In this document: one piece after another, positions 1 through 64,000 of the stretch
Position numbering within the stretch: position 1 is the stretch's first letter
Layout: every line of letters starts with the position of its first letter
Assembly (NCBI GenBank): GCA_027490145.1
Contig: JAIXYQ010000006.1
Span: 1 to 64,000, forward strand
From: Planctomycetaceae bacterium
GTDB taxonomy: Bacteria > Planctomycetota > Phycisphaerae > Phycisphaerales > SM1A02
Reading direction: 5' to 3'
DNA length: 64,000 nt
Translations under genes and position numbers: made by a program
Notes under the pieces: model-generated
Databases searched by the model: none
Told to the model about the DNA's origin: nothing
The model's input: the letters and a program-made list of their open reading frames with translations, nothing else

Positions 1-129
1 CACGAACGGTGCATTCGGAGGCGGGTGCCGGCCCCGCCGAGCGACGGACGAGAGCGCGAGCGAAGCCGGGTGGAGCGAGCGCGTCCGCGCAGCCAGGGCC
101 CGAGGGAGCGAGAGGACGCACGCGGAGCA
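1..129. repeat. Dispersed intergenic repeat, copy A
   Basis: This stretch aligns without gaps to 58261-58389, with about 11 mismatches in 129 bases (roughly 91% identity by eye). It begins at the first base of the window, so its left end may lie outside. It sits just past the 3' end of the kinase gene, outside any supported gene. It contains a short hairpin built from a GGCGGG arm and a CCCCGCC arm. An open frame crosses it, but neither copy conserves a plausible protein, so it is treated as non-coding. Confidence 0.8.
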
Positions 130-139
130 CCCCACGCGG

Positions 140-2656
140 TCAGGGCGCCGGCGCCAGCAGGGCATCCAGCGCATCCACTGCCCCAGCCTTCGTGGCCAAC
201 TCACGCGCCTGCGCCACCACGGCCTCGCGGGTCGCATCGTCCGCGGGGAGCAGCTTGGCCAGGCGCCCGGGGATCCGCCATGCGACACCCGGCACGACCT
301 TGGGCCAGTCGGCGTTCGCCATGGCTGACCGCAGCAGGTCGATCGCCTCCGCCCGACGGCCGACCGCATCCAAGCCGCGGGCCTCGCTGTCGATCGCCGC
401 GATCGTCGCCTTGCTTGCCAAACCGTACTTCGCCTGAAGGACGCCTCGAGCCTGCATGACCATGGGCAGGCCTTCGTCGCTGCGACCGAGTTCCAGCAGC
501 AGCTTGCCCAGGTTCAGCCGGCTGATCGCCGTGGTTGGAGCTTCTTCCCCGGCCGCCTTGATCCGTCGCTCAAGCCCGGCGCGGTGAAGGGCGAGCGCCT
601 CCTCCAGGCGATCCTGCTCCTCCAAAGCGAGCGCCAGGTTGTTGATCACGACGAGCGTCGACGTGTGCTCGGTCCCGTACACGCGCTCGTACCTCGTCAA
701 CAGGTCGCGCAGGAAACCTTCCGCGCGCACCGCCTCGCCATGCTCGCGCAGCGTGCTGGCCAGGTTGTTCTTCATGCGCAGCGTGTACGGATGGTCTTCG
801 CCGAGGATCTTGCCTGAACGGGCCACCGCAGGCTCGAGCACCTCGATCGCCTGCGTCCTGCCCTCGGCCGTGCGCAGGGCCAGGAGACAGACCGAGAGGT
901 TGTTCGCGCTCACGAGCGTGTCGGGGTGATCGGCACCGAGGACGCGCGCCCGGTCGGCCAGGAGCGATTTCCCCTCCTCGATCGCCTGCTCGATGCGCCC
1001 GGCGAGCCGATCGATCTCGGCAAGGTTCGAACGCACCTGGAGCACCGAGGGGTCATCCGCGCCGATCGCCGCGGACCGGCGATCCAGGGCTTCCTGCAAC
1101 GCGGCACGGCCCTCATCAAGCTTGCCCAGGTCGACGAGCGCCCAGCCCAGCGAGGCGAGCGCGCGGATCCGATCAGGATCAGCAGGGCCATTCATCGCCA
1201 ACAGTCGGTCATGCGCGGAGCGCAGCCCCTCGACCGCGCGCTCGACGCGGTCCAGCACGCGATCGATCTCGGCCAACTCCGCATCGGCCGAAGCCACCTG
1301 CGTCGAGTCCGCACCGAACGCGATCTCGGCCTGCTCCCTGGCCAGGCGAACGAACCGCTCGGCCTCGGACCACGCACCGATGTTGAAGTACGCCTGGCCC
1401 AGCATGCTGGCCAGGTCGAAGCGCACCTGCGGATCCATCGCGGCCTCAGCCTCGAGGCGGCGCGCCGACTCGGCCAGCACCAAGCGCAGCACCGTCGTGT
1501 CGGACTCGCGCGCCACCTCGGGCGTCACGCCCAGCACCGTGTCCTTCGTGAAACGGAGCAATTCCGTCGTCCTCGCCAGTTGGAGCTGGCTCGCCCTGAA
1601 CTGCGCCCTGGCCTCGACCCATCCCAAGGCGGACACGATCCCACCGGCGACCAGGGCCACCAGCACCGCCGTCGCCAGCAGCGTGGCGACGCGGTTTCGG
1701 CGCACGAAGAGCCTCGCGCGATAGGCGGCGCGATCAGGCGCCGCCGCCAAGGGGTGATCGCCAAGCCAGCGCTGCAGGTCCTGCCCAAGGGCATCCATCG
1801 AGGCATAGCGTCGCTCGGGCTCGGCAGCCAAGGCATGCGCCGCGATCCAGTCCGGACCGCTGCGCAACGCGCCGGTCCACGCACCGACCTCCGTGGCGCG
1901 GCGATGGGCGGCATCCGCTGCATCGCGCGCCGCCAGGGAGCCGACGATCGCGCTCGGCGTGGTCGACCGCTCATCCGGCCGGCTGCCCGCCATGAGTTCC
2001 ACCAGCACCACGCCCATCGACCAGACATCAGCACGAGCGTCGACCGTTCGGCCGGGCACCGTCTGCTCGGGCGCCATGTAGCCCGGCGTGCCCAGCACGG
2101 GGAGCCCAACAGTCGCCGAGGCACCTTCGCCGCTCCGAGTCAGGCCGAAGTCGATCACCTTCACCAGCGGCCTTCCATCCCGCTCGGTCACCAGGATGTT
2201 CGCCGGCTTCAGGTCACAATGCACGATGCCGCGCAGGTGCGCATGCTGCACCGCATCGCAGGCCTGCACGAGGAGCGCGGCTCGATCCCGGAGCGCCAAC
2301 TTCCGCGCATCGCACCAGGCCGTGATCGGCTCGCCATCGATCCATTCGAGCACCACGAACGGGCGGCCGCGGCGATCGATCCCGGCCAGGTGCAGCGTGG
2401 CGACCGAATCATGCTGCAACGAGGCCAAGGCCGCCTGCTCGAGCTCGAACTGGTGTCGCGAGAGCTCGCTGGCGAGCGCATGACGCATGAGCTTGATCGC
2501 CACCCGGCGGCGCGCCGGCGCATGCTGCCAACCGAGCCAGACCGTGCCGAAGCCGCCCTCGCCGACCTTCGACTCGACCTCGATCCCGGCGATCTCCGGG
2601 GGCGCAGCGCCCTCGGGCACGGCATCGATGCCCTGCGTGTGGCCGAGCCCGCTCAC
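140..2656 (-). CDS. Serine/threonine protein kinase with TPR repeats
   Basis: The 838-residue product has an N-terminal Hanks-type kinase domain. Visible motifs are a GEGGFG glycine loop near residues 32-37, the ATP lysine in AIKL (K55), the catalytic loop HCDLKPAN (D148, K150) and DFG at 169-171. An activation segment with GTPGYMAPE follows. A single membrane span (residues about 345-370) separates it from a long C-terminal tract of TPR-like helices. This matches the common planctomycete layout of a membrane-anchored cytosolic kinase with a repeat domain for protein contacts. The GTG start was chosen because it overlaps the aspartokinase stop by 4 bases (GTGA) and lies directly before the kinase domain; a longer upstream reading would run into the aspartokinase gene. 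Substrates are unknown. Confidence 0.9.
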   Translation of the reverse strand: MSGLGHTQGIDAVPEGAAPPEIAGIEVESKVGEGGFGTVWLGWQHAPARRRVAIKLMRHALASELSRHQFELEQAALASLQHDSVATLHLAGIDRRGRPFVVLEWIDGEPITAWCDARKLALRDRAALLVQACDAVQHAHLRGIVHCDLKPANILVTERDGRPLVKVIDFGLTRSGEGASATVGLPVLGTPGYMAPEQTVPGRTVDARADVWSMGVVLVELMAGSRPDERSTTPSAIVGSLAARDAADAAHRRATEVGAWTGALRSGPDWIAAHALAAEPERRYASMDALGQDLQRWLGDHPLAAAPDRAAYRARLFVRRNRVATLLATAVLVALVAGGIVSALGWVEARAQFRASQLQLARTTELLRFTKDTVLGVTPEVARESDTTVLRLVLAESARRLEAEAAMDPQVRFDLASMLGQAYFNIGAWSEAERFVRLAREQAEIAFGADSTQVASADAELAEIDRVLDRVERAVEGLRSAHDRLLAMNGPADPDRIRALASLGWALVDLGKLDEGRAALQEALDRRSAAIGADDPSVLQVRSNLAEIDRLAGRIEQAIEEGKSLLADRARVLGADHPDTLVSANNLSVCLLALRTAEGRTQAIEVLEPAVARSGKILGEDHPYTLRMKNNLASTLREHGEAVRAEGFLRDLLTRYERVYGTEHTSTLVVINNLALALEEQDRLEEALALHRAGLERRIKAAGEEAPTTAISRLNLGKLLLELGRSDEGLPMVMQARGVLQAKYGLASKATIAAIDSEARGLDAVGRRAEAIDLLRSAMANADWPKVVPGVAWRIPGRLAKLLPADDATREAVVAQARELATKAGAVDALDALLAPAP

Positions 2657-3930
2657 GGTGCGTACGCCACGCCGGGCTGGCCCTCGACGCGCATGGGCGC
2701 ATCGCCGCCGGTGCCGAGCCTGAACTCGTCGTGGACGACCTGCAGCGCACGCTGGCCATCGAGCCGCGGCACGATGCACGAGACCTTGATCTCGCTGGTC
2801 GAGATGTTGTGGATCGCGATCCCATGACGGGCGAGCGCCTGGAACATGCGGCTCGCGATGCCCGCATGGCTCTTCATGCCGGTGCCGACCGCACTCACCT
2901 TGCTCAGCCCCACGTCGATCTCGAGTTCGCCGTGGCCGAGTTCGGACAGCAGGCGCGCCATGATGTCCTGGGTCTCGGCGAGGTCATCGTGCTCGACCGT
3001 GAAGGCCACGCTGGTCATGTCGCCGAACTCCGTCTGCACGATGTCATCGACCACCACGCCGGCCGCCGCGACGCGCTCGAACATCCGGGCCTGCAGCCCG
3101 ACCGCATTGGGCACGCGGCGCACGGTGAGCCGGCCGAGCTCCTCCTTCAGCGCACAACCGACGACGGCGATCTCTTCCATGTCCGGGGTCTCCTTGCAGA
3201 TGACGGTGCCCTGGTCGGGCTTCTGGCTGTGGCGCACGTGGATCGGCACGCCGTACCGCTCGCCGAAGACGACGGCACGCGCGTGCATGACGCCCGCCCC
3301 GAGCGCCGCGAGCTCGAGCATTTCCTCGTACGAGATGCGCTCGAGCTTGCGTGCGTTCCGCACCACCCGTGGGTCGGCCGTGTAGACACCGTCCACGTCG
3401 GTGAAGATCTCGCAGTGGCCGTCGAAACGACCGACCTCGATGGCCGCGGCCACGGCCACCGCCGTCGTGTCGCTGCCGCCGCGGCCGAGCGTGGTGATCG
3501 CACCGCGCGGACTGCGTCCCTGGAAGCCAGCCACGATCGGGATCGCCCCCTTGGCCAGGCTCGATTCCAGCGGTGTGCGGTCGATCGTGGTGATCTTCGC
3601 GCGGCCGTAATGGCCATCGGTCACGATGCCCGCCTGGTCGCCGGTGAAGCTCTCGGCATCGAGCCCAATCTCCTGCAGCGCGATCGCCATGAGCGCCACC
3701 GAGACCTGCTCGCCGGTTGCCATGAGCATGTCGAGCTCACGGCGGTTGGGCGCCGGGCTGAGCCGGCGCGCGAGCGCGATGAGTTCGTCCGTGGTGTGCC
3801 CCATCGCACTCACGACGACGGCCACTTGGTGGCCCTCGGCGCGGCGGTCGGCCACGCGCGTGGCGCATCGACGGATCCGATCCGGATCCGCGACGGAGGT
3901 GCCACCGAACTTCATCACGACTCGGGCCAT
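2653..3930 (-). CDS. lysC: Aspartate kinase
   Basis: This 425-residue enzyme phosphorylates L-aspartate, the first step towards lysine, threonine, methionine and diaminopimelate. The KFGGTSV nucleotide-binding motif is at residues 7-13. The amino acid kinase core with GRGGSDTTA follows, then two ACT-type regulatory domains in the last 160 residues, which usually bind lysine or threonine for feedback inhibition. Length and layout fit a monofunctional enzyme with no homoserine dehydrogenase part. The ATG start lies directly before the conserved N-terminus. The stop overlaps the GTG of the downstream kinase gene, so the two are probably translated together, an odd partnership. The effector amino acid cannot be told from the sequence alone. 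Confidence 0.95.
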   Translation of the reverse strand: MARVVMKFGGTSVADPDRIRRCATRVADRRAEGHQVAVVVSAMGHTTDELIALARRLSPAPNRRELDMLMATGEQVSVALMAIALQEIGLDAESFTGDQAGIVTDGHYGRAKITTIDRTPLESSLAKGAIPIVAGFQGRSPRGAITTLGRGGSDTTAVAVAAAIEVGRFDGHCEIFTDVDGVYTADPRVVRNARKLERISYEEMLELAALGAGVMHARAVVFGERYGVPIHVRHSQKPDQGTVICKETPDMEEIAVVGCALKEELGRLTVRRVPNAVGLQARMFERVAAAGVVVDDIVQTEFGDMTSVAFTVEHDDLAETQDIMARLLSELGHGELEIDVGLSKVSAVGTGMKSHAGIASRMFQALARHGIAIHNISTSEIKVSCIVPRLDGQRALQVVHDEFRLGTGGDAPMRVEGQPGVAYAP

Positions 3931-4041
3931 GGGATGGCCGATGTTACCGGGCGCTCAGAGCCTGGGAAGGCCCGACGGCCGGCCCGCCCGCATCACCCGT
4001 TGCCTGCATCGGCACGGCGCACCGGGCAGGACCACTCGGAC

Positions 4042-5904
<1,863 letters not shown>

Positions 5905-5957
5905 TGGTAGTCTTGGTCCTGTTCCCGGCAGTGCCGAGTCCGGCGAGGCTATCCGAA

Positions 5958-6320
5958 ATGGACGATGGAGCGAAGACCCCTCTCACGGTTCCCTACTCGT
6001 GGCCTCGGCGCATCGCCGCGATCGCCATCGCGGTCGTCAGCGACATCGTGAACGCGATCTTCATCTGGGCACCACCGGTGGTGATGGGGATCGATGTGGT
6101 CACCGCGATCCTGCTGTGGGTCGTGCTCGGCCGTCCCAAGGTCCTGCTGCCGGTCTTCGTGGCCGAGGCGATCCCCGGTGTGGGGCTCGTGCCGCTCTGG
6201 ACCCTCGTCGCCGGCGGGCTGGCGTTCTTCGGCCGGATCCCCGGTCGAGGGCGCATGGGCGCCACCGCGCCGCCCACGGACCAGGGCGCGAACGCCGATC
6301 GCCACCGCACGCTGCCGTGA
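5958..6320 (+). CDS. Small hypothetical membrane protein
   Basis: The predicted 120-residue protein has no recognised family. After a short polar N-terminus it shows two or three hydrophobic stretches (residues about 18-40, 42-58 and 62-80) containing small and aromatic residues, so it is probably an inner-membrane protein. The C-terminus is short, basic and polar. The ATG at 5958 is preferred over an upstream in-frame start because the upstream one lies inside the typA coding region. The gene lies between divergent typA and the convergent M32 peptidase gene, whose stop is 12 bases away. Confidence is moderate because no known homologue was recognised. Confidence 0.6.
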
Positions 6321-6332
6321 TCGACCGTGCGA

Positions 6333-7835
6333 TCAAAGCCCGTAGAGCGGCGAGAGCTTGCCCTTGAGGTAGGCCAGGTACGGCTCGCTCGACAGCGGCT
6401 TGCCCGTCACGCGCTCGCACAGTTCACCCGGCAGGTACCGACGACCATGCGCATGGATGTTCGTGTTGAGCCAGGCGAGCAGCGGCTTGAACTCGCCGCG
6501 CGCGATCCCGGCCTCGAGCCCCGGCATGGACTTCGAGGCGGCCTCGAAGAACTGCGCGGCATAGAGCGTGCCGAGCGTGTAGGTCGGGAAGTACCCGAAC
6601 GCACCCATCGACCAGTGCACGTCCTGCAGGCAGCCGCGCCGGTCATCGGGCACCTCGACGCCGACGATCTCGCGGTAGAGCCGGTTCCACGTGGAGGGCA
6701 GGTCAGCGACCTCCATCTGGCCACCGATCAGCTTGCGCTCGATCTCGAAGCGCACCATGACGTGGAGGTTGTAGGTCGCTTCGTCGGCCTCGACGCGGAT
6801 GAAGCCACGCTCGACGATGTTGGCTGCACCGTAGAGTTCGTCGAGCGAGAAGCCTCGGACGGAACCACCGAGCCATTCAGGCAACTTCGGCGCGGCCCAG
6901 GTCCAGAACGCGTGGCTGCGTCCCACCTGGTTTTCCCAGAGCCGGCTCTGGCTCTCGTGGATGCCCAGCGACACGGCCTGCCCGAGCGGCGTGCCGATCC
7001 AGCCTGACGGGAGCCCCTGCTCGTACATCCCGTGGCCCGCTTCGTGCATCGTGCTGCCGAGCGCGTCGTTGACGCAGGTCTCCAGGTAGCGCGTGGTCAT
7101 GCGCACGTCATTGCAATGGCTGCCGCCGCAGAAGGGATGCGTGCTGCGATCGAGGCGGCCGCGCGTGAAGTCAAAGCCGATTGCCTCGGCGACCATGCGC
7201 ACGAAGCGCTCCTGGAGCTCGATCGGGATGGCCGTCTCGTTGAACCGGTTGCTCGGCTTGGTGGGGCTCGCCATCAGCCGGTCGATGAAACCGGTGAGCT
7301 GCTCGCGCAGCGGCCGGAAGACGCGTTCCACGTCGGCGGCGCGGCACCCGGGTTCGTAGCCATCGGCCAACGCATCCCAGGTCTCGCCACCGGCCGGGAT
7401 GCCGTAGCAGCGTGCCTTCTCGCGGTTCAGGTGCACGAGCCGCTCGAGCCAGGGGCGGAAACGGTTGAAGTCGCTCGCCTTGCGGGCCTCGGCCCACTCG
7501 TGCTGCGCGCTGCTGCTCACGCTGGCGAGCTCTTCCACGAGGGCCGCAGGCAGCTTGGTGTCGCGGTCGTAGTCGCGACGGAGTTCACGCACGAGCGCGG
7601 CTTCGGCGGATCCCTTCGCAGCCTCGCCCTCGGCGGCGCCGATCATGTCGCCCATCGCCTTCGACGTGAAGAGTTCGTGTCGCATCCGGGCGAGCTGGGC
7701 CAGCTGCTTCGAGCGCAGCTCGATGCCGCCCACGGGCATCATGGTCTCCTGGTCCCAACCCAGGATGCTTGCGGTCGATTCCAGCAGCGATGCCTCGCGG
7801 GAGGCGCCGATCACGCGCTCGAGTGCAGTGGTCAT
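6333..7835 (-). CDS. M32 family metallocarboxypeptidase
   Basis: This 500-residue zinc carboxypeptidase resembles the thermostable Taq/Pfu enzymes and removes C-terminal residues from peptides in the cytoplasm. The zinc motif HEAGH, with its flanking [13 protein letters not shown], is clear. So are the family signatures [13 protein letters not shown] upstream and [13 protein letters not shown] downstream, the latter supplying the third zinc ligand. Length is that of the family. The start is the ATG at 7835, which gives the normal N-terminus MTTALERV; a longer in-frame start at 7877 adds a low-complexity stretch. No operon partner is evident, and the 3' end converges with the small membrane-protein gene. 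Confidence 0.94.
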
Positions 7836-7940
7836 GGTGCCGAGTCTAGGGAATCCGCGGGGACGGCCGTGGTGCATCCCGCTGCCCCGGGAGCGTCGCG
7901 TGCCGGCCCCGAGCAGCGGGAATCGGCCGGCCTACGACAA

Positions 7941-7965
7941 GAGGCCGCCCTGCGGGGGCGGCCTC
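7941..7965 (-). terminator. GC-rich hairpin downstream of the DUF1573-ankyrin gene
   Basis: A perfect 10-bp stem (GAGGCCGCCC pairing with GGGCGGCCTC) with a 5-base loop lies about 50 bases past the stop of the ankyrin gene. On the minus strand it is followed only by a short TTGT, so it may be a weak or Rho-assisted terminator. Confidence 0.6.
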
Positions 7966-8016
7966 CTGGTTCACTCGTCGGCTGGGGGCCCGATGGCCCG
8001 CCTCACTGCTCAGGCA

Positions 8017-9636
8017 TCACTTGGCTTCGAGCATGGCGGCGATCGCCTTGCCGTTGTCATCCGAGCGGGCCTTGGCGATCTCGAGCGCGTTCTTGCCCAG
8101 CGGGCCCTTGGCGTCGCGGTTGGCCTTGGCGTCGAGCAGCATGCGGACCTTCTCCGGGGTGCCGCTCTGGGCCGCCACGAGCAACGGCGTCAGGCCCTGC
8201 TTGTTGACCACGTTCACATCGGCACCTGCAGCGATCAGCATCTTCAGGCTGTCGGGCTTGCCGCTGCGAGCGGCACGCATGAGCGGGGTATCGCCGGTGA
8301 TGTTGTCGGCCACCGCGATGTTGGCCTTGCGGTCAAGCAGGAACTTGACGGTCTCCGGGCTGCCGATGCCGGCTGCCCAGAGCAGCGGGCTGAGGCCGTT
8401 GGCGTCGACGACGTTGATGTCGGCACCGGCATCGACGAGCGCGGTCACGGTCTCGACCGAGCCCATGCCCGAGGCCCAGGTCAGCGGCGTGCCACCGATC
8501 TGGTCGCGCGCCGCGACGTCGGCACCGCTGGCGATCAGCAGCTTGGTCGCGTCGAGCGACTTGCTCTCGGCGGCGATCGTCAGGGCCGTCTTGCCAGTGC
8601 GGTCCTTGGCGTTGACGTTCGACTTGCCCTCGATCAGGGCCTTCACGGCGTCGACCTTGTTGCCCTTCGCCGCCCACATGAGCGCCGTGCGGCCGCTGCC
8701 GGTGTCGAGCTCATCGACGAGCGCGCCACCCTTGGCGAGCTCCTCCTTGATCTTCGCCGCATCACCATCGCGGGCAGCCATGATCAGCGAGCTCATCGGC
8801 TTGGCAACCGGCGGCGCCTTGGCGTTCGCGGCATCGGCGGCGTTGAACGGACGCTTCACCATGACGCTCATGGTCTGCGCCTTGGGGTGGTCGGTGGTGA
8901 AGGTGATCTTGATCGTGCGGCCCATTTCCTGCCACTTCGACCAGTCGACCTTCAGCAGCGCCTCGGTGCCGGCCGCTTCGGGCACGTTCTTGATGATGGG
9001 CGGATTGACCGACGTGATCTTGAAGGCGGTGCCATCGGCGGAGGCCAGGCGGATCTGGGTGTCGGTGGTCATCAGCGCCTCGTCCTTCGGGGCGTCGATG
9101 ATGTCGGGCGAGATCGTGACGTAGGCGGCCACGTCGCCTTCGACGGTCAGGATGACGGGCGCATGGCCCTCGATCTGGAAGGTGACCTTCTTGCTGAGCT
9201 TGATGCCCTGCTTCGCGGCGGGCTTCAGCGTGATGTCCATCTCGGCGAACTTGCCCGGTTCGATCGGCTCGGTCGGGGCCTGCGCCGTGGTGCAGCCGCA
9301 GCCCGGGATCGCGCGGGTGATCTTCACCGGCTTGTCGGTGGTGTTCCAGATCTTGATCTTGCCGGTCTTCGGCACTTCGGCCTGCATCTCACCGAGGTTG
9401 AGCAGCTCGGGCTCGAATCGGATCGGCGGCGGACCGGTGAGCGCGCCTTCGGTCGGCTTGACGGGCGTGCCCTGGACCTTGCGGGTCGTGCTCAGCAGGT
9501 CGGGCGCCGCCTCCATCCCGTTGTCCGGGACGGGCACGGCCTGCGGGGCGTCGGCGGGCTTGGTGGCGGCCGGCGCCTGGCAGAACGCCGAGGAGCCCAG
9601 CATGAGGGCAGCGATGGTCGAGAGTGCAAGCTTCAT
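8017..9636 (-). CDS. Secreted DUF1573 and ankyrin-repeat protein
   Basis: The 539-residue product starts with a Sec signal peptide (MKLALSTIAALMLGSSAFC). A DUF1573 domain follows (about residues 70-175), containing GCGCT in IPGCGCTTAQ and the pattern of an immunoglobulin-like fold. The C-terminal half is a run of about seven ankyrin repeats (about residues 285-535) with the usual G-TPLMWAA and GADVN motifs. It is probably exported and binds other proteins; no enzymatic site is seen. The start is the ATG at 9636, which gives the signal peptide; the frame stays open upstream into the divergent MEMO-like gene. A hairpin lies downstream. A DUF1573-ankyrin combination is unusual and supports a periplasmic adaptor role, which is inference. 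Confidence 0.85.
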   Translation of the reverse strand: MKLALSTIAALMLGSSAFCQAPAATKPADAPQAVPVPDNGMEAAPDLLSTTRKVQGTPVKPTEGALTGPPPIRFEPELLNLGEMQAEVPKTGKIKIWNTTDKPVKITRAIPGCGCTTAQAPTEPIEPGKFAEMDITLKPAAKQGIKLSKKVTFQIEGHAPVILTVEGDVAAYVTISPDIIDAPKDEALMTTDTQIRLASADGTAFKITSVNPPIIKNVPEAAGTEALLKVDWSKWQEMGRTIKITFTTDHPKAQTMSVMVKRPFNAADAANAKAPPVAKPMSSLIMAARDGDAAKIKEELAKGGALVDELDTGSGRTALMWAAKGNKVDAVKALIEGKSNVNAKDRTGKTALTIAAESKSLDATKLLIASGADVAARDQIGGTPLTWASGMGSVETVTALVDAGADINVVDANGLSPLLWAAGIGSPETVKFLLDRKANIAVADNITGDTPLMRAARSGKPDSLKMLIAAGADVNVVNKQGLTPLLVAAQSGTPEKVRMLLDAKANRDAKGPLGKNALEIAKARSDDNGKAIAAMLEAK

Positions 9637-9768
9637 GGGAAGTCTCCTGTTCGTTCGTGCGAATCGCCAAGCGTACCCGTCCGGGCCACGCATGGGTCCA
9701 ACAACTATCGGCATGGAACGAACCGAGTTCAAGAGAATTGCACGAGAGCGCAGTATGCTCCACGCCCC

Positions 9769-10971
9769 ATGAGCGCCCCCGCCACCCCGGACCACCTTCA
9801 ACGTCCGCATATCCGCCCCTTTCAGCCCCTCGCGGGCAATCAGCAAGGGCAGCAGGTCGTGGCGCTGCGCAACCCGGTTCCCATGACCGAGCAGATGCTG
9901 GTCATCCCCGCGCAGGTGTTCCCGCTCCTGGGCCTCTTCCAGGGCGAACGGTCGCTGGAGGAGATCTCGGAACAGACCAAGGCGCCGCTGGAGTTCCTCC
10001 AGCAGTTGGTGCAACGGCTGGATGAGTCGGGTCTGCTGTGGGGCCCCACGTCCGAACGTTTCGAGCAGCAGGTGCTCGAGCGGGTTGCGGCGGCGGGCCA
10101 CTTCCCGATCGGCGCGTCGGCCATGGCCGGCAAGGATGCCGCAGAAGCCAAGACGAACCTCGAGCGCGCACTCGGCGAAGCCGAGGACCCGGAACTCGAT
10201 TCCCCGGTCACCGGCCTCGTGGTCCCGAGCATGGCCTACGGCCAGGCTGCGGGGAGTTACGCGATGGCTTGGAAGTCGATCGCCAGCGGTCCCAAGCCTG
10301 CCCGCGTGGTGATCATCGGCAGCAATCTGTCAGGCCTCGGCGACGGCGTGGTCATGAGCCGCCACGGGTTCGAAACCCCCTTGGGCGTGGTGCGCCCGGA
10401 TGCGGCCGCCATCGACAGCCTGGTGGCGCGGCTGGGCGATCGACTGCTGAAGGATGAACTGGACTTCTTCACGGACGCAACCGTGCAGTCCCAACTCCCC
10501 TGGATGCAGTCGGTCCTGGGCGATGTGCCGGTGGTCGCCGCCCTGCTGCCGAACCCGCTGAATCCCCTGCTTTCGGACGACGGCGCGCGTGTGTCGCACG
10601 CCGAGTTCTGCTCGGCGCTCACGGATCTCGTGGGCGAATGGAGCGGACGGACCTTGATCGTGGCCAGTGGCGACCTGAGCCACGTGGGCGCCCAGTTCGG
10701 CGACCCTGCTCCGATCGACGAGCAGCACCAGGATGCGATCGAGAAGCGTGATCGCGAGTTGTTGGCCCTCTTCATCCGTGGCGACCGCGGAGGCAAGGAA
10801 CTGATCGAGGCCCTTCGACAGGACAACGCCCAGCGCTGGATGATCGCGGGCGCATTGACGGCCATGCGAGCGGCGTGCGAAGGCGGGCTCGAACTGCTCG
10901 ACTATCGCCAAGTCACGGACGACAAGCGGCAGATGCTCGTGAGCCATGCCGTGCTCGCCTGCTGCGAGTGA
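9769..10971 (+). CDS. MEMO-like protein (AmmeMemoRadiSam B family), altered active site
   Basis: The 400-residue protein has an N-terminal region of about 110 residues resembling a small winged-helix or PqqD-like domain, then a MEMO-type fold. Family-wide landmarks are recognisable: VPSMAYGQAAG at the place of the usual PHAGY motif, IIGSNLSGLGD at the place of the usual GPNH motif, and ASGDLSH near the end. Two histidines usually found in the first two motifs are replaced (by Ser and Leu), while the last motif is kept. MEMO proteins resemble class III extradiol dioxygenases and occur with AMMECR1 and radical-SAM partners, but neither partner is present here. Function is unknown. The start is the ATG at 9769, divergent from the ankyrin gene across 132 bases. 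Confidence 0.8.
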   Translation: MSAPATPDHLQRPHIRPFQPLAGNQQGQQVVALRNPVPMTEQMLVIPAQVFPLLGLFQGERSLEEISEQTKAPLEFLQQLVQRLDESGLLWGPTSERFEQQVLERVAAAGHFPIGASAMAGKDAAEAKTNLERALGEAEDPELDSPVTGLVVPSMAYGQAAGSYAMAWKSIASGPKPARVVIIGSNLSGLGDGVVMSRHGFETPLGVVRPDAAAIDSLVARLGDRLLKDELDFFTDATVQSQLPWMQSVLGDVPVVAALLPNPLNPLLSDDGARVSHAEFCSALTDLVGEWSGRTLIVASGDLSHVGAQFGDPAPIDEQHQDAIEKRDRELLALFIRGDRGGKELIEALRQDNAQRWMIAGALTAMRAACEGGLELLDYRQVTDDKRQMLVSHAVLACCE

Positions 10972-11010
10972 ACCTGCGAGCCGACCTGCGAGTGGACAAC
11001 CTGCGAGTGA
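10963..11010. repeat. Short tandem repeat at the end of the MEMO-like gene
   Basis: Four near-copies of the motif CTGCGAG, spaced about 12-15 bases apart, run across the stop codon at 10971 into the spacer. Spacing is irregular and no function is evident. It could be a slippage product. Confidence 0.5.
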
Positions 11011-11082
11011 ACGTGGCGGCAGCGCCGCTGCGCGCATCCACACGTTGAACAGTTCCGCGCGACGCGTCGCGTGAGCACGCTT

Positions 11083-11126
11083 CAAAAAGGAAAAGAGCCT
11101 ATCGAGCGCGAAGCATCGACAGGCTC
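11083..11126 (-). terminator. Intrinsic terminator, minus strand
   Basis: GAGCCT at 11095-11100 pairs with AGGCTC at 11121-11126, with extra pairing of TCGA segments inside. On the minus strand the stem is followed by TTTTCCTTTTT. It would end a minus-strand transcript coming from the uracil-DNA glycosylase gene or from a separate RNA between 11127 and 11372. Confidence 0.75.
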
Positions 11127-11372
11127 CTCGTGGGGGGCTTGAGTGGCGTCAAGCCATGGATCGCGAACCAGAGGCACACGATCCGAACTGCTGTTTCTCC
11201 CGACGCGGCGGTCGTCCCTCAACGACTGGTGCCGCTCCCTTTTCCATCCCTCCGCGTGTCTATCCGCAGGGATCAGGCGATCGGTTCCGCACTGGAATGA
11301 AAATTCCGTCACAAGCCGTTCAGGCACAGGGGATTGGGTCGTCGTTCTGGGACGTTCCTGCGCCGGAGGGCG
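11127..11372 (-). other. Unassigned 246-base stretch before a terminator (possible 3' UTR or small RNA)
   Basis: No convincing gene is seen here. On the minus strand the stretch can form several local hairpins, for example GGATCG pairing with CGATCC around 11161-11186, and it ends in the strong terminator at 11083-11126. An open frame of about 80 codons crosses it, but its composition is atypical and it has no recognised homologue. It is too long for an ordinary 3' UTR, so it could be a structured small RNA. It did not match remembered 6S RNA, tmRNA or SRP RNA landmarks. Confidence 0.35.
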
Positions 11373-12332
11373 TCAGGCGCCGATTCGTGCCATGACGGCC
11401 TGCAGATCGGCCCACACCTCACCCCGCGTCTGCGCCGTGTAGTTCCGGAGCAGATAGGCCGGGTGGTAGGTCGGCATGACCGGCACCGAGAGATCGAGGC
11501 CCGTCCAGGCGGGAGCCTGCCAGGAGCCCCAGGTCCCGCGCAGTCGCGTGATGCCCACGTCCGTGGCCAGGAGCAGCTTGGTCGCGGGACCGCCGAGCGT
11601 GACGATCACCCGCGGCCGGAGGATGCACAGCTGCTCGATGAGGAACGGACCGCAGCCGTCCACCTCCGTCTGCAGCGGCGTGCGGTTGTTCGGGGGGCGG
11701 CTCTTGAGCACGTTCGCGATGTAGACCTGATCGCGGCGCAACTGCATCGCCGTGATCATCTCATCGAGCTTCTGGCCAGCCTTGCCGACGAACGGGCGAC
11801 CCGTCTGGTCCTCGGTCTCCCCCGGGGCCTCGCCGACGAACACCAGGTCCGCACTTGGGGAACCCTCACCGAAGACCAGGTTGGTGTGACCAGTCGCGCG
11901 CGTGCAGTGCGGGCACTTGGCGGCGTGTCGCTCACGAAGTGCCTCGAGCAAGGCCAGGCGCTCGCCCTGCAGTTCAAGCCTGCGACCACTGCCACCGATG
12001 CCGATGGCTTCGGTTGATGGCCCCGTCGAAGCGCGACCCGCGAATGACGCGGGGGCCGCAGCCGGAGCTGGCGACGAGCCGCCGAGTGGCGCGAGTGGGC
12101 GGGGCTTCGGCGCGGCCACGGCAGGTGTCGAACTCCCGAGGGCTGCAACCGGACGCGGCGCGACTGGACGAGGCGCACTGCGTGGATCGGTTGGGCTGCC
12201 GGTGGCGGCTGACTCGACACGCTGCTGGCGTACGGCATTCGGCGCCCCGTTGGGCGCCGAGCGCGCGTGATCAAGCAGATCGACGCCGAACGCCCGGTCC
12301 ATGGCGCGCTGCTGCGCCGCCCGCCGGGACAT
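11373..12332 (-). CDS. Family 4 uracil-DNA glycosylase
   Basis: This 319-residue enzyme removes uracil from DNA to start base-excision repair. The first about 115 residues are low-complexity and rich in Ala, Pro and Arg. The catalytic domain follows, with CPHC, then the family motif GEAPGETED and GRPFVGKAG, NVLKSRPPNNR and the C-terminal MPTYHPAYLLR. Family 4 enzymes carry a [4Fe-4S] cluster on four cysteines. Two are in CPHC and one in VDGCGPF, but the one normally in KCRPP is serine here. The cluster may therefore be altered or absent. The ATG start overlaps the TGA of the upstream DUF2617-like gene by one base, so the two form an operon. Confidence 0.9.
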   Translation of the reverse strand: MSRRAAQQRAMDRAFGVDLLDHARSAPNGAPNAVRQQRVESAATGSPTDPRSAPRPVAPRPVAALGSSTPAVAAPKPRPLAPLGGSSPAPAAAPASFAGRASTGPSTEAIGIGGSGRRLELQGERLALLEALRERHAAKCPHCTRATGHTNLVFGEGSPSADLVFVGEAPGETEDQTGRPFVGKAGQKLDEMITAMQLRRDQVYIANVLKSRPPNNRTPLQTEVDGCGPFLIEQLCILRPRVIVTLGGPATKLLLATDVGITRLRGTWGSWQAPAWTGLDLSVPVMPTYHPAYLLRNYTAQTRGEVWADLQAVMARIGA

Positions 12333-12895
12333 CAGCCGAGCTTCTTGCCGTTGAGCGCGACCTGGAACATGGACTGCGTGCGCAGCACCATGGAGCAGTC
12401 CGAGCGCAGGTGGTAGCCCTGGATGTGCAACTCGCTGCCCAAGCGCTGCATGTCGAGCAGCGACAGGTTCGGCTTGCCGGCCTCATCGGTCCACATGCTG
12501 GCGAGCGAATCGTTCTCGCGCGCGTGAGCGACCATTTCCTTGTAGGTGCCCAGGTAGAGGTGCTCGCTGAGCGTCTCGGTCTGGATGGTGGTCATGAACA
12601 TGGCGTGATCGGAGAGGCGCTCTTCGTGGTCCCGCTCGCCGTTGCAGAGCAGCGAAGCCATCAGGCCGCGCTCCGGCATGGTCTGGGGATTCTCGACGAC
12701 GGCCTCGACCAGCACGGTGCTGCCGAACGCGAAGCGGGCGCAGTGGCCGCCCTTGAACACCCAACCTTCCACTTCCATGCCGCAGTGCTCGATCCGGTTG
12801 CGGCCCTCGATGCCGAAGAACTCGGGATGGATCGCCTTGCGGTAGAGCAGCGAGGTGTAGGTCTGGATGCTGTTGGTCTTTGGGGTGATGCTCAT
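12332..12895 (-). CDS. DUF2617-like protein
   Basis: The 187-residue protein is likely of the DUF2617 family by remembered pattern. Landmarks are HPEFFGIEGRNRIE near the N-terminus, CNGERDHE in the middle, MTTIQTETLSEHLYLG, and a C-terminal GYHLRSDCSMVLRTQSMF. The family is of unknown function. No signal peptide or membrane span is seen, so it is probably cytoplasmic. The ATG at 12895 is preferred to a TTG eight codons upstream. It is directly upstream of, and translationally coupled to, the uracil-DNA glycosylase gene, which suggests a DNA-repair or stress link; this is inference. Confidence 0.6.
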   Translation of the reverse strand: MSITPKTNSIQTYTSLLYRKAIHPEFFGIEGRNRIEHCGMEVEGWVFKGGHCARFAFGSTVLVEAVVENPQTMPERGLMASLLCNGERDHEERLSDHAMFMTTIQTETLSEHLYLGTYKEMVAHARENDSLASMWTDEAGKPNLSLLDMQRLGSELHIQGYHLRSDCSMVLRTQSMFQVALNGKKLG

Positions 12896-12993
12896 GGGAG
12901 TACGTTCAGGTGCAGTCAACGGTTGGACGCCCGCGTGGGAGGCCTGCGATCGGGAACACCAATCGCCCGTGGATTTGAGGAGGGATTGTTTCT

Positions 12994-13011
12994 GAGTCGG
13001 ACACCCGACTC
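12994..13011. promoter_or_regulatory. Perfect inverted repeat upstream of the DUF2617-UDG operon
   Basis: GAGTCGG at 12994-13000 and CCGACTC at 13005-13011 are separated by ACAC, about 100 bases upstream of the DUF2617-like gene. There is no T-run on either side, so it is more likely an operator or mRNA hairpin than a terminator. Confidence 0.4.
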
Positions 13012-13140
13012 AACACAAATCTGCGGATTTCAGCCCATCTGTTGCGTCATTCTCGGACTGCTACCACAACATGTGGTGGTCGGCAAGACCAGACATGCCA
13101 GGCAGACACACCGAGCCAGGCGCCACCTGTACGCCGGGAA

Positions 13141-13154
13141 TGAACACAAGTTCA
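13141..13154. promoter_or_regulatory. GAAC-N4-GTTC palindrome, LexA-box-like
   Basis: TGAAC-ACAA-GTTCA matches the GAAC-N4-GTTC core of LexA boxes known from Gram-positive bacteria. It lies about 250 bases upstream of the DUF2617-UDG operon. About one such match is expected by chance in 64 kb, so the call is tentative. Confidence 0.25.
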
Positions 13155-13179
13155 TGTCAGGGTTGAGTTTAGGCAGTGC

Positions 13180-13205
13180 AAAAGTGCATGGGCTTTGGCC
13201 CATGC
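13180..13205 (-). terminator. Intrinsic terminator of the RNase P RNA gene
   Basis: On the minus strand GCATGGGC pairs perfectly with GCCCATGC across a CAAA loop, followed by ACTTTT. It lies directly past the conserved 3' end of the RNase P RNA. Confidence 0.85.
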
Positions 13206-13208
13206 GGC

Positions 13209-13570
<362 letters not shown>

Positions 13571-13578
13571 CAAGACTA

Positions 13579-13617
13579 GCGCCCCGCCGCAAGAGTGCGA
13601 CGGGGCGCGAGGTTTTT
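13579..13617. terminator. GC-rich hairpin between rplU and rnpB
   Basis: GCGCCCCGCCGCA at 13579-13591 pairs with TGCGACGGGGCGC at 13596-13608 with one mismatch. A T5 tract follows on the plus strand, where no gene reads into it. On the minus strand it separates rplU from rnpB without a T-tract, so it may act as a processing or partial termination site. Confidence 0.5.
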
Positions 13618-13668
13618 CGACGGATTCAGGTCCAAGGCGTGCCCAGCGCACCAGGCGCCGGCGACGGA

Positions 13669-13983
13669 TCAGGCCTTGATGTCTTCGATCCGCACGTTCA
13701 GGTAGCCCTGACGGTGGCCGATCTTCTTGCGGTAGCCCTTGCGGCGGCTGTACTTCACGGCGATCGTCTTGTCGCCCTTTTCCTCGCCGAGCACGGTCGC
13801 AACGACCGAGGCGCCCTTGACGTACGGCGCGCCGATGGTGGCCTTGCCGCCGGTGTTGACCGCGAGAACGCGGTCAAAGGTGAGTTCCTTGCCGCCAGTG
13901 GCGAGTTCGCGCAGATCGATCTGCACCACATCGCCCTTGGCAACCTTGATCTGGGTTCCGCTGTCTTCAATGATCGCGTACAC
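13669..13983 (-). CDS. rplU: 50S ribosomal protein L21
   Basis: The 104-residue protein binds 23S rRNA in the large ribosomal subunit. The family pattern YAIIEDSGTQIKV is at the N-terminus and KYSRRKGYRKKIGHRQGY near the C-terminus. The GTG start at 13983 gives the normal family length of about 103 residues and has an AAGGA ribosome site 7 bases upstream; longer in-frame starts would add a non-conserved extension. In most bacteria rpmA (L27) follows rplU, but here the RNase P RNA gene follows and no L27 gene is seen. A role as an independent unit is inferred. Confidence 0.93.
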   Translation of the reverse strand: MYAIIEDSGTQIKVAKGDVVQIDLRELATGGKELTFDRVLAVNTGGKATIGAPYVKGASVVATVLGEEKGDKTIAVKYSRRKGYRKKIGHRQGYLNVRIEDIKA

Positions 13984-14157
13984 GGTGAAATCCTTGGTCA
14001 GGAGTGGGGAATCGGCAAGCATAGCGATTCCATCGCACGGTGCAAGCCCCCCGCCGACTCGGGTCCCCCTAGCTGCCACACCGATGGCTCGATAACCACG
14101 AGAGCCTGGGCCGCTGCGGTGCAACCGTCCGCGCCAGTCCGGCCAGCCCGGCGGCGG

Positions 14158-15342
14158 TCACCGCGCGGATGATCGCCGCGCCACCCAATCGCGCAGCCGA
14201 CAACCGGCCTCGAGCATGGTCGCCTCCTGCTTGCAGAAGGCAAACCGCAGGTAGCGGCGCTCGGCTTGGGCAGCGTCGTAGAACGCCGAGCACGGGATCG
14301 CCGCGACCCCCGCCTCGCGCACCAGCGTGGTGGCGGCGTCGACATCGTCCGTGAAGCCCCAGGGCTCAACGCTGGCGAGCATGAAGTACGCCCCCTCAGG
14401 CCAGAGCGGTTGCAGGCCCGCGCTCGAGAGCTCGCGGTGCATGATCACCCGGCGCTCGGTGTACGCGCGACGAAGGTCGGCACCGTAGCCATGGGGATCG
14501 GCGAGCGTGTCGATGGCCACGGCAGCGGCGTGCACGAACGGAGTCGGTGCGCAGAAGGTCAGGAACTGGTGGGTGGCGCGCACGGCAGCGGTGAGCGACG
14601 GCGGCGCGACGGCCCAGCCGAGCCGCCACCCCGTGACCGAGAAGGTCTTGCCCATGCTGGTCACGATGACCGTGCGCTCGCGCATGCCGGGCAGGCAGGC
14701 GATCGAACGGTGCGGTGCGGTGAAGCGGATCTCTTCGTAGACCTCATCGCTCATGACGACCAGGTGGTGCTGGATGGCCAGCTCGGCGACCGTGCGCAGC
14801 TCCTCGTCGGTGGCGATGCGGCCGGTCGGATTGTGCGGTGAATTCAGCAGGATGAGCTTGGTGCGCGGCGTGATCGCTGCGGCGAGCGCATGGCGCTCGA
14901 TGCGGAAGTCCGGCGCCTGCATCGGCACGCGGACCGCCGTCGCGCCGGCCATGGCCACGGCTGCCGCGTACGAGTCGTAGCACGGGTCGAGCAGGATCAC
15001 CTCGTCGCCGACGCCGCACAGACCGATGATCGTCGCGGTCAACGCCTCGCAGCAGCCGGCGCACAGCGTCACCTCCCCCATCGGATCGGGCGCGAAACCA
15101 TGCGTGACACGCATGCGCTCGCTGATCCGCTCGACGGTGTGCGGCAGCCCGGCGGCGCGCGCGTACTGGCTGTGGCCGGCGTTGATGGCATCGATCGCGG
15201 CCTGCTTCACGACCTCGGGGGCATCGAAGTCGGGGAAGCCCTGGCCGAGGTTCACGGCCTTGTGCTCGACCGCCAGGCGGCTCATGGTCGTGAAGATGCT
15301 CTCGCCGAAGGCAGCGAGCCGGGGATGGATGGTGTGCAGCAT
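14158..15342 (-). CDS. Class I/II PLP-dependent aminotransferase (methionine/kynurenine type)
   Basis: This 394-residue cytoplasmic transaminase of fold type I is close in pattern to YbdL and kynurenine aminotransferase enzymes. Clear marks are FTTMSRLA and VNLGQGFPDFDAP near the N-terminus, NSPHNPTGR for cofactor binding, the PLP-lysine motif TSMGKTFSVTGWR and a C-terminal RFAFCK with the substrate-carboxylate arginine. The precise amino donor is not certain. The ATG at 15342 gives the family-length N-terminus; upstream in-frame codons fall within the divergent pseudouridine synthase region. It is divergent from that gene with a 43-base gap. Confidence 0.9.
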   Translation of the reverse strand: MLHTIHPRLAAFGESIFTTMSRLAVEHKAVNLGQGFPDFDAPEVVKQAAIDAINAGHSQYARAAGLPHTVERISERMRVTHGFAPDPMGEVTLCAGCCEALTATIIGLCGVGDEVILLDPCYDSYAAAVAMAGATAVRVPMQAPDFRIERHALAAAITPRTKLILLNSPHNPTGRIATDEELRTVAELAIQHHLVVMSDEVYEEIRFTAPHRSIACLPGMRERTVIVTSMGKTFSVTGWRLGWAVAPPSLTAAVRATHQFLTFCAPTPFVHAAAVAIDTLADPHGYGADLRRAYTERRVIMHRELSSAGLQPLWPEGAYFMLASVEPWGFTDDVDAATTLVREAGVAAIPCSAFYDAAQAERRYLRFAFCKQEATMLEAGCRLRDWVARRSSAR

Positions 15343-15385
15343 GGAGGGTCGTGCGCCGACAGGCGCTTTGCGCGAAGATAGCGGC

Positions 15386-16156
15386 ATGCCTCCCCCGCCC
15401 GTGGCGAATCCAGCGCTCGATCTTGGCCTGCTGCTGCAGGACGACCACGTGATGGTCGCCGCCAAGCCCGCAGGCATGCCGACGCAGCCAGGGACGGGCC
15501 ACCAACGCGACACGCTCATGAACGCGCTCTTCGCGCAGGATGGCCGCACGCTCGAGCGGCTCGGTCACCAGCGCGATTGGGGCCTGCTGCACCGGCTCGA
15601 TCGCGAAACGAGCGGCTGCGTGATCGTGGCGCGGACCGCCTCGGCCTACGACGCGATCCGTCGGCAGTTCGAGCGACGCACGATCGACAAGGGATACCTG
15701 GCGATCGTGCAGGGTCGACTGCCCCGACCGGAGGGCACCTGCCGGCAACCCTTGGCCGAAACGCTGCGCGGCGGGACCAAGGTCAGCGTGATCGCCACGG
15801 CGGGCGAGCCCGCGATCACCCACTGGCGGACGATCGCGTCCAAGGGCGACCACGCGGTGCTCTCGATCTCGATCGAAACCGGGCGGCTGCACCAGATCCG
15901 TGCGCACCTGGCGTGGCTGGGTGCACCGGTGCTGGGCGACCGCGTCTACCGGAGCCTGCTCCCGCCCAACACCAGCGCCCTGCGCGAGAAGGCGGTGACG
16001 CTCTTCCTGCACGCCCACTCGATCGCGTTCGACCACCCGATCACGGGTGAGCGGACGAGCGTGAAGATGCCCGTGCCCGAGCGCTTTGCCAGGCGTGCGG
16101 ACGAGGTCGTGGGGCCGGGCTGGGCGTCGAAGCTGGGCACTTCGACGCCGGCATGA
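15386..16156 (+). CDS. RluA-family pseudouridine synthase
   Basis: The 256-residue enzyme isomerises uridine to pseudouridine in rRNA or tRNA. The catalytic aspartate is in HRLDRETSG, and the RluA patterns AAKPAGMPTQPG, FERRTIDKGYLAIVQG and GRLHQIRAHLAWLGAPVLGD are clear. No S4 domain is seen at the N-terminus. The target site cannot be assigned, so no specific symbol is given. The ATG at 15386 follows a short divergent spacer and gives the usual N-terminus before the core domain. A small gap of 33 bases separates it from the next gene, so they may be co-transcribed. Confidence 0.92.
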   Translation: MPPPPVANPALDLGLLLQDDHVMVAAKPAGMPTQPGTGHQRDTLMNALFAQDGRTLERLGHQRDWGLLHRLDRETSGCVIVARTASAYDAIRRQFERRTIDKGYLAIVQGRLPRPEGTCRQPLAETLRGGTKVSVIATAGEPAITHWRTIASKGDHAVLSISIETGRLHQIRAHLAWLGAPVLGDRVYRSLLPPNTSALREKAVTLFLHAHSIAFDHPITGERTSVKMPVPERFARRADEVVGPGWASKLGTSTPA

Positions 16157-16189
16157 ACCACAGGGCCATCCGATCCCTAGGATGAACTG

Positions 16190-17146
16190 ATGCGGCGAAA
16201 GATCCTGATTGCCGTGCTCGCGCCCATCGTGGCGCTGTGCATCGGGCTCATCACGCTCTGGAACTGGCCTGCGGGGTTCGAGTGGACGATCCGCAAGCTC
16301 GGTGGCTTGGCGTTCGGCCTCATGACGACGACCGTCGTGGTGGGCGACCAATCGTGGCCGGTGATGGAGCGCGCGCCCGACGGGAGCGCGCCCGGGCTTC
16401 CCCCGCTGCTGCTCCTGCACGGCTTCGGCACCAGCAAGGAAGCGATGACGATGGTCGCGGCGATGCGACCGGAACAACGCGTGATCGCACCGGACCTGCC
16501 GGGGTTCGGTGACCACCCACTGCCCGATGGCGCGACGCCAGATGCCGCGTGGTACGTGGAGCAGGTCGACCGGTTGCGCGCGGCGCTGGGCATCGAACGC
16601 ATGGACCTCGGGGGAACGAGCATGGGCGGTGCGCTGGCCACCGCCTACGCCATCGCGCACCCGGAGCGGGTCGATCGGCTCGTGCTGCTCGCGCCGGCGG
16701 GCGTCGATCCACCGGTCCGCAACGAGTTCATGAAGCTCGCGGACACCGGCGCGAATCCCCTGGACATCCAGTCACGCGATGACTTGGTGCGGATCATGGG
16801 TATGGTCTTCAAGCGACCGCCGCCGGTGCCGGAGCCCCTCCTCGCCGCGATGGTCGAACGCGCGCAGCGGCTTCGACCCGCGACGCTGCGGATCGTGGCT
16901 GCGCTGCGACCGTTCCTCGAGGGCGGGCTCGATGGCCAGCTCGATGGCGTGCAGGCGCCGACGCTCGTGCTCTATGGTGAGGAGGACCGCGTGACCGACC
17001 CGAGCATGGCGCGGGTCTTCGGTGATGGGATCCGACTGAGCACCGTGGTGCTGGTGCCTGACGCCGGGCATGTCCCCTTCTCCGATGCACCCGACGCCGT
17101 CCGCCGCGCCATGCAGTCGTTTCTTGATGCTCCGCGTGATCGTTGA
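16190..17146 (+). CDS. Alpha/beta hydrolase with N-terminal membrane anchor
   Basis: The 318-residue protein has an N-terminal hydrophobic segment (about residues 5-24) that probably anchors it in the membrane, then an alpha/beta-hydrolase domain. The oxyanion region LLLHGFGTSKE, the nucleophile elbow GGTSMGGA, an aspartate in YGEEDRVTDPS and the catalytic histidine in DAGHVPFSD form a complete triad. The substrate is unknown; family members include esterases and C-C hydrolases. It lies between the pseudouridine synthase and the DUF1549 gene, with gaps of 33 and 27 bases, and may share a transcript with either. Confidence 0.88.
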   Translation: MRRKILIAVLAPIVALCIGLITLWNWPAGFEWTIRKLGGLAFGLMTTTVVVGDQSWPVMERAPDGSAPGLPPLLLLHGFGTSKEAMTMVAAMRPEQRVIAPDLPGFGDHPLPDGATPDAAWYVEQVDRLRAALGIERMDLGGTSMGGALATAYAIAHPERVDRLVLLAPAGVDPPVRNEFMKLADTGANPLDIQSRDDLVRIMGMVFKRPPPVPEPLLAAMVERAQRLRPATLRIVAALRPFLEGGLDGQLDGVQAPTLVLYGEEDRVTDPSMARVFGDGIRLSTVVLVPDAGHVPFSDAPDAVRRAMQSFLDAPRDR

Positions 17147-17173
17147 TCCGCCGAGCGGGGCTACCATCGCCTC

Positions 17174-19318
17174 GTGCTGCTCTCCCTTGCCATGGTCGCG
17201 TGCGTGGTCGGCACGGATGGTCCGTTGCCGCTGGCCGAGAGCGCGCGACGACTGATCGCCGAGCGATGTCTGAAGTGCCACGGCGGTGTGCGCGAGCGCG
17301 GGCACTTGAATCTCCATGGGACGGAGCGCGCGAGTCGACCCGCGGCAAGCGGGCATCGAGCCATCGTGCCCGGTGACCCAGCGGCGAGCGAACTGCTGCG
17401 CCGCATCGCCGCAGACGATGCCGACGAGCGCATGCCACCCGAGGGTCAGGCGTTGACCGACGCCGAGCGAGCGCTGCTCCACGACTGGATCGCCGCTGGC
17501 GCACCGGAGTCGCCGCACTGGTCCTTCGTGGTGCCGGTCCAACCCGATCGCCCTGCTGAAGCGAACGATCGCTGGTGCCGCGAGCCGATCGATGGGTTCA
17601 TCCTTCGCAGCCTTCGCGCCGCCGGGCTTGAGCCGTCGCCCGAAGCGGACCGTGCGACGCTGCTGCGCCGGATCTCGCTCGATCTGATCGGCTTGCCGCC
17701 GACGGAAGATGAGCTCGCCTCCTTCCTCGCGGATGCGGCACCCGATGCCTATGAACGCGCGGTCGATCGCCTGTTGGCTTCGCCCCACTACGGCGAGCGA
17801 TGGGCTGCGCCCTGGCTCGACATCGCACGCTACGCCGACACACAGGGCTACGAGAAGGACGGGAACCGCACCATCTGGGCGTGGCGGGATTGGGTCATCG
17901 ATGCCTTGAACGCGAACATGCCGTTCGACCACTTCACGCGTGAACAGCTTGCGGGCGACCTCTTGCCCGGAGCCGACGATCGGACGCGGATGGCCACGGC
18001 CTTCCACCGCAACACGCTGAACAACACCGAAGGCGGCACCGACAACGAGGAGTTCCGCATGGCGGCGGTCATGGACCGCGTCGCCACGACGTGGAATGCC
18101 TGGATGGGCCTGTCGATGCAGTGCGTGCAGTGTCACGCGCACCCCTACGACGACCTGGCCCACGCAGACTACTACCGGTTCATGGACTTCCTGAACCAGC
18201 AGGCCGACGCCGACACGGATGACGAGGCCCCCACGATGCCGGTCACGACCGCCCACGGCGCCACGTCGATCCCGGTGCTCCAGGAGCTCCCGCAGGATCG
18301 CCGTCGCACGACGCACCGGCTCGATCGCGGTGCCCTGACCTCGCCGGCCGAAGCCGTGGCGGCGGGAACACCACCAGCCCTGCATGCCTTCGATGACGCA
18401 TGGCCGCGCGACCGTCGTGGCATGGCCGAGTGGTTGGTCGCCTCTTCGAACCCGCTCACCGCGCGCGTCATCGTGAACCGCGCCTGGGAGTCGTTGTTCG
18501 GAACTGGACTGGTCGCCACCAGCGACGAATTCGGCGTGATGGGCGAGCCGCCTTCGCACCCCGAACTGCTGGATGACCTTGCCGTCCGCTTCCGCGAGGG
18601 CGGTTGGGACATGAAGGCGCTCCTGCGTGAACTCGTCATGAGCGCGACGTACCGGCAGGCGGCCGTGCGTGCGGGGCCGGGCATCGAACGCGACCCGACC
18701 AACCGGCTGCTCTGGCACGCGCCGCGCCGACGATTGGATGCCGAGGCGATCCGCGACAGCGCCCTGCTCGTCTCGGGGCTCCTCTCCCGCACGATGGGTG
18801 GCACGCCGGTCATGCCGCCGCAGCCCGATGGGATCTGGAATGTCGTCTACAACGGCTCGCAGTGGACGACCAGCGAAGGGGCGCAGCGCCACCGACGGGC
18901 GATCTACACCTTCTGGCGCCGCTCGGCGCCGTATCCGAGCCTGATGACCCTCGACGCGGTGGACCGCGCCACCTGCACCGTGCGCCGCGTGCGCACGAAC
19001 ACGCCCTTGGCTGCGCTCGTCACGCTGAACGACCCTGCCTTCGTCGAATGCGCGGTGGCCCTCGCACAATCCGTCGATGGGCTCCAACCAGAGGCGGCGA
19101 TCGATGCGATGTGGCATCGTGCGCTCCTGCGCGCACCGCTCGATGCCGAGCGCGGCGTGCTGCGATCCCTGTACGCGGCCGAGCGGGCCCGCTACGAGGC
19201 CGCGCCAGCCGACGCCGCCACGATGGCCGGCGATGGTGATCAAGCCGTGCACCGTGCAGCCTTGACCAGCGTGGCCAGCGCCATCCTGAACACCGACGAG
19301 TTCCTGAGCCGACCATGA
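17174..19318 (+). CDS. Planctomycete cytochrome c / DUF1549-DUF1553 protein
   Basis: The 714-residue protein is typical of planctomycetes. It has a short hydrophobic N-terminus likely serving as a signal peptide and a planctomycete cytochrome c domain with the heme motif CLKCHGG near residue 34. DUF1549 follows (about residues 135-345), including CVQCHAHPYDD, then DUF1553 (about 415-670) with DEFGVMGEPPSHPELLDDLA. The exact function is unknown; such proteins are often extracytoplasmic and occur beside DUF1501 proteins, as here. It is shorter than many relatives. Its stop overlaps the DUF1501 gene by 4 bases, so the two are coupled. Confidence 0.93.
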   Translation: MLLSLAMVACVVGTDGPLPLAESARRLIAERCLKCHGGVRERGHLNLHGTERASRPAASGHRAIVPGDPAASELLRRIAADDADERMPPEGQALTDAERALLHDWIAAGAPESPHWSFVVPVQPDRPAEANDRWCREPIDGFILRSLRAAGLEPSPEADRATLLRRISLDLIGLPPTEDELASFLADAAPDAYERAVDRLLASPHYGERWAAPWLDIARYADTQGYEKDGNRTIWAWRDWVIDALNANMPFDHFTREQLAGDLLPGADDRTRMATAFHRNTLNNTEGGTDNEEFRMAAVMDRVATTWNAWMGLSMQCVQCHAHPYDDLAHADYYRFMDFLNQQADADTDDEAPTMPVTTAHGATSIPVLQELPQDRRRTTHRLDRGALTSPAEAVAAGTPPALHAFDDAWPRDRRGMAEWLVASSNPLTARVIVNRAWESLFGTGLVATSDEFGVMGEPPSHPELLDDLAVRFREGGWDMKALLRELVMSATYRQAAVRAGPGIERDPTNRLLWHAPRRRLDAEAIRDSALLVSGLLSRTMGGTPVMPPQPDGIWNVVYNGSQWTTSEGAQRHRRAIYTFWRRSAPYPSLMTLDAVDRATCTVRRVRTNTPLAALVTLNDPAFVECAVALAQSVDGLQPEAAIDAMWHRALLRAPLDAERGVLRSLYAAERARYEAAPADAATMAGDGDQAVHRAALTSVASAILNTDEFLSRP

Positions 19319-20766
19319 TGCGACACGACCTGCCGAGTCTGCATGCGATCACGCGACGCCAGTTCCTGGGTGCCGGGAGCCTGGGGCTCGGTGCGTTGGC
19401 GCTGGGTGAGCTGGGCGTGGCGGCACCGCTGCTCGATGGCCAGGTCGACCCGGTCGCGGCGCGCAGCCCGCATTTCGCCGGACGCGCCAAGTCCGTGATC
19501 TACGTGCACCTGGCCGGCAGTCCATCGCAGCTCGAGCTCTATGACCACAAGCCCGACTTGGCTCGGCTGCATGGCACGCCCTGCCCCGATGAGTACCTGA
19601 AGGGCGAGCGATTCGCCTTCATCAAGGGGCATCCGGAACTGCTTCGCCCATTGCATGGGTTCGGCAAGCGTGGACAGAGCGGCATGGAACTGGGCGACCT
19701 GCTCCCGCAGTTGGGTGGGGTCGCCGATGAGCTCTGCCTGATCCGCTCGATGCACACCTCGCAGTTCAACCATGCACCCGCGCAGCTCCTGCTGCATACG
19801 GGCGAACCGCGATTCGGCTCGCCGAGCATGGGCGCCTGGGTGACCTATGGGCTCGGCTGCGAGAACCGCAACCTGCCATCGTTCGTGGTGCTCGTGTCGG
19901 GGCAGACACCCGACGCCGGCAAGGGCATCTGGGGCAGCGGCTACCTGCCGGGCGTCTTCCAAGGCGTGCAGTGCCGCACGAGCGGCGACCCCGTGCTCTT
20001 CCTGAACGATCCGAAGGGTGTCGATCGGGCCGGGCGATCGGCCGTAATCGGGTCGATCAACGATCTCAACCGGATCGCAGCCGATCGATCGGGCGATCCG
20101 GAGACGGCCACGCGCATCGCGCAGTACGAGCTCGCACACCGCATGCAACTGGCCGCGCCGGAAGCGATGGAACTGGCGCGCGAGGATGCTGCCACGCGCG
20201 AGCTGTACGGCGCCGAGCCGGGCGCATCGAGCTTCGCGAACAATTGCCTGCTCGCCCGCCGGCTCGTCGAGCGCGGCGTGCGCTACGTGCAGCTCTTCGA
20301 CTGGGGCTGGGATGGCCACGGCACCAACGCCAGCGACGACTTGGTGCACCAGCTGCCGGCCAAGTGCGGTCAGGTCGACCGTCCGCTCGCGGCGCTGATC
20401 ACCGACCTTCGTCGACGCGGACTGCTCGACCAAACGCTGATTGTGTGCGGTGGCGAGTTCGGCCGCACGCCGGTGGCCGAGTTCCGCGACGGCAAGCGGG
20501 ACTTCCTCGGGCGTGACCACCACCCCCACGCCTTCTCGATCTGGATGGCCGGCGGCGGCGCGCGCGGCGGCCACGTGCATGGCGAGACCGATGACCTCGG
20601 CTACCGGATCGCACGCGACCCCGTCTCGGTGCGCGACCTGCAGGCCACGATCCTCCACCTCCTGGGGTTCGATCACGAACGGCTCACCTACCGCCACAAC
20701 GGCCTCGACCACCGCCTGACCGGGGTGCAGGAACCGGCGCGGGTGGTCAAGGATCTGTTGGCCTAA
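19315..20766 (+). CDS. Tat-exported DUF1501 protein
   Basis: The 483-residue protein carries a twin-arginine signal with ITRRQFLGAGSLG, pointing to export in folded form. The rest matches DUF1501, a family related in fold to alkaline phosphatases and sulfatases. Metal-binding style patterns include GGEFGRTPVAEF and RDHHPHAFS. The family is abundant in planctomycetes and nearly always paired with DUF1549/DUF1553 proteins; the role of the pair is not known and may lie in polymer or sulfated-glycan handling. The start is the first of two ATGs in the ATGATG overlap with the upstream gene. Confidence 0.93.
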   Translation: MMRHDLPSLHAITRRQFLGAGSLGLGALALGELGVAAPLLDGQVDPVAARSPHFAGRAKSVIYVHLAGSPSQLELYDHKPDLARLHGTPCPDEYLKGERFAFIKGHPELLRPLHGFGKRGQSGMELGDLLPQLGGVADELCLIRSMHTSQFNHAPAQLLLHTGEPRFGSPSMGAWVTYGLGCENRNLPSFVVLVSGQTPDAGKGIWGSGYLPGVFQGVQCRTSGDPVLFLNDPKGVDRAGRSAVIGSINDLNRIAADRSGDPETATRIAQYELAHRMQLAAPEAMELAREDAATRELYGAEPGASSFANNCLLARRLVERGVRYVQLFDWGWDGHGTNASDDLVHQLPAKCGQVDRPLAALITDLRRRGLLDQTLIVCGGEFGRTPVAEFRDGKRDFLGRDHHPHAFSIWMAGGGARGGHVHGETDDLGYRIARDPVSVRDLQATILHLLGFDHERLTYRHNGLDHRLTGVQEPARVVKDLLA

Positions 20767-20813
20767 CGGGGATTCGGCATCCAGCGGCCCGAGCGCTGCG
20801 AAGCCCCCGGGCC

Positions 20814-22529
20814 ATGATGCTGCCCACCTGCTCACGTCTGCTCCTGCTCGCTGCGCTGCTCTGCTCCTCGCCCGCCCTCGCTGCCGCGGACTCGAACCTT
20901 GAGTTCGACGGCGGGATCCAGGGCTGGCAGACCGTCCTCGACGGCGTCATGGGTGGGCTGTCCACCGGTCGCATCGAGGCCGGTGATGGCGGGACGATGC
21001 GGTTCTCCGGTGAACTCTCGCTCGAAAACAACGGCGGCTTCTCGCAGGTCCGCACCTCCGTGCCCGAGGGAACCTTTGCCGGAGCGAGCGGGCTCGTGCT
21101 GCGCGTGAGGGGTGACGGCCGGACCTACCAGTGCGACATCCGCTCCTCGCGCCTGCGCTTGATGGCTGGCGGGTACCAGCGCGTGTTCGCGACCACAGCC
21201 GGAGAGTGGATCGACGTCGAGATCGCCTTCGGTGAGTGCGTGGCCAACAGCTTCGGGCAGCGGGTGCGCAATGCCCCCCCGCTCGATCCTGCGTCGATCG
21301 AATCGGTGGGGATCACGCTCTCCGACAAGAAGGAAGGTCCGTTTGCGATCGAGGTCGACTGGATCCGCCCGGCCGGACAGGCGTCCACCTCACCTGCATC
21401 GGCCGGTTCACTGGCCGCGGTGGCCACCAAGGCCAACCTGACCACGCTGCTTGCCCTGGTCAAGGCTTCGGGCATCGAACTTCCGGCGAATGCCAAGCTC
21501 ACGATCTTCGCACCCACCAACGAGGCGTTCGCGAAGCTTCCCAAGGATCAGGTCGAGTTCCTGACCAGCGCCAAAGGCAAGCCCACCCTGCAGGCGATCC
21601 TCAAGCACCATGTGGTCGGATCCTCGGTGGGCAGCTCGTCGGTCCTGGACCGCCGACGCCTCAGTGCGCTCTCGGGGCAATCGCTCGAGGTCGATCCGAC
21701 CTCGCTCACGATCGACGGTGCGCGCCTGGTGGCGACGGACGTGGCCTTCGACGGCGGCCTCGTGCACGTGATCGATGCGGTCATGGTGCCTGAACTGCGG
21801 AGCATCGAGGCCATCATCGCCGAGGACGAACGGTTCTCCACGCTGCGTGCGGCGATCGATGCCGCCGGGATCGGTCCGCAACTGGGGGCGCGCAACCCCG
21901 GTCCCTGGACGCTGCTGGCCCCGTCCAACCAGGCCTTCGGTGCGATCCCCGCCGAGGACCTCAAGGCCCTGCTTGCCGATCGTGCCGCGCTGACCGCGGT
22001 GCTCGGGGCACACGTCGTGCCCACCGCGATCCGGCGCGAGGAGATGCTGGCGCAGGGCTCGGCGCGCACGCTCCTGGGCGATGGCAGCGTGGCCTTCGCG
22101 CTCGACGCCGGTGTGATCACGGCGGGCGGCGCTCGCATCGAGGTCGCCGACATCGAGGCCGCCAACGGCATCATCCACATCATCGACCGTGTGCTCCCCG
22201 CGGCCAGTGCGACCAGCGCGGCGGAGGCTGCCATGATGCCCTCGCGCATCCGGAGCGCTGCCGCCATCCTCGAGCTGGCGATCGAGCGCGGGGTGCCGCG
22301 GTTCAATGCGGGCGACCAGGCATCGTGCGCGGCGCTGTATGAGTTGGCGATCATGTCCGTGGTGCTGCTCGGGAACGATGCCATCGGTGAGCGGGCATCG
22401 TCGGCACTCTCGGCTGCCCTGAAGGACGGGGCCACGCACGAGGATGCGGCGCAACGGGCGTGGACCTACCGACGCGGGATGGACAGTGCGCTGCAGAGCA
22501 TGGCTGCCGCCATGCAGCCTCGGGAGTGA
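20814..22529 (+). CDS. Secreted CIA30 plus fasciclin-domain fusion protein
   Basis: The 571-residue protein has a signal peptide (residues about 1-25). A CIA30 (NDUFAF1-like) domain follows, with WQTVLDGVMGGLSTG near the N-terminus and NNGGFSQVR after it. Two fasciclin (FAS1) domains come next, around residues 200-330 and 335-460, with TIFAPTNEAFAKLP, LVHVIDAVMVP, TLLAPSNQAFGAIP and IIHIIDRVLP. A helical C-terminal region of about 100 residues ends the protein. CIA30-type domains bind sugars or partner proteins and FAS1 domains mediate adhesion, so a surface or periplasmic adhesion role is likely by inference. A small hairpin (GATGCGG/CCGCATC) covers the stop codon. Confidence 0.88.
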   Translation: MMLPTCSRLLLLAALLCSSPALAAADSNLEFDGGIQGWQTVLDGVMGGLSTGRIEAGDGGTMRFSGELSLENNGGFSQVRTSVPEGTFAGASGLVLRVRGDGRTYQCDIRSSRLRLMAGGYQRVFATTAGEWIDVEIAFGECVANSFGQRVRNAPPLDPASIESVGITLSDKKEGPFAIEVDWIRPAGQASTSPASAGSLAAVATKANLTTLLALVKASGIELPANAKLTIFAPTNEAFAKLPKDQVEFLTSAKGKPTLQAILKHHVVGSSVGSSSVLDRRRLSALSGQSLEVDPTSLTIDGARLVATDVAFDGGLVHVIDAVMVPELRSIEAIIAEDERFSTLRAAIDAAGIGPQLGARNPGPWTLLAPSNQAFGAIPAEDLKALLADRAALTAVLGAHVVPTAIRREEMLAQGSARTLLGDGSVAFALDAGVITAGGARIEVADIEAANGIIHIIDRVLPAASATSAAEAAMMPSRIRSAAAILELAIERGVPRFNAGDQASCAALYELAIMSVVLLGNDAIGERASSALSAALKDGATHEDAAQRAWTYRRGMDSALQSMAAAMQPRE

Positions 22530-22717
22530 TGCGGGTGAACCGCATCGCACGGAGTCGTTGGGTTGCGGCGATTGCTCGGTGTGCTCAAGTTGATCGGATT
22601 GACCACGTTGTTCGTGAATCCTTCATCCGAGGCGTCGCGCACCGTGATCATGCAGCTCCCTCGATTCACGATCCGGCGCGGTGACCAGCCGCTGGCGGGC
22701 GCCTAGGGTTGTGTCCC

Positions 22718-24058
22718 ATGCCCGGCAGCCTTGCACCGCCCTGCCTCGTCTGGCACCGAACGGACCTGCGAGTCCATGATCACGCCGCCGTGACGGCCGC
22801 AGCAGCGGCATCGCGAGGACACGTCATCGGGGTCCTGTGCATCCCGGAGGATGCCTTCGGTTCCGTCGAGTTGGCGCGTGGCCTGTGCTTGCCGCGCGCG
22901 AGCGAGTGCCGCGTGGGTCATTGGCTCCAGGCGATCGATGGCCTGCGGGCGGATTGGCGATCGATCGGCTCGGCGCTCTGTGTGCTGCGCGGCGAGCCGG
23001 AGCAGGTCATCCCGAAGCTCGTCGCCGACCTGGGCGCCATCGAGGTCCACACCGCGCCGTGCCCGGCGCACGATGAACTCATGCAGAACCGACGGGTGGC
23101 CCGGGCCCTTGCGGATCGGGGTACGCGCCTGGTCACGCACGACGAAACCACCATGATCGCGGCAGCGGACCTGCCGTTTCCCATCGAGGAGCTCCCCGAG
23201 GTCTTCTCGAACTTCCGTCGCCTGGTGGAGCGGTCGTGCAAGACGCCGGAGCCCGTCCCTGCGCTGACCAGTCTGGATGTGCCTGCGTCCACGCGCGAAT
23301 GGAGCGAAGCCACGTCAGATGCCACGCTGTCGGGCGCGGACCTTCGCCGGGCGCGGATCGCCGCGCTGCAGCGCGACCCTCGCGCTCCATCGACCGCGCG
23401 TGGCGAGCGCGCTGCCGGGCTTGAGCGCATGCAGCAGTGGATCTGGCAGGACGACTGCCTTGCGCGGTACAAGGAGACCCGTGATGGCTTGCTGGGTGCT
23501 GACTTCTCGTCGCGCCTGTCGACCTGGCTCGCCACGGGCACGATCTCGCCGCGGGAGGTCGCCGCACAGATCCGCCGGTACGAGCGCGAGCGCGTGGCCA
23601 ACGACTCGACCTACTGGCTCTGGTTCGAGCTGTTGTGGCGTGACTACTTCCACCTGTGGGTCCGACGCTGGCAGTCGCGGGCGTTCGCGGCCAGCGGCAT
23701 GATGGGGCGCACGCCCTGCGGCAGGCAGGATGTCGACGCGTTCGAACGCTGGCGTTCGGGCACCACCGGCGAGCCGTTCGTGGATGCCTGCATGCACGAA
23801 TTGGCCGCAACCGGCTGGCTCTCGAATCGCGGTCGGCAGAACGCCGCGAGTTGGCTGGCGAAGACGGCGGGCGTCGATTGGCGCTGGGGCGCTTGGTGGT
23901 TCGAAAGCCAACTTCTGGATCACGACGTGGGCCCCAACTGGGGCAACTGGCAATATGTGGCCGGCGTCGGCAACGATCCCCGCAACCGCACCTTCAATGT
24001 GCGTGCCCAGGCCGAGCGCTACGACACCGACGGTGCATACCGGCGCACATGGGGCTGA
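22718..24058 (+). CDS. DASH-type cryptochrome / deoxyribodipyrimidine photolyase
   Basis: This 446-residue flavoprotein is of the photolyase/cryptochrome family. It has the N-terminal alpha/beta antenna domain starting with VWHRTDLRVHDH, the FPIEELPEVFSNFRR linker and the helical FAD domain. The C-terminal signature NRGRQNAASWLAKT, followed by DHDVGPNWGNWQY and GVGNDPRNRTFNV, is typical of DASH proteins. DASH proteins repair cyclobutane dimers, at least in single-stranded DNA. The ATG at 22718 is preferred over a TTG three codons upstream. The upstream 188 bases show no gene. Its placement near the fasciclin and rhodopsin genes fits a light-exposed lifestyle. Confidence 0.92.
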   Translation: MPGSLAPPCLVWHRTDLRVHDHAAVTAAAAASRGHVIGVLCIPEDAFGSVELARGLCLPRASECRVGHWLQAIDGLRADWRSIGSALCVLRGEPEQVIPKLVADLGAIEVHTAPCPAHDELMQNRRVARALADRGTRLVTHDETTMIAAADLPFPIEELPEVFSNFRRLVERSCKTPEPVPALTSLDVPASTREWSEATSDATLSGADLRRARIAALQRDPRAPSTARGERAAGLERMQQWIWQDDCLARYKETRDGLLGADFSSRLSTWLATGTISPREVAAQIRRYERERVANDSTYWLWFELLWRDYFHLWVRRWQSRAFAASGMMGRTPCGRQDVDAFERWRSGTTGEPFVDACMHELAATGWLSNRGRQNAASWLAKTAGVDWRWGAWWFESQLLDHDVGPNWGNWQYVAGVGNDPRNRTFNVRAQAERYDTDGAYRRTWG

Positions 24059-24082
24059 GCCGACAGGGCGTCACTCGCGCGG

Positions 24083-24122
24083 CATCATGGGCCGGGCGGT
24101 GACATCATTGGCCGGGCGGTGA
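24083..24122. repeat. Two-copy 20-bp tandem repeat
   Basis: Two adjacent 20-base units differ at one base and share the core GGCCGGGCGGTGACA. They lie in the spacer between the convergent DASH gene and the cytochrome-catalase gene. Confidence 0.75.
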
Positions 24123-24177
24123 CACGGCGCGCGGCCCCATCGAGGTCAGGGGGCGGTCGCGGCCGCCACCGTACCCA

Positions 24178-27006
24178 TCACGGCTCCACGCGCGGCACGC
24201 CATTGCGCTCGTGGCGGTACTTCGAGATCGCCTCGTAGGCCACCTTGCGTGCGCGGTTGATGCCCCCGAGCGGCCGCTGCACCTCGAGGGCATGCCACGG
24301 GGTGAACGAGAGGTTCTCGGCGATCCTCAAATCCTCGCCCGACGAAAGGTCCTGCTTGGGGATGCGCAGCATCGCCACACGCACGAACGGCGACTCCGAC
24401 TCCATCCACTCGACCAGCGCATCCTCCACGGGCATCGTCACGGGATCCTTCTGCAGCTGGACCAGGAACTCGAAGACCACCTCGTCGGCACCGATCTGCG
24501 TCACCATCGCCTGCCGCAGGTAGTCGGGACTCTTCCGGATCGCAGCCGGCTTCACCGGGGCAACGACCGGCCTGGCGGAGAACTTCATCGCGCCCGCACC
24601 GAGCCGATAGGGCGTCTGGCTCCAGTAGCGTGACTGCAGCGGGTTCCAGAACGACGCACCGTTGAGCCCCTCGATGGCGCGGAGCACCGGCGGGTTCATC
24701 TTCAGGAGGACCTCGGTCTGGGCAAGCCCGCCAATGCGAGCGGCGTGGAACGCCTCGTAGTCGGCCACGTTCCTCGAGAGGAACGTCGGGTAGTTGATCA
24801 TCACGAAGTCCTGCGTGGTGGCATCGCGCTCGTCCTCGAGGGCCTTGGGGCCCTCGACGCCCAGCACCTTGATCGCCATGCCGTGCGCCTGCTGCACGGT
24901 GTCGGCCGAGATCTCGGTGCCGCTCGCCGAGAAGCGGACCATGGCGTCGTACGACTTCGGCGTCGCGAAGAGGCCGTGACGGAACTCCGCAGGCAGCCCG
25001 TCGAGCACCTCGAAGCGGGCCTTCACCATGCCGTGGGTCTTCGGATGCGCGTCGCGCCGAACCTCCGAACCCTCGGGGTACTGGATGCGCATGCGGGCCA
25101 TGGTCTGGTCGACGAATCGCTGGATCAGTTCGCCCTCACCGGGCAGCACGCGCTCTGCGCCCAGCGCCATCGGCGGTGCAGGCACGGGATAGCTGGTGGG
25201 CTGCGCGTTGTTGAAGAAGTGCACATCGCTCCAGGCCTCGACGGGATCCTTGGGCCCGCCGTAGGGCGTGACCTGCCCGGCCTCGGTCGGGATCGACTTC
25301 AGGAACTCCACGAGATCCCAGCGCTCCTGCTCGCTCAGCAGACGACCGATCACGCCCGCGCCGAGCGGGCCGTTCTCGAAGGAGTGCCCGGCGTTGGAGT
25401 TGCCGATGCGCGTGGTGTCGAATTCGAAGCGCCCCGAGTTCCCGCTGGTGTCGACACCGACCTTGACCGGGTCGAAGTCGCGGCCGACCAAGAACGTCTT
25501 GGGGCGCTCCTTGGCCGGCGTCAACAGGTCGTAGAGGCTCGGTACCGAACCATTGTGGAGGAACGGCGCCGTGGCCCACACGCCATCGCGCGGACCGGCC
25601 TTGTACGAGGCCTGCGTGGGCGGCTTCTCCCAGTCGTAGCGGTAGCCGTGCGCATCCACGAGCTCCGCAGGCGTCAGCCCCGCGGACGAGAGGGCACGTT
25701 CCAGGACGCCCTTGCGGGCGGTGGACAGCACGGCCAGCGACGGCGCGAGCTCGGCGCCCTTGAACGGCGGCGACATCCAGGATGCCATGTTGCCCGTCAG
25801 GTACTCCGGCTGGCGGTTGAAGCCCGGGGTCTTGAACTGCTGCGGGTCGGTGCCGACATACACGTCCGGCACGAGGGCGTTCTCGATGAACCGCTTGCCG
25901 TCGACCTTGGGCACGCTCCATCGATGCGGGTAGGTGCTGTGGCAGGCGGAGCAGTGCTCCATGAACAAGGCTCGGCCGCGCGCCGCCTTGGCACGATCGA
26001 TCGGACCGAACACCTCCTCGGGCCACTTGGGCGGCGCCAGGCGACGGAGCAACTCCTCGATCTTCAGCTGCCCGCGGACATCGACCGTCGACTCGAAGAG
26101 CCCCTGCTCGGGCGACGGCGACCGAAGGTCCATGCGCGTGAACACCCCCATCGATTCGGTGGCATTTCGGTAGAACGGATCGCTGGCGGTGCCGGACCAC
26201 TGGACCCATGCCGATTGCGGTGCGTTCCAGAGGAACGGGGGCTTGGCCGGTGCGAGCGCGGCCTCCCAGTTTTCCGGCACGCCGAGTGCACCATCCACCA
26301 CGCGCGTGTGGATGAGCGTCAGCGCGTCCATGCGGCCGGGACCGCTGGGGGTGGCCATCGCGGCATCACGCGAGATGTAGGTGTGGACCACCTGGGCAGC
26401 CTCGTCGAGTTGTGCGCGCAGCTCCGCGCGGGCGCCGTCACCGTTGGCCTTCATCCGCGTCGCCACGCGGTCGAACTTGGCGGGATCACGCTGCGTGGCG
26501 GCCAGAGCCTGATCCAGCGCACTGATGTAGCCGGCGAAGTCGAACGCATGGTTCGAACCGCCCTCGATGCGGATCTTCTGGCCCTTGTAGCTCAACTCCG
26601 AGCAGTGGCAGGTCGAGCACGACAGACCGATCCAATCCCCCTTCCATCGTCCGGCGGGAACCGAGGTCTTCACGAGCCCGATGGGCAGCCCATCGGGGTT
26701 GGTGCGCGGATCGGCGGGCTCGGTCAGCAGGCCGAATCGGTCGGACACCGAGTCAGCACGGAAGGGCTCGGTGCCTTCCGCCTGTTCCAGGGCCAGGAAG
26801 AGCTGGTACGGCATCACCGCCGAACCCTGCGAGCTGCGGTGATAGGCGGCACGATCCTCGGCGCTCCAGCCCTGATCGAGCAGCACGGGCGGCTTCGGGG
26901 CTTGGGCCTTCGTGAACCCGGCCATGGACCCGATCAGGATGATGGTGGCGATCCCCGTGCAGGCCATGACGGTTCCACCGACGCGTGCGCTGTGCTGCTG
27001 TGGCAT
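24178..27006 (-). CDS. Two-heme cytochrome c fused to a catalase-fold domain
   Basis: The 942-residue protein starts with a membrane or signal segment (residues about 13-33). The N-terminal two thirds look like a diheme cytochrome c of the RoxA / cytochrome c peroxidase-like group, with heme motifs CSTCH (130-134) and CSACH (352-356) and a GVWATAPFLHNGSVPSLYD pattern typical of that group. The C-terminal third (about residues 630-940) resembles the heme-binding catalase fold, with HGMVKARFEV, VRFSASGT and a SRYWSQTPYRLG segment. The arrangement suggests an extracytoplasmic oxidoreductase handling peroxides or oxygenating an organic substrate. The start at 27006 gives the membrane segment. The gene is divergent from the sialidase-like gene. 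Confidence 0.87.
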   Translation of the reverse strand: MPQQHSARVGGTVMACTGIATIILIGSMAGFTKAQAPKPPVLLDQGWSAEDRAAYHRSSQGSAVMPYQLFLALEQAEGTEPFRADSVSDRFGLLTEPADPRTNPDGLPIGLVKTSVPAGRWKGDWIGLSCSTCHCSELSYKGQKIRIEGGSNHAFDFAGYISALDQALAATQRDPAKFDRVATRMKANGDGARAELRAQLDEAAQVVHTYISRDAAMATPSGPGRMDALTLIHTRVVDGALGVPENWEAALAPAKPPFLWNAPQSAWVQWSGTASDPFYRNATESMGVFTRMDLRSPSPEQGLFESTVDVRGQLKIEELLRRLAPPKWPEEVFGPIDRAKAARGRALFMEHCSACHSTYPHRWSVPKVDGKRFIENALVPDVYVGTDPQQFKTPGFNRQPEYLTGNMASWMSPPFKGAELAPSLAVLSTARKGVLERALSSAGLTPAELVDAHGYRYDWEKPPTQASYKAGPRDGVWATAPFLHNGSVPSLYDLLTPAKERPKTFLVGRDFDPVKVGVDTSGNSGRFEFDTTRIGNSNAGHSFENGPLGAGVIGRLLSEQERWDLVEFLKSIPTEAGQVTPYGGPKDPVEAWSDVHFFNNAQPTSYPVPAPPMALGAERVLPGEGELIQRFVDQTMARMRIQYPEGSEVRRDAHPKTHGMVKARFEVLDGLPAEFRHGLFATPKSYDAMVRFSASGTEISADTVQQAHGMAIKVLGVEGPKALEDERDATTQDFVMINYPTFLSRNVADYEAFHAARIGGLAQTEVLLKMNPPVLRAIEGLNGASFWNPLQSRYWSQTPYRLGAGAMKFSARPVVAPVKPAAIRKSPDYLRQAMVTQIGADEVVFEFLVQLQKDPVTMPVEDALVEWMESESPFVRVAMLRIPKQDLSSGEDLRIAENLSFTPWHALEVQRPLGGINRARKVAYEAISKYRHERNGVPRVEP

Positions 27007-27064
27007 CTCACAAGCGTAACAGTCTGCACCGGGTAGGTTCTCCAGTCCCAGGAGCCGTCGCGCC

Positions 27065-28009
27065 ATGCACACCATTGCCCTTTCGATCATCACACTCGTC
27101 TCGGCGGCAGGGATCGCGCTCCAGACCGCCACGCCCCCGGCACCCGGTACACCGGCAGCGGCGCCCGGGCCGTGGGACAACGAGCTGGTCGTGCAGCGCG
27201 TGACGGCTGACGGCACGGCGTCGACCATCGCCACGTTCGGCCGCGCGGATGTCTCCAGCATCGCGCGCCTGCAGGACGGTCGACTGGCGATCGCGTGTCA
27301 GGCCTTCCCCAAGGATGACCGCGCACACTTCAACCGCATCGCCGTGCGGTTCTCCAGCGACGATGGTCGCACCTGGGGCGAACCGAAGCCGATCGTGGTG
27401 GCGAACATGGATGTCGCGCTCGCGCCGCCCTTCGATCCCGCACTCGTCGTGCTGCCCGACGGCCGCGTGCGCCTGTACTTCATCACGCATACCGGCACCG
27501 ACGCGGCGCCCGGCCAGACCGCGGTCCACTCGGCCACGTCGACCGATGCCACGCACTACGACTACGAGCCGGGCGTGCGCTTCACGGTGCCGGGTCGCGT
27601 GGTGGTCGACTGCGCGGCGGCGCTGCACGAGGGTGTGTTCCACCTCGTGGTGCCGGACAACGGGACGCCCGCCGAGTTCCTCGAGCGGCGACGCCGCGGT
27701 GAACCGCAGCCGGGCGGCAACGGCTACCACGCCACCAGCACCGACGGCCTCGCGTTCACGCGTGCGGCCGACCTGCCGCTGCCCTCGACGCGCGACCGCT
27801 GGTTCGGCAACCTGCTGAGCGACGGCACGCAGCTCCTCTTCTTCGGGTCCGGCCCCGGACCATGGCCGATGACGAGTGCGGACGGGAAGCGCTGGGCACC
27901 CGCCGTGACGTCCATGCGCATGCCCGGCGTGGATCCCTGCGCGGTCCGGCTGCGTGATGACTCGTGGTTGGTCGTCGCGACCCGCGAGCCCGCGCGCGGC
28001 AAGCCCTGA
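27065..28009 (+). CDS. Secreted sialidase-like beta-propeller protein
   Basis: The 314-residue protein has an N-terminal signal peptide with a hydrophobic core and AXA-type residues. A five-bladed beta-propeller pattern follows, including the Asp-box-like VRFSSDDGRTWG, ALHEGVFHLVVPDNG and GYHATSTDGLAFTRAADL. These are seen in exo-alpha-sialidase-like and glycosidase family 33/43-like proteins. Catalytic residues of a true sialidase cannot be confirmed. It is divergent from the cytochrome-catalase gene and ends 10 bases before the convergent cupin gene. Confidence 0.8.
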   Translation: MHTIALSIITLVSAAGIALQTATPPAPGTPAAAPGPWDNELVVQRVTADGTASTIATFGRADVSSIARLQDGRLAIACQAFPKDDRAHFNRIAVRFSSDDGRTWGEPKPIVVANMDVALAPPFDPALVVLPDGRVRLYFITHTGTDAAPGQTAVHSATSTDATHYDYEPGVRFTVPGRVVVDCAAALHEGVFHLVVPDNGTPAEFLERRRRGEPQPGGNGYHATSTDGLAFTRAADLPLPSTRDRWFGNLLSDGTQLLFFGSGPGPWPMTSADGKRWAPAVTSMRMPGVDPCAVRLRDDSWLVVATREPARGKP

Positions 28010-28018
28010 CGGGAGCCG

Positions 28019-28477
28019 TCACGCCGGACGCGGCTCCCAGCCCTCGGGCGCCATCTCGAAGCGGGCGAACTCGAACGCGGGCGCGACCACGCAGCCAACG
28101 ATTGTCCACTCCCCCAGCGGCCGGGCGGCCTGCCACCAGCCGCGCGGTACCACGGCCTGCGGCCGCTCACCGCCGGCGATGTCGCAACCCAGCACGATGC
28201 GCTCCTGCGCACCCGACGCCGGGTCCGCCACGAGCAGTTCAAGCGCATCGCCGTCGTGGAACAGCCAATGCTCGTCGGCATCCACGCGATGCCAGCGACT
28301 GAGCTCGCCCGCCGGGAGCAGGAACAGGATCGAGGTGCTCGCACCGCGCGGTGCATCGGGCGCGCGGAAGGTCTCGCGATAGAAGCCCCCCTCGGGATGC
28401 TTCACCAAACCGAGTGCGGCGATCATGTCGCCGGAGGTGCGTCGCGTGCGTGAGGTGCCTTCGTTGCGGTTGCCCAT
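28019..28477 (-). CDS. Cupin_5 / DUF985 family protein
   Basis: The 152-residue protein is a single-domain cupin of the DUF985 family. The typical pattern is GLVKHPEGGFYRETFR near the N-terminus, WHRVDADEHWLFHDGD in the middle and a PRGWWQAARP motif with GCVVAPAFEFARFE near the end. Histidines and glutamate in the middle motif are placed for metal binding, as in other cupins. The substrate is unknown. The ATG at 28477 gives a 19-residue lead before the domain; a second ATG closer to the domain at 28423 is possible. It is convergent with the sialidase-like gene. Confidence 0.85.
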   Translation of the reverse strand: MGNRNEGTSRTRRTSGDMIAALGLVKHPEGGFYRETFRAPDAPRGASTSILFLLPAGELSRWHRVDADEHWLFHDGDALELLVADPASGAQERIVLGCDIAGGERPQAVVPRGWWQAARPLGEWTIVGCVVAPAFEFARFEMAPEGWEPRPA

Positions 28478-28648
28478 GGGATCAGCGTTCGGTGAGGGTT
28501 CGCGTTCGCGCAGGCGTCGCGCCGTCCGCGGCCACAGGGTAGCTCCCGGCTCGACCTCGCAGAGCGTGGTGGAACGCCGCCGCCACGGGGCCCTTCATGA
28601 CACCCGGGGGCGGATCGACGGAGGGCTGGCGATGCGCCGTGAAGCACA

Positions 28649-28678
28649 GCGGCCCCGCCGGAGGACCGGCGGAGCCGC
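28649..28678 (-). terminator. Strong hairpin downstream of the fasciclin gene
   Basis: GCGGCCCCGCCGG pairs with CCGGCGGAGCCGC (one mismatch) across an AGGA loop, about 30 bases past the fasciclin stop. On the minus strand only a few T residues follow, so it is a likely but unproven terminator. Confidence 0.6.
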
Positions 28679-28708
28679 AATCAGATGACTGGGTTGCGAA
28701 CGAAGCTC

Positions 28709-29671
28709 TCAATACTTCGCGTTGCCTTTGGGCTGGTCTCCCGCGGCAGCCGCTGCCGGGGGAAGGAGCACTGCGTCCAGGACATGGATCACACCGTTGC
28801 TGGACTCCACATCGACGGCGACCACGTTGGCGCCACCGAGCATCACCTTGTCCCCAACAACCTTCACGCCGATGGGCTTGCCGAGAAGGGTCGGAACCTC
28901 CTTCATCTTGACCACCGAGTCGCTGTACGCCGTCACATTGGGCACGACGTGGTACGAGAGGATCTCGACGAGCTGCTTCTTGTTCTCCGGCTTCAGCAGC
29001 ATCTCCAGCGTACCCGCGGGAAGTTTCGCGAAGGCTTCATCAGTCGGAGCGAGAATCGTGAATGGTCCCTTGCCCGCGAGGGTCTCTGCCAAGCCGGCAG
29101 CCTGGACCGCGGCGACCAGCGTCTTGAACGAGCCGTTCTTCACGGCAACGTCGACGACCGTGCCGTCGACCGGCAGCATCACACTGTCGATCACGTGGAT
29201 GACGCCGTTGGAGCACCCGATGTCGGTCGCGCTCACCAGTGCACCGTCCACCATCACCTTCGGGCCTTCGACCTTGATGCCGACGCGCTGGCCGTTGACG
29301 GTTCCCAAGTGCTTCACCTTGACCACGTCAGCCGCCTTCACTGAGCCGGGGACAACGTGGTAGGTCAGGATGGCCGCAAGCTTCGCCTTGTTCTCCGGCT
29401 TCAGCAGGGTGTCAACGGTGCCCGCCGGCAACTTGGCAAAGGCTTCGTCGGTCGGAGCGAACACAGTGAATGGACCGGCGCCGCTCAGCGTCTCGGCCAG
29501 GCCCGCCGCCTGGACCGCAGCAACGAGCGTCTTGAAGTTGCCCACGGCAACGGCGGTGTCGACGATGGTCGCCTGCTTGGACACTGCCGGAGCTTGAGTG
29601 GCGACGGGCGAGGCCTGCGATCCCAGGGATGACACGGCGAGCACGAACGAAGTCGCGAAGACATTCAGCAT
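28709..29671 (-). CDS. Secreted protein with two fasciclin (FAS1) domains
   Basis: The 320-residue protein has a signal peptide (about 20-25 residues), then two FAS1 domains (about residues 36-165 and 170-300). Each carries the family core: [19 protein letters not shown] and [12 protein letters not shown] in the first, [19 protein letters not shown] and [12 protein letters not shown] in the second. The two domains are highly alike ([17 protein letters not shown] in both), pointing to recent duplication. FAS1 proteins mediate cell adhesion or matrix contact. The ATG has AGAGG in a good position upstream. It is divergent from the rhodopsin gene and shares a 480-base control region with it. Confidence 0.93.
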
Positions 29672-29710
29672 GAGAACCTCTCTGTTGAGCCCACCCTGTG
29701 AGACAGCCCA

Positions 29711-29734
29711 CTGACGACACGTCAGCGAACGTTC
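29711..29734. promoter_or_regulatory. Two adjacent palindromes upstream of the fasciclin gene
   Basis: CTGACG-ACA-CGTCAG (29711-29725) is followed by GAACGTTC (29727-29734), 40-63 bases before the fasciclin start codon. The symmetry and place fit a transcription-factor binding site. No regulator is identified. Confidence 0.4.
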
Positions 29735-30151
29735 ACAGGCTTGGGCTGGGGGGGGCGGACCGAATGATGATCCGCCGAGACTTCGTCAGCACAACGGGAC
29801 TGAATGCGCGCCGGCGCAAGGTTGATGCAGATCGATTGGTCACGCCAACCTCGAGGGGTGCGCCTCATGACGATCCAACCGGCATGCGCCGAAGCCGTGA
29901 GGAAACTTGGCTCCAATCGCTCACCCACACAGCACAGCGGCCAAGCCTTAAGTGCCTTTTTGGAAGCATGTTGCATCCCGTCGCATCGCTGCGCTCCGCC
30001 CCCGTCCGCCCGCGGGAACTCGGGAATGGAGCCAATAGATTGAATCTGACGAATCCTGAATCTCCGAATCACAGAAGTCGTGATCACCATTCCTAGGCCC
30101 ACGGAAGCTCCCGGCGGAGGGATCTTCCAAAGCCCCTTCGGAGAACAGTCA
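29735..30151. other. Intergenic control region between fasciclin and rhodopsin genes
   Basis: About 420 bases with lower GC than the surrounding genes and no convincing coding frame. It must hold the rhodopsin promoter, but no clear -35/-10 pair was recognised. The rhodopsin ribosome site GGAGA lies at 30140-30144. Confidence 0.5.
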
Positions 30152-30943
30152 ATGACGTTGCTCATCGCGGACATGTCAACCACCATGCGTGCCCTCAACG
30201 CGGGCCTTTCGATGGAGGGGGTCACCATGTACCTCTTCTGGCTCTCCACCGTGGCCATGGGCGCAGGCGCTCTCTACTTCTGGCTGCAGCGCAAGACCGT
30301 GCCGATGCAGTACCAGACCGCGATGACCGTGGCAGGCATCATCTGTGCGGTCGCCGCCTTCCACTACTGGCGAATGAGCGGCATCTACCTCGAGGGCGTT
30401 GCAGGCCTGTTCAACGCCGACGGAACCCGCATCGAGGGAGCGACCATCAAGCAGTTCCCGACCGCCTACCGGTACATCGATTGGCTGATCACGGTTCCGC
30501 TGCTCGTGATGGAGTTCCCCCTGCTCCTGAACCTCGGAAAGAAGGGAAGCGAACTCTTCAAGGGTCTCGTCTTCTGGTCATTCGTGATGTTGGTGACCGC
30601 TTGGGTTGCGGAAGAAAGCGCCACCGGCAGCCAGCAGTGGTGGACCTGGTACGTGGTCAGCTGCGGCGCGTGGCTCTACATCGTGTACATGCTGTTCACC
30701 AAGGTCTCGGAGTCCATGTCGGAAGCGCCTGCGAGCATCCAGAGCAGCCTGAAGACCATGCGGCTCTTCGTGACGATCGGCTGGGTCATCTATCCGATCG
30801 GCTTCCTGATGGCCCTCAACGGAGCCAACGGCGAGAGCTGGCGTGAGATTTGCTACAACGTCGCGGACGTCGTCAACAAGGTGTTCTTCGGTCTGGTGTG
30901 CTACCAGGGCGTGAAGGCCCTGAGTGACGGTCAACGCGCCTGA
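30152..30943 (+). CDS. Proteorhodopsin-type light-driven proton pump
   Basis: The 263-residue protein has seven hydrophobic helices. All proteorhodopsin pump residues are present: H71 in AAFHYWRM, the arginine-aspartate motif YRYIDWLITVPLLVMEF with D110 (Schiff-base counter-ion), T114 and E121 (proton donor), D239, and the retinal lysine K243 in NVADVVNKVFFG. The position that tunes colour in proteorhodopsin (after VPL) is leucine (L118), predicting green absorption. It pumps protons out in light, giving energy to the cell. The ATG at 30152 has a strong GGAGA ribosome site 7 bases upstream. The retinal-forming dioxygenase gene follows, separated by an intrinsic terminator, and a fasciclin gene is divergent. 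Confidence 0.95.
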   Translation: MTLLIADMSTTMRALNAGLSMEGVTMYLFWLSTVAMGAGALYFWLQRKTVPMQYQTAMTVAGIICAVAAFHYWRMSGIYLEGVAGLFNADGTRIEGATIKQFPTAYRYIDWLITVPLLVMEFPLLLNLGKKGSELFKGLVFWSFVMLVTAWVAEESATGSQQWWTWYVVSCGAWLYIVYMLFTKVSESMSEAPASIQSSLKTMRLFVTIGWVIYPIGFLMALNGANGESWREICYNVADVVNKVFFGLVCYQGVKALSDGQRA

Positions 30944-30965
30944 CGCGACCTCTCAGGCGTGATCT

Positions 30966-31040
30966 CCCTCCCGCCCACCGCCCCGAATCCGGCTCGCCTC
31001 GAAGGCGACCGGCTTCCTGGGGCGGAGGCGGGAGGGTTTT
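30966..31040 (+). terminator. Strong intrinsic terminator between rhodopsin and blh
   Basis: CCCTCCCGCC and CCGCCCC on the left arm (30966-30984) pair with GGGGCGG and GGCGGGAGGG on the right arm (31019-31036), with a small internal mismatch. A TTTT tract follows. A smaller hairpin (TCGCC/GGCGA) sits in the loop. It lies 23 bases past the rhodopsin stop and just before blh. Confidence 0.88.
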
Positions 31041-31048
31041 CGTTGTGG

Positions 31049-32014
31049 ATGCCGCGAGCGGTGCCATGGGCTGCGCTCCTGGGCGGCATCATGCTCGCAA
31101 CCCTTGTGCCCGGGTCCACGACGGAATCCGCGCCTTGGCCATTCCTCATTGCGCTCGTCCTCTTTGGCATGCCGCATGGAGCGGCGGACTGGTCGGTCGC
31201 GGCACGGCTCGCGGGCCGAACGGGATTCGCCAGTCGAGTGGCCGGATTCCGGTGGTACCTCGCCATGATGGTCGGCTGCACGGCGTTGCTCGCGTGGCAG
31301 CCGGGGATCGTCACGCTCGCCTTCCTGCTGCTGACCGTATTCCACTTCGGCATGGCTGACGCCACTGCGGTGGGAGCAGATGACGATGGACCGCTCGCAC
31401 GCTGGTGCCTCGTGTGTAGCCGCGGCCTGCTGCTGCTCGCGACGGCATTCGCCTGCAATGCCGTGGCGGCCTGGGCACCCTTCGCTGAGATCGCTGCTGC
31501 GACGCCGTGGGCGAATGCGGCATGGATGCCTGATCTGGATGCGCTCCGGTCGGGTGCGCTGCTTGGCGTGGCGGCCGGCGCCGTGCTTGCGGTGTGCGGC
31601 GCGATGGCACGGTTCCGCCGTGCAAGACGTCTCGAGGCGGTGCTTGACCTGGCGGAGCACGGGCTCGTCACGACCATGGCCGCACTCACGGATCCCCTCT
31701 TTGCAGTCGGCTGCTTTTTTCTCGGGGTCCACGCGGTCCGTCACACCTGTCGACTCGCCAACACGCGCGTGGTGATGGAACCGCCACCTGCGCCGGCAGG
31801 AACACTTGCGCGGATCATGCGTGTCCATGCACTCAGCATGCCGCTCATGGTGCCGACCGCGCTTTGCCTCTGGCCACTGTGCTTGATGCTCGGCGGCTTC
31901 GGGGCACGCCAAGTCGCCGTCGCGACCATAGCCTTCTACATGATCTCCACCCTGCCCCATCACCTGCTCGGGCTTCGCTTGCCACGGCCTAGCCGAGGCT
32001 TCCTCGTGCAGTGA
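31049..32014 (+). CDS. blh: Brp/Blh-type beta-carotene 15,15'-dioxygenase
   Basis: The 321-residue integral membrane protein has many hydrophobic helices. It cleaves beta-carotene to two retinal molecules, the chromophore of the neighbouring rhodopsin. Family metal-site histidines are present in MPHGAADW (H43), FHFGMAD (H99), GVHAVRH (H228, H232) and TLPHHLLG near the C-terminus. The ATG at 31049 was chosen because a GTG upstream at 30959 lies in the left arm of the terminator hairpin, and the residues between are not family-like. Transcription would come by read-through past the terminator or from a promoter inside it. Confidence 0.92.
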   Translation: MPRAVPWAALLGGIMLATLVPGSTTESAPWPFLIALVLFGMPHGAADWSVAARLAGRTGFASRVAGFRWYLAMMVGCTALLAWQPGIVTLAFLLLTVFHFGMADATAVGADDDGPLARWCLVCSRGLLLLATAFACNAVAAWAPFAEIAAATPWANAAWMPDLDALRSGALLGVAAGAVLAVCGAMARFRRARRLEAVLDLAEHGLVTTMAALTDPLFAVGCFFLGVHAVRHTCRLANTRVVMEPPPAPAGTLARIMRVHALSMPLMVPTALCLWPLCLMLGGFGARQVAVATIAFYMISTLPHHLLGLRLPRPSRGFLVQ

Positions 32015-32096
32015 AGCTTCGGGAGGTTCACGCAAGCAGACGACCGGGTCGGCTGACGGCCCTTTCAGGCACGCGGTCGCATGGCTCACTTCCCCC

Positions 32097-32137
32097 CCGG
32101 ATGGGCAGGGCGGGACCTGCCTCCGGAGGACATTTTT
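32097..32137 (+). terminator. Intrinsic terminator after blh
   Basis: CCGGA-GGGCAGG pairs with CCTGCC-TCCGG, and AGGACATTTTT follows. It closes the rhodopsin-blh unit 83 bases past the blh stop. Confidence 0.75.
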
Positions 32138-32249
32138 CGATCCCTCGGATTCGCATGAACTACGGCCCGCGTTGAGGCGTTCAACTGGCGCGTTCCCTGC
32201 GGAACGTCACACTTCTCGCCGACCTCGTCGGCCCCTTCCGGAGCCCCCC

Positions 32250-33410
32250 ATGCAACGCACCACATCCGCTGTGCCATGCCGGCCATCTCCCCTGGATCTT
32301 CAGCCGCCGAGCTTCGAGCACCTGACCGAAGCCCCCTCGATCTCGACGCTGCTCAAGAGAACCGTCGAACTGAGCCTGGCGGCGGGCATGCGGTTTCCGC
32401 ACACGCTGTTCCTCGGCCCCCCCGACAGCGGCAAGCAGGTCATGGCAGCCACCATCGCCGCGGAGATGGGCGTCAACCTGGCCAGGATCAACGCCAGCAC
32501 GATCCGCGACGCCAAGGAACTGCATCAACTCCTGCGCGAGGTGCCCGATGGCGCCGTGGTGTTGGTTTCCCAGATCGATCGATCCGACTGGATCAAGTAC
32601 CAGCTCTGCCGCATCGTCGCCGGTCTTCCGGTCGCCGAGCAGCGCGGCGAACCCCGGTTCGAGGTGCCCGGCGACGAATGGCGCTCTGCCGTCGACGGCC
32701 ACTCCTACCGGGACTTCTCCATCATCGCCACCAGCCGCGTCTTGCGTGCGGATCACAGCGCGTGGAACGAATGGGCCCAGATCACGGTGCGGACCGAGCG
32801 CACCGAACACACCGAGTCGGTCCGTCTGCAACGGGTCCTTGGCCGGCTCGGCGTCAAACCTGGGCCCGTGGCGTTGGCGCGGCTGGCGAACCATGCCGTC
32901 AAGAGCCAGACGCGCACGCTCATGCTGACTCGCAACATCATCGCCTTGACCGAGGCGAAGCAAGGCAGCACGCTGGAGCTCGCCGATGTGGAGCGCGCGC
33001 TGGCGCAGCTCGGCAAGGTCATGCTGACCGAAGCCGAGCGTGATCGGCTCGAAGCGGGCAAGTCGCTGCAGCGGCAGGAAGACATGAACGATCGTGGTCT
33101 CTTCGGGGATCTCGTCGGCTCCATCGACCGATCGATCGACATCACGCCCGAGGTGCGTGCCAAGCGGCGCAACAAGAAGATCCGCGAGACGGTCGAGACC
33201 TGCACGCTCGTGATCCTGGTGGGTGTCATGATGATCTTCCTGTCGAAGCTGTTGATCAACAGGTTCATCGACGCACCCAAGGGTGATCCCACGAGCCCGG
33301 CGGCCGTCGTACCGGCGGCTGAGCCGAAGGCGGCGGCGGTGCCGGATGCGCCTGGCACGACGTCGACCACGCCGATCGCGCCCGGCGCACCGGCGTCAGC
33401 GGTGCCCTGA
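32250..33410 (+). CDS. RuvB-like AAA+ domain protein with membrane anchor, degenerate ATPase site
   Basis: The 386-residue protein aligns by eye to the N-terminal AAA+ part of RuvB: GPPDSGK at residues 56-62, then AAEMGVNLARIN and a Walker B-like strand VVLVSQIDRS. In RuvB the Walker B is DEIHR, so the catalytic acidic pair is replaced by Ser-Gln, and the threonine after the P-loop lysine is replaced by Gln. ATP hydrolysis is therefore unlikely. A single hydrophobic span follows (TCTLVILVGVMMIFLSKLL), then an Ala/Pro-rich tail. No Holliday-junction C-terminal domain is evident. It probably binds a partner at the membrane. The ATG has GGAG upstream. It overlaps the HDAC gene by 15 bases at the 3' end. 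Confidence 0.75.
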   Translation: MQRTTSAVPCRPSPLDLQPPSFEHLTEAPSISTLLKRTVELSLAAGMRFPHTLFLGPPDSGKQVMAATIAAEMGVNLARINASTIRDAKELHQLLREVPDGAVVLVSQIDRSDWIKYQLCRIVAGLPVAEQRGEPRFEVPGDEWRSAVDGHSYRDFSIIATSRVLRADHSAWNEWAQITVRTERTEHTESVRLQRVLGRLGVKPGPVALARLANHAVKSQTRTLMLTRNIIALTEAKQGSTLELADVERALAQLGKVMLTEAERDRLEAGKSLQRQEDMNDRGLFGDLVGSIDRSIDITPEVRAKRRNKKIRETVETCTLVILVGVMMIFLSKLLINRFIDAPKGDPTSPAAVVPAAEPKAAAVPDAPGTTSTTPIAPGAPASAVP

Positions 33411-34322
33411 ACCCCCCATCGCTCCCGCAGCGACCCGCACCGCCTCGCGGAACACGCTCGCGTGCAGCTGCGCGGTCCGGTGGGGCGTCGCAGCGTAGCC
33501 GCCCGACAGCGTGATCGCGACGGGCAGCCCGGCGCCACGCAGCATCGTGAGCGCGATGCGGTCGCGCGCGGCGAGGCCGGCCTCGGTCAAGGCGAGCCGG
33601 CCAAAACGGTCCCCTGCCACCACATCCACGCCCGCCAGCAGGAACGCCAAGTCCGCGCGAGCCGCCTCGATCGCCCTCGGCAGGTGTGTCGCCAGGAGGC
33701 CGAGGTACGCATCGTCACCGGTGCCATCGTCCAGCGGGACATCCAGGGAGCCCGGCGGCTTGATGAGCGGGAAGTTGCGCGCGCCGTGCATGCTGAAGGT
33801 GAACACCCGCTCGTCGTCGGCGAAGAGGGCCGCGTTGGCGTTGCCATGATGCACGTCGAGGTCGACCACGAGCACGCGCATGGCCTCGCCGGTCGACTGC
33901 AGGTGCCGGACCGCGACACCGACGTCGTTGATCACGCAGTAGCCCTCGCCGCCCTCCCACAACGCATGGTGCGTGCCCCCGGCGAGGTTGCCGCCCACAC
34001 CATCCTCGAGCGCGAATCGGGCCGCGTTCAGCGTGCCTTGCGTGGCCAGACGGCTGCGGCGCACGAGCGCCGGGCTCCAGGGAAGCCCCAGCCGACGGAC
34101 CTGCTGGGGACTCAGCGTGCCGTCGCGCAAGGCGTCGAGGTACTCCCGCGCATGGGCGTGGGCCAGGAGCTCCCACCCGGCCTCGTGCGGGGCGACCACC
34201 TCGTGCGGCCGGACGACCCCCTGCGAGAGCAGGATCGCGTGCAGCTCGCTGAACTTGCGCATGGGGAACGCGTGCCCCGGCGGGAGCTCGACGACGTAGC
34301 CGGGGTGGTACGAAACGCGCAT
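33396..34322 (-). CDS. Histone deacetylase-like amidohydrolase
   Basis: The 308-residue protein belongs to the arginase/deacetylase fold family that includes HDACs, acetylpolyamine amidohydrolases and AcuC. Typical motifs are GGTHHA, DLDVHHGNANA (zinc-binding Asp and His), AGVDVVAGDRFG and TLSGGYA near the end. It removes acetyl groups from lysine, polyamine or acetoin-type substrates; the exact substrate is unknown. The ATG at 34322 gives the common MRVSYHPGY start; a longer start at 34415 is not family-like. It is convergent with the RuvB-like gene. Confidence 0.9.
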   Translation of the reverse strand: MRVSYHPGYVVELPPGHAFPMRKFSELHAILLSQGVVRPHEVVAPHEAGWELLAHAHAREYLDALRDGTLSPQQVRRLGLPWSPALVRRSRLATQGTLNAARFALEDGVGGNLAGGTHHALWEGGEGYCVINDVGVAVRHLQSTGEAMRVLVVDLDVHHGNANAALFADDERVFTFSMHGARNFPLIKPPGSLDVPLDDGTGDDAYLGLLATHLPRAIEAARADLAFLLAGVDVVAGDRFGRLALTEAGLAARDRIALTMLRGAGLPVAITLSGGYAATPHRTAQLHASVFREAVRVAAGAMGGSGHR

Positions 34323-34439
34323 ACGGCAACGGTAGGTGGTGAACGGATGCAGCGTGCGGGCCAACGAAAAACGCGAGGCCGCACTCATGGCCTCGCGCTC
34401 GGTTGGGCAGGTCACGCCGCGTCGTGCGCGGCGGGCGGA

Positions 34440-35276
34440 TCACTTCGCGGGAATCGTCAGGCTCTGGCCGGCCTTCAGGGCGCCGTCCGAACCGATCGAG
34501 TTGGCTTCGCGGATGCGATCGACGTTGGCCTTGGTGGCGGTGCCGTACTCGGCCTTGGCGATCTTCCAGAGCGTGTCACCGTTCTTCACCGTGTAGCGGC
34601 GGCCGGTGGTGCCGGTCGACTTGCTTCCACCCTTCTTGGACGGCGGCGTCGAAGCACGGGTGGCCCCGCGCGACTTGCCCGCTGCGGCAACCTGCTCGCC
34701 CGCGGGGAGCTGGTCGGCGGCCGGCAGCTGGAGCACCGTGCCGACCTTCAAGTTGTTGGGATTGACGCCCGGGTTGGCGGCCTGGATCGCGGTCCACGCG
34801 GTTTCCTTGCCGTAGGTCTTCTTGGCGATCCCGCCAAGCGTGTCGCCCGAAGCCACGGTGTAGGTGGTTGTCGCCGGGGCAACCGCCGCAGGCTCCGGAA
34901 GCACGATTGGACCAGTCGTACCGAGCGCAGCAGGCGCTGGAGTGCCAGGACCGGTCAGACCGGTCGCAGCGGGCGTCTCCGAGTTGGCCAGCGACGGCTC
35001 GACGGCCGGCTCGTTGAAGATGTCGATCTCGCTGCCGGCGGGAGGATTGATGACCTCGATTGCCGAGCCCTCCGGGGTGTTCGGGCCGAGCACGATCGTC
35101 TCAGGGAACGCCGAGTCGGCTGGGCTCAAGGTGCCCACGCCACCATCGGCGGTCAGGCCGCCGCTCGACAGATCCCCAGAGGGATTGGGCGAGGGGGCAG
35201 TGAGGGTGAAGTAGATGCCGGTTCCGACAAAGAGAACCAGCAGGAAAGCCAACGCAATCTTCGTACCACGGGCCAT
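34440..35276 (-). CDS. Membrane-anchored LysM-domain protein
   Basis: The 278-residue protein has an N-terminal membrane segment (residues about 7-25), a proline/alanine/glycine-rich linker and two LysM domains (about residues 136-182 and 229-276) with YTVASGDTLGGIAKKTYG and YTVKNGDTLWKIAKAEYG. LysM binds peptidoglycan or chitin, so this is an envelope protein with its repeats outside the membrane. A Ser/Thr/Lys-rich linker lies between the two domains. Its start is 67 bases from the secDF stop, and the same strand suggests a shared transcript with the Sec operon. Confidence 0.92.
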   Translation of the reverse strand: MARGTKIALAFLLVLFVGTGIYFTLTAPSPNPSGDLSSGGLTADGGVGTLSPADSAFPETIVLGPNTPEGSAIEVINPPAGSEIDIFNEPAVEPSLANSETPAATGLTGPGTPAPAALGTTGPIVLPEPAAVAPATTTYTVASGDTLGGIAKKTYGKETAWTAIQAANPGVNPNNLKVGTVLQLPAADQLPAGEQVAAAGKSRGATRASTPPSKKGGSKSTGTTGRRYTVKNGDTLWKIAKAEYGTATKANVDRIREANSIGSDGALKAGQSLTIPAK

Positions 35277-35343
35277 GACAATGCTCCTTCCGTGAAGCGG
35301 GTGTCTGGGAATATCGGCAGCGTCCTGCTGCCGGGCTCAGATA

Positions 35344-38300
35344 TTATTGAACATTCTTGGGACGCGCCACGTAGCAGAGCGGCGCGGCAATGAGGACCGA
35401 GCTGGCCGTACCGGCAATCAGGCCCACCAAGAAGGTGTAGGCGAACGGCCGAATGCCGGTCCCCCCAAGCCAGAACAGGATCAGCGCCGTGGCCAAGGTC
35501 GCGCCACCGGTGAGCACCGTTCGGCTGAAAGTCTGGTTGATGGCATCGTTGACCATGTCGCGGGTGGCGAACTCCGCCTTGCCCTTGTTCTCGCGGATGC
35601 GGTCCAGGATCACGATGGTGTCGTTCAGCGAGTAGCCGATGATCGTGAGCAGGCCGGAGATGACGTTCAGGTCGATCCGGAACCCCTCGATCAGGGTCGA
35701 TGCACCGAAGGAGGACCCCTCGGTACGGATGCTGAAGGCCAGCGCACCCAGGCAGACGCAGACGTTGAACGTCACGGCCACGATGGTCGCCATGCTGTAC
35801 CGCAGGCTGCCGAACCGCAGCCAGATGTAGAGCAGCATGCCGATCATGCTGAGCACGACCGCGACCACGGCGCTCGCGGCCAGGTTCTCGGCGACCTTGG
35901 GCGAGAAGCTGCTCACCTGCTCGAGGCTGAGCTTCTGGGTGAGCGCCGCATCGACGAGCTTCCACTCAGGTTGCGCGACCACGCGGTCCCAGGTGGCGGC
36001 GTCGACCTTCGAGAGCAACGCCTTGGGGTCGACCGTCACCATGACGATCGACGTGTAGCCGGCCCCGGGGTTGCCGGGCTGCGCCATGTCGAGGCCGATG
36101 AGTTCGGTCTCGCGCGAGGAGATCGCACCGAAGTCCGGCTGCGAGCGCATGCGGCCGAGCCGGGACTGGGCATCGGCCAGCGTGATCGGCGGCGAAATGC
36201 CCTCGATCAGGACAGCCACGCCGCCCGCGAACTCCCGCACAGACTCGGTGCGCCCGTCGCGACCGATCACGGCACCGAGCGTGTCGGCATTGACCGGCCG
36301 GGTCTGGAGCGCCGCGGCGTCGGTGCCCGCGCCCTTGAAGGTCAAGGGCAGCGTGACCTCGATGTCCTTGGCGAAGGCGTTGGCCACCGCATCGACCACC
36401 GGCTCGGTGGCCGTGTCGTCGCCCGCGAAGTCGGCCGGGTTGGCGACCTTGATCTGGAAGGACGATGCCTTCCCGTCGGCAGTCGAGTCGCCCACCGTAA
36501 GCACGCTCGCGTTGCGCAGCTGTGCCACGGCGGCCGAGACGCCGACCTGCTCGCCGATCGCGCGGATGCGCTGCTCGACCTCGGCTCGGGCCATGGCCAG
36601 CCGGCCATCCGGAGCGGACGACTCACCCTGCGCGGCGGGCCGGGTGACCAGTGTCATCGTCATGCCGCCGCGGAACTCGGTGTCGAGCATCTCGCGGCCC
36701 GCCGAGAAGGAGGCGACGATGCTGACGACCGCGAGCACGATGCAGCCCACCCAGAGGACGCCGCGCTTGCCGATCCAGTCGATGTTGGGGCGCAGCGCCG
36801 ACGCGATGCCGGGGAAGATCGTCGTGATGAACGGCAGGCGCGTGCGGTGCAGCACGTTCGTCCAGACGTCGAGCATGACGCGGGTGCAGACGATCGCCGT
36901 GAAGAGCGTGGTGATGACGCCGATGGCCATCGTGAGCGCGAAGCCCTTCACTTCGGTGGCAGCGACCTTGTAGAGCACCACGCACACGATGAGGTTGGTG
37001 ATGTTGCCGTCGACGATCGCACTGAACGCGCGCTTGTAGGCGATGTCGACCGCATCACGCAGGCGCTCCTTGTGCTCGGCCATCTCCTCGCGCAGACGCT
37101 CGAAGATGAGGACGTTGGCGTCGACCGCCATCGCGATCGAGAGCGCCACGCCCGCCAGGCCGGGGAGCGTGAACGAGCCGTCGATCGCGGCCATGGTGCC
37201 GAAGAGGAAGAGCGCGTTGAGGGCCAGCGCGATCACGGCGATCACGCCGCCTCCGAGGTACCAGGCGATCATGATGACCGCGGTGGCCGCCGACGACAGC
37301 AGGAGGGCCTCGAAGCCGCGGGCCAGGTTGTCCTTGCCGAGCGCCGGGCCGAGGATGCTCACGGACACGGGTTCGGGCTTGAGCTTGGCTTCCAGTTCCC
37401 CACCCTCGAGCACGCGGATCAGGTAGGTGATGTCTTCGTTGGAGAAGTTGCCCGTGATGCGGCCGGAGCCGTTGATCTGCGACTGCAGCGTGGGCGCGGT
37501 GTACAGCTCGCCGTCGAGCACGATGCCCATGGGGCGCTGCAGGTTCGCACCGGTGAGCCGACCCATGGCGATGCCGCCCTGCTGGTCGAGCTGGAACGCC
37601 ACGCACGGACGCCCGAACTCATCCGCATCACGCCGGGCACTCTTCATCGACCAGACCTGGCCCGGCGCGTGCGTCATGCTCATCGCGTCGGTGTCGTAGA
37701 GCAGCACGTAGACCTGGCCCTCGTGCTGGGCTGCCACCATGTCGCGCCCACGGAAGAAGCCGGCAGGGTCGGCCAGCAGCGCTTCGAGCTGGCGCGGATC
37801 GCTGTACCACTGCTTGAGGTCGTTCAGCCGGTACCAGCTCGCGACCACGCTATCGGTGCCGTCGGGCCCGCGCTCGGCGAGCTGGGTCTGGAGTTCACCC
37901 ACGTTCACGCCCTGAGGGTTCGCCGCGCTCACGGGAATGTGGAACTCGAGCACGCCGGCTGCGCGCAGCAGGCGCTTGAGGTCCTCGGGGTCCTCGTAGC
38001 CGGTCATCGCCGACGCGTAGGCGTCGTACTCCTTGACGAGTGCGTCGAGGTCGCCCGCGTACTCGGGGCACTGCTTGGCGATGGCCTCGAGCTCGCGCTC
38101 GCGGGGGCTGGGGCCGTAGACCGGGTTGCCGGCCTCGTCGAAGAGCGCCTTGCCCTTGTCGTCGCGCAGGCGATCACCCTTGGTCGAGAGCTGGAACGCA
38201 CGCTTCAGACGCGACTCGTTCACGCTCGAGGCCAGCAGCGCTTCGCGGGCCTTGCGCTCGGCGAGTTCGGCCGAGGCGATGCGTTCCTCGATGGGGGCGA

Positions 38301-38847
38301 GCGTGGCGGCATCGGCGGCCTGCTCGAGCGCGGCCTGGTACGCCGCGCGGGCCTCGATGGCCTGGTCGTGGGACGACTGCAGCTGGGCGAGCAACGCGGC
38401 GCGGCTGCCGGCGGCGGGTGCGGCGCCATCCTTGGGCGCGGGCACGAGCGAGGTCGCGTTGCGTTCCTGCAGGGCGCGATCGAGCTCACGAGCGGTGAGC
38501 TGCATGCGGCCGGCCACCTCGGCCAGGCGCGTGCGGAAGGCATCCTGCAGGGCCTTGCCGTCTTCCGAGGGAAGCGGCATGACGATCTCGATGCGGTCAC
38601 GCCCCTGCGGGGTCATGCTGATGTCGAGCACGCCCTGCGGATTCACGCGCCGCTTGAGTGCATCGATCACCTGCGTGAGGACCGACGGCGAATCGACGCC
38701 CTCGGGCATCTCGACGGCGTAGACGAGGCTGACCCCGCCGCGCAGGTCCTTGCCCAGGCGGATCTTCTCCTTGGGCGGCCACACGGCAAGCGCCGCGAGG
38801 ACGGCAAGGACAGCGATGAGGATGATCTTCGTGGTCAGCTTGTTCAT
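35344..38847 (-). CDS. secDF: SecD-SecF fusion protein export protein
   Basis: The 1167-residue protein fuses SecD and SecF. SecDF uses the proton gradient to help the Sec translocon pull proteins out across the membrane. A first membrane helix is at residues about 7-23, followed by a large periplasmic region with SecD motifs (for example VSLVYAVEMPEGVD). Six-helix bundles of both halves show the paired patterns DANVLIFERLREE and NDTIVILDRIRENK. An extra coiled-coil-like insertion of about 150 residues sits in the first periplasmic loop. It lies downstream of yajC, as in typical Sec auxiliary operons. Confidence 0.95.
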   Translation of the reverse strand: MNKLTTKIILIAVLAVLAALAVWPPKEKIRLGKDLRGGVSLVYAVEMPEGVDSPSVLTQVIDALKRRVNPQGVLDISMTPQGRDRIEIVMPLPSEDGKALQDAFRTRLAEVAGRMQLTARELDRALQERNATSLVPAPKDGAAPAAGSRAALLAQLQSSHDQAIEARAAYQAALEQAADAATLAPIEERIASAELAERKAREALLASSVNESRLKRAFQLSTKGDRLRDDKGKALFDEAGNPVYGPSPRERELEAIAKQCPEYAGDLDALVKEYDAYASAMTGYEDPEDLKRLLRAAGVLEFHIPVSAANPQGVNVGELQTQLAERGPDGTDSVVASWYRLNDLKQWYSDPRQLEALLADPAGFFRGRDMVAAQHEGQVYVLLYDTDAMSMTHAPGQVWSMKSARRDADEFGRPCVAFQLDQQGGIAMGRLTGANLQRPMGIVLDGELYTAPTLQSQINGSGRITGNFSNEDITYLIRVLEGGELEAKLKPEPVSVSILGPALGKDNLARGFEALLLSSAATAVIMIAWYLGGGVIAVIALALNALFLFGTMAAIDGSFTLPGLAGVALSIAMAVDANVLIFERLREEMAEHKERLRDAVDIAYKRAFSAIVDGNITNLIVCVVLYKVAATEVKGFALTMAIGVITTLFTAIVCTRVMLDVWTNVLHRTRLPFITTIFPGIASALRPNIDWIGKRGVLWVGCIVLAVVSIVASFSAGREMLDTEFRGGMTMTLVTRPAAQGESSAPDGRLAMARAEVEQRIRAIGEQVGVSAAVAQLRNASVLTVGDSTADGKASSFQIKVANPADFAGDDTATEPVVDAVANAFAKDIEVTLPLTFKGAGTDAAALQTRPVNADTLGAVIGRDGRTESVREFAGGVAVLIEGISPPITLADAQSRLGRMRSQPDFGAISSRETELIGLDMAQPGNPGAGYTSIVMVTVDPKALLSKVDAATWDRVVAQPEWKLVDAALTQKLSLEQVSSFSPKVAENLAASAVVAVVLSMIGMLLYIWLRFGSLRYSMATIVAVTFNVCVCLGALAFSIRTEGSSFGASTLIEGFRIDLNVISGLLTIIGYSLNDTIVILDRIRENKGKAEFATRDMVNDAINQTFSRTVLTGGATLATALILFWLGGTGIRPFAYTFLVGLIAGTASSVLIAAPLCYVARPKNVQ

Positions 38848-38863
38848 GGTGGTCCCGCGCCGG

Positions 38864-39260
38864 TCAGTCGGCGCTCTTGGCCTTCTCGAGGATGTCGCTC
38901 ACGGCGCTGCGTGCGAAGGTGAGCTTCGTGCCCGACGACTCATCGACGCGCAGCGTGACCTGGTCGCTCTTGACCTCGGTCACGACGCCGATGATGCCGC
39001 CGATGGTCTGCACGCGGTCCTTGTTGGCGATCGAGGCGAGCATCGCCTCGCGCTTCTTGCGCTCCTTGCGGCCGGTGATCATGGGCAGCACGAGGATGAC
39101 GAGCATCATCGGGATGAGGATCCAGAAGAACCCACCCGGGTCCTGCGGGGCCGCGGCGGGTGCGGCGCCACCGGCCGGGGCGGACCCCTGGACGGCGGCT
39201 GGTGCGGGAGCGGGCTGGCCCGGAAGAGGCGGTGCCTGCAGGATGGCGGCGGCGATGAAG

Positions 39261-39268
<8 letters not shown>
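38864..39268 (-). CDS. yajC: Sec translocase auxiliary protein YajC
   Basis: The 134-residue protein has an Ala/Pro-rich N-terminus, one membrane segment (about residues 47-64) and a small cytoplasmic domain with RKERKKREAMLASIANKD and VQTIGGIIGVVTEV, the YajC signature. It associates with SecDF. The ATG at 39268 overlaps the stop of tgt by 8 bases, so the two are coupled. Confidence 0.93.
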
Positions 39269-40418
<1,150 letters not shown>

Positions 40419-40419
40419 G

Positions 40420-41538
40420 TCAGTCGTCCCGGCTCGCGCGGCTCAGGGTTGCGCGCTCCTGGCGCGTGAGGGAACCGATCCCCTGCGCCTGGATCTTCGC
40501 CAGGATCCGGTCGATCTCGGCGTTGTCGGGCGCCTGGCGCCGGGCGCGACGCGCGGCGCCCGCCCGGCTCGTGGGATCGACGCGCCCGAGGAAGTCGAAG
40601 AACCCGTGCAGGTGGTGCGTGTTCCCGATGAAGTACCAGCCGGCGATCGCGCCGCCCAGGTGCGCGGCCTCGCCGCCCGCGTTGTTGCCCGCGCGGACGA
40701 TGGTCCAGATCGCCCAGCCCAGCAGCAGGATCGCGAGCGTGCGCAGCTTCATGGGAATCACGAAGAAGAGCAGCACCTGCGTGTTCGGGGCCAGTCGCGC
40801 CGCCGCGAACATGATGCCGAAGATCCCCGCACTCGCGCCGACCAGCGGCGTGGTGGGATCGTTGAAGAGCAGGCCGGGGATCGCCGGCAGCCTGAGCAGC
40901 GCGAGCGCCCATCCGCCGAGGTTGAGCGCCAGGTACATCAGCGCGCCGAAGATCCCGCAGAGCAGGTAGAAGGCCAGGTACCGCTTCGCCCCGAGGTAGC
41001 GCTCGATCACGCCGCCGAAGAAGAAGAGGCCGAGCATGTTGAAGATCAGGTGGTTCCCGTCGGCATGCACGAACTGGAAGCCGACGATGCGCCAGAACTC
41101 CAGGCCGGTCCAGCCGATGAACGGCTGCTCGACGACGAGGGCCTTCGCCGTCGAGAAATAGAGCCAGCTGTTCAGCAGCGGCATCAGCTGGTAGCTGATG
41201 GTCCCGACCTGCTTCTTCGTCTCGGCGAGCACGATGGGCGCATCCCCACCCATGGCGGGAACGGTGCGCTCGGTCAGCCGTCCGTTCGGCAACCGCTCGA
41301 CGCGGGTCTGCGAGACGGGCTCGGTGAAGATGACCTGCTTGCCGCGGACCTCGTCGATGTCCACGCCGGGATCGATGCTGACCGCAAGCCGCACCATGCG
41401 CGGCGGGAGGAATCCGTCGACCACGAACACTGCCACGCAGGCGATGATGATCCAGGCGGTCACGCTGAGGTTGGCCAGCGCGCCCATGCCGCCTCGCGGC
41501 TCCGCAGGATCGCGCCACTGACGCGACTCAACGCCCAT
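40420..41538 (-). CDS. Rhomboid-family intramembrane serine protease
   Basis: The 372-residue membrane protein has multiple hydrophobic helices. The catalytic serine lies in the GxSxG-like motif GASAGIFGIM, and a histidine for the dyad is seen in AHLGGAIAGW. The first membrane segment is near residues 25-40, followed by a long loop with no known domain, in which the conserved core starts. Rhomboids cut membrane proteins within the lipid bilayer. The ATG at 41538 overlaps the end of the Nudix gene by 11 bases. It sits in the operon between the Nudix and tgt genes. Confidence 0.88.
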   Translation of the reverse strand: MGVESRQWRDPAEPRGGMGALANLSVTAWIIIACVAVFVVDGFLPPRMVRLAVSIDPGVDIDEVRGKQVIFTEPVSQTRVERLPNGRLTERTVPAMGGDAPIVLAETKKQVGTISYQLMPLLNSWLYFSTAKALVVEQPFIGWTGLEFWRIVGFQFVHADGNHLIFNMLGLFFFGGVIERYLGAKRYLAFYLLCGIFGALMYLALNLGGWALALLRLPAIPGLLFNDPTTPLVGASAGIFGIMFAAARLAPNTQVLLFFVIPMKLRTLAILLLGWAIWTIVRAGNNAGGEAAHLGGAIAGWYFIGNTHHLHGFFDFLGRVDPTSRAGAARRARRQAPDNAEIDRILAKIQAQGIGSLTRQERATLSRASRDD

Positions 41539-42082
41539 GGGATCCCCCGCCGCACGCCCTCCACAGATGGAAGGCCGCGATCGACTTGCCATCCTTGATC
41601 CGGCCGCTGGCGATGCGTCGCTCGACCTCGTCGGGATGCACGAGCTCGACCTCGATCTGCTCATCGGCTTCGAGCGCCTGTTCGCAAGGCGTGAGCGCGG
41701 TGGCTTCGTACAGGTGCATGAGTTCGTCGCAGAACCCGGGCGACGTCAGGTAGGCACCGAGTCGCCGCACCGAGCCGGCCCGGTAGCCGCACTCCTCCTC
41801 GAGCTCGCGGCCGGCGGCGGGTTCGGGATCCTCGCCGGGCTCCAGCTTGCCCGCGCAGAACTCCTCGATCCACTCACCCACCGCGATGCGGTAGTTGCGG
41901 ATCATGACCAGGCGACCATCATCGAGGACCGGCACGACGGTGACCGCCCCGGGATGACGGACCACGTGCCGATCGAGCATGCGACCGTCGCGCGCCTGAA
42001 CCTGCAGGCACTCGATGCGCAGGAAGCCTGCTTGGTGGACGATTCGACCGGTCACGCGTGCTCCTTCCGGGGGGTCGGGCAT
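41528..42082 (-). CDS. Nudix hydrolase, ADP-ribose pyrophosphatase-like
   Basis: The 184-residue protein contains a complete Nudix box with GKLEPGEDPEPAAGRELEEE, where the glutamates bind Mg2+, and an RNYRIAVGEWIEEF lead typical of ADP-ribose or GDP-mannose pyrophosphatases. It hydrolyses a nucleoside diphosphate linked to another group. The start at 42082 gives a short N-terminus before the domain. It is the first gene of the operon leading to secDF. A divergent spacer of only 14 bases separates it from the mlaF-like gene. Confidence 0.9.
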   Translation of the reverse strand: MPDPPEGARVTGRIVHQAGFLRIECLQVQARDGRMLDRHVVRHPGAVTVVPVLDDGRLVMIRNYRIAVGEWIEEFCAGKLEPGEDPEPAAGRELEEECGYRAGSVRRLGAYLTSPGFCDELMHLYEATALTPCEQALEADEQIEVELVHPDEVERRIASGRIKDGKSIAAFHLWRACGGGSHGR

Positions 42083-42096
42083 GATAGGGTTCCGCC

Positions 42097-42906
42097 GTGG
42101 AGCCGTCGCCATCCAACGAACCGCTGATCCGAGTCGCACGGCTGCGCAAGCGGTTCGGTCGCCTGCAGGCGCTCAAGGGAGTGGACGTGACGTTCGCCCG
42201 GGGGCAGACCACGGTGGTGCTCGGGCCGAGCGGCTGCGGCAAGAGCGTGCTCCTGAAGCACCTGGTCGGATTGCTGCGACCGGATGCCGGGGAGGTCTGG
42301 TTCGATGGGCACCGCGTCGACCGCATGCGCGAGGCCGACCTGGGGGTGGTCCGACGGCAGATCGGCTTCCTGTTCCAGATGAGCGCGCTCTTCGATTCCT
42401 TGAGCGTGGCCGACAACCTGGCGTTCCCCCTGCGCGAGCACGGCGTGACCGACGATGCCGTGGTGAACGCGCGCATCCAGCGCGTGGCCACGATGGTCGG
42501 GCTGGGCTCGACGCTGCAGCAGATGCCGGCCGAGCTCTCCGGCGGCCAGCGCAAACGCATCGCCCTCGCGCGCGCGATCGTGCTCGATCCCAAGGTCGTG
42601 CTGTACGACGAACCCACCACGGGCCTGGACCCGATCCGGTCGGACATCATCAACGAGCTCATCCTGAAGCTCAAGCGCGAACTGCGCATCACCGGCATCG
42701 TGGTGACCCATGACCTGCAGTCGGCCTTCAAGGTCGGCGACCACTTCGTGCTCATGCACGAGGGTTCGGTCAGGTTCGAGGGGTCGGCCGCCGAGCTGCG
42801 TGCGTGCGAGGACCCGGTGGTGCACCGATTCCTCCTGGGTGAGGCGTCGCCCGAGGAACTGGCTGAGATCCGCGGCAACGGGGCCCCTACACTGCCCGCC
42901 CCATGA
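42097..42906 (+). CDS. mlaF: MlaF-type phospholipid transport ATPase
   Basis: The 269-residue ABC ATPase has a full set of motifs: Walker A GPSGCGKSVLLKHLVG, signature LSGGQRKRIALARAI, Walker B VVLYDEPTTGLDP and the switch histidine VTHD. The family trait IGFLFQMSALFDSLSV is that of MlaF, which drives lipid transfer between outer and inner membranes. The start is a GTG. It overlaps the next gene, an MlaD-like MCE protein, by 4 bases (ATGA). No MlaE-type permease is found beside them, which is unusual and suggests it lies elsewhere. Confidence 0.9.
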   Translation: MEPSPSNEPLIRVARLRKRFGRLQALKGVDVTFARGQTTVVLGPSGCGKSVLLKHLVGLLRPDAGEVWFDGHRVDRMREADLGVVRRQIGFLFQMSALFDSLSVADNLAFPLREHGVTDDAVVNARIQRVATMVGLGSTLQQMPAELSGGQRKRIALARAIVLDPKVVLYDEPTTGLDPIRSDIINELILKLKRELRITGIVVTHDLQSAFKVGDHFVLMHEGSVRFEGSAAELRACEDPVVHRFLLGEASPEELAEIRGNGAPTLPAP

Positions 42907-43877
42907 AGGACTCGACGCGCAACTTCGTCACGGGCCTGGTGAGCATCGGTGCGATCGGCGTGCTGGTCGTGCTGCTCCTGATGTTCGGCGAGTTGCGGTG
43001 GCTCATCCAGCCGTCGTACCGCGTCACGGTGGCCGCCAACATCGGCGCCGGACTGCGGACCGGGTCGCAGGTCATGCTGAACGGCGTGCCGATCGGCGAG
43101 GTCGTGTCGGTCAAGGTCCGTCCCTCCGAGGATCCACCGGTGCGCGTGGAGGCCGACATCAACGCCGAGATCGACCTCCCGCAGGCGTGCGAGGTCTCCA
43201 GCGAGAGCGGGCTGATCGGCGGCGGGTCGCGGCTGAACTTCCGCATGCCCGAGGACCCCGCGGCCAGGACCTCCATGGCACCACGCGATGGAACCTGGAT
43301 CGCCACCGCCACCTTCATGACCTTCGAGGATCGCCTTGCCTCGATCGTGAGCGAGGACTTCACGGAATTGGCGCGGAACCTCAATGAACTCGTGGCGCCC
43401 CTGCAGGGCAGCCCCGATGATCCGGCGAACGAGGGCTCCATCCGCACCAGCGTGACGCGCCTGAACCGAATGCTGGCGTCGGCCGAGGCGGCGTTCGACG
43501 GCGCCAACACCTGGCTCAACGACGAGCAGCTCCGCACCGACGCGAAGAGCGCCGTGTGGAAGGCCAGCCAGTTGATCGACCAGGCGAGTGCCGCGATGGA
43601 AGCCGTCGCCGGCGCGGCCAAGGGCGTCGAGGGCCAGGCCACCACGCTGGCCGCCGACCTGCGGCCCGTCATCGAGCGCATGCGCCAGACGCTGGAGAAC
43701 GTGCAGGCAATCAGCGAGAAGGTGAATGCGGGCGAAGGCACCGTCGGCCAGCTCGTGAACAATCCCGATCTCTACCGATCGCTCGAGGACGCCGGCCGCC
43801 GGCTCGCCGCGACGCTGGCCGAGGTCGAACTCCTGGTCAAGAAGGTCAAGGACGAAGGCCTGCGGCTGGAGTGGTGA
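42903..43877 (+). CDS. mlaD: MCE-domain (MlaD-like) lipid-binding protein
   Basis: The 324-residue protein has one N-terminal membrane helix (residues about 10-30) and an MCE domain (about residues 38-120) with VMLNGVPIGEVVSVKVRPSE. It then has a long coiled-coil-type C-terminal region with many helical turns. MlaD forms hexamers that shuttle lipids in the periplasm. It is translationally coupled to the ATPase gene. A convergent hairpin terminator follows at 43934-43964. Confidence 0.92.
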   Translation: MKDSTRNFVTGLVSIGAIGVLVVLLLMFGELRWLIQPSYRVTVAANIGAGLRTGSQVMLNGVPIGEVVSVKVRPSEDPPVRVEADINAEIDLPQACEVSSESGLIGGGSRLNFRMPEDPAARTSMAPRDGTWIATATFMTFEDRLASIVSEDFTELARNLNELVAPLQGSPDDPANEGSIRTSVTRLNRMLASAEAAFDGANTWLNDEQLRTDAKSAVWKASQLIDQASAAMEAVAGAAKGVEGQATTLAADLRPVIERMRQTLENVQAISEKVNAGEGTVGQLVNNPDLYRSLEDAGRRLAATLAEVELLVKKVKDEGLRLEW

Positions 43878-43933
43878 CCGCGGGTCCACGGACCGCGCGG
43901 CAGCGGCGCGCGTGAACACACCGCATGAACGAC

Positions 43934-43964
43934 AACGCGGAGCCGTACAGCACGGCTCCGCGTT
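43934..43964. terminator. Bidirectional hairpin between mlaD and the OmpA gene
   Basis: AACGCGGAGCCG pairs perfectly with CGGCTCCGCGTT over a short loop, in a spacer between two convergent genes. CCCTTGT follows on the plus side and TGTCGTTC on the minus side, so it can serve both. Confidence 0.7.
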
Positions 43965-44012
43965 CCCTTGTCTCCGTCCGGAGGCGAATGATGCGGCACC
44001 AGCCGCCGCGGT

Positions 44013-44669
44013 TCAGCCCGCTCCGCCGAGCACGACCACCTCGACGCGACGGCTGCGCGCCTTGGTGCCGGCCGGCTTGTCCGGTCCCCACGAGCTGAGC
44101 TTGATGGCATCCTTCGGCAGTCCCTTGGCGATCAGGTACTCGCGCACGGCGTAGGCGCGTTCGAAGCCGAGGTGGTAGTTGGTGGCGAAGCGATCCTTGG
44201 TGGCCTTGATCGGATCGGTGTCGGTGAAGCCGACGACGTCGAGCGAACGACCTGCGTGCGACTCCTTGATGATCGTCACGATCCGGTCGAGGCTGCGCTT
44301 GGAGGCGGCCTTGAGCGTGCTCTTGCCGCTGTCGAAGAGGACATCGCCCTCGATCACGACATGGATGTCGTCACCGATCTTCTCGGCACTCACACCCTCG
44401 ATCCCGTTGAACTCCTCGGCAGCGCCTTCGCTCACGGGCGCCGCGGCCACGGGAGTGCGCGCGAGCTCGGCTGCGGCCTGCTCGGCGGTACGCGCGCGCT
44501 GCTCGGCGGCACGACGGGCTTCCTCGCTCTCCTCGAGGGCGCGGCTGCGATCATCGAGCTGCGCCTTGAGCGCATCGATCTCGGTGGTGCTGGCCTGCTT
44601 CTGCTGCGCTTCGCAACCGACCATGGTCAGCAGCGACACGGCGATCCCGGTCATCATGAACTTCGTCAT
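44013..44669 (-). CDS. OmpA-family lipoprotein
   Basis: The 218-residue protein starts with a lipoprotein signal: MTKFMMTGIAVSLLTMVGC, with the lipid-bearing cysteine at residue 19. A coiled coil with many Ala, Glu and Arg residues follows (about residues 25-70). An OmpA-like peptidoglycan-binding domain is at the C-terminus with VLFDSGKSTLKAASKRSLDR, VVGFTDTDPI and a final SRRVEVVVL. It links the outer membrane to peptidoglycan. The start is an ATG with an AGGAG ribosome site, AGGAGTCAAGGATG. Confidence 0.93.
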   Translation of the reverse strand: MTKFMMTGIAVSLLTMVGCEAQQKQASTTEIDALKAQLDDRSRALEESEEARRAAEQRARTAEQAAAELARTPVAAAPVSEGAAEEFNGIEGVSAEKIGDDIHVVIEGDVLFDSGKSTLKAASKRSLDRIVTIIKESHAGRSLDVVGFTDTDPIKATKDRFATNYHLGFERAYAVREYLIAKGLPKDAIKLSSWGPDKPAGTKARSRRVEVVVLGGAG

Positions 44670-44750
44670 CCTTGACTCCTCTGTGTTGGCGGCACCACGC
44701 GGCGCCGGGGCATCCTGCCCACGCACATGGTAATCGCCTTGGATAACAGG

Positions 44751-45953
44751 TCAAGGACCTTCGACGATGCCCGGGAACGCCATCCGGCCCAGATCGACGA
44801 ACGAGGGCCGGAAGTAGACGAGCAGCAGCACCGCGGCCGCCAGGTACGGGCCATAGGGCAGTTCACGTCGCCTGCCGCCCCTCGACACGATCGCCAGGAC
44901 CGCCATGGCCGCGAGCGCCACGAAGGGAGCGATGAAGAACCCAGCCAGCGGCACGATCCAGCCGAAGGCAGCACCAGCGCATGCCAGGATGTGCACATCG
45001 CCGTACCCCATCGCCTCGCGGCCGAATCCGAGCGTGCCCGCGATCCGGATCGCCCAGATGATCCCACCGCCGACGAGGTAGCCCATCATGCTCGACGCCA
45101 ACGGCTCGATCCAGGGCGGCGTGGCGCCGATCGAGGCGCCCAGGAACGCACCGATGAACCCGCCCAGCATGGCCGGCGCGAGCACGATGCAGGCCTGACC
45201 GAGTTCGCGCACCGCCTCACGCCGCGCATGCGGGTAGTCGGCGAAGAGCTCGCCCTCGGGCACGAACTGCTCATAGTCGTGGAAGCCCGGCCTGAGCACA
45301 CCAGCCCGAAGCAGAGCGGCCAGCTTGATCACGCCGATCATGCCGCCGATCGCCGCGCCAGCCATCCACATGGGTGCTCCGGGCAGCGGCGCCACCATCG
45401 TGCCCGGGTGCGGCACCCAGCCCTGCACCGCGGCGGCAGCGAACGCGACCACCGTCGAGAGTACCGGGATCGCCAGCGGAATCGTGAAGGTCCGCGCATC
45501 GATCATCGTGATCGCCACGAGCGAGCCGATGCACCAGGCCCACGCGACGATCATGGGGAGCGCACGCCAGAAACCCTGCTGCGCGAACCAGCCGAGCCCC
45601 GCCTCACGCGCTCGATCAGCCGCGCTGCCGGCGAAGCACTGCCACCAGAGTGCCGCGAAGAGCAGGCCGACGACCAGCTCCAGGAGGAGGTACTGCGGCG
45701 GGATCCGCACTCCGCAGCCGGCACAGCGTCCACGCACGATGAACCAACCCAGCACCGGCAGGTTCTGCCACCACGCCAGGCGCAGGCCGCAGGTCGGGCA
45801 GCGGCTCGGAGGTGCCACGACGCTCATGCCCTCGGGCCAGCGCATGGCCACGACGTTGATGAAGCTGCCGGCACACGCGCCCATGCAGAACGCGAACGCC
45901 GCGCCGAGCGCGGCGAGTCCATGCACGAGGACCCAGTCCGGCATCGAGTCCAT
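44751..45953 (-). CDS. Prepilin peptidase (type IV leader peptidase family)
   Basis: The 400-residue polytopic membrane protein matches the A24 aspartic-type prepilin peptidase/methylase. It has the cytoplasmic zinc motif CPTCGLRLAWWQNLPVLGWF followed by a second CAGCG, a first catalytic aspartate in MIDARTFTIP, and the second in GYGDVHILA. It cuts leaders of type IV pilins and type II secretion pseudopilins and methylates the new N-terminus. The start at 45953 was chosen because it lies 7 bases after the xseB stop; an ATG three codons downstream is also possible. A long inserted loop lies between the two catalytic aspartates. Confidence 0.9.
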   Translation of the reverse strand: MDSMPDWVLVHGLAALGAAFAFCMGACAGSFINVVAMRWPEGMSVVAPPSRCPTCGLRLAWWQNLPVLGWFIVRGRCAGCGVRIPPQYLLLELVVGLLFAALWWQCFAGSAADRAREAGLGWFAQQGFWRALPMIVAWAWCIGSLVAITMIDARTFTIPLAIPVLSTVVAFAAAAVQGWVPHPGTMVAPLPGAPMWMAGAAIGGMIGVIKLAALLRAGVLRPGFHDYEQFVPEGELFADYPHARREAVRELGQACIVLAPAMLGGFIGAFLGASIGATPPWIEPLASSMMGYLVGGGIIWAIRIAGTLGFGREAMGYGDVHILACAGAAFGWIVPLAGFFIAPFVALAAMAVLAIVSRGGRRRELPYGPYLAAAVLLLVYFRPSFVDLGRMAFPGIVEGP

Positions 45954-45960
45954 GGATTGC

Positions 45961-46194
45961 TCAGCGATCCCCTGCCGAAAGTCGACCGATCTCCTCATCG
46001 GCGTCCTTCAGGAGCGCCCGGCAGTGCTTCACCAGGGCAGCACCGCGGCGGTAGTCGTCAAGGCTTTCCTTCAGCCCGGACTCGCCCGACTCCATCCGGT
46101 CGACGAGCTGCTGGAGTTGCTCCATCGCCTGCTCGAAGCTGAGCGAGGCGAGATCGTCGGCGGCGGGTTCCTTGGCTGGCTTGGATGGGCTCAT
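45961..46194 (-). CDS. xseB: Exodeoxyribonuclease VII small subunit
   Basis: The 77-residue protein has the XseB pattern SFEQAMEQLQQLVDRMESGESGLKES (residues about 19-44), the helical hairpin that binds the large subunit. Exonuclease VII degrades single-stranded DNA from both ends. The ATG at 46194 overlaps the TGA of the xseA gene by 4 bases, giving a clear xseA-xseB pair on one transcript, followed by the prepilin peptidase gene. Confidence 0.9.
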   Translation of the reverse strand: MSPSKPAKEPAADDLASLSFEQAMEQLQQLVDRMESGESGLKESLDDYRRGAALVKHCRALLKDADEEIGRLSAGDR

Positions 46195-47651
46195 GTCGTC
46201 TCCTTGTCTCGGGCGGTCACGGTACTGCTGATGCGGCCATCGGCCACGACGGTGGTCAACTCGGAACCCGGCGCGGCCTGGTCGATGGATCGGACCGGCT
46301 GGCCATCGGCACCGAGCGTGATCGAGTAGCCACGCTCGAGCACGCGCGTGGGCGAGAGTGCCGCGAGCTGGCGCGCCACAAGGTCCACGCGTGCGGTGCA
46401 ACGCTCGGCGCGGCGGGCCGCAGACTGCACAAGCCGCCGCTCAACCGTGTCGAGGCGAAGCCGTGCCGCGGTGTGGCGCGTGCCCGGGTCGAGCCGCGCC
46501 AGACGCGCCTCGAGACCCGCCAAGGGACGCGCCGCGTCGTTCGCCAGGCGGCGCACCGCCAGCTGCGCCCGCGACGCGAGGCCATCGACCCGTGCGCGGG
46601 CCGGCACCAGCGCCGCCGCAGGCGATTGCATCACCGGGCGGTTCATGAGCCGCTCGAGCGCCAGCGATCGGCGATCCAACGCATCGCGCAGCGCGCGGTC
46701 GAGGTCATCGGCCCGGACGGTGATCTCCTCGAGCACCTCGGCACGGTCCGCGAAGACGGCGGCCGCCGCGATCGACGGCGTGGCCCGCGTGCCATCCGCC
46801 GCGAGGTCCGCGAGGCTGACATCGATTTCGTGCCCGATGCCCGTGATCACCGGCAGGCGGCTCTGCACGATGGCCTCGACGATCGCGGCCTCGTTGAAGG
46901 CCCAGAGGTCTTCCTTGCTGCCGCCACCCCGGACGAGCAGGATGCAATCGAACGGCATCGCGGGCGAGGCGGTGTTCGCGCGCGCGATCGCCGCGGCGAC
47001 CTCGCTCGCCGCGCGCTCACCCTGCACGAGCGTCGGCACCAGCGTGAGTCGGCAGGTCCGGCCGCGCTCACGGTGCACCTGGAGAACATCCTGCAGCGCG
47101 GCGGCGCCCTCGCTCGTCACGATCGCCACATGGCGGGGCAGGCGCGGCCAGGTTCGCTTGCGTGCGGCATCGAACCAGCCGCGCGACCTGAACAGCTGCT
47201 CGAGTTCGCGCTTGCGCGCATCGAGATCGCCCTGCCCCACGGGCTCCATCGACTCCGCGATGACCTGCAGCTTGCCCTGCGGCGCGTAGAAGTCCACGCG
47301 TCCGCGCACGACGACGGCCTGGCCCTCGCGTGGATCGAACGCGAGCTTCGCGAGGCCGCTGGACCACATGACGAGCCCGATGGTGGCGTCCTGTTCGCGC
47401 AGCGTGGCGTAGAGGTGCTGCGTGCGGCTGACGCGACCGAGCTCCCCGCGGACGGTGAACGTTCCCGGGACCCCGAGCCGGAGCGCTTCCTTGATGCGCG
47501 CGACCAGTCCAGAGACGGACAGCGCTGCCGATGCCCCGTCGCGTGCATGACCCGGAGCGACCGCGTTCGCGCCGGTCGTCGCGGCATCATCCGGCTGCTG
47601 CCGGAAGAGCGCGCCGTGCGCAAGGCTGGGATCGAAGGGCTTCCGTGCCAC
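46191..47651 (-). CDS. xseA: Exodeoxyribonuclease VII large subunit
   Basis: This subunit has an N-terminal OB-fold (LSVSGLVARIKEAL through about residue 140) and a catalytic region with RHVAIVTSEGAAALQD, ILLVRGGGSKEDLWAFNE and GIGHEIDVSLADLAAD. A coiled-coil C-terminus follows, with VLERGYSITLGADGQP at the end. The GTG at 47651 is the best start available; the upstream frame stays open but runs into the divergent recG gene. That start lies only 6-18 bases from the recG start, so one of the two starts may be wrong. Confidence 0.9.
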   Translation of the reverse strand: MARKPFDPSLAHGALFRQQPDDAATTGANAVAPGHARDGASAALSVSGLVARIKEALRLGVPGTFTVRGELGRVSRTQHLYATLREQDATIGLVMWSSGLAKLAFDPREGQAVVVRGRVDFYAPQGKLQVIAESMEPVGQGDLDARKRELEQLFRSRGWFDAARKRTWPRLPRHVAIVTSEGAAALQDVLQVHRERGRTCRLTLVPTLVQGERAASEVAAAIARANTASPAMPFDCILLVRGGGSKEDLWAFNEAAIVEAIVQSRLPVITGIGHEIDVSLADLAADGTRATPSIAAAAVFADRAEVLEEITVRADDLDRALRDALDRRSLALERLMNRPVMQSPAAALVPARARVDGLASRAQLAVRRLANDAARPLAGLEARLARLDPGTRHTAARLRLDTVERRLVQSAARRAERCTARVDLVARQLAALSPTRVLERGYSITLGADGQPVRSIDQAAPGSELTTVVADGRISSTVTARDKETT

Positions 47652-47669
47652 AGGAGTATGGTACGGACG

Positions 47670-49778
47670 ATGCACGCAGGCGATGCCGCCATCACGCTCC
47701 AGTCCGGCGTCACCGCCCTGCCGGGCGTGGCCGACCGTGTGGCGGCGAGCCTTCGGTCGCTGGGGATCCGCACGGTCGCCGACCTCGTGCGCCACCTGCC
47801 GATCCGCTACGAGCAGGACTTGGGCGAGCGCACCGCCGAGGAGGCCCGAGCGAGCGCGCGTGAGGATGGCGTCGTCGGAGAGATGAGCGCACGCGGCATG
47901 ATCACCGCGGTCCGCCACATCCCGGGTCGGCGGCCACGGGTCGAGGCGACCCTTGAAGACGAGTCCGGCAGCGTGCGCCTGGTGTGGTTCAACGCTCCGT
48001 GGATCGCGCGGCGACTGCGGCCCGGGCTGCGCGGGGTGGCGCAGGGCAAGGCCAAGAGCCGGGCGGGCTACGTGGAAATGAGCAATCCGCGCTGGCGGGA
48101 CGAGGCGCCGAGCGAGGGCGATGCGCCGATCGCCGGTCGCTTGCGTCCGGTGTACGCGGCCACCGAGGAACTTTCGAGCCTGCGCATCGAGTCGTTCGTC
48201 AAGGCCGCCCTGCCGCACGCACTTCCGTCCATCGACGATCCGGTGCGCGCGGAGATCGTGGCACGCCGTGGACTGCCGACGCTGGCCGAGGCGTACCGCA
48301 TGGTGCACCTGCCCGCCGACGCCGCGGAGGCCGAACGCGGCCGGGCGCGACTGGCCTTCGATGAACTGCTGCTGCTCCAACTGGGCCTCGCGATGCGGCG
48401 CTGGCAGGCCCGCCACCAGGAACGGGCCCACGCGTTGCCGCGGACCGACTCGATCCACGCCGCCATCGTCGGTCGATTCCCGTTCACGTTCACGCCCGAC
48501 CAGGGGTCGGTGTGCGACGAGATCGCCCACGACCTGGCGGGCACCGCGCCGATGAACCGACTGGTGCAGGGCGACGTGGGCTCGGGCAAGACGGCGGTGG
48601 CGCTCTACGCCGCACTGCTGGCGATCGCCCACGGCCATCAAGCCGTGATCGTGGCACCGACCGAGCTCCTGGCGGAACAGCATTACCGCAACGTGGTGTC
48701 GCTCATGCGCGACAGCCGCGTCCGGTGTCGCCTCGTCACGGGTTCGCTCCCTGCGCGCGAGCGCGCCGAGGCCAATGCCGCACTCGCCGGTGGCCAGGTC
48801 GACCTGGCGATCGGCACGCATGCGCTGCTGGGCGATGGCGTGCAGTTCCGGAGCCTGGCCCTGGCCGTGATCGACGAGCAGCACCGCTTCGGCGTCGAGC
48901 AGCGCGCCGCACTGCGTGCCAAGGGCGATGGCCACATGCCGCACATGCTCGTCATGACCGCCACGCCGATCCCGCGCACGCTCTCGCTCACGCTCTTCGG
49001 CGACCTCGACGTGAGCTCGATCCGGGCGCTGCCGCCCGGCAGGCAACCGATCGCCACGCGCGTCATGCAGCGTTCACGCTCAGGCGAGGTCTACGCGTAT
49101 GCACGCACGCGCATCGATCGTGGCGAGCAGGTGTACGTGGTGGTCCCGGCCGTCGAGGAGAGCGACCAGGGCCTGGCCGACGTCGCAGGCCACGCCGCGG
49201 CGCTGGCGACCGGGCCGTTCGCCGGCCTCGCCATCGGCCAGATGCACGGGCGCCTGACCGCCGTGGAACGGGATGCGGTGATGGCTGCCTTCAAGGATGG
49301 GCGCACGCAGGTCCTCGTCAGCACGGTCGTGATCGAAGTGGGCGTGGATGTTCCCAACGCCACCGTCATGATCGTCGAGCACGCCGAGCGGTTCGGACTT
49401 GCGCAGCTCCACCAGTTGCGGGGACGCGTCGGACGCGGATCGAAGGCAAGCCTGTGCGTGCTCATCGGCGATCCCACGGCCGATGACGGCGAGCGACGGC
49501 TCCGCGCCATGGCGGGCACGACCGACGGCTTCGAGATCGCCGAGGAGGACCTGAAGCTCCGTGGCCCGGGCGAGTTCTTCGGGACGCGGCAGAGCGGGCT
49601 CCCGCCGTTGCGCGTGGCCGACCTCACGCGTGACACCGCGCTCCTCGTCGCGGCTCGCGACGAAGCCCAGCACGCGATCGATGCCTCCCCCATGCTCGCT
49701 GACCCTTCCGATGCGCGTTTGCGCCGCAAGCTCATGACGACCTACGGCGACGCGCTCGGGCTGGCCGACGTCGGCTAG
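47670..49778 (+). CDS. recG: ATP-dependent DNA helicase RecG
   Basis: The 702-residue helicase remodels stalled replication forks and Holliday junctions. It has the wedge domain (LPGVADRVAASLRSLGI), Walker A GDVGSGKTAVA, the DEQH box variant in AVIDEQHRFG, TATPIPRTL, and helicase C motifs HGRLTAVERDAVM, VSTVVIEVGVDVPNA and QLRGRVGRG. The domain order and length fit the family. A second ATG four codons upstream (47658) is also possible. It is divergent from xseA with very little space between. Confidence 0.94.
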   Translation: MHAGDAAITLQSGVTALPGVADRVAASLRSLGIRTVADLVRHLPIRYEQDLGERTAEEARASAREDGVVGEMSARGMITAVRHIPGRRPRVEATLEDESGSVRLVWFNAPWIARRLRPGLRGVAQGKAKSRAGYVEMSNPRWRDEAPSEGDAPIAGRLRPVYAATEELSSLRIESFVKAALPHALPSIDDPVRAEIVARRGLPTLAEAYRMVHLPADAAEAERGRARLAFDELLLLQLGLAMRRWQARHQERAHALPRTDSIHAAIVGRFPFTFTPDQGSVCDEIAHDLAGTAPMNRLVQGDVGSGKTAVALYAALLAIAHGHQAVIVAPTELLAEQHYRNVVSLMRDSRVRCRLVTGSLPARERAEANAALAGGQVDLAIGTHALLGDGVQFRSLALAVIDEQHRFGVEQRAALRAKGDGHMPHMLVMTATPIPRTLSLTLFGDLDVSSIRALPPGRQPIATRVMQRSRSGEVYAYARTRIDRGEQVYVVVPAVEESDQGLADVAGHAAALATGPFAGLAIGQMHGRLTAVERDAVMAAFKDGRTQVLVSTVVIEVGVDVPNATVMIVEHAERFGLAQLHQLRGRVGRGSKASLCVLIGDPTADDGERRLRAMAGTTDGFEIAEEDLKLRGPGEFFGTRQSGLPPLRVADLTRDTALLVAARDEAQHAIDASPMLADPSDARLRRKLMTTYGDALGLADVG

Positions 49779-49798
49779 GTGGCTACCATCCGTTCGCC

Positions 49799-50455
49799 GT
49801 GAACGCCCTCTCCATCACCGGTCTTGAACTCGCCCGTCCGGGTGGTTTCAGGCTCTCCGTTCCATCGCTCTCGCTCGCCCAGGGTGAGCAAGCCCTGCTG
49901 GTCGCGCCCTCGGGCGGAGGCAAGAGCACGCTCCTGCACCTGGTCGCGGGGCTGGAGGATCCCGACGCGGGCTCGATCGCGGTGGCGGACATGCCGATCA
50001 GCTCGCTCCGCGGTGCCGCGCGTGACGCGTTCCGTGGTGCATCGATCGGCATGGTCTTCCAGACCTTCAACCTCCTGCACGGCTTCTCGGCGATCGAGAA
50101 CCTGATGGTCGCGATGATGTTCAGCTCGGTGCCGGCCGCCACGCACGAGTCGCGGGCCCGCGCCCTGCTGGGCGAACTGGGCATCGAGCGCCCGGAGCAG
50201 GCGGTCGAGACGATGAGCGTGGGCCAGCAACAACGCGTGGCCGTGGCGAGGGCGCTCGCGTGCCGTCCGACCCTGGTGCTGGCCGACGAGCCCACCGCCA
50301 GCCTTGACCCGGCGAATGCAGCGACGGCGATCGGTCTGCTGCAGCGCGCGTGCCGCGATCACGGCGCCGCGCTCCTGTGCACGAGCCACGACCCGACGCT
50401 GCGCGCGCACTTCAGCCGCGTGATCGACCTGGGCACCACGGAGGCAGCGCGATGA
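49799..50455 (+). CDS. LolD-like ABC transporter ATPase
   Basis: The 218-residue ATPase has Walker A APSGGGKSTLLH, the Q-loop MVFQTFNLLHGF, signature MSVGQQQRVAVARAL and Walker B LVLADEPTASLDP, and is typical of the MacB/LolD subfamily that works with FtsX-type permeases. The start is a GTG 20 bases after the recG stop. The stop overlaps the permease ATG by 4 bases (ATGA). Taken with the next two genes it probably serves in export or metal-linked transport at the envelope. Confidence 0.9.
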   Translation: MNALSITGLELARPGGFRLSVPSLSLAQGEQALLVAPSGGGKSTLLHLVAGLEDPDAGSIAVADMPISSLRGAARDAFRGASIGMVFQTFNLLHGFSAIENLMVAMMFSSVPAATHESRARALLGELGIERPEQAVETMSVGQQQRVAVARALACRPTLVLADEPTASLDPANAATAIGLLQRACRDHGAALLCTSHDPTLRAHFSRVIDLGTTEAAR

Positions 50456-51753
50456 CCGACTTCACGATCGTCCTGCGCAGCCTGTCGCTGCGCCGCTTCT
50501 CGACCACGGTGACGGTGACGATGGTCGCCGTGAGCGTGGCGCTGCTGCTCGTGCTGCTGGCCATGCGGGATGCGGGTCGCGCGGCGTTCCGGCGCGGCAC
50601 AGGCAACGCGCACCTGCTCGTGAGCGCCGACACGAGCCCACTCGTCGCCGTGCTCAACGGCATGTTCTACGCCAACGCCCCCTCGCAGCCGATCGACTGG
50701 GCCGCGTACATGAAGATCCGGGAGGCGTTCCCATGGTCGTGGACGATCCCGACGCAGCTGGGCGACAGCTTCCGGGGTTCGCCCGTGATGGCCACGAGCA
50801 AGGAGTTCTTCACGAACTTCGAGCCGGTGCTCGGCCAGCCGTGGTCGTTCGTCGCCGGCAAGGTCTTCGAGGCACCGTATGAAGCGGTGGTCGGCGCCGA
50901 GGCAGCGCGACTGCACGGCCTCAAGGTCGGCTCCGAGCTGGTGCTGGCCCACGGCGTGGGGACCGCCAGCGGCGAAGCGGCACACGAACACGAGGACCAC
51001 CCCGTCGAGGTCGTCGGCATCCTCGCACCCACCGGCAGCGCGCATGACCGTGCGATCTTCACGAGCCTCGAGACCGGGTGGTGCGTGCACGCCGAGGAAT
51101 CACGCCTCAAGGAAGCCGCCGCGGCCAACCCGGGCGAGGACGACCACGGCCACCTGCATGTCGACCCCGAGGACCTGCGCGACAGCGAGAAGTTGATCAC
51201 GGGCATCCTGCTGCGCGTGCCGACCCGACCCGGCGAACAGGTCAGCAGCGCGCTGCCGGTGGCATTCGACCTGCTCCGCAGGCAGTTCCCCTTCACCGTG
51301 GCGCAGCCTGCCCAGCAGGTCGGTCGCCTCTTCGAGATCGTCAGCGGCGTCGACACCTTGTTCATCGCCATGGCCGTGGCGGTCATGGTGGCCGGTGCGC
51401 TCAGCGTGATGCTGGCGCTCTACAACAGCATGGACCTGCGTCGCCGGCAGGTCGCGATCCTGCGCGTGCTGGGCGCGAGCCAGGGCCGCGTCTTCGGGCT
51501 CGTGCTGGCCGAGAGTGCGATCATCGGCCTGCTCGGTTCCGGCCTGGGCATCGCGCTCGCTGCGATCTTCGGCAGCGTCGCGAGCGCTGAGCTCCAGCGC
51601 CGCGTCGGCCTCGTGATCGATCCGACCATGGACCTGCGGACGATCGTGCTGTGCACGGCTGCGGCGACCTTCCTCGCCTGCGCAGCGGGCATCGTGCCTG
51701 CACTGCGTGCGTACCGCACGGCGGTCGTGCAGGGCCTGCGTCCACTGGGCTGA
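50452..51753 (+). CDS. FtsX-like ABC permease with histidine-rich loop
   Basis: The 433-residue permease has one N-terminal membrane helix, a large periplasmic part and three C-terminal helices in the MacB/FtsX style (for example VAILRVLGASQGRVFGLVL). The periplasmic part holds His/Asp-rich stretches, HEHEDH at 178-183 and DDHGHLHVD at 230-238, which look like metal-binding loops. Together with the ATPase and a DUF3299 protein this resembles zinc-linked ABC clusters seen in gammaproteobacteria. The substrate is an inference. Confidence 0.85.
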   Translation: MTDFTIVLRSLSLRRFSTTVTVTMVAVSVALLLVLLAMRDAGRAAFRRGTGNAHLLVSADTSPLVAVLNGMFYANAPSQPIDWAAYMKIREAFPWSWTIPTQLGDSFRGSPVMATSKEFFTNFEPVLGQPWSFVAGKVFEAPYEAVVGAEAARLHGLKVGSELVLAHGVGTASGEAAHEHEDHPVEVVGILAPTGSAHDRAIFTSLETGWCVHAEESRLKEAAAANPGEDDHGHLHVDPEDLRDSEKLITGILLRVPTRPGEQVSSALPVAFDLLRRQFPFTVAQPAQQVGRLFEIVSGVDTLFIAMAVAVMVAGALSVMLALYNSMDLRRRQVAILRVLGASQGRVFGLVLAESAIIGLLGSGLGIALAAIFGSVASAELQRRVGLVIDPTMDLRTIVLCTAAATFLACAAGIVPALRAYRTAVVQGLRPLG

Positions 51754-51768
51754 TCCCGAGGACGGACC

Positions 51769-52521
51769 ATGAAGCTCTTCTGGACCCTGCTTGCCCTGCT
51801 CCTCGCCGCCGGCGCCTGGATCCTCCTGGCGCCCGAGGGCGGCGATGCGACGCCGGCCATGGACGCGGTGAACACGATCGGGCGTTCGATCGACCTGCCG
51901 ATGCGCGGGGGTTCGACGCCGACGAGCCGTGACGCCGTGCGCGAGGCCGACGCCGCCGTTGCCGCGGGCGCGCCCGCACGCGAACCGGAGAAGGCACCCG
52001 AAGGCGGCCTCTCGATCGGGCTCGATGCCCGCATCGAGGATGCCACGGTCAAGGCCGGCATGCTGAAGATGGACGACGGCGAGATCGTCGCCGACGGCAA
52101 CTTCATCATCCGCGGCGCGGGGACCAAGGATGATCCGTACGAGGTCTCGTGGGACCTCCTGCAGAGCAGTTCCAACACGTACGTCCCCAGGCTCAGCGAG
52201 AAGGTCATCCCCCAGCGCATCGCCATGCTGCACGGCAAGTGGGTCACGATCGCGGGGTACATCGCGTTCCCGATCGTGTCGACGGAATCCGACGAGCTGC
52301 TCGCCATGCTCAACCAGTGGGATGGCTGCTGCATCGGCGTGCCGCCATCACCCTATGACGCGGTCGAGGTCAAGCTCGCCACGCCCGTCGAGGTCGGCCT
52401 GAAGCACCAGATCCGGTTCGCGTCCATCACCGGCATCTTCCGCGTGCAGCCCTACGTCATGGAGCGCTGGCTGGTCGGCCTGTACCTGATGGATGACGCC
52501 ACGCTCTCGCAGGACATGTGA
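51769..52521 (+). CDS. DUF3299-like protein with signal segment
   Basis: The 250-residue protein starts with a hydrophobic segment (residues about 3-20) for export or anchoring. The C-terminal half has the DUF3299 pattern: WDLLQSSSNTYVPRLSEKV, HGKWVTIAGYIAFPIVST and NQWDGCCIGVPPSPYDAVEV, with two adjacent cysteines. DUF3299 proteins are often encoded beside ABC transporter genes and are thought to be tied to metal (zinc) handling. It follows the permease by 15 bases, as part of the same operon. Confidence 0.75.
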   Translation: MKLFWTLLALLLAAGAWILLAPEGGDATPAMDAVNTIGRSIDLPMRGGSTPTSRDAVREADAAVAAGAPAREPEKAPEGGLSIGLDARIEDATVKAGMLKMDDGEIVADGNFIIRGAGTKDDPYEVSWDLLQSSSNTYVPRLSEKVIPQRIAMLHGKWVTIAGYIAFPIVSTESDELLAMLNQWDGCCIGVPPSPYDAVEVKLATPVEVGLKHQIRFASITGIFRVQPYVMERWLVGLYLMDDATLSQDM

Positions 52522-52535
52522 AGAAGGGACTCCCC

Positions 52536-54326
52536 ATGCTGACCTCCGCGCTCGTCGTGCTCCGGCTTGTCCTCCTGCAGGATGCGGCGGCGCCCGCACA
52601 GCCGCCGGAGCAGGCACCCGCACAGTCGCCGGCCGCGGCCCCGCCCACGGAGCCGGCCAAGCCTGCGGCGCCCGCCACCACCTTCGGCGAACTTGCTTCG
52701 CTCGAAGCGTTCGAGCAGGCGCTTCGTCAGCTCCCGAACTCGACCGACGGCAAGGTCACGCTCTCATCGATCGGCACGAGCACGGCCGGGCGGGCGATCC
52801 ACGCGCTGCGCGTGACGAAGGAGCCGAGGCGGAAGGTGCCCGTGCCCTCGGTGCTCATCGTGGCCGGACTCGATGGTTGGCACCGCTCGGGGAGCCTGGT
52901 CGCTGCAGGCATCGCCGAACGATTCGCCAAGGAGACGCGCGCCGCCATCGATGCGCGGACCGTGCTCGATGCGCTGGACCTGTGGGTCATTCCGGTGGCG
53001 AACCCCGATGCCTGGGCGGCAGGCGCGACCCGCCCGCAGGAGTCGGCGGGGCGCGTGGGTGCAGGCATCGACGACGACCGCGACGGCCGGATCGACGAGG
53101 ATGCCCCCGGCGACATCAACGGCGACGGCGTGATCTCGATGATGCGCCGGCTCGACTGTCCATCCGATGCACCGGCGACCCGCGTGGCCGATCCCGCCGA
53201 TCCACGGCTCGACCGGGCCCCGGAAGGCGTGAAGGGTGAACTCGCGGCCTTCTCGCTCTTGGTCGAGGGACTGGACCAGGACGGCGACGGCAGCGTGGGC
53301 GAAGATGCCGTCGGCGGCATCACGGTCGACGCGAACTTCCCCCACCTCTGGCGCGAGTTCGCCGAGGATTCCGGTCGATTCCCGCTCGAAGCCCCGGAAG
53401 CCAAGGCCTTGGCGGAGTTCATCCGTGCGCATCCCGGCCTGGGCGCGGTGTACGTGCTCGGTCGACAGGACTCGCTCGCGCGCACGCCCAACCACGAGCG
53501 TCGCGACGTCACCGGCCGTACGCCGGTCTTCATCGACGGCGAGGACAAGGGGCTCTACGAACGCATCGGCACGCTCTACCGCGAGTCGACCGGCATCGAG
53601 CGCGCCCGCGACGCCGCGCACGAGGGCTCCTTCGCGGCCTGGTGCTACGCGCACCGCGGCCTGCCCACCTTCTGCAGCCAGCTCTGGCAACGCCCGGATG
53701 CATCGGCCCCGCCGGACGAGAAGAAGGACGCACCCAAGCCGAGCGACGAGGATGCGGCGGCATGGCTTGCCTGGAGCGATCGCGACCGGGGCGGACGGGG
53801 CTTCCTGCCATGGAAGCCCTTCGATCACCCCACGCTGGGCAAGGTCGAGATCGGTGGATGGGTTCCGGGATTCCGCACGGAACCGCCGGCCTCCATGATC
53901 CCCGAACTCATACCCAAGCATGCCGACTTCGTCGCCTCGCTCGCCGATGCATCGGCCCGCGTGCGGGTGGAGCGCGTGAAGGCGCGCGAGATCGCACCGG
54001 GCGTGACCGAGATCACCGTCGACCTCGTCAATGATGGCCGCATGCCCATGACCACCGCCATGGCCCGGATCAACGACGCCGTGCCGCCGCTGCGCCTGCG
54101 CGCCAAGGTTGGCATCGATGCGCTGCTCAGCGGCGAGATCGAGCGCCGCGTCGACAGGCTCGACCCGGGTTCGCGCGCCAGTGCAACGTGGACGGTCCGT
54201 CGCGCACCGAAGACCCACATCGAGATCGGCGTGCACTTCCCGAACGGCCGCTTCGACCGGGTCATCGTGGATGACGACTCGCTCCTGTACGGCGGTCGCG
54301 TGCTCGAAGGAGGCTGGGAATGGTGA
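52536..54326 (+). CDS. M14-like protein lacking zinc ligands, with calcium-loop insertions
   Basis: The 596-residue protein resembles an M14 zinc carboxypeptidase in overall layout, but the zinc motif expected as GNIHGNE is replaced by LDGWHRSGS, and the position of the third ligand, where the paralogue has QSYHNAGG, reads VLGRQDSLA. Calcium-binding-like loops DDDRDGRIDED, DINGDGV and DQDGDGSVGED are inserted. It probably has no peptidase activity and may bind or regulate the active paralogue encoded next. The ATG at 52536 has AAGGGA upstream; a GTG at 52518 is also possible. It has a short N-terminal hydrophobic stretch and overlaps the next gene by 7 bases. Confidence 0.8.
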   Translation: MLTSALVVLRLVLLQDAAAPAQPPEQAPAQSPAAAPPTEPAKPAAPATTFGELASLEAFEQALRQLPNSTDGKVTLSSIGTSTAGRAIHALRVTKEPRRKVPVPSVLIVAGLDGWHRSGSLVAAGIAERFAKETRAAIDARTVLDALDLWVIPVANPDAWAAGATRPQESAGRVGAGIDDDRDGRIDEDAPGDINGDGVISMMRRLDCPSDAPATRVADPADPRLDRAPEGVKGELAAFSLLVEGLDQDGDGSVGEDAVGGITVDANFPHLWREFAEDSGRFPLEAPEAKALAEFIRAHPGLGAVYVLGRQDSLARTPNHERRDVTGRTPVFIDGEDKGLYERIGTLYRESTGIERARDAAHEGSFAAWCYAHRGLPTFCSQLWQRPDASAPPDEKKDAPKPSDEDAAAWLAWSDRDRGGRGFLPWKPFDHPTLGKVEIGGWVPGFRTEPPASMIPELIPKHADFVASLADASARVRVERVKAREIAPGVTEITVDLVNDGRMPMTTAMARINDAVPPLRLRAKVGIDALLSGEIERRVDRLDPGSRASATWTVRRAPKTHIEIGVHFPNGRFDRVIVDDDSLLYGGRVLEGGWEW

Positions 54327-56071
54327 TGGCACACCTCATCGTGATGGCCGCGGCGGCGCTCGCGCCGCAGGATGCGCTGCCGAGCAAGTCAGGCATCGCC
54401 TGGAACCGCTACCGCGACTACGACGAGCTGCTGGAGGCCGTGCGGCAGATCGCCGCCCGCTCGCCGGAGCTCGTGCGCATCGAGCAGATCGGCACGAGCG
54501 CGCTCGGCCGGCCGATGGTCGTGGCGATCGTCAACAACCCGGCCACGGGGCCCGAGGCGTCCAAGCCGGCGATGTGGATCGACGGCAACATCCATGGCAA
54601 CGAGGTGCAGGCCGGCGAGGTCGTTGGGTACACCCTGGATTCGCTCTGCAATGCGCACGGCCGCGTGCCGGAGCTCACCGAGCTCATCGACCGATCGGTC
54701 TTCTACCTGTGTCCGAGCGTGAACCCCGATGGCCGCGACGAGTGGTTCAGCAAGGCCCACACGCCGCACTCCAACCGGACCGGGCTGCAGCCGTTCGACA
54801 ACGACCGTGACGGCGAGTCCGACGAGGACGGTCCGGATGACCTCGATGGCGATGGTTCGATCGGCCAGATGTGGCGCAAGGATCCGAGCGGCACCCACCG
54901 TCGTGATCCGCGTGACCCGCGACGCTTCATCCCCGTGTCCCGTGAACCCCGACCCGACGGCACCGTCGAGCGCGGCGAGTGGAGCTACGGCGGCGAGGAA
55001 GGCATCGACAACGACGGCGACGGTCGCGTGAACGAGGATGGCCAGGGCGGTTACGACATGAACCGCAACTGGCCCAGCGACTGGCAGCCGGATCACGTGC
55101 AGCGCGGCGCCGGTCCATGGCCGCTCTCGTACCCCGAGACCCGGTGCATCGCCGAGTTCATCCTGGCGCGGCCGAACATCGCTGCGGTGCAGAGCTACCA
55201 CAATGCCGGCGGCATGATCCTGCGCGGGCCCGGCGCGCCGTACAACGAGTCGGCGTACCCCGCGAGCGACCGTGCCGCCTACGACGCGATCGCCGCTGCA
55301 GGTGCGCAGATGCTGCCTGCCTACCGGCCGATGGTGATCTACAAGGATCTCTACACCGTGCATGGCGGCTTCGTGAACTGGACGGCCGAGGGCCTCGGCA
55401 TCGTGTCGTTCACCAACGAACTCTGGAGCGACCAGCGGATCATGCAGACGGGGCAGGATCCCAACGACGAGGAGCGGGCGCGCTGGCGCGACGACGTCCT
55501 CTTCGGCCGCACCTTCAAGGACTGGACCGAGCTCCAGCACCCGACGCTCGGCACCGTGCTCGTCGGCGGGCAGAACAAGTGGTCCAGCCGCGTGACGCCG
55601 CACTTCATGCTCGAGGAGGAGTGCCACCGCAACTTCGCGTTCACGACCTTCCATGCGAGCCAGATGCCGCTCCTGCGCGCGGGCCACACCCGTACGCGCT
55701 CGCTCAGCGAGGGCGTGTGGGAACTCTCGGTCGAGGTCTGCAACGACCGTCGCATCCCCACCCGGACCGGCCGCGCGGCCGACCGCGGCATCGCCCGGCC
55801 CGACCTGCTGACCGTGGGACTCGGCGATCCCGCAGGTGCGGTGGTCGCCGGCGGCGTGGCCGAGGACGGCGTGCTCGATCGCACCTTCACGCCGGTGAAG
55901 GCGGAGCCCGCGCGCCTGCGCGTTGAGCGCGGCATCCCGGGCCTGGGTTCGACGGTGTTCCGGTTCATCATCCGCGCCGGTGCAGGCTCGACGGCCAGGC
56001 TCCGGTACGAGAGCCAGAAGGCCACGCCCCTCGAGCTTGAGGTCGTGCTGAAGGAGACCGTCGTCCCGTGA
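54320..56071 (+). CDS. M14 family zinc carboxypeptidase with calcium-loop insertions
   Basis: The 583-residue protein keeps the M14 metal motif GNIHGNEVQAGE (H..E), the third histidine in QSYHNAGG, and substrate patterns DMNRNWPSDW. Inserted loops rich in Asp and Gly (NDRDGESDED, DLDGDGS, DNDGDGRVNED) look like calcium-binding EF-hand-type loops. The N-terminus is hydrophobic, so it is likely secreted. It probably removes C-terminal residues from peptides outside the cell. It is translationally coupled to the inactive-looking paralogue before it and to the flavoprotein gene after it. Confidence 0.9.
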   Translation: MVMAHLIVMAAAALAPQDALPSKSGIAWNRYRDYDELLEAVRQIAARSPELVRIEQIGTSALGRPMVVAIVNNPATGPEASKPAMWIDGNIHGNEVQAGEVVGYTLDSLCNAHGRVPELTELIDRSVFYLCPSVNPDGRDEWFSKAHTPHSNRTGLQPFDNDRDGESDEDGPDDLDGDGSIGQMWRKDPSGTHRRDPRDPRRFIPVSREPRPDGTVERGEWSYGGEEGIDNDGDGRVNEDGQGGYDMNRNWPSDWQPDHVQRGAGPWPLSYPETRCIAEFILARPNIAAVQSYHNAGGMILRGPGAPYNESAYPASDRAAYDAIAAAGAQMLPAYRPMVIYKDLYTVHGGFVNWTAEGLGIVSFTNELWSDQRIMQTGQDPNDEERARWRDDVLFGRTFKDWTELQHPTLGTVLVGGQNKWSSRVTPHFMLEEECHRNFAFTTFHASQMPLLRAGHTRTRSLSEGVWELSVEVCNDRRIPTRTGRAADRGIARPDLLTVGLGDPAGAVVAGGVAEDGVLDRTFTPVKAEPARLRVERGIPGLGSTVFRFIIRAGAGSTARLRYESQKATPLELEVVLKETVVP

Positions 56072-57345
56072 CCGTGCCCGCCGAGGCCGATGTCTGCATC
56101 GTCGGTGCCGGCGCAGCAGGCCTGATGGCCGCCGTCGCCGCCGGCCGGTCGCTGCAGGCGACCGGTGCCCAGGGCTCGATCGTTGCGCTCGATGGAGCGA
56201 AGACGCTCGGCGCGAAGATCCTGGTGGCCGGCGGCGGCCGCTGCAACGTCACCCACTGGCGCGTGACGGAGTCGGAGTACGCCGTCAACCGCCCGGCCGT
56301 GCGCAGCGTGCTCCGGCGCTTCGGTGCCGACGAGACCGTGCACTTCTTCGATCAACTTGGGGTCGAACTCAAGCGCGAGGAGACCGGCAAGCTCTTCCCG
56401 GTGACCGACAGCGCGCGCACGGTGCTCAATGCCCTCCTGCGCGCCGTGTCGGACGCGGGCGCGTCGGTCGTGCATCCGGCTCGCGTGACGGGCGTGGACC
56501 GGCACGGCGCGGGCTTCGTCGTCTCGGGCGAGTGGGGCTCGATGCGCGCGTCGCGGCTGATCCTCGCCACGGGCGGCATGGCGCTGCCGCGCAGCGGTTC
56601 CGACGGCGCCGGGTACGCGTTCGCACGGGCGCTCGGTCACGCGCTCACGCCGGCGATCCGTCCCGCACTCGTCCCGCTGACGTTGCCGGGCGGGCACTGG
56701 ATCACCGGACTCAGCGGCCTCACGGTGCACGCCGAACTGGTGTTGCGCGGACCGACAGGCAAGCGCCTGGTGCACTTCGCCAACAGCACGCTCTGCACGC
56801 ACTTCGGGCTCAGCGGTCCGAGCGTGCTCGACATCAGTCGCTACCTGCTCGAGGCACGCGATCGTGCACCGGGCACCACGCTCATCCTGAACTGGATGCC
56901 CGGCGAGTCGGCCGAAGCGGCGGATGCCTGGCTCCTCGCCGCCAAGGGCCGCGGCCTGCTCACCCTGCTCCGCGAACGGCTGCCGGAGCGGCTGGCCCGT
57001 GCGATCCTGCAGCAAGCCAGGCTCGCACCCGATGCCACGGTGCAGCAGACGCCGCGCGATGCTCGGCGCATGCTGGTGGAATTGCTCGTGGCCACCGCAC
57101 TGCCAATCGACGGCGACCGGGGGTTCACGCACGCCGAAGTCACGGCCGGCGGCGTACCGATCGAGGAGGTCGACCTGGGCTCGATGGAGAGTCTCAGGTG
57201 CCCCGGGCTCTCGCTTTGCGGAGAAGTCCTGGACGTCGATGGGCGCATCGGCGGCTTCAACTTCCAGTGGGCCTGGGCCACCGGATGGATCGCGGGGCAG
57301 GCCGCGGCGAGAGCCGTTGCGCCGATCCCGGCGCCGGCCACCTGA
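56068..57345 (+). CDS. HI0933-type FAD-dependent flavoprotein
   Basis: The 425-residue protein has an N-terminal FAD-binding motif VGAGAAGLMAAVAAG and the family signature GGGRCNVTHW. The C-terminal second FAD contact CGEVLDVDGRIGGFNFQWAW is typical of the HI0933/YhiN group of NAD(P)/FAD-dependent oxidoreductases. The reaction is not known. The GTG start overlaps the TGA of the M14 gene by 4 bases, placing it at the end of the operon that starts with the ABC genes or with the M14 pair. Confidence 0.9.
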   Translation: MTVPAEADVCIVGAGAAGLMAAVAAGRSLQATGAQGSIVALDGAKTLGAKILVAGGGRCNVTHWRVTESEYAVNRPAVRSVLRRFGADETVHFFDQLGVELKREETGKLFPVTDSARTVLNALLRAVSDAGASVVHPARVTGVDRHGAGFVVSGEWGSMRASRLILATGGMALPRSGSDGAGYAFARALGHALTPAIRPALVPLTLPGGHWITGLSGLTVHAELVLRGPTGKRLVHFANSTLCTHFGLSGPSVLDISRYLLEARDRAPGTTLILNWMPGESAEAADAWLLAAKGRGLLTLLRERLPERLARAILQQARLAPDATVQQTPRDARRMLVELLVATALPIDGDRGFTHAEVTAGGVPIEEVDLGSMESLRCPGLSLCGEVLDVDGRIGGFNFQWAWATGWIAGQAAARAVAPIPAPAT

Positions 57346-57349
57346 GCGT

Positions 57350-57850
57350 TCAGAGCGACGCAGCGAGCATCGTGCGGAATCGTTCCCGGGCGTGCTGCAC
57401 CTGCTCGGCGCCGGCCGCCAGGGATGGATCGCGCATGCAGGCGCGGTAGCCATCCGCGAGTGCCCAGGCTGCGAGGTCGTCACGATCCACGCGGCGCGGC
57501 ACGAGATGCATGTGCAGATGCCGCGCACTCTCGCCGAACGCGATCGCATAGACGCGGTCGACGCCGAGCGCCTGCTTCATGCACGACGCGATGCGGGCAT
57601 GGAGCACGCCGAAGCGCGCGGCATCGTCGTCGGCAAGGTCCGCCACGCCACCGACATGCTCCACGGCATCCAACCGCAGCCAGCCCGCGAGTGGGCTGGG
57701 TTCCGGATGATGGATGACGAGGAACCGTCCGTCGGTCCACAACACGTGACCGGCGGCGCGCGCGACAGCGTGTTGCTCGCACACGGCGCATCCTGCCACG
57801 GTCGAACCCACCGACGGCCGGGCCGCCGGTCCGTCGGCCCGGTGCGTCAC
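57350..57850 (-). CDS. HIT-family protein
   Basis: The 166-residue protein has the histidine-triad motif HLHMHLVPR near its C-terminus, the catalytic center of HIT nucleotide hydrolases and transferases, and a CAVC pair near the N-terminus that could bind zinc. The GTG start overlaps the TGA of the MazG-like gene upstream by 4 bases (GTGA), so the two are coupled. Both act on nucleotides, which points to nucleotide house-cleaning. Its 3' end is 5 bases from the convergent flavoprotein gene. Confidence 0.88.
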   Translation of the reverse strand: MTHRADGPAARPSVGSTVAGCAVCEQHAVARAAGHVLWTDGRFLVIHHPEPSPLAGWLRLDAVEHVGGVADLADDDAARFGVLHARIASCMKQALGVDRVYAIAFGESARHLHMHLVPRRVDRDDLAAWALADGYRACMRDPSLAAGAEQVQHARERFRTMLAASL

Positions 57851-58131
57851 TTGGTCCCCTTCGGGCCGCCGCCCTCGAGGTACTTCTCGCGGATCGCCTC
57901 TTCGAGATCGACGCCGGCGATGTTGGCCAGCGTGCACATCCACGCGAGGCAGTCGGCGAACTCCTCCCGAAGGTTGGCCGGGTCGGGCTCACCACGCTCG
58001 AGCTTGCCCAGCGCATGGGCCAGCTCCCCGAACTCCTCGGCGAACCAGAGGAAGGTCTTGCCCGCCCCGCGCGCACTGTCGGTGGCGTAGTAGCGGTCGT
58101 GGATCAGCTTCTGGAACTCGGCGATGCGCAT
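57847..58131 (-). CDS. MazG-like nucleotide pyrophosphohydrolase
   Basis: The 94-residue protein has the metal-binding pattern FAEEFGELAHALGK and LREEFADCLAWM of the all-alpha NTP pyrophosphohydrolases (MazG fold). These hydrolyse NTPs or abnormal nucleotides to monophosphates. The length fits a single-domain family member. It is the first gene of a two-gene unit with the HIT gene. Upstream lie the second repeat copy and a tRNA gene. Confidence 0.9.
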   Translation of the reverse strand: MRIAEFQKLIHDRYYATDSARGAGKTFLWFAEEFGELAHALGKLERGEPDPANLREEFADCLAWMCTLANIAGVDLEEAIREKYLEGGGPKGTK

Positions 58132-58144
58132 GCACGGACTCTAC

Positions 58145-58221
58145 GCGCCGTCCCCAGCGACCGAGTGCTCAATCCTGCCACGCGGTCACCATCATGCTCC
58201 GCGCCGTCCGCAGCGACCGAG
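58145..58221. repeat. Pair of 21-bp direct repeats upstream of the MazG gene
   Basis: 58145-58165 and 58201-58221 both read as GCGCCGTCC(C/G)CAGCGACCGAG with one mismatch, 56 bases apart. They flank the region upstream of MazG and end 39 bases before the larger repeat copy. Confidence 0.7.
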
Positions 58222-58260
58222 CGGCCCTGCGCTGCGCGGCTTCGGGAGTCGCGATGGCGG

Positions 58261-58429
58261 CACGAACAGCGTGTTCGGAGGCGGGTGCCAGCCCCGCCGA
58301 GCGACGGACGTGAGCGCGAGCGAAACCTGGTGGAGCGAGCGCGTCCGCGCAGCCAGGGCCCGAGGGCGCGAGAGGACGAGCGCGGAGCAACCTCTCGCGC
58401 CCGAGGGCGCGAGAGGACGGCGCGGAGCA
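58261..58429. repeat. Dispersed intergenic repeat, copy B, with an extra partial unit
   Basis: 58261-58389 matches 1-129 at about 91% in the same orientation. A further partial unit at 58400-58429 repeats the last 31 bases of the copy (CCCGAGGGCGCGAGAGGACG). The copy lies between the tRNA-Arg and MazG genes. No protein is conserved in any frame between copies A and B. Confidence 0.82.
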
Positions 58430-58477
58430 GTCATTCGTGCCCCAAGGGCGCGATGGTCGCAACGCTTCAAGCCGGAA

Positions 58478-58551
58478 CGTCCTGGGCGGGACTCGAACCC
58501 ACAGCCTTCGCCTTCGGAGGGCGACGCTCTATCCAATTGAGCTACCAAGAC
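58478..58551 (-). tRNA. tRNA-Arg (anticodon CCG)
   Basis: The minus strand folds as a complete cloverleaf: acceptor GTCTTGG with CCAGGAC, a D arm with AGCTCAATTGGATAGAGC, an anticodon arm with loop CTCCGAA giving anticodon CCG (reads CGG, arginine) and a T arm with GGTTCGAACCC. The terminal CCA is not encoded. Ends are set from the acceptor stem. Confidence 0.95.
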
Positions 58552-58606
58552 AACGATCGAGGGAGGACTGTACCAAGCCCCCTGCCCATCGCGCTAGCCT
58601 TGGCGA

Positions 58607-59818
58607 GTGCGCGGCACGGATGCTCTCCAGAACGACCGATCCACCGGCCGCGGGGCTCCATCGCCACGCGCCCAGGCGTGGGCGCTCCACACGATCACCT
58701 GCGTGAACTCGCTCGGCACCGGAGTGCTCTGGAACGGACTGAGCTTCCTGGTCGAGCGTGAGTACGCCTACACCAGGCAGGAAACGCTGGCTCTGTACGT
58801 CGGTACCGCGATGGCGTACGCGGTGGCGGCCTGGTGGACGGGATCGCTCTTGAGGCGCCTGGCCGGGCACGTCAGCCCACGTGCATTCCTCGGCTGGATC
58901 TTCGTGGTTCAGGGGCTCGCCGCGCCGCTCGTGCTCATCCCGGGATCGAGCCTCGGGCTCATCGTGGCCGCGACGGTGCTCTCGGTCGCCGGAGCGATGA
59001 TGTGGCCGGTGGTCGAGGCCTACGTGAGCAGCGGCAAGGATGGCCATGCGATGCGTCGCTCGATCGGACTCTGGAGCATCAACTGGATGCTCTCCGTCGG
59101 GGCGTGCCTGATCCTGATGGCGCCGCTCTACGCCACGGGCCACACGCGCTGGGCCATGGTCGCCGTGCTGCCGATCAGTGCGCTGAGCATCGTGTGCCTG
59201 CGGTTCCTGCCGCACGAGCCTGCGCCGCACGGCGAGGAACACCACGATGCACCCGATTCGTACCGACCGATGCTCGCCAGCGCGCGCGTGCTGCTGCCCA
59301 CGGCGTACGTCGTGGTCGGCGCCATCAGCCCGATCCTGCCGTATGCCATCGATGCCCTGGCGATCGATCCCGCCTGGCGCACGCCGCTGGGATCACTGTG
59401 GCTCTTCGCCCGGGCGGCAGCCGTCTCGGTGCTGGCCGTCACGCACTTCTGGCATGGACGCTGGCAGGGCCTGGTGCTCGCGGCGCTCGCGCTGGCGGGC
59501 GGATTCACCATGGCCGCGCTCGCACCCAACACGCCGGCGCTCGTGATCGGACTCGTGTCGATCGGGATCGGCCACGGGCTGCTGTACTACAGCGCGCTCT
59601 ACTACGCGATGCGCCTCGAGCGAGCCGACGTGGATGCAGGAGGCATGCACGAGGCGCTGATCGGCGTGGGCTACGTGGTCGGCCCGGGTGCGGCCCTGGC
59701 CGGCGGGATGTGGAACGGCGCACAGGGCATCGTCATCGTCGAACTCATCGTGCTGGCCCTGGCGATGCTGCTGGCGCTGCGGGCGTGGCGGCGCGCGGCG
59801 CGACCATCCACTCCATGA
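58607..59818 (+). CDS. Major facilitator superfamily transporter
   Basis: The 403-residue protein has about 12 hydrophobic helices in two halves with a cytoplasmic loop in the middle (residues about 205-220, PHEPAPHGEEHHDAPDS). Helix ends show the loop motifs typical of MFS carriers. The substrate is unknown. The start is a GTG at 58607. Its end overlaps the 3' end of the convergent esterase gene by 74 bases. Confidence 0.82.
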   Translation: MRGTDALQNDRSTGRGAPSPRAQAWALHTITCVNSLGTGVLWNGLSFLVEREYAYTRQETLALYVGTAMAYAVAAWWTGSLLRRLAGHVSPRAFLGWIFVVQGLAAPLVLIPGSSLGLIVAATVLSVAGAMMWPVVEAYVSSGKDGHAMRRSIGLWSINWMLSVGACLILMAPLYATGHTRWAMVAVLPISALSIVCLRFLPHEPAPHGEEHHDAPDSYRPMLASARVLLPTAYVVVGAISPILPYAIDALAIDPAWRTPLGSLWLFARAAAVSVLAVTHFWHGRWQGLVLAALALAGGFTMAALAPNTPALVIGLVSIGIGHGLLYYSALYYAMRLERADVDAGGMHEALIGVGYVVGPGAALAGGMWNGAQGIVIVELIVLALAMLLALRAWRRAARPSTP

Positions 59819-61283
59819 CCGCAGGCAGCACCGTCGGGACCATCATCGTGTGCCCCTCGTCGGCGTGCACGGTGCAGTCGATGCGCGCACCGCGATCCCG
59901 CATGGCCTGCGCGGAGGCCGAAATGCGCGCGGCCTCCATGAGCGGATCGAGCGCGCCCAGTTCAACGCGGATGGGCGGCAAGCCACGGATCGCGTCATCG
60001 TCCATCGAGGCACCGCCCGTGCCCGGCACGCCGCCGAAGCCGCCCCAGCCGGCCAGGAGGGCCGCACGCGCGATCGCTCCCGGCCGCGCACGCGCGATCG
60101 AACCGGTCGCCGATGCACCCATGCTGTGACCGACGATCGACACCCGAGCGCGGTCGATCCCCCACTCGCCCGCAAGCCGATCGACCAGTCCATCGAACAG
60201 CACCGGACTCGTGGCGAACACCGTCGTGTTGGGAGCCACGACCACACAGCCCAGGCGCTGGGCCTGACGGACGATCTCACCCCGGCCGTACGCCGAGAAG
60301 AACATGCACTCATCGCCACCGGCGCCGTGCAGCACGATCACGAGCGGCGGGCTGGATCCTGCGCGCACCGAATCGGGCACGAACACGCGACACGGCACCC
60401 TCACGCCTGCAACGTCGATCATGCGCCACTGGTCGCCGCGGCGCCCCACGAACAGGGGCTCGCCGCGCTCGAGCCGTTCCAGGTCTTCGTGCACCATCGA
60501 CCAGACCTGCGCCTGATCCATGACCAGCTGGATGGTGCGTCGCGGCGACGGTTCGTTGGTCAGGAGCGCGGCGCGGGCGCGGGCCTCCTCGAGATCGGTG
60601 CTCGATGCGCGCCCCGCGGCGGCCGCGAGGTCGATCGCGCGCCCGGCCCTCTCGCGCAGTTCATCCGGCGATGCCTCGGTGACCGGAACGGAGCGAACGC
60701 GCATCCAGTCGCTTGCCGGATCCTTCGCGACCCGGACATCGATGGTCCGAACGCCCGCATCCACGCTCATGGGCAGCGTGACCGTGGCAGGCGGCGTGAC
60801 CTCAAGCGGCTCACCGCCGCCAGCGCGCAGCGTGACGGGCGCTTCCACACCCGATCTCGGAACCTGCACGACGACGGCCATCGCTGCCTCGTCGCCTCGC
60901 AGTGCACTCCGGGCGGGAGCCACGCGCACCTGCATCGCGCGGAGCAGGTCTGCGCGCTCCTGCGCATCACGCATGCCGAGCACGTCGAGCGTGAGCGCAT
61001 CGAGCGCATCGACGGCCTCGGCCATCCGGTTCTGGAAGAAGAGCAGCGTGAGGGCATCGAACCGACGATTGAGTTCCGCGCGCGCCATGCCCGCGGGGCG
61101 ATCGGCGACCGCAGCTTCCAACCGCTGGAAGGCCGCGGCGAGCTCCACCTTGCTGACGGTCGCCTGCCTGGCTACGGGATCGACCTTGCGGGCCTGCGCT
61201 GCCTGCGCACTTGCCGTCCTGAACGAGCACAACGCAACGCAGGCCATCGCCACCATCATGCTGGTGCGGAGCGCCGTGGTCAT
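59745..61283 (-). CDS. Secreted alpha/beta hydrolase (esterase / PHB depolymerase-like)
   Basis: The 512-residue protein has a signal peptide (residues about 1-27), a long N-terminal extension of about 270 residues of unknown fold and a C-terminal hydrolase with VIVLHGAGGDECMF, nucleophile GHSMGASA, an aspartate in LGALDPLME and the histidine in DEGHTMMVP. It probably cleaves an ester outside the cytoplasm. The ATG at 61283 overlaps the photolyase stop by 4 bases, so it is in an operon with the photolyase. The stop lies within the convergent MFS gene. Confidence 0.86.
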   Translation of the reverse strand: MTTALRTSMMVAMACVALCSFRTASAQAAQARKVDPVARQATVSKVELAAAFQRLEAAVADRPAGMARAELNRRFDALTLLFFQNRMAEAVDALDALTLDVLGMRDAQERADLLRAMQVRVAPARSALRGDEAAMAVVVQVPRSGVEAPVTLRAGGGEPLEVTPPATVTLPMSVDAGVRTIDVRVAKDPASDWMRVRSVPVTEASPDELRERAGRAIDLAAAAGRASSTDLEEARARAALLTNEPSPRRTIQLVMDQAQVWSMVHEDLERLERGEPLFVGRRGDQWRMIDVAGVRVPCRVFVPDSVRAGSSPPLVIVLHGAGGDECMFFSAYGRGEIVRQAQRLGCVVVAPNTTVFATSPVLFDGLVDRLAGEWGIDRARVSIVGHSMGASATGSIARARPGAIARAALLAGWGGFGGVPGTGGASMDDDAIRGLPPIRVELGALDPLMEAARISASAQAMRDRGARIDCTVHADEGHTMMVPTVLPAVMEWMVAPRAATPAAPAASPGPAR

Positions 61284-62725
61284 GGTGCGGTCGCCTTGAT
61301 CGATGAGAGTGCCGCGAGCGCCGCATCGCGCGCCGTCGCGTGGTCCACGATGGGGCGCGGATAGGTGTCGCCCAGCGCCACGCCGGCGGCCTCGAGCACG
61401 GCGGTGGGCGCTTCCCACGGCTTGTGGATCAGCTTGTTCGGCATGCACGACAGCTCCGGGACCCACTGGCGCACGTAGGCACCGTCGGCGTCGAACTTCT
61501 CACCCTGAAGGACCGGATTGAAGATCCGGAAGTACGGCGCGGCATCGGCACCACAGCCGGCGCTCCACTGCCAACCCAGCGAATTGCTCGCAAGATCCGC
61601 GTCGAGCAAGGTCTCCCAGAACCAGTCGGCACCGCGGCGCCAGTGCTGCCGCAGGTGCTTCACGAGGAACGAGCTCACGACCATGCGCACGCGGTTGTGC
61701 ATCGTGCCGGTCGACCAGAGTTCGCGCATGCCGGCATCCACGATCGGGTACCCCGTCTGCCCCCGCTGCCATCGCCGCAGCGCCGCGCGATCATCGCTCC
61801 AGGGGAACGCCTCGAAGGCCGGCTGGAGCGGACGCTCGGCCGTGTGCGGGAAGTTGGCGAGCACGTGGTGGGCAAAGTCACGCCAGAGCAATTCGGCCTG
61901 GAACTTGTCGATCGCCGCACGCCATGCAGGCTGTGCCTGGGCCGCACGCTCGGCCTCGTGCCAGATCCGGCGCGGCGAGAGTTCCCCTGCATGCACGTGA
62001 GGACTCAAGCGGCTCGCGGCGGGGCGCGAAGGGAAATCCCGACCATCGGCGTACACCGACACCGGCCCGGCGAGGAATGCCTTCAACCGTTCCTTGGCGC
62101 CCGCCTCACCCGGCGTCCACAGCGCATGGAACCCTTGGTCCCACGGCATCCCGGGCTGCAGGGCGAGTGAGTCGAGCGAGTCGCCCGCGAGCTCACCCTT
62201 GAACCACGGCACCGTTCGCGGCGCACCGCGCGCGGCATCGAGGCTGCACCTGCCGCGCCAGGCCTTCGAGAACGGCGTGTAGACCTTGTAGGGCACGCCG
62301 GTCCCGGTGCGGAGCGACCAGGGATCGTGCAGCAACGACCCGTTGGCCCAGACCACCCCGACGCCGGCGTCGGCCAGCGCGCGCTGCGCAACGAGGTTCG
62401 CCGCACGGGACGCAGGCTCGAAGCGTTCGTTGGCGTAGATCGTGTCGGCGCCCGTCGCTGCCGCGATGGTGCGCAGCACGTCCGCCCGTGGTCCGGACCG
62501 GATCACCAACCGACCACCGAGTGCGCGCGTCGAGGCATCCAGGGCAGCCAAGGATCGATGCAGCCACCACCGGCTCGCCGCACCGGGCGCCCAGGTGCCG
62601 TCACCCTCGGGATCCCAGATGAAGAGCGCGATGACCGGTTCCCCACGCTCGCACGCGGCCCGCCAGGACGGCTGGTCATCCAACCGGAGATCGTTCGAGA
62701 ACCAGCAGATCGATGGTGCCATCAC
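61280..62725 (-). CDS. phrB: Class I CPD photolyase
   Basis: The 481-residue flavoprotein repairs cyclobutane pyrimidine dimers with blue light. The N-terminal antenna domain has WFSNDLRLDDQPSW, and the FAD-binding domain has YPIVDAGMRELWSTGTMHN, RMVVSSFLVKHLRQHWRRG and SLGWQWSAGCGADAAPYFRI, all classical class I CPD photolyase patterns. A tryptophan electron chain is likely from aligned Trp residues. It overlaps the epimerase gene upstream and the esterase gene downstream, so it is the middle gene of a three-gene unit. Confidence 0.94.
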   Translation of the reverse strand: MMAPSICWFSNDLRLDDQPSWRAACERGEPVIALFIWDPEGDGTWAPGAASRWWLHRSLAALDASTRALGGRLVIRSGPRADVLRTIAAATGADTIYANERFEPASRAANLVAQRALADAGVGVVWANGSLLHDPWSLRTGTGVPYKVYTPFSKAWRGRCSLDAARGAPRTVPWFKGELAGDSLDSLALQPGMPWDQGFHALWTPGEAGAKERLKAFLAGPVSVYADGRDFPSRPAASRLSPHVHAGELSPRRIWHEAERAAQAQPAWRAAIDKFQAELLWRDFAHHVLANFPHTAERPLQPAFEAFPWSDDRAALRRWQRGQTGYPIVDAGMRELWSTGTMHNRVRMVVSSFLVKHLRQHWRRGADWFWETLLDADLASNSLGWQWSAGCGADAAPYFRIFNPVLQGEKFDADGAYVRQWVPELSCMPNKLIHKPWEAPTAVLEAAGVALGDTYPRPIVDHATARDAALAALSSIKATAP

Positions 62726-64000
62726 GCGCGTCCGAGTTCGAAGTCAAGGGCATCCTGCAGGAGCGGGAAGTCCCACCGGAATCCGAGGTCGGTCGCACGC
62801 GTGGGCTTCGCGAACTGACCACGCAGGAGCAGCGATTCGCCCATCTCGCCGAAGAGCATGCGGACCACGGCGGCAGGCATCGGCGCGATGGCAGGTCGCC
62901 GCAGGCTGCGGCCCAGCGCCTTGGCGAACCGGCGTTGCTCCACCGATTCGGGCGCGACCGCGTTCACCGGACCGCTCCAGCGCTCGTCCACGATCGCCGT
63001 CGCGATCATGCCCAGCAGGTCATCGGATGCGATCCAGGAGATGCCCTGACGACCGGATCCGATCGGACCACCGGCTCCCAGCAGGAACGGCGTGCGCATC
63101 TTCGCTACGGCACCGCCCGCGGCCGTGACCACCATGCCCGCGCGCAGGAACACCACGCGGATCCCCGCATCGATCGCGGGTTGCGCGGCGGCCTCCCAAT
63201 CCCGGGCGAGCTGCGCGATGAAGTCATCCCCCGCCCGATCGCCCTCGTCCACCGGGCGCCCGTGGTCGGTGCCGTAGATCCCGATGCCGCTCATGCAGAC
63301 CAGGACCTTGGGCTTTCGCTCCAAGCCGGCCAGCAACGTGCAGAGATGGTGCGTGGCGGCGATGCGACTCTCGCGCAGGACGTCCTTGCGCGCGGGCGTC
63401 CATCGCTCATCGGCCAGGTTCGCACCAGCCAGGTGCACGATCGCATCGAGCGATCCGAAGGGCGCCGTCGCCACGCGCTCGCCACCGGGGTTCCACTGGA
63501 TCTCGCCGCGGCTGGCGCTCGCCGATCCGCGCGTCAAGCGCTTCACGCTCGTCCCGCCCGTCGTCAGGAAGGCCTGCAGCTGCCGGCCGACCAGCCCGCT
63601 GGCACCGGTGATGCCGACGCACATCCCCGCGAGCGCCGCACACTCGCGATGCCGGAGCAGGTCGTTCGCCAGGCGTCGGTGGCGGAACCGGAAGGCCCGC
63701 TCCAGATCGCCGCGGACCATCCATCCGCCGAGGATCGAACCCAACGGCGGCAGAGGGAGTTCGTACTGGATGTCATCGGTGATGGCGCTCGCCGCGCCAC
63801 GCTCCTCGAAGCGGTGCTGGTGGCGCCAGCGACGGAACGGACCGCGCACCTGCAGGTCGACGAACCCCGTCGCTGGATCGACCTGCTCATGGCGGGCGAT
63901 CCAACGGATCGGCAACAGTCCCTTGTGCAGGATGAACTCGGCGATCGCACCATCGACCATCGGCACGGGTGCCTTGAGCACGTCCACCTCCTCCCATGGT
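62722..64000 (-). CDS. TIGR01777-type epimerase with SRPBCC-like N-terminal domain (5' end off window)
   Basis: The gene continues past the right edge of the window, so its start is not visible. The N-terminal part shows a polyketide-cyclase/SRPBCC-like pattern (upstream codons read PWEEVDVLKAP). After it comes an NAD-binding epimerase-like domain with VGITGASGLVGRQLQAFL, VHLAGANLADERW, CMSGIGIYG and AVAPESVEQ, typical of the YfcH/TIGR01777 sugar-epimerase family of unknown substrate. The stop overlaps the photolyase start by 4 bases (ATGA). It is the first gene in the window of the epimerase-photolyase-esterase operon. Confidence 0.88.
   Translation of the reverse strand, partial: PWEEVDVLKAPVPMVDGAIAEFILHKGLLPIRWIARHEQVDPATGFVDLQVRGPFRRWRHQHRFEERGAASAITDDIQYELPLPPLGSILGGWMVRGDLERAFRFRHRRLANDLLRHRECAALAGMCVGITGASGLVGRQLQAFLTTGGTSVKRLTRGSASASRGEIQWNPGGERVATAPFGSLDAIVHLAGANLADERWTPARKDVLRESRIAATHHLCTLLAGLERKPKVLVCMSGIGIYGTDHGRPVDEGDRAGDDFIAQLARDWEAAAQPAIDAGIRVVFLRAGMVVTAAGGAVAKMRTPFLLGAGGPIGSGRQGISWIASDDLLGMIATAIVDERWSGPVNAVAPESVEQRRFAKALGRSLRRPAIAPMPAAVVRMLFGEMGESLLLRGQFAKPTRATDLGFRWDFPLLQDALDFELGRA

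Follow-up and report, generated by a model that had tools for sequence, protein, structure and literature searches.

An opsin gene lies directly upstream of a gene for a retinal-forming dioxygenase (Blh) in the stretch of planctomycete DNA analysed here (the window: 64,000 nucleotides, bases 1-64000 of contig 16), and no route to beta-carotene, the substrate of such an enzyme, was recognised in the genome that carries them. The reading we favour, and hold to be probable though far from certain, is that of an ordinary green-light-driven proton pump whose retinal comes from Blh cutting scavenged beta-carotene, the cassette itself circulating horizontally. We infer pumping, colour, Blh activity and an outside carotene source from features read in the sequence, namely the opsin motifs, the family and putative ligands of Blh, the adjacency of the two genes, their transfer and the absence of the C40 genes tested. 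The pump is one more case of a known, widespread system; the useful part is a family-wide mismatch: the enzyme for the final step to retinal has been retained, yet the steps leading to its substrate were not found. If scavenging is true, the light energy gain of these lake bacteria would depend on the pigments of other organisms, and if it is false, an unknown ring-forming enzyme is still to be found. This mismatch was not reported in the literature searched, the coverage of which was incomplete.

The opsin and its partner gene

The opsin gene (30152..30943 on the + strand, from an ATG at 30152 to a stop at 30943) encodes a proteorhodopsin-type protein of 263 aa whose match to PF01036 (E 4.6e-43) spans residues 26-254. 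This match and the helix G Schiff-base lysine, K243, place it in the microbial rhodopsin fold. A sequence-only reading of this DNA had listed H71, D110, T114, E121, D239 and K243 as a full set of pump residues, with a green-type leucine at the tuning site, and a letter-by-letter check found each of them in place, the leucine as L118. The protein therefore has the DTE motif (Asp acceptor, Thr, carboxylate donor), its partner His and a tuning residue of the Leu/Met green kind. Across 62 relatives, H71, D110 and T114 are unchanged wherever the sites are covered, as are D239 and K243; the donor site (E121 in the window) reads Glu in 60 and Lys in 3, and the tuning site Leu (44) or Met (19), the methionine marking one clade that is marine for the most part. 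We predict from these residues a green-absorbing, outward proton pump of the proteorhodopsin type.

The closest PDB sequence is 4hyj (E 2.5e-51), which we take to be the Exiguobacterium sibiricum rhodopsin (the entry prints "Rhodopsin"), with green proteorhodopsins after it. Its acceptor Asp, Thr and retinal Lys are those of the window opsin, whereas its donor is Lys in place of Glu. Three rhodopsins of the same clade (L040, L068, L072) also have Lys for Glu at the donor site, like 4hyj. The green proteorhodopsin 8cqc shares the DTE motif and the tuning Leu with the window opsin, yet matches it at only E 2e-36 and sits on a separate branch of the tree. An opsin of the carotenoid-antenna (xanthorhodopsin) type was considered and rejected: the window has Tyr167, and all relatives have Tyr, Phe or Trp, at what the alignment suggests is the helix E fenestration site, which is Gly in antenna-binding rhodopsins, so no carotenoid antenna is expected.

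The blh gene (30959..32014, + strand, 351 aa) opens with a GTG 15 bases past the opsin stop, and the two genes are probably on the same transcript. The claim that this next gene encodes a carotene dioxygenase proved correct, since the product matches PF15461 (E 2.8e-28) and TIGR03753, the latter at 103.3 bits against a curated cut-off of 95.25, and four histidines (H73, H129, H258, H262) are kept in all relatives that cover them. These histidines are the putative metal ligands. The protein, a beta-carotene 15,15'-dioxygenase by family, is thus predicted to cleave beta-carotene to retinal.

Rhodopsins of this kind are spread through the host's family: of its 181 genomes 44 have a match, which exceeds the cut-off in 43, and the matches fall in 13 of 45 genera, with 6 of the 9 genomes of the host's own genus among them. 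The blh gene lies directly downstream in nearly all family loci with enough sequence, an adjacency seen for many carriers rather than confirmed genome by genome. Because the pair is adjacent, in the same order and conserved across dozens of genomes, chance is excluded as an explanation. That the genome is of planctomycete type, as the sequence-only reading had it, agrees with its genus mates, which are deposited mostly under Planctomycetota, and planctomycete-type DUF1501 and PSD1/PSCyt genes are among the neighbours in the window. The habitat appears to be fresh water, judging from the lake origin of most close relatives' records. A rhodopsin is no surprise in such a genome: about a quarter of the family's genomes carry one, and freshwater Planctomycetes rhodopsins were published in 2019 (Andrei et al., PMC6461901). 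The five rhodopsins of that study, one from Phycisphaerae and four from Planctomycetacia, resemble ours in that they come from the same phylum and a like habitat and are predicted to be green proton pumps; its main text contains no carotenoid or retinal analysis, unlike the present work. Five Verrucomicrobia loci (L042, L043, L045, L047, L049) also encode rhodopsins, which share about 65% identity with that of the window; no Blh was detected in their fetched flanks, some of which are short.

Carotenoid genes in the host and its relatives

The host genome (2.66 Mb, 94.4% complete) was examined by profile searches, family by family. Its only two SQS_PSY proteins, HpnC and an HpnD-like protein, are encoded side by side with HpnE. 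Since HpnC (255.7 bits, cut-off 250.45) and HpnE (409 bits, cut-off 283) pass their thresholds and the remaining protein scores best as HpnD, these genes point to the squalene route; the region (C7:340-343 kb) had been a candidate for crtB/crtI and was rejected as such, the genes being hpnCDE. No separate phytoene synthase (CrtB) was found among the SQS_PSY matches. A second cluster (C7:421-428 kb) encodes two crtI-family desaturases (crtI_fam 445 and 384 bits), an acyltransferase and a glycosyltransferase. It fits a C30 carotenoid route, and C30 carotenoids are probably made; a limnic planctomycete is known to form such carotenoids by the squalene route (PMC12078418). Searches of the host genome found no CrtYcd/CarR lycopene cyclase, and the sole PF05834 match (C8:18254), considered as CrtY, was rejected as a geranylgeranyl-reductase family protein. 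Of the components of a self-sufficient retinal-making system, CrtB is thus missing from the host genome, and a lycopene cyclase of the CrtY or CrtYcd/CarR family from both the host genome and 42 carriers.

Among these 42 family carriers a CrtYcd-type cyclase occurs in none, and PF05834 gave nothing above Rossmann level and no convincing lycopene cyclase: single matches score about 27 bits or less, one reaches 34.9 with its neighbours, and most cover the N-terminal Rossmann part. The absence is one of homology to the CrtY and CrtYcd/CarR families, and a new cyclase family would be invisible to it. SQS_PSY matches number two in most carriers, fewer in several and three in two (G123, G165), where the third was rejected as CrtB because hpnC/hpnD are split there, either by contig ends or inside a single frame. 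The freshwater carriers yielded no separate phytoene synthase. In two marine carriers (G159, G160) a lone synthase-family gene stands beside the rhodopsin gene and matches the squalene synthase model best, below its cut-off; in same-clade Verrucomicrobia the top-scoring synthase resembles HpnD and falls narrowly short of the cut-off. In three loci of the marine genus g41 (L061, L063, L125) rhodopsin-blh is flanked by two divergently oriented genes, one of the squalene/phytoene-synthase family and one for a crtI-like desaturase; the synthase passes the cut-off of no curated model.

The idea of a cyclase gene next to the cassette was also rejected, as a BLAST survey for neighbours shared with the window showed none. 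The only such shared neighbours were FAS1 genes, a photolyase gene in four loci and matches to the DUF1501 gene, these last in a few Verrucomicrobia loci and one planctomycete locus. By homology, the beta-ring route is unrecognisable in any carrier tested. The earlier statement that no carotenoid synthesis genes are visible is accordingly true of the window and extends to the whole genome for the C40 and beta-ring steps tested, while its description of the cluster as complete is not upheld, given that the beta-carotene route is missing genome-wide and lycopene cyclase is missing in 42 carriers.

Possible sources of retinal

In the reading we favour, the opsin would bind all-trans-retinal on Lys243, absorb green light and export protons, with D110 as proton acceptor, E121 as donor and H71 as partner; in a heterotroph, this export would supplement the proton-motive force. 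Blh would cut beta-carotene to retinal in a cell that would make squalene, and probably C30 carotenoids, instead of C40. Since neither a phytoene synthase nor a lycopene cyclase can be recognised in the cell, the beta-carotene would come from outside, most likely from organisms living on the same particles, be they algae, cyanobacteria or other bacteria. Against scavenging counts that no carotenoid uptake system was identified. The sequence-only reading had held that lack of a carotenoid route would tell against the pump; at genome level the route is indeed lacking, but this does not refute pumping, because beta-carotene or retinal may be obtained from outside.

The main rival to scavenging is an unrecognised cyclase: the cell may make its own beta-carotene through a CruA-type or new lycopene cyclase together with a desaturase/synthase pair that accepts C40 substrates. 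The two crtI_fam desaturases of the host would suit such a route, as would the synthase-family and desaturase genes beside the rhodopsin gene in two marine carriers, and there is a precedent in Aurantimicrobium minutum, which has endogenous retinal without known genes (PMC7734400). We nevertheless judge it unlikely on balance, given that freshwater carriers have no separate phytoene synthase, that the host's own synthases score best as HpnC and HpnD, and that the marine synthase is nearest to a squalene synthase model, below its cut-off. Retinal might instead arrive ready-made from neighbours, with Blh acting occasionally, persisting as a relict or using another carotenoid, and its uptake by rhodopsin-bearing bacteria is documented (PMC9296517, PMC12422013). 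However, Blh stands beside the opsin with its ligands intact in nearly all carriers, which argues for selection on Blh activity and makes this source distinctly unlikely.

The 94.4% completeness of the host genome leaves some 6% unassembled in which carotenoid genes may be hidden, but they are equally missing from 42 carriers, of which 26 have at least 90% completeness and at most 5% contamination; we rejected incompleteness as the cause since the pattern is the same across the 42 genomes, and regard it as very improbable. Equally hard to credit is that the opsin is a sensor or pumps another ion, as the DTE motif and His71 hold throughout the clade, 4hyj and green proteorhodopsins are its nearest relatives of known structure, and no transducer gene occurs among the opsin neighbours examined.

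Known systems offer partial parallels. Proteorhodopsin-blh operons with crt genes (PMC13043013) have the same pairing of opsin and brp/blh, whereas the window pair has no adjacent crtE, crtB, crtI or crtY and neither a lycopene cyclase nor a separate phytoene synthase could be found in its genome. Retinal auxotrophs, among them Rhodoluna/Aquiluna and Saccharibacteria (PMC12422013, PMC9296517), are likewise carriers unable to make retinal from scratch, but they are without blh; the present genome, with blh and without a beta-carotene route, is the reverse pattern. MAST protists are rhodopsin carriers inferred to obtain retinal or its precursor from their diet, and they differ in being eukaryotic phagotrophs with early crt genes present and blh rare (PMC8163842).

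Descent of the gene pair and its neighbourhood

Horizontal transfer, which the sequence-only reading had suggested, is borne out by trees of the rhodopsin and of Blh. The closest relative of the window opsin (L012) belongs to another genus (support 96/85), and the own-genus copies are scattered over several places and form no clade. Forcing the five own-genus rhodopsins together was rejected (p-AU 1.5e-114), and a constraint leaving out the outlying L034 was mildly rejected (p 0.028), these p values being indicative since the tree had been seen before the constraints were tested. Nested inside the planctomycete rhodopsin clade (97/96) are L030-L032, about 82% identical, which come from three MAGs with a Verrucomicrobia label in their deposits; a constraint that separates planctomycetes from Verrucomicrobia is rejected (p 0.0024). 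The Blh tree, built by a quick method with SH-aLRT support only, again places L030-L032 among planctomycete copies and groups L034 with L035 and L036, so the opsin-blh pair seems to travel together. Two of the three Verrucomicrobia loci (L031, L032) have long collinear flanks in common that are mostly unlike planctomycete loci, which argues against misbinned planctomycete contigs. The trees indicate that the pair is horizontally transferred, including across phyla in the case of L030-L032.

Two FAS1 (fasciclin) proteins are encoded within 10 kb of the opsin gene: a secreted-looking protein with two FAS1 domains (28709..29671, - strand; PF02469 E 8.7e-79) and a protein with a CIA30 and two FAS1 domains (20814..22529, + strand; PF08547, PF02469). 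A FAS1 gene lies within 7 kb of the rhodopsin gene in 9 of 62 other loci, all of the freshwater clade and in several orientations. With two to three FAS1 genes per genome, such proximity is expected in about 1-2%; a simple binomial estimate, taking 9 of 26 loci, gives 5e-11 but is overstated, as the loci are related and the set of 26 was chosen afterwards. FAS1 genes are also commoner in carriers (36/39) than in selected non-carriers (18/31; Fisher p 0.001, genus-stratified p 0.006).

In algal AstaP a FAS1 fold binds carotenoid, whereas a homologue of similar domain make-up from a cyanobacterium fails to do so (PMC10147662). The secreted-looking protein shares the FAS1 domain (PF02469) with AstaP-type proteins and matches AstaP 8c18 at E 1.1e-16, more weakly than adhesion-type FAS1 proteins, its nearest solved sequences. 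We speculate that the secreted neighbour could handle carotenoid. In an extended form of this idea, pumping in freshwater planctomycetes would depend on a scavenged precursor, blh being kept where the C40 beta-ring pathway was lost or never present, and secreted FAS1 proteins from genes next to the cassette would capture algal or cyanobacterial carotenoids and pass them to Blh, or, as a variant, an unknown lycopene cyclase would complete the pathway; we consider this rather unlikely. The clustering is accounted for just as well by a general island of light-exposure genes, because a gene for a DNA photolyase/cryptochrome family protein (22709..24058, + strand; PF00875, PF03441), itself of a light-exposure context, is also close by. 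Between the photolyase gene and the secreted FAS1 gene, the product of positions 24178-27261 (- strand) is large and contains a RoxA-like cytochrome c domain (PF21419), and downstream of the cassette lies a gene for a histone deacetylase superfamily protein (33396-34415, - strand).
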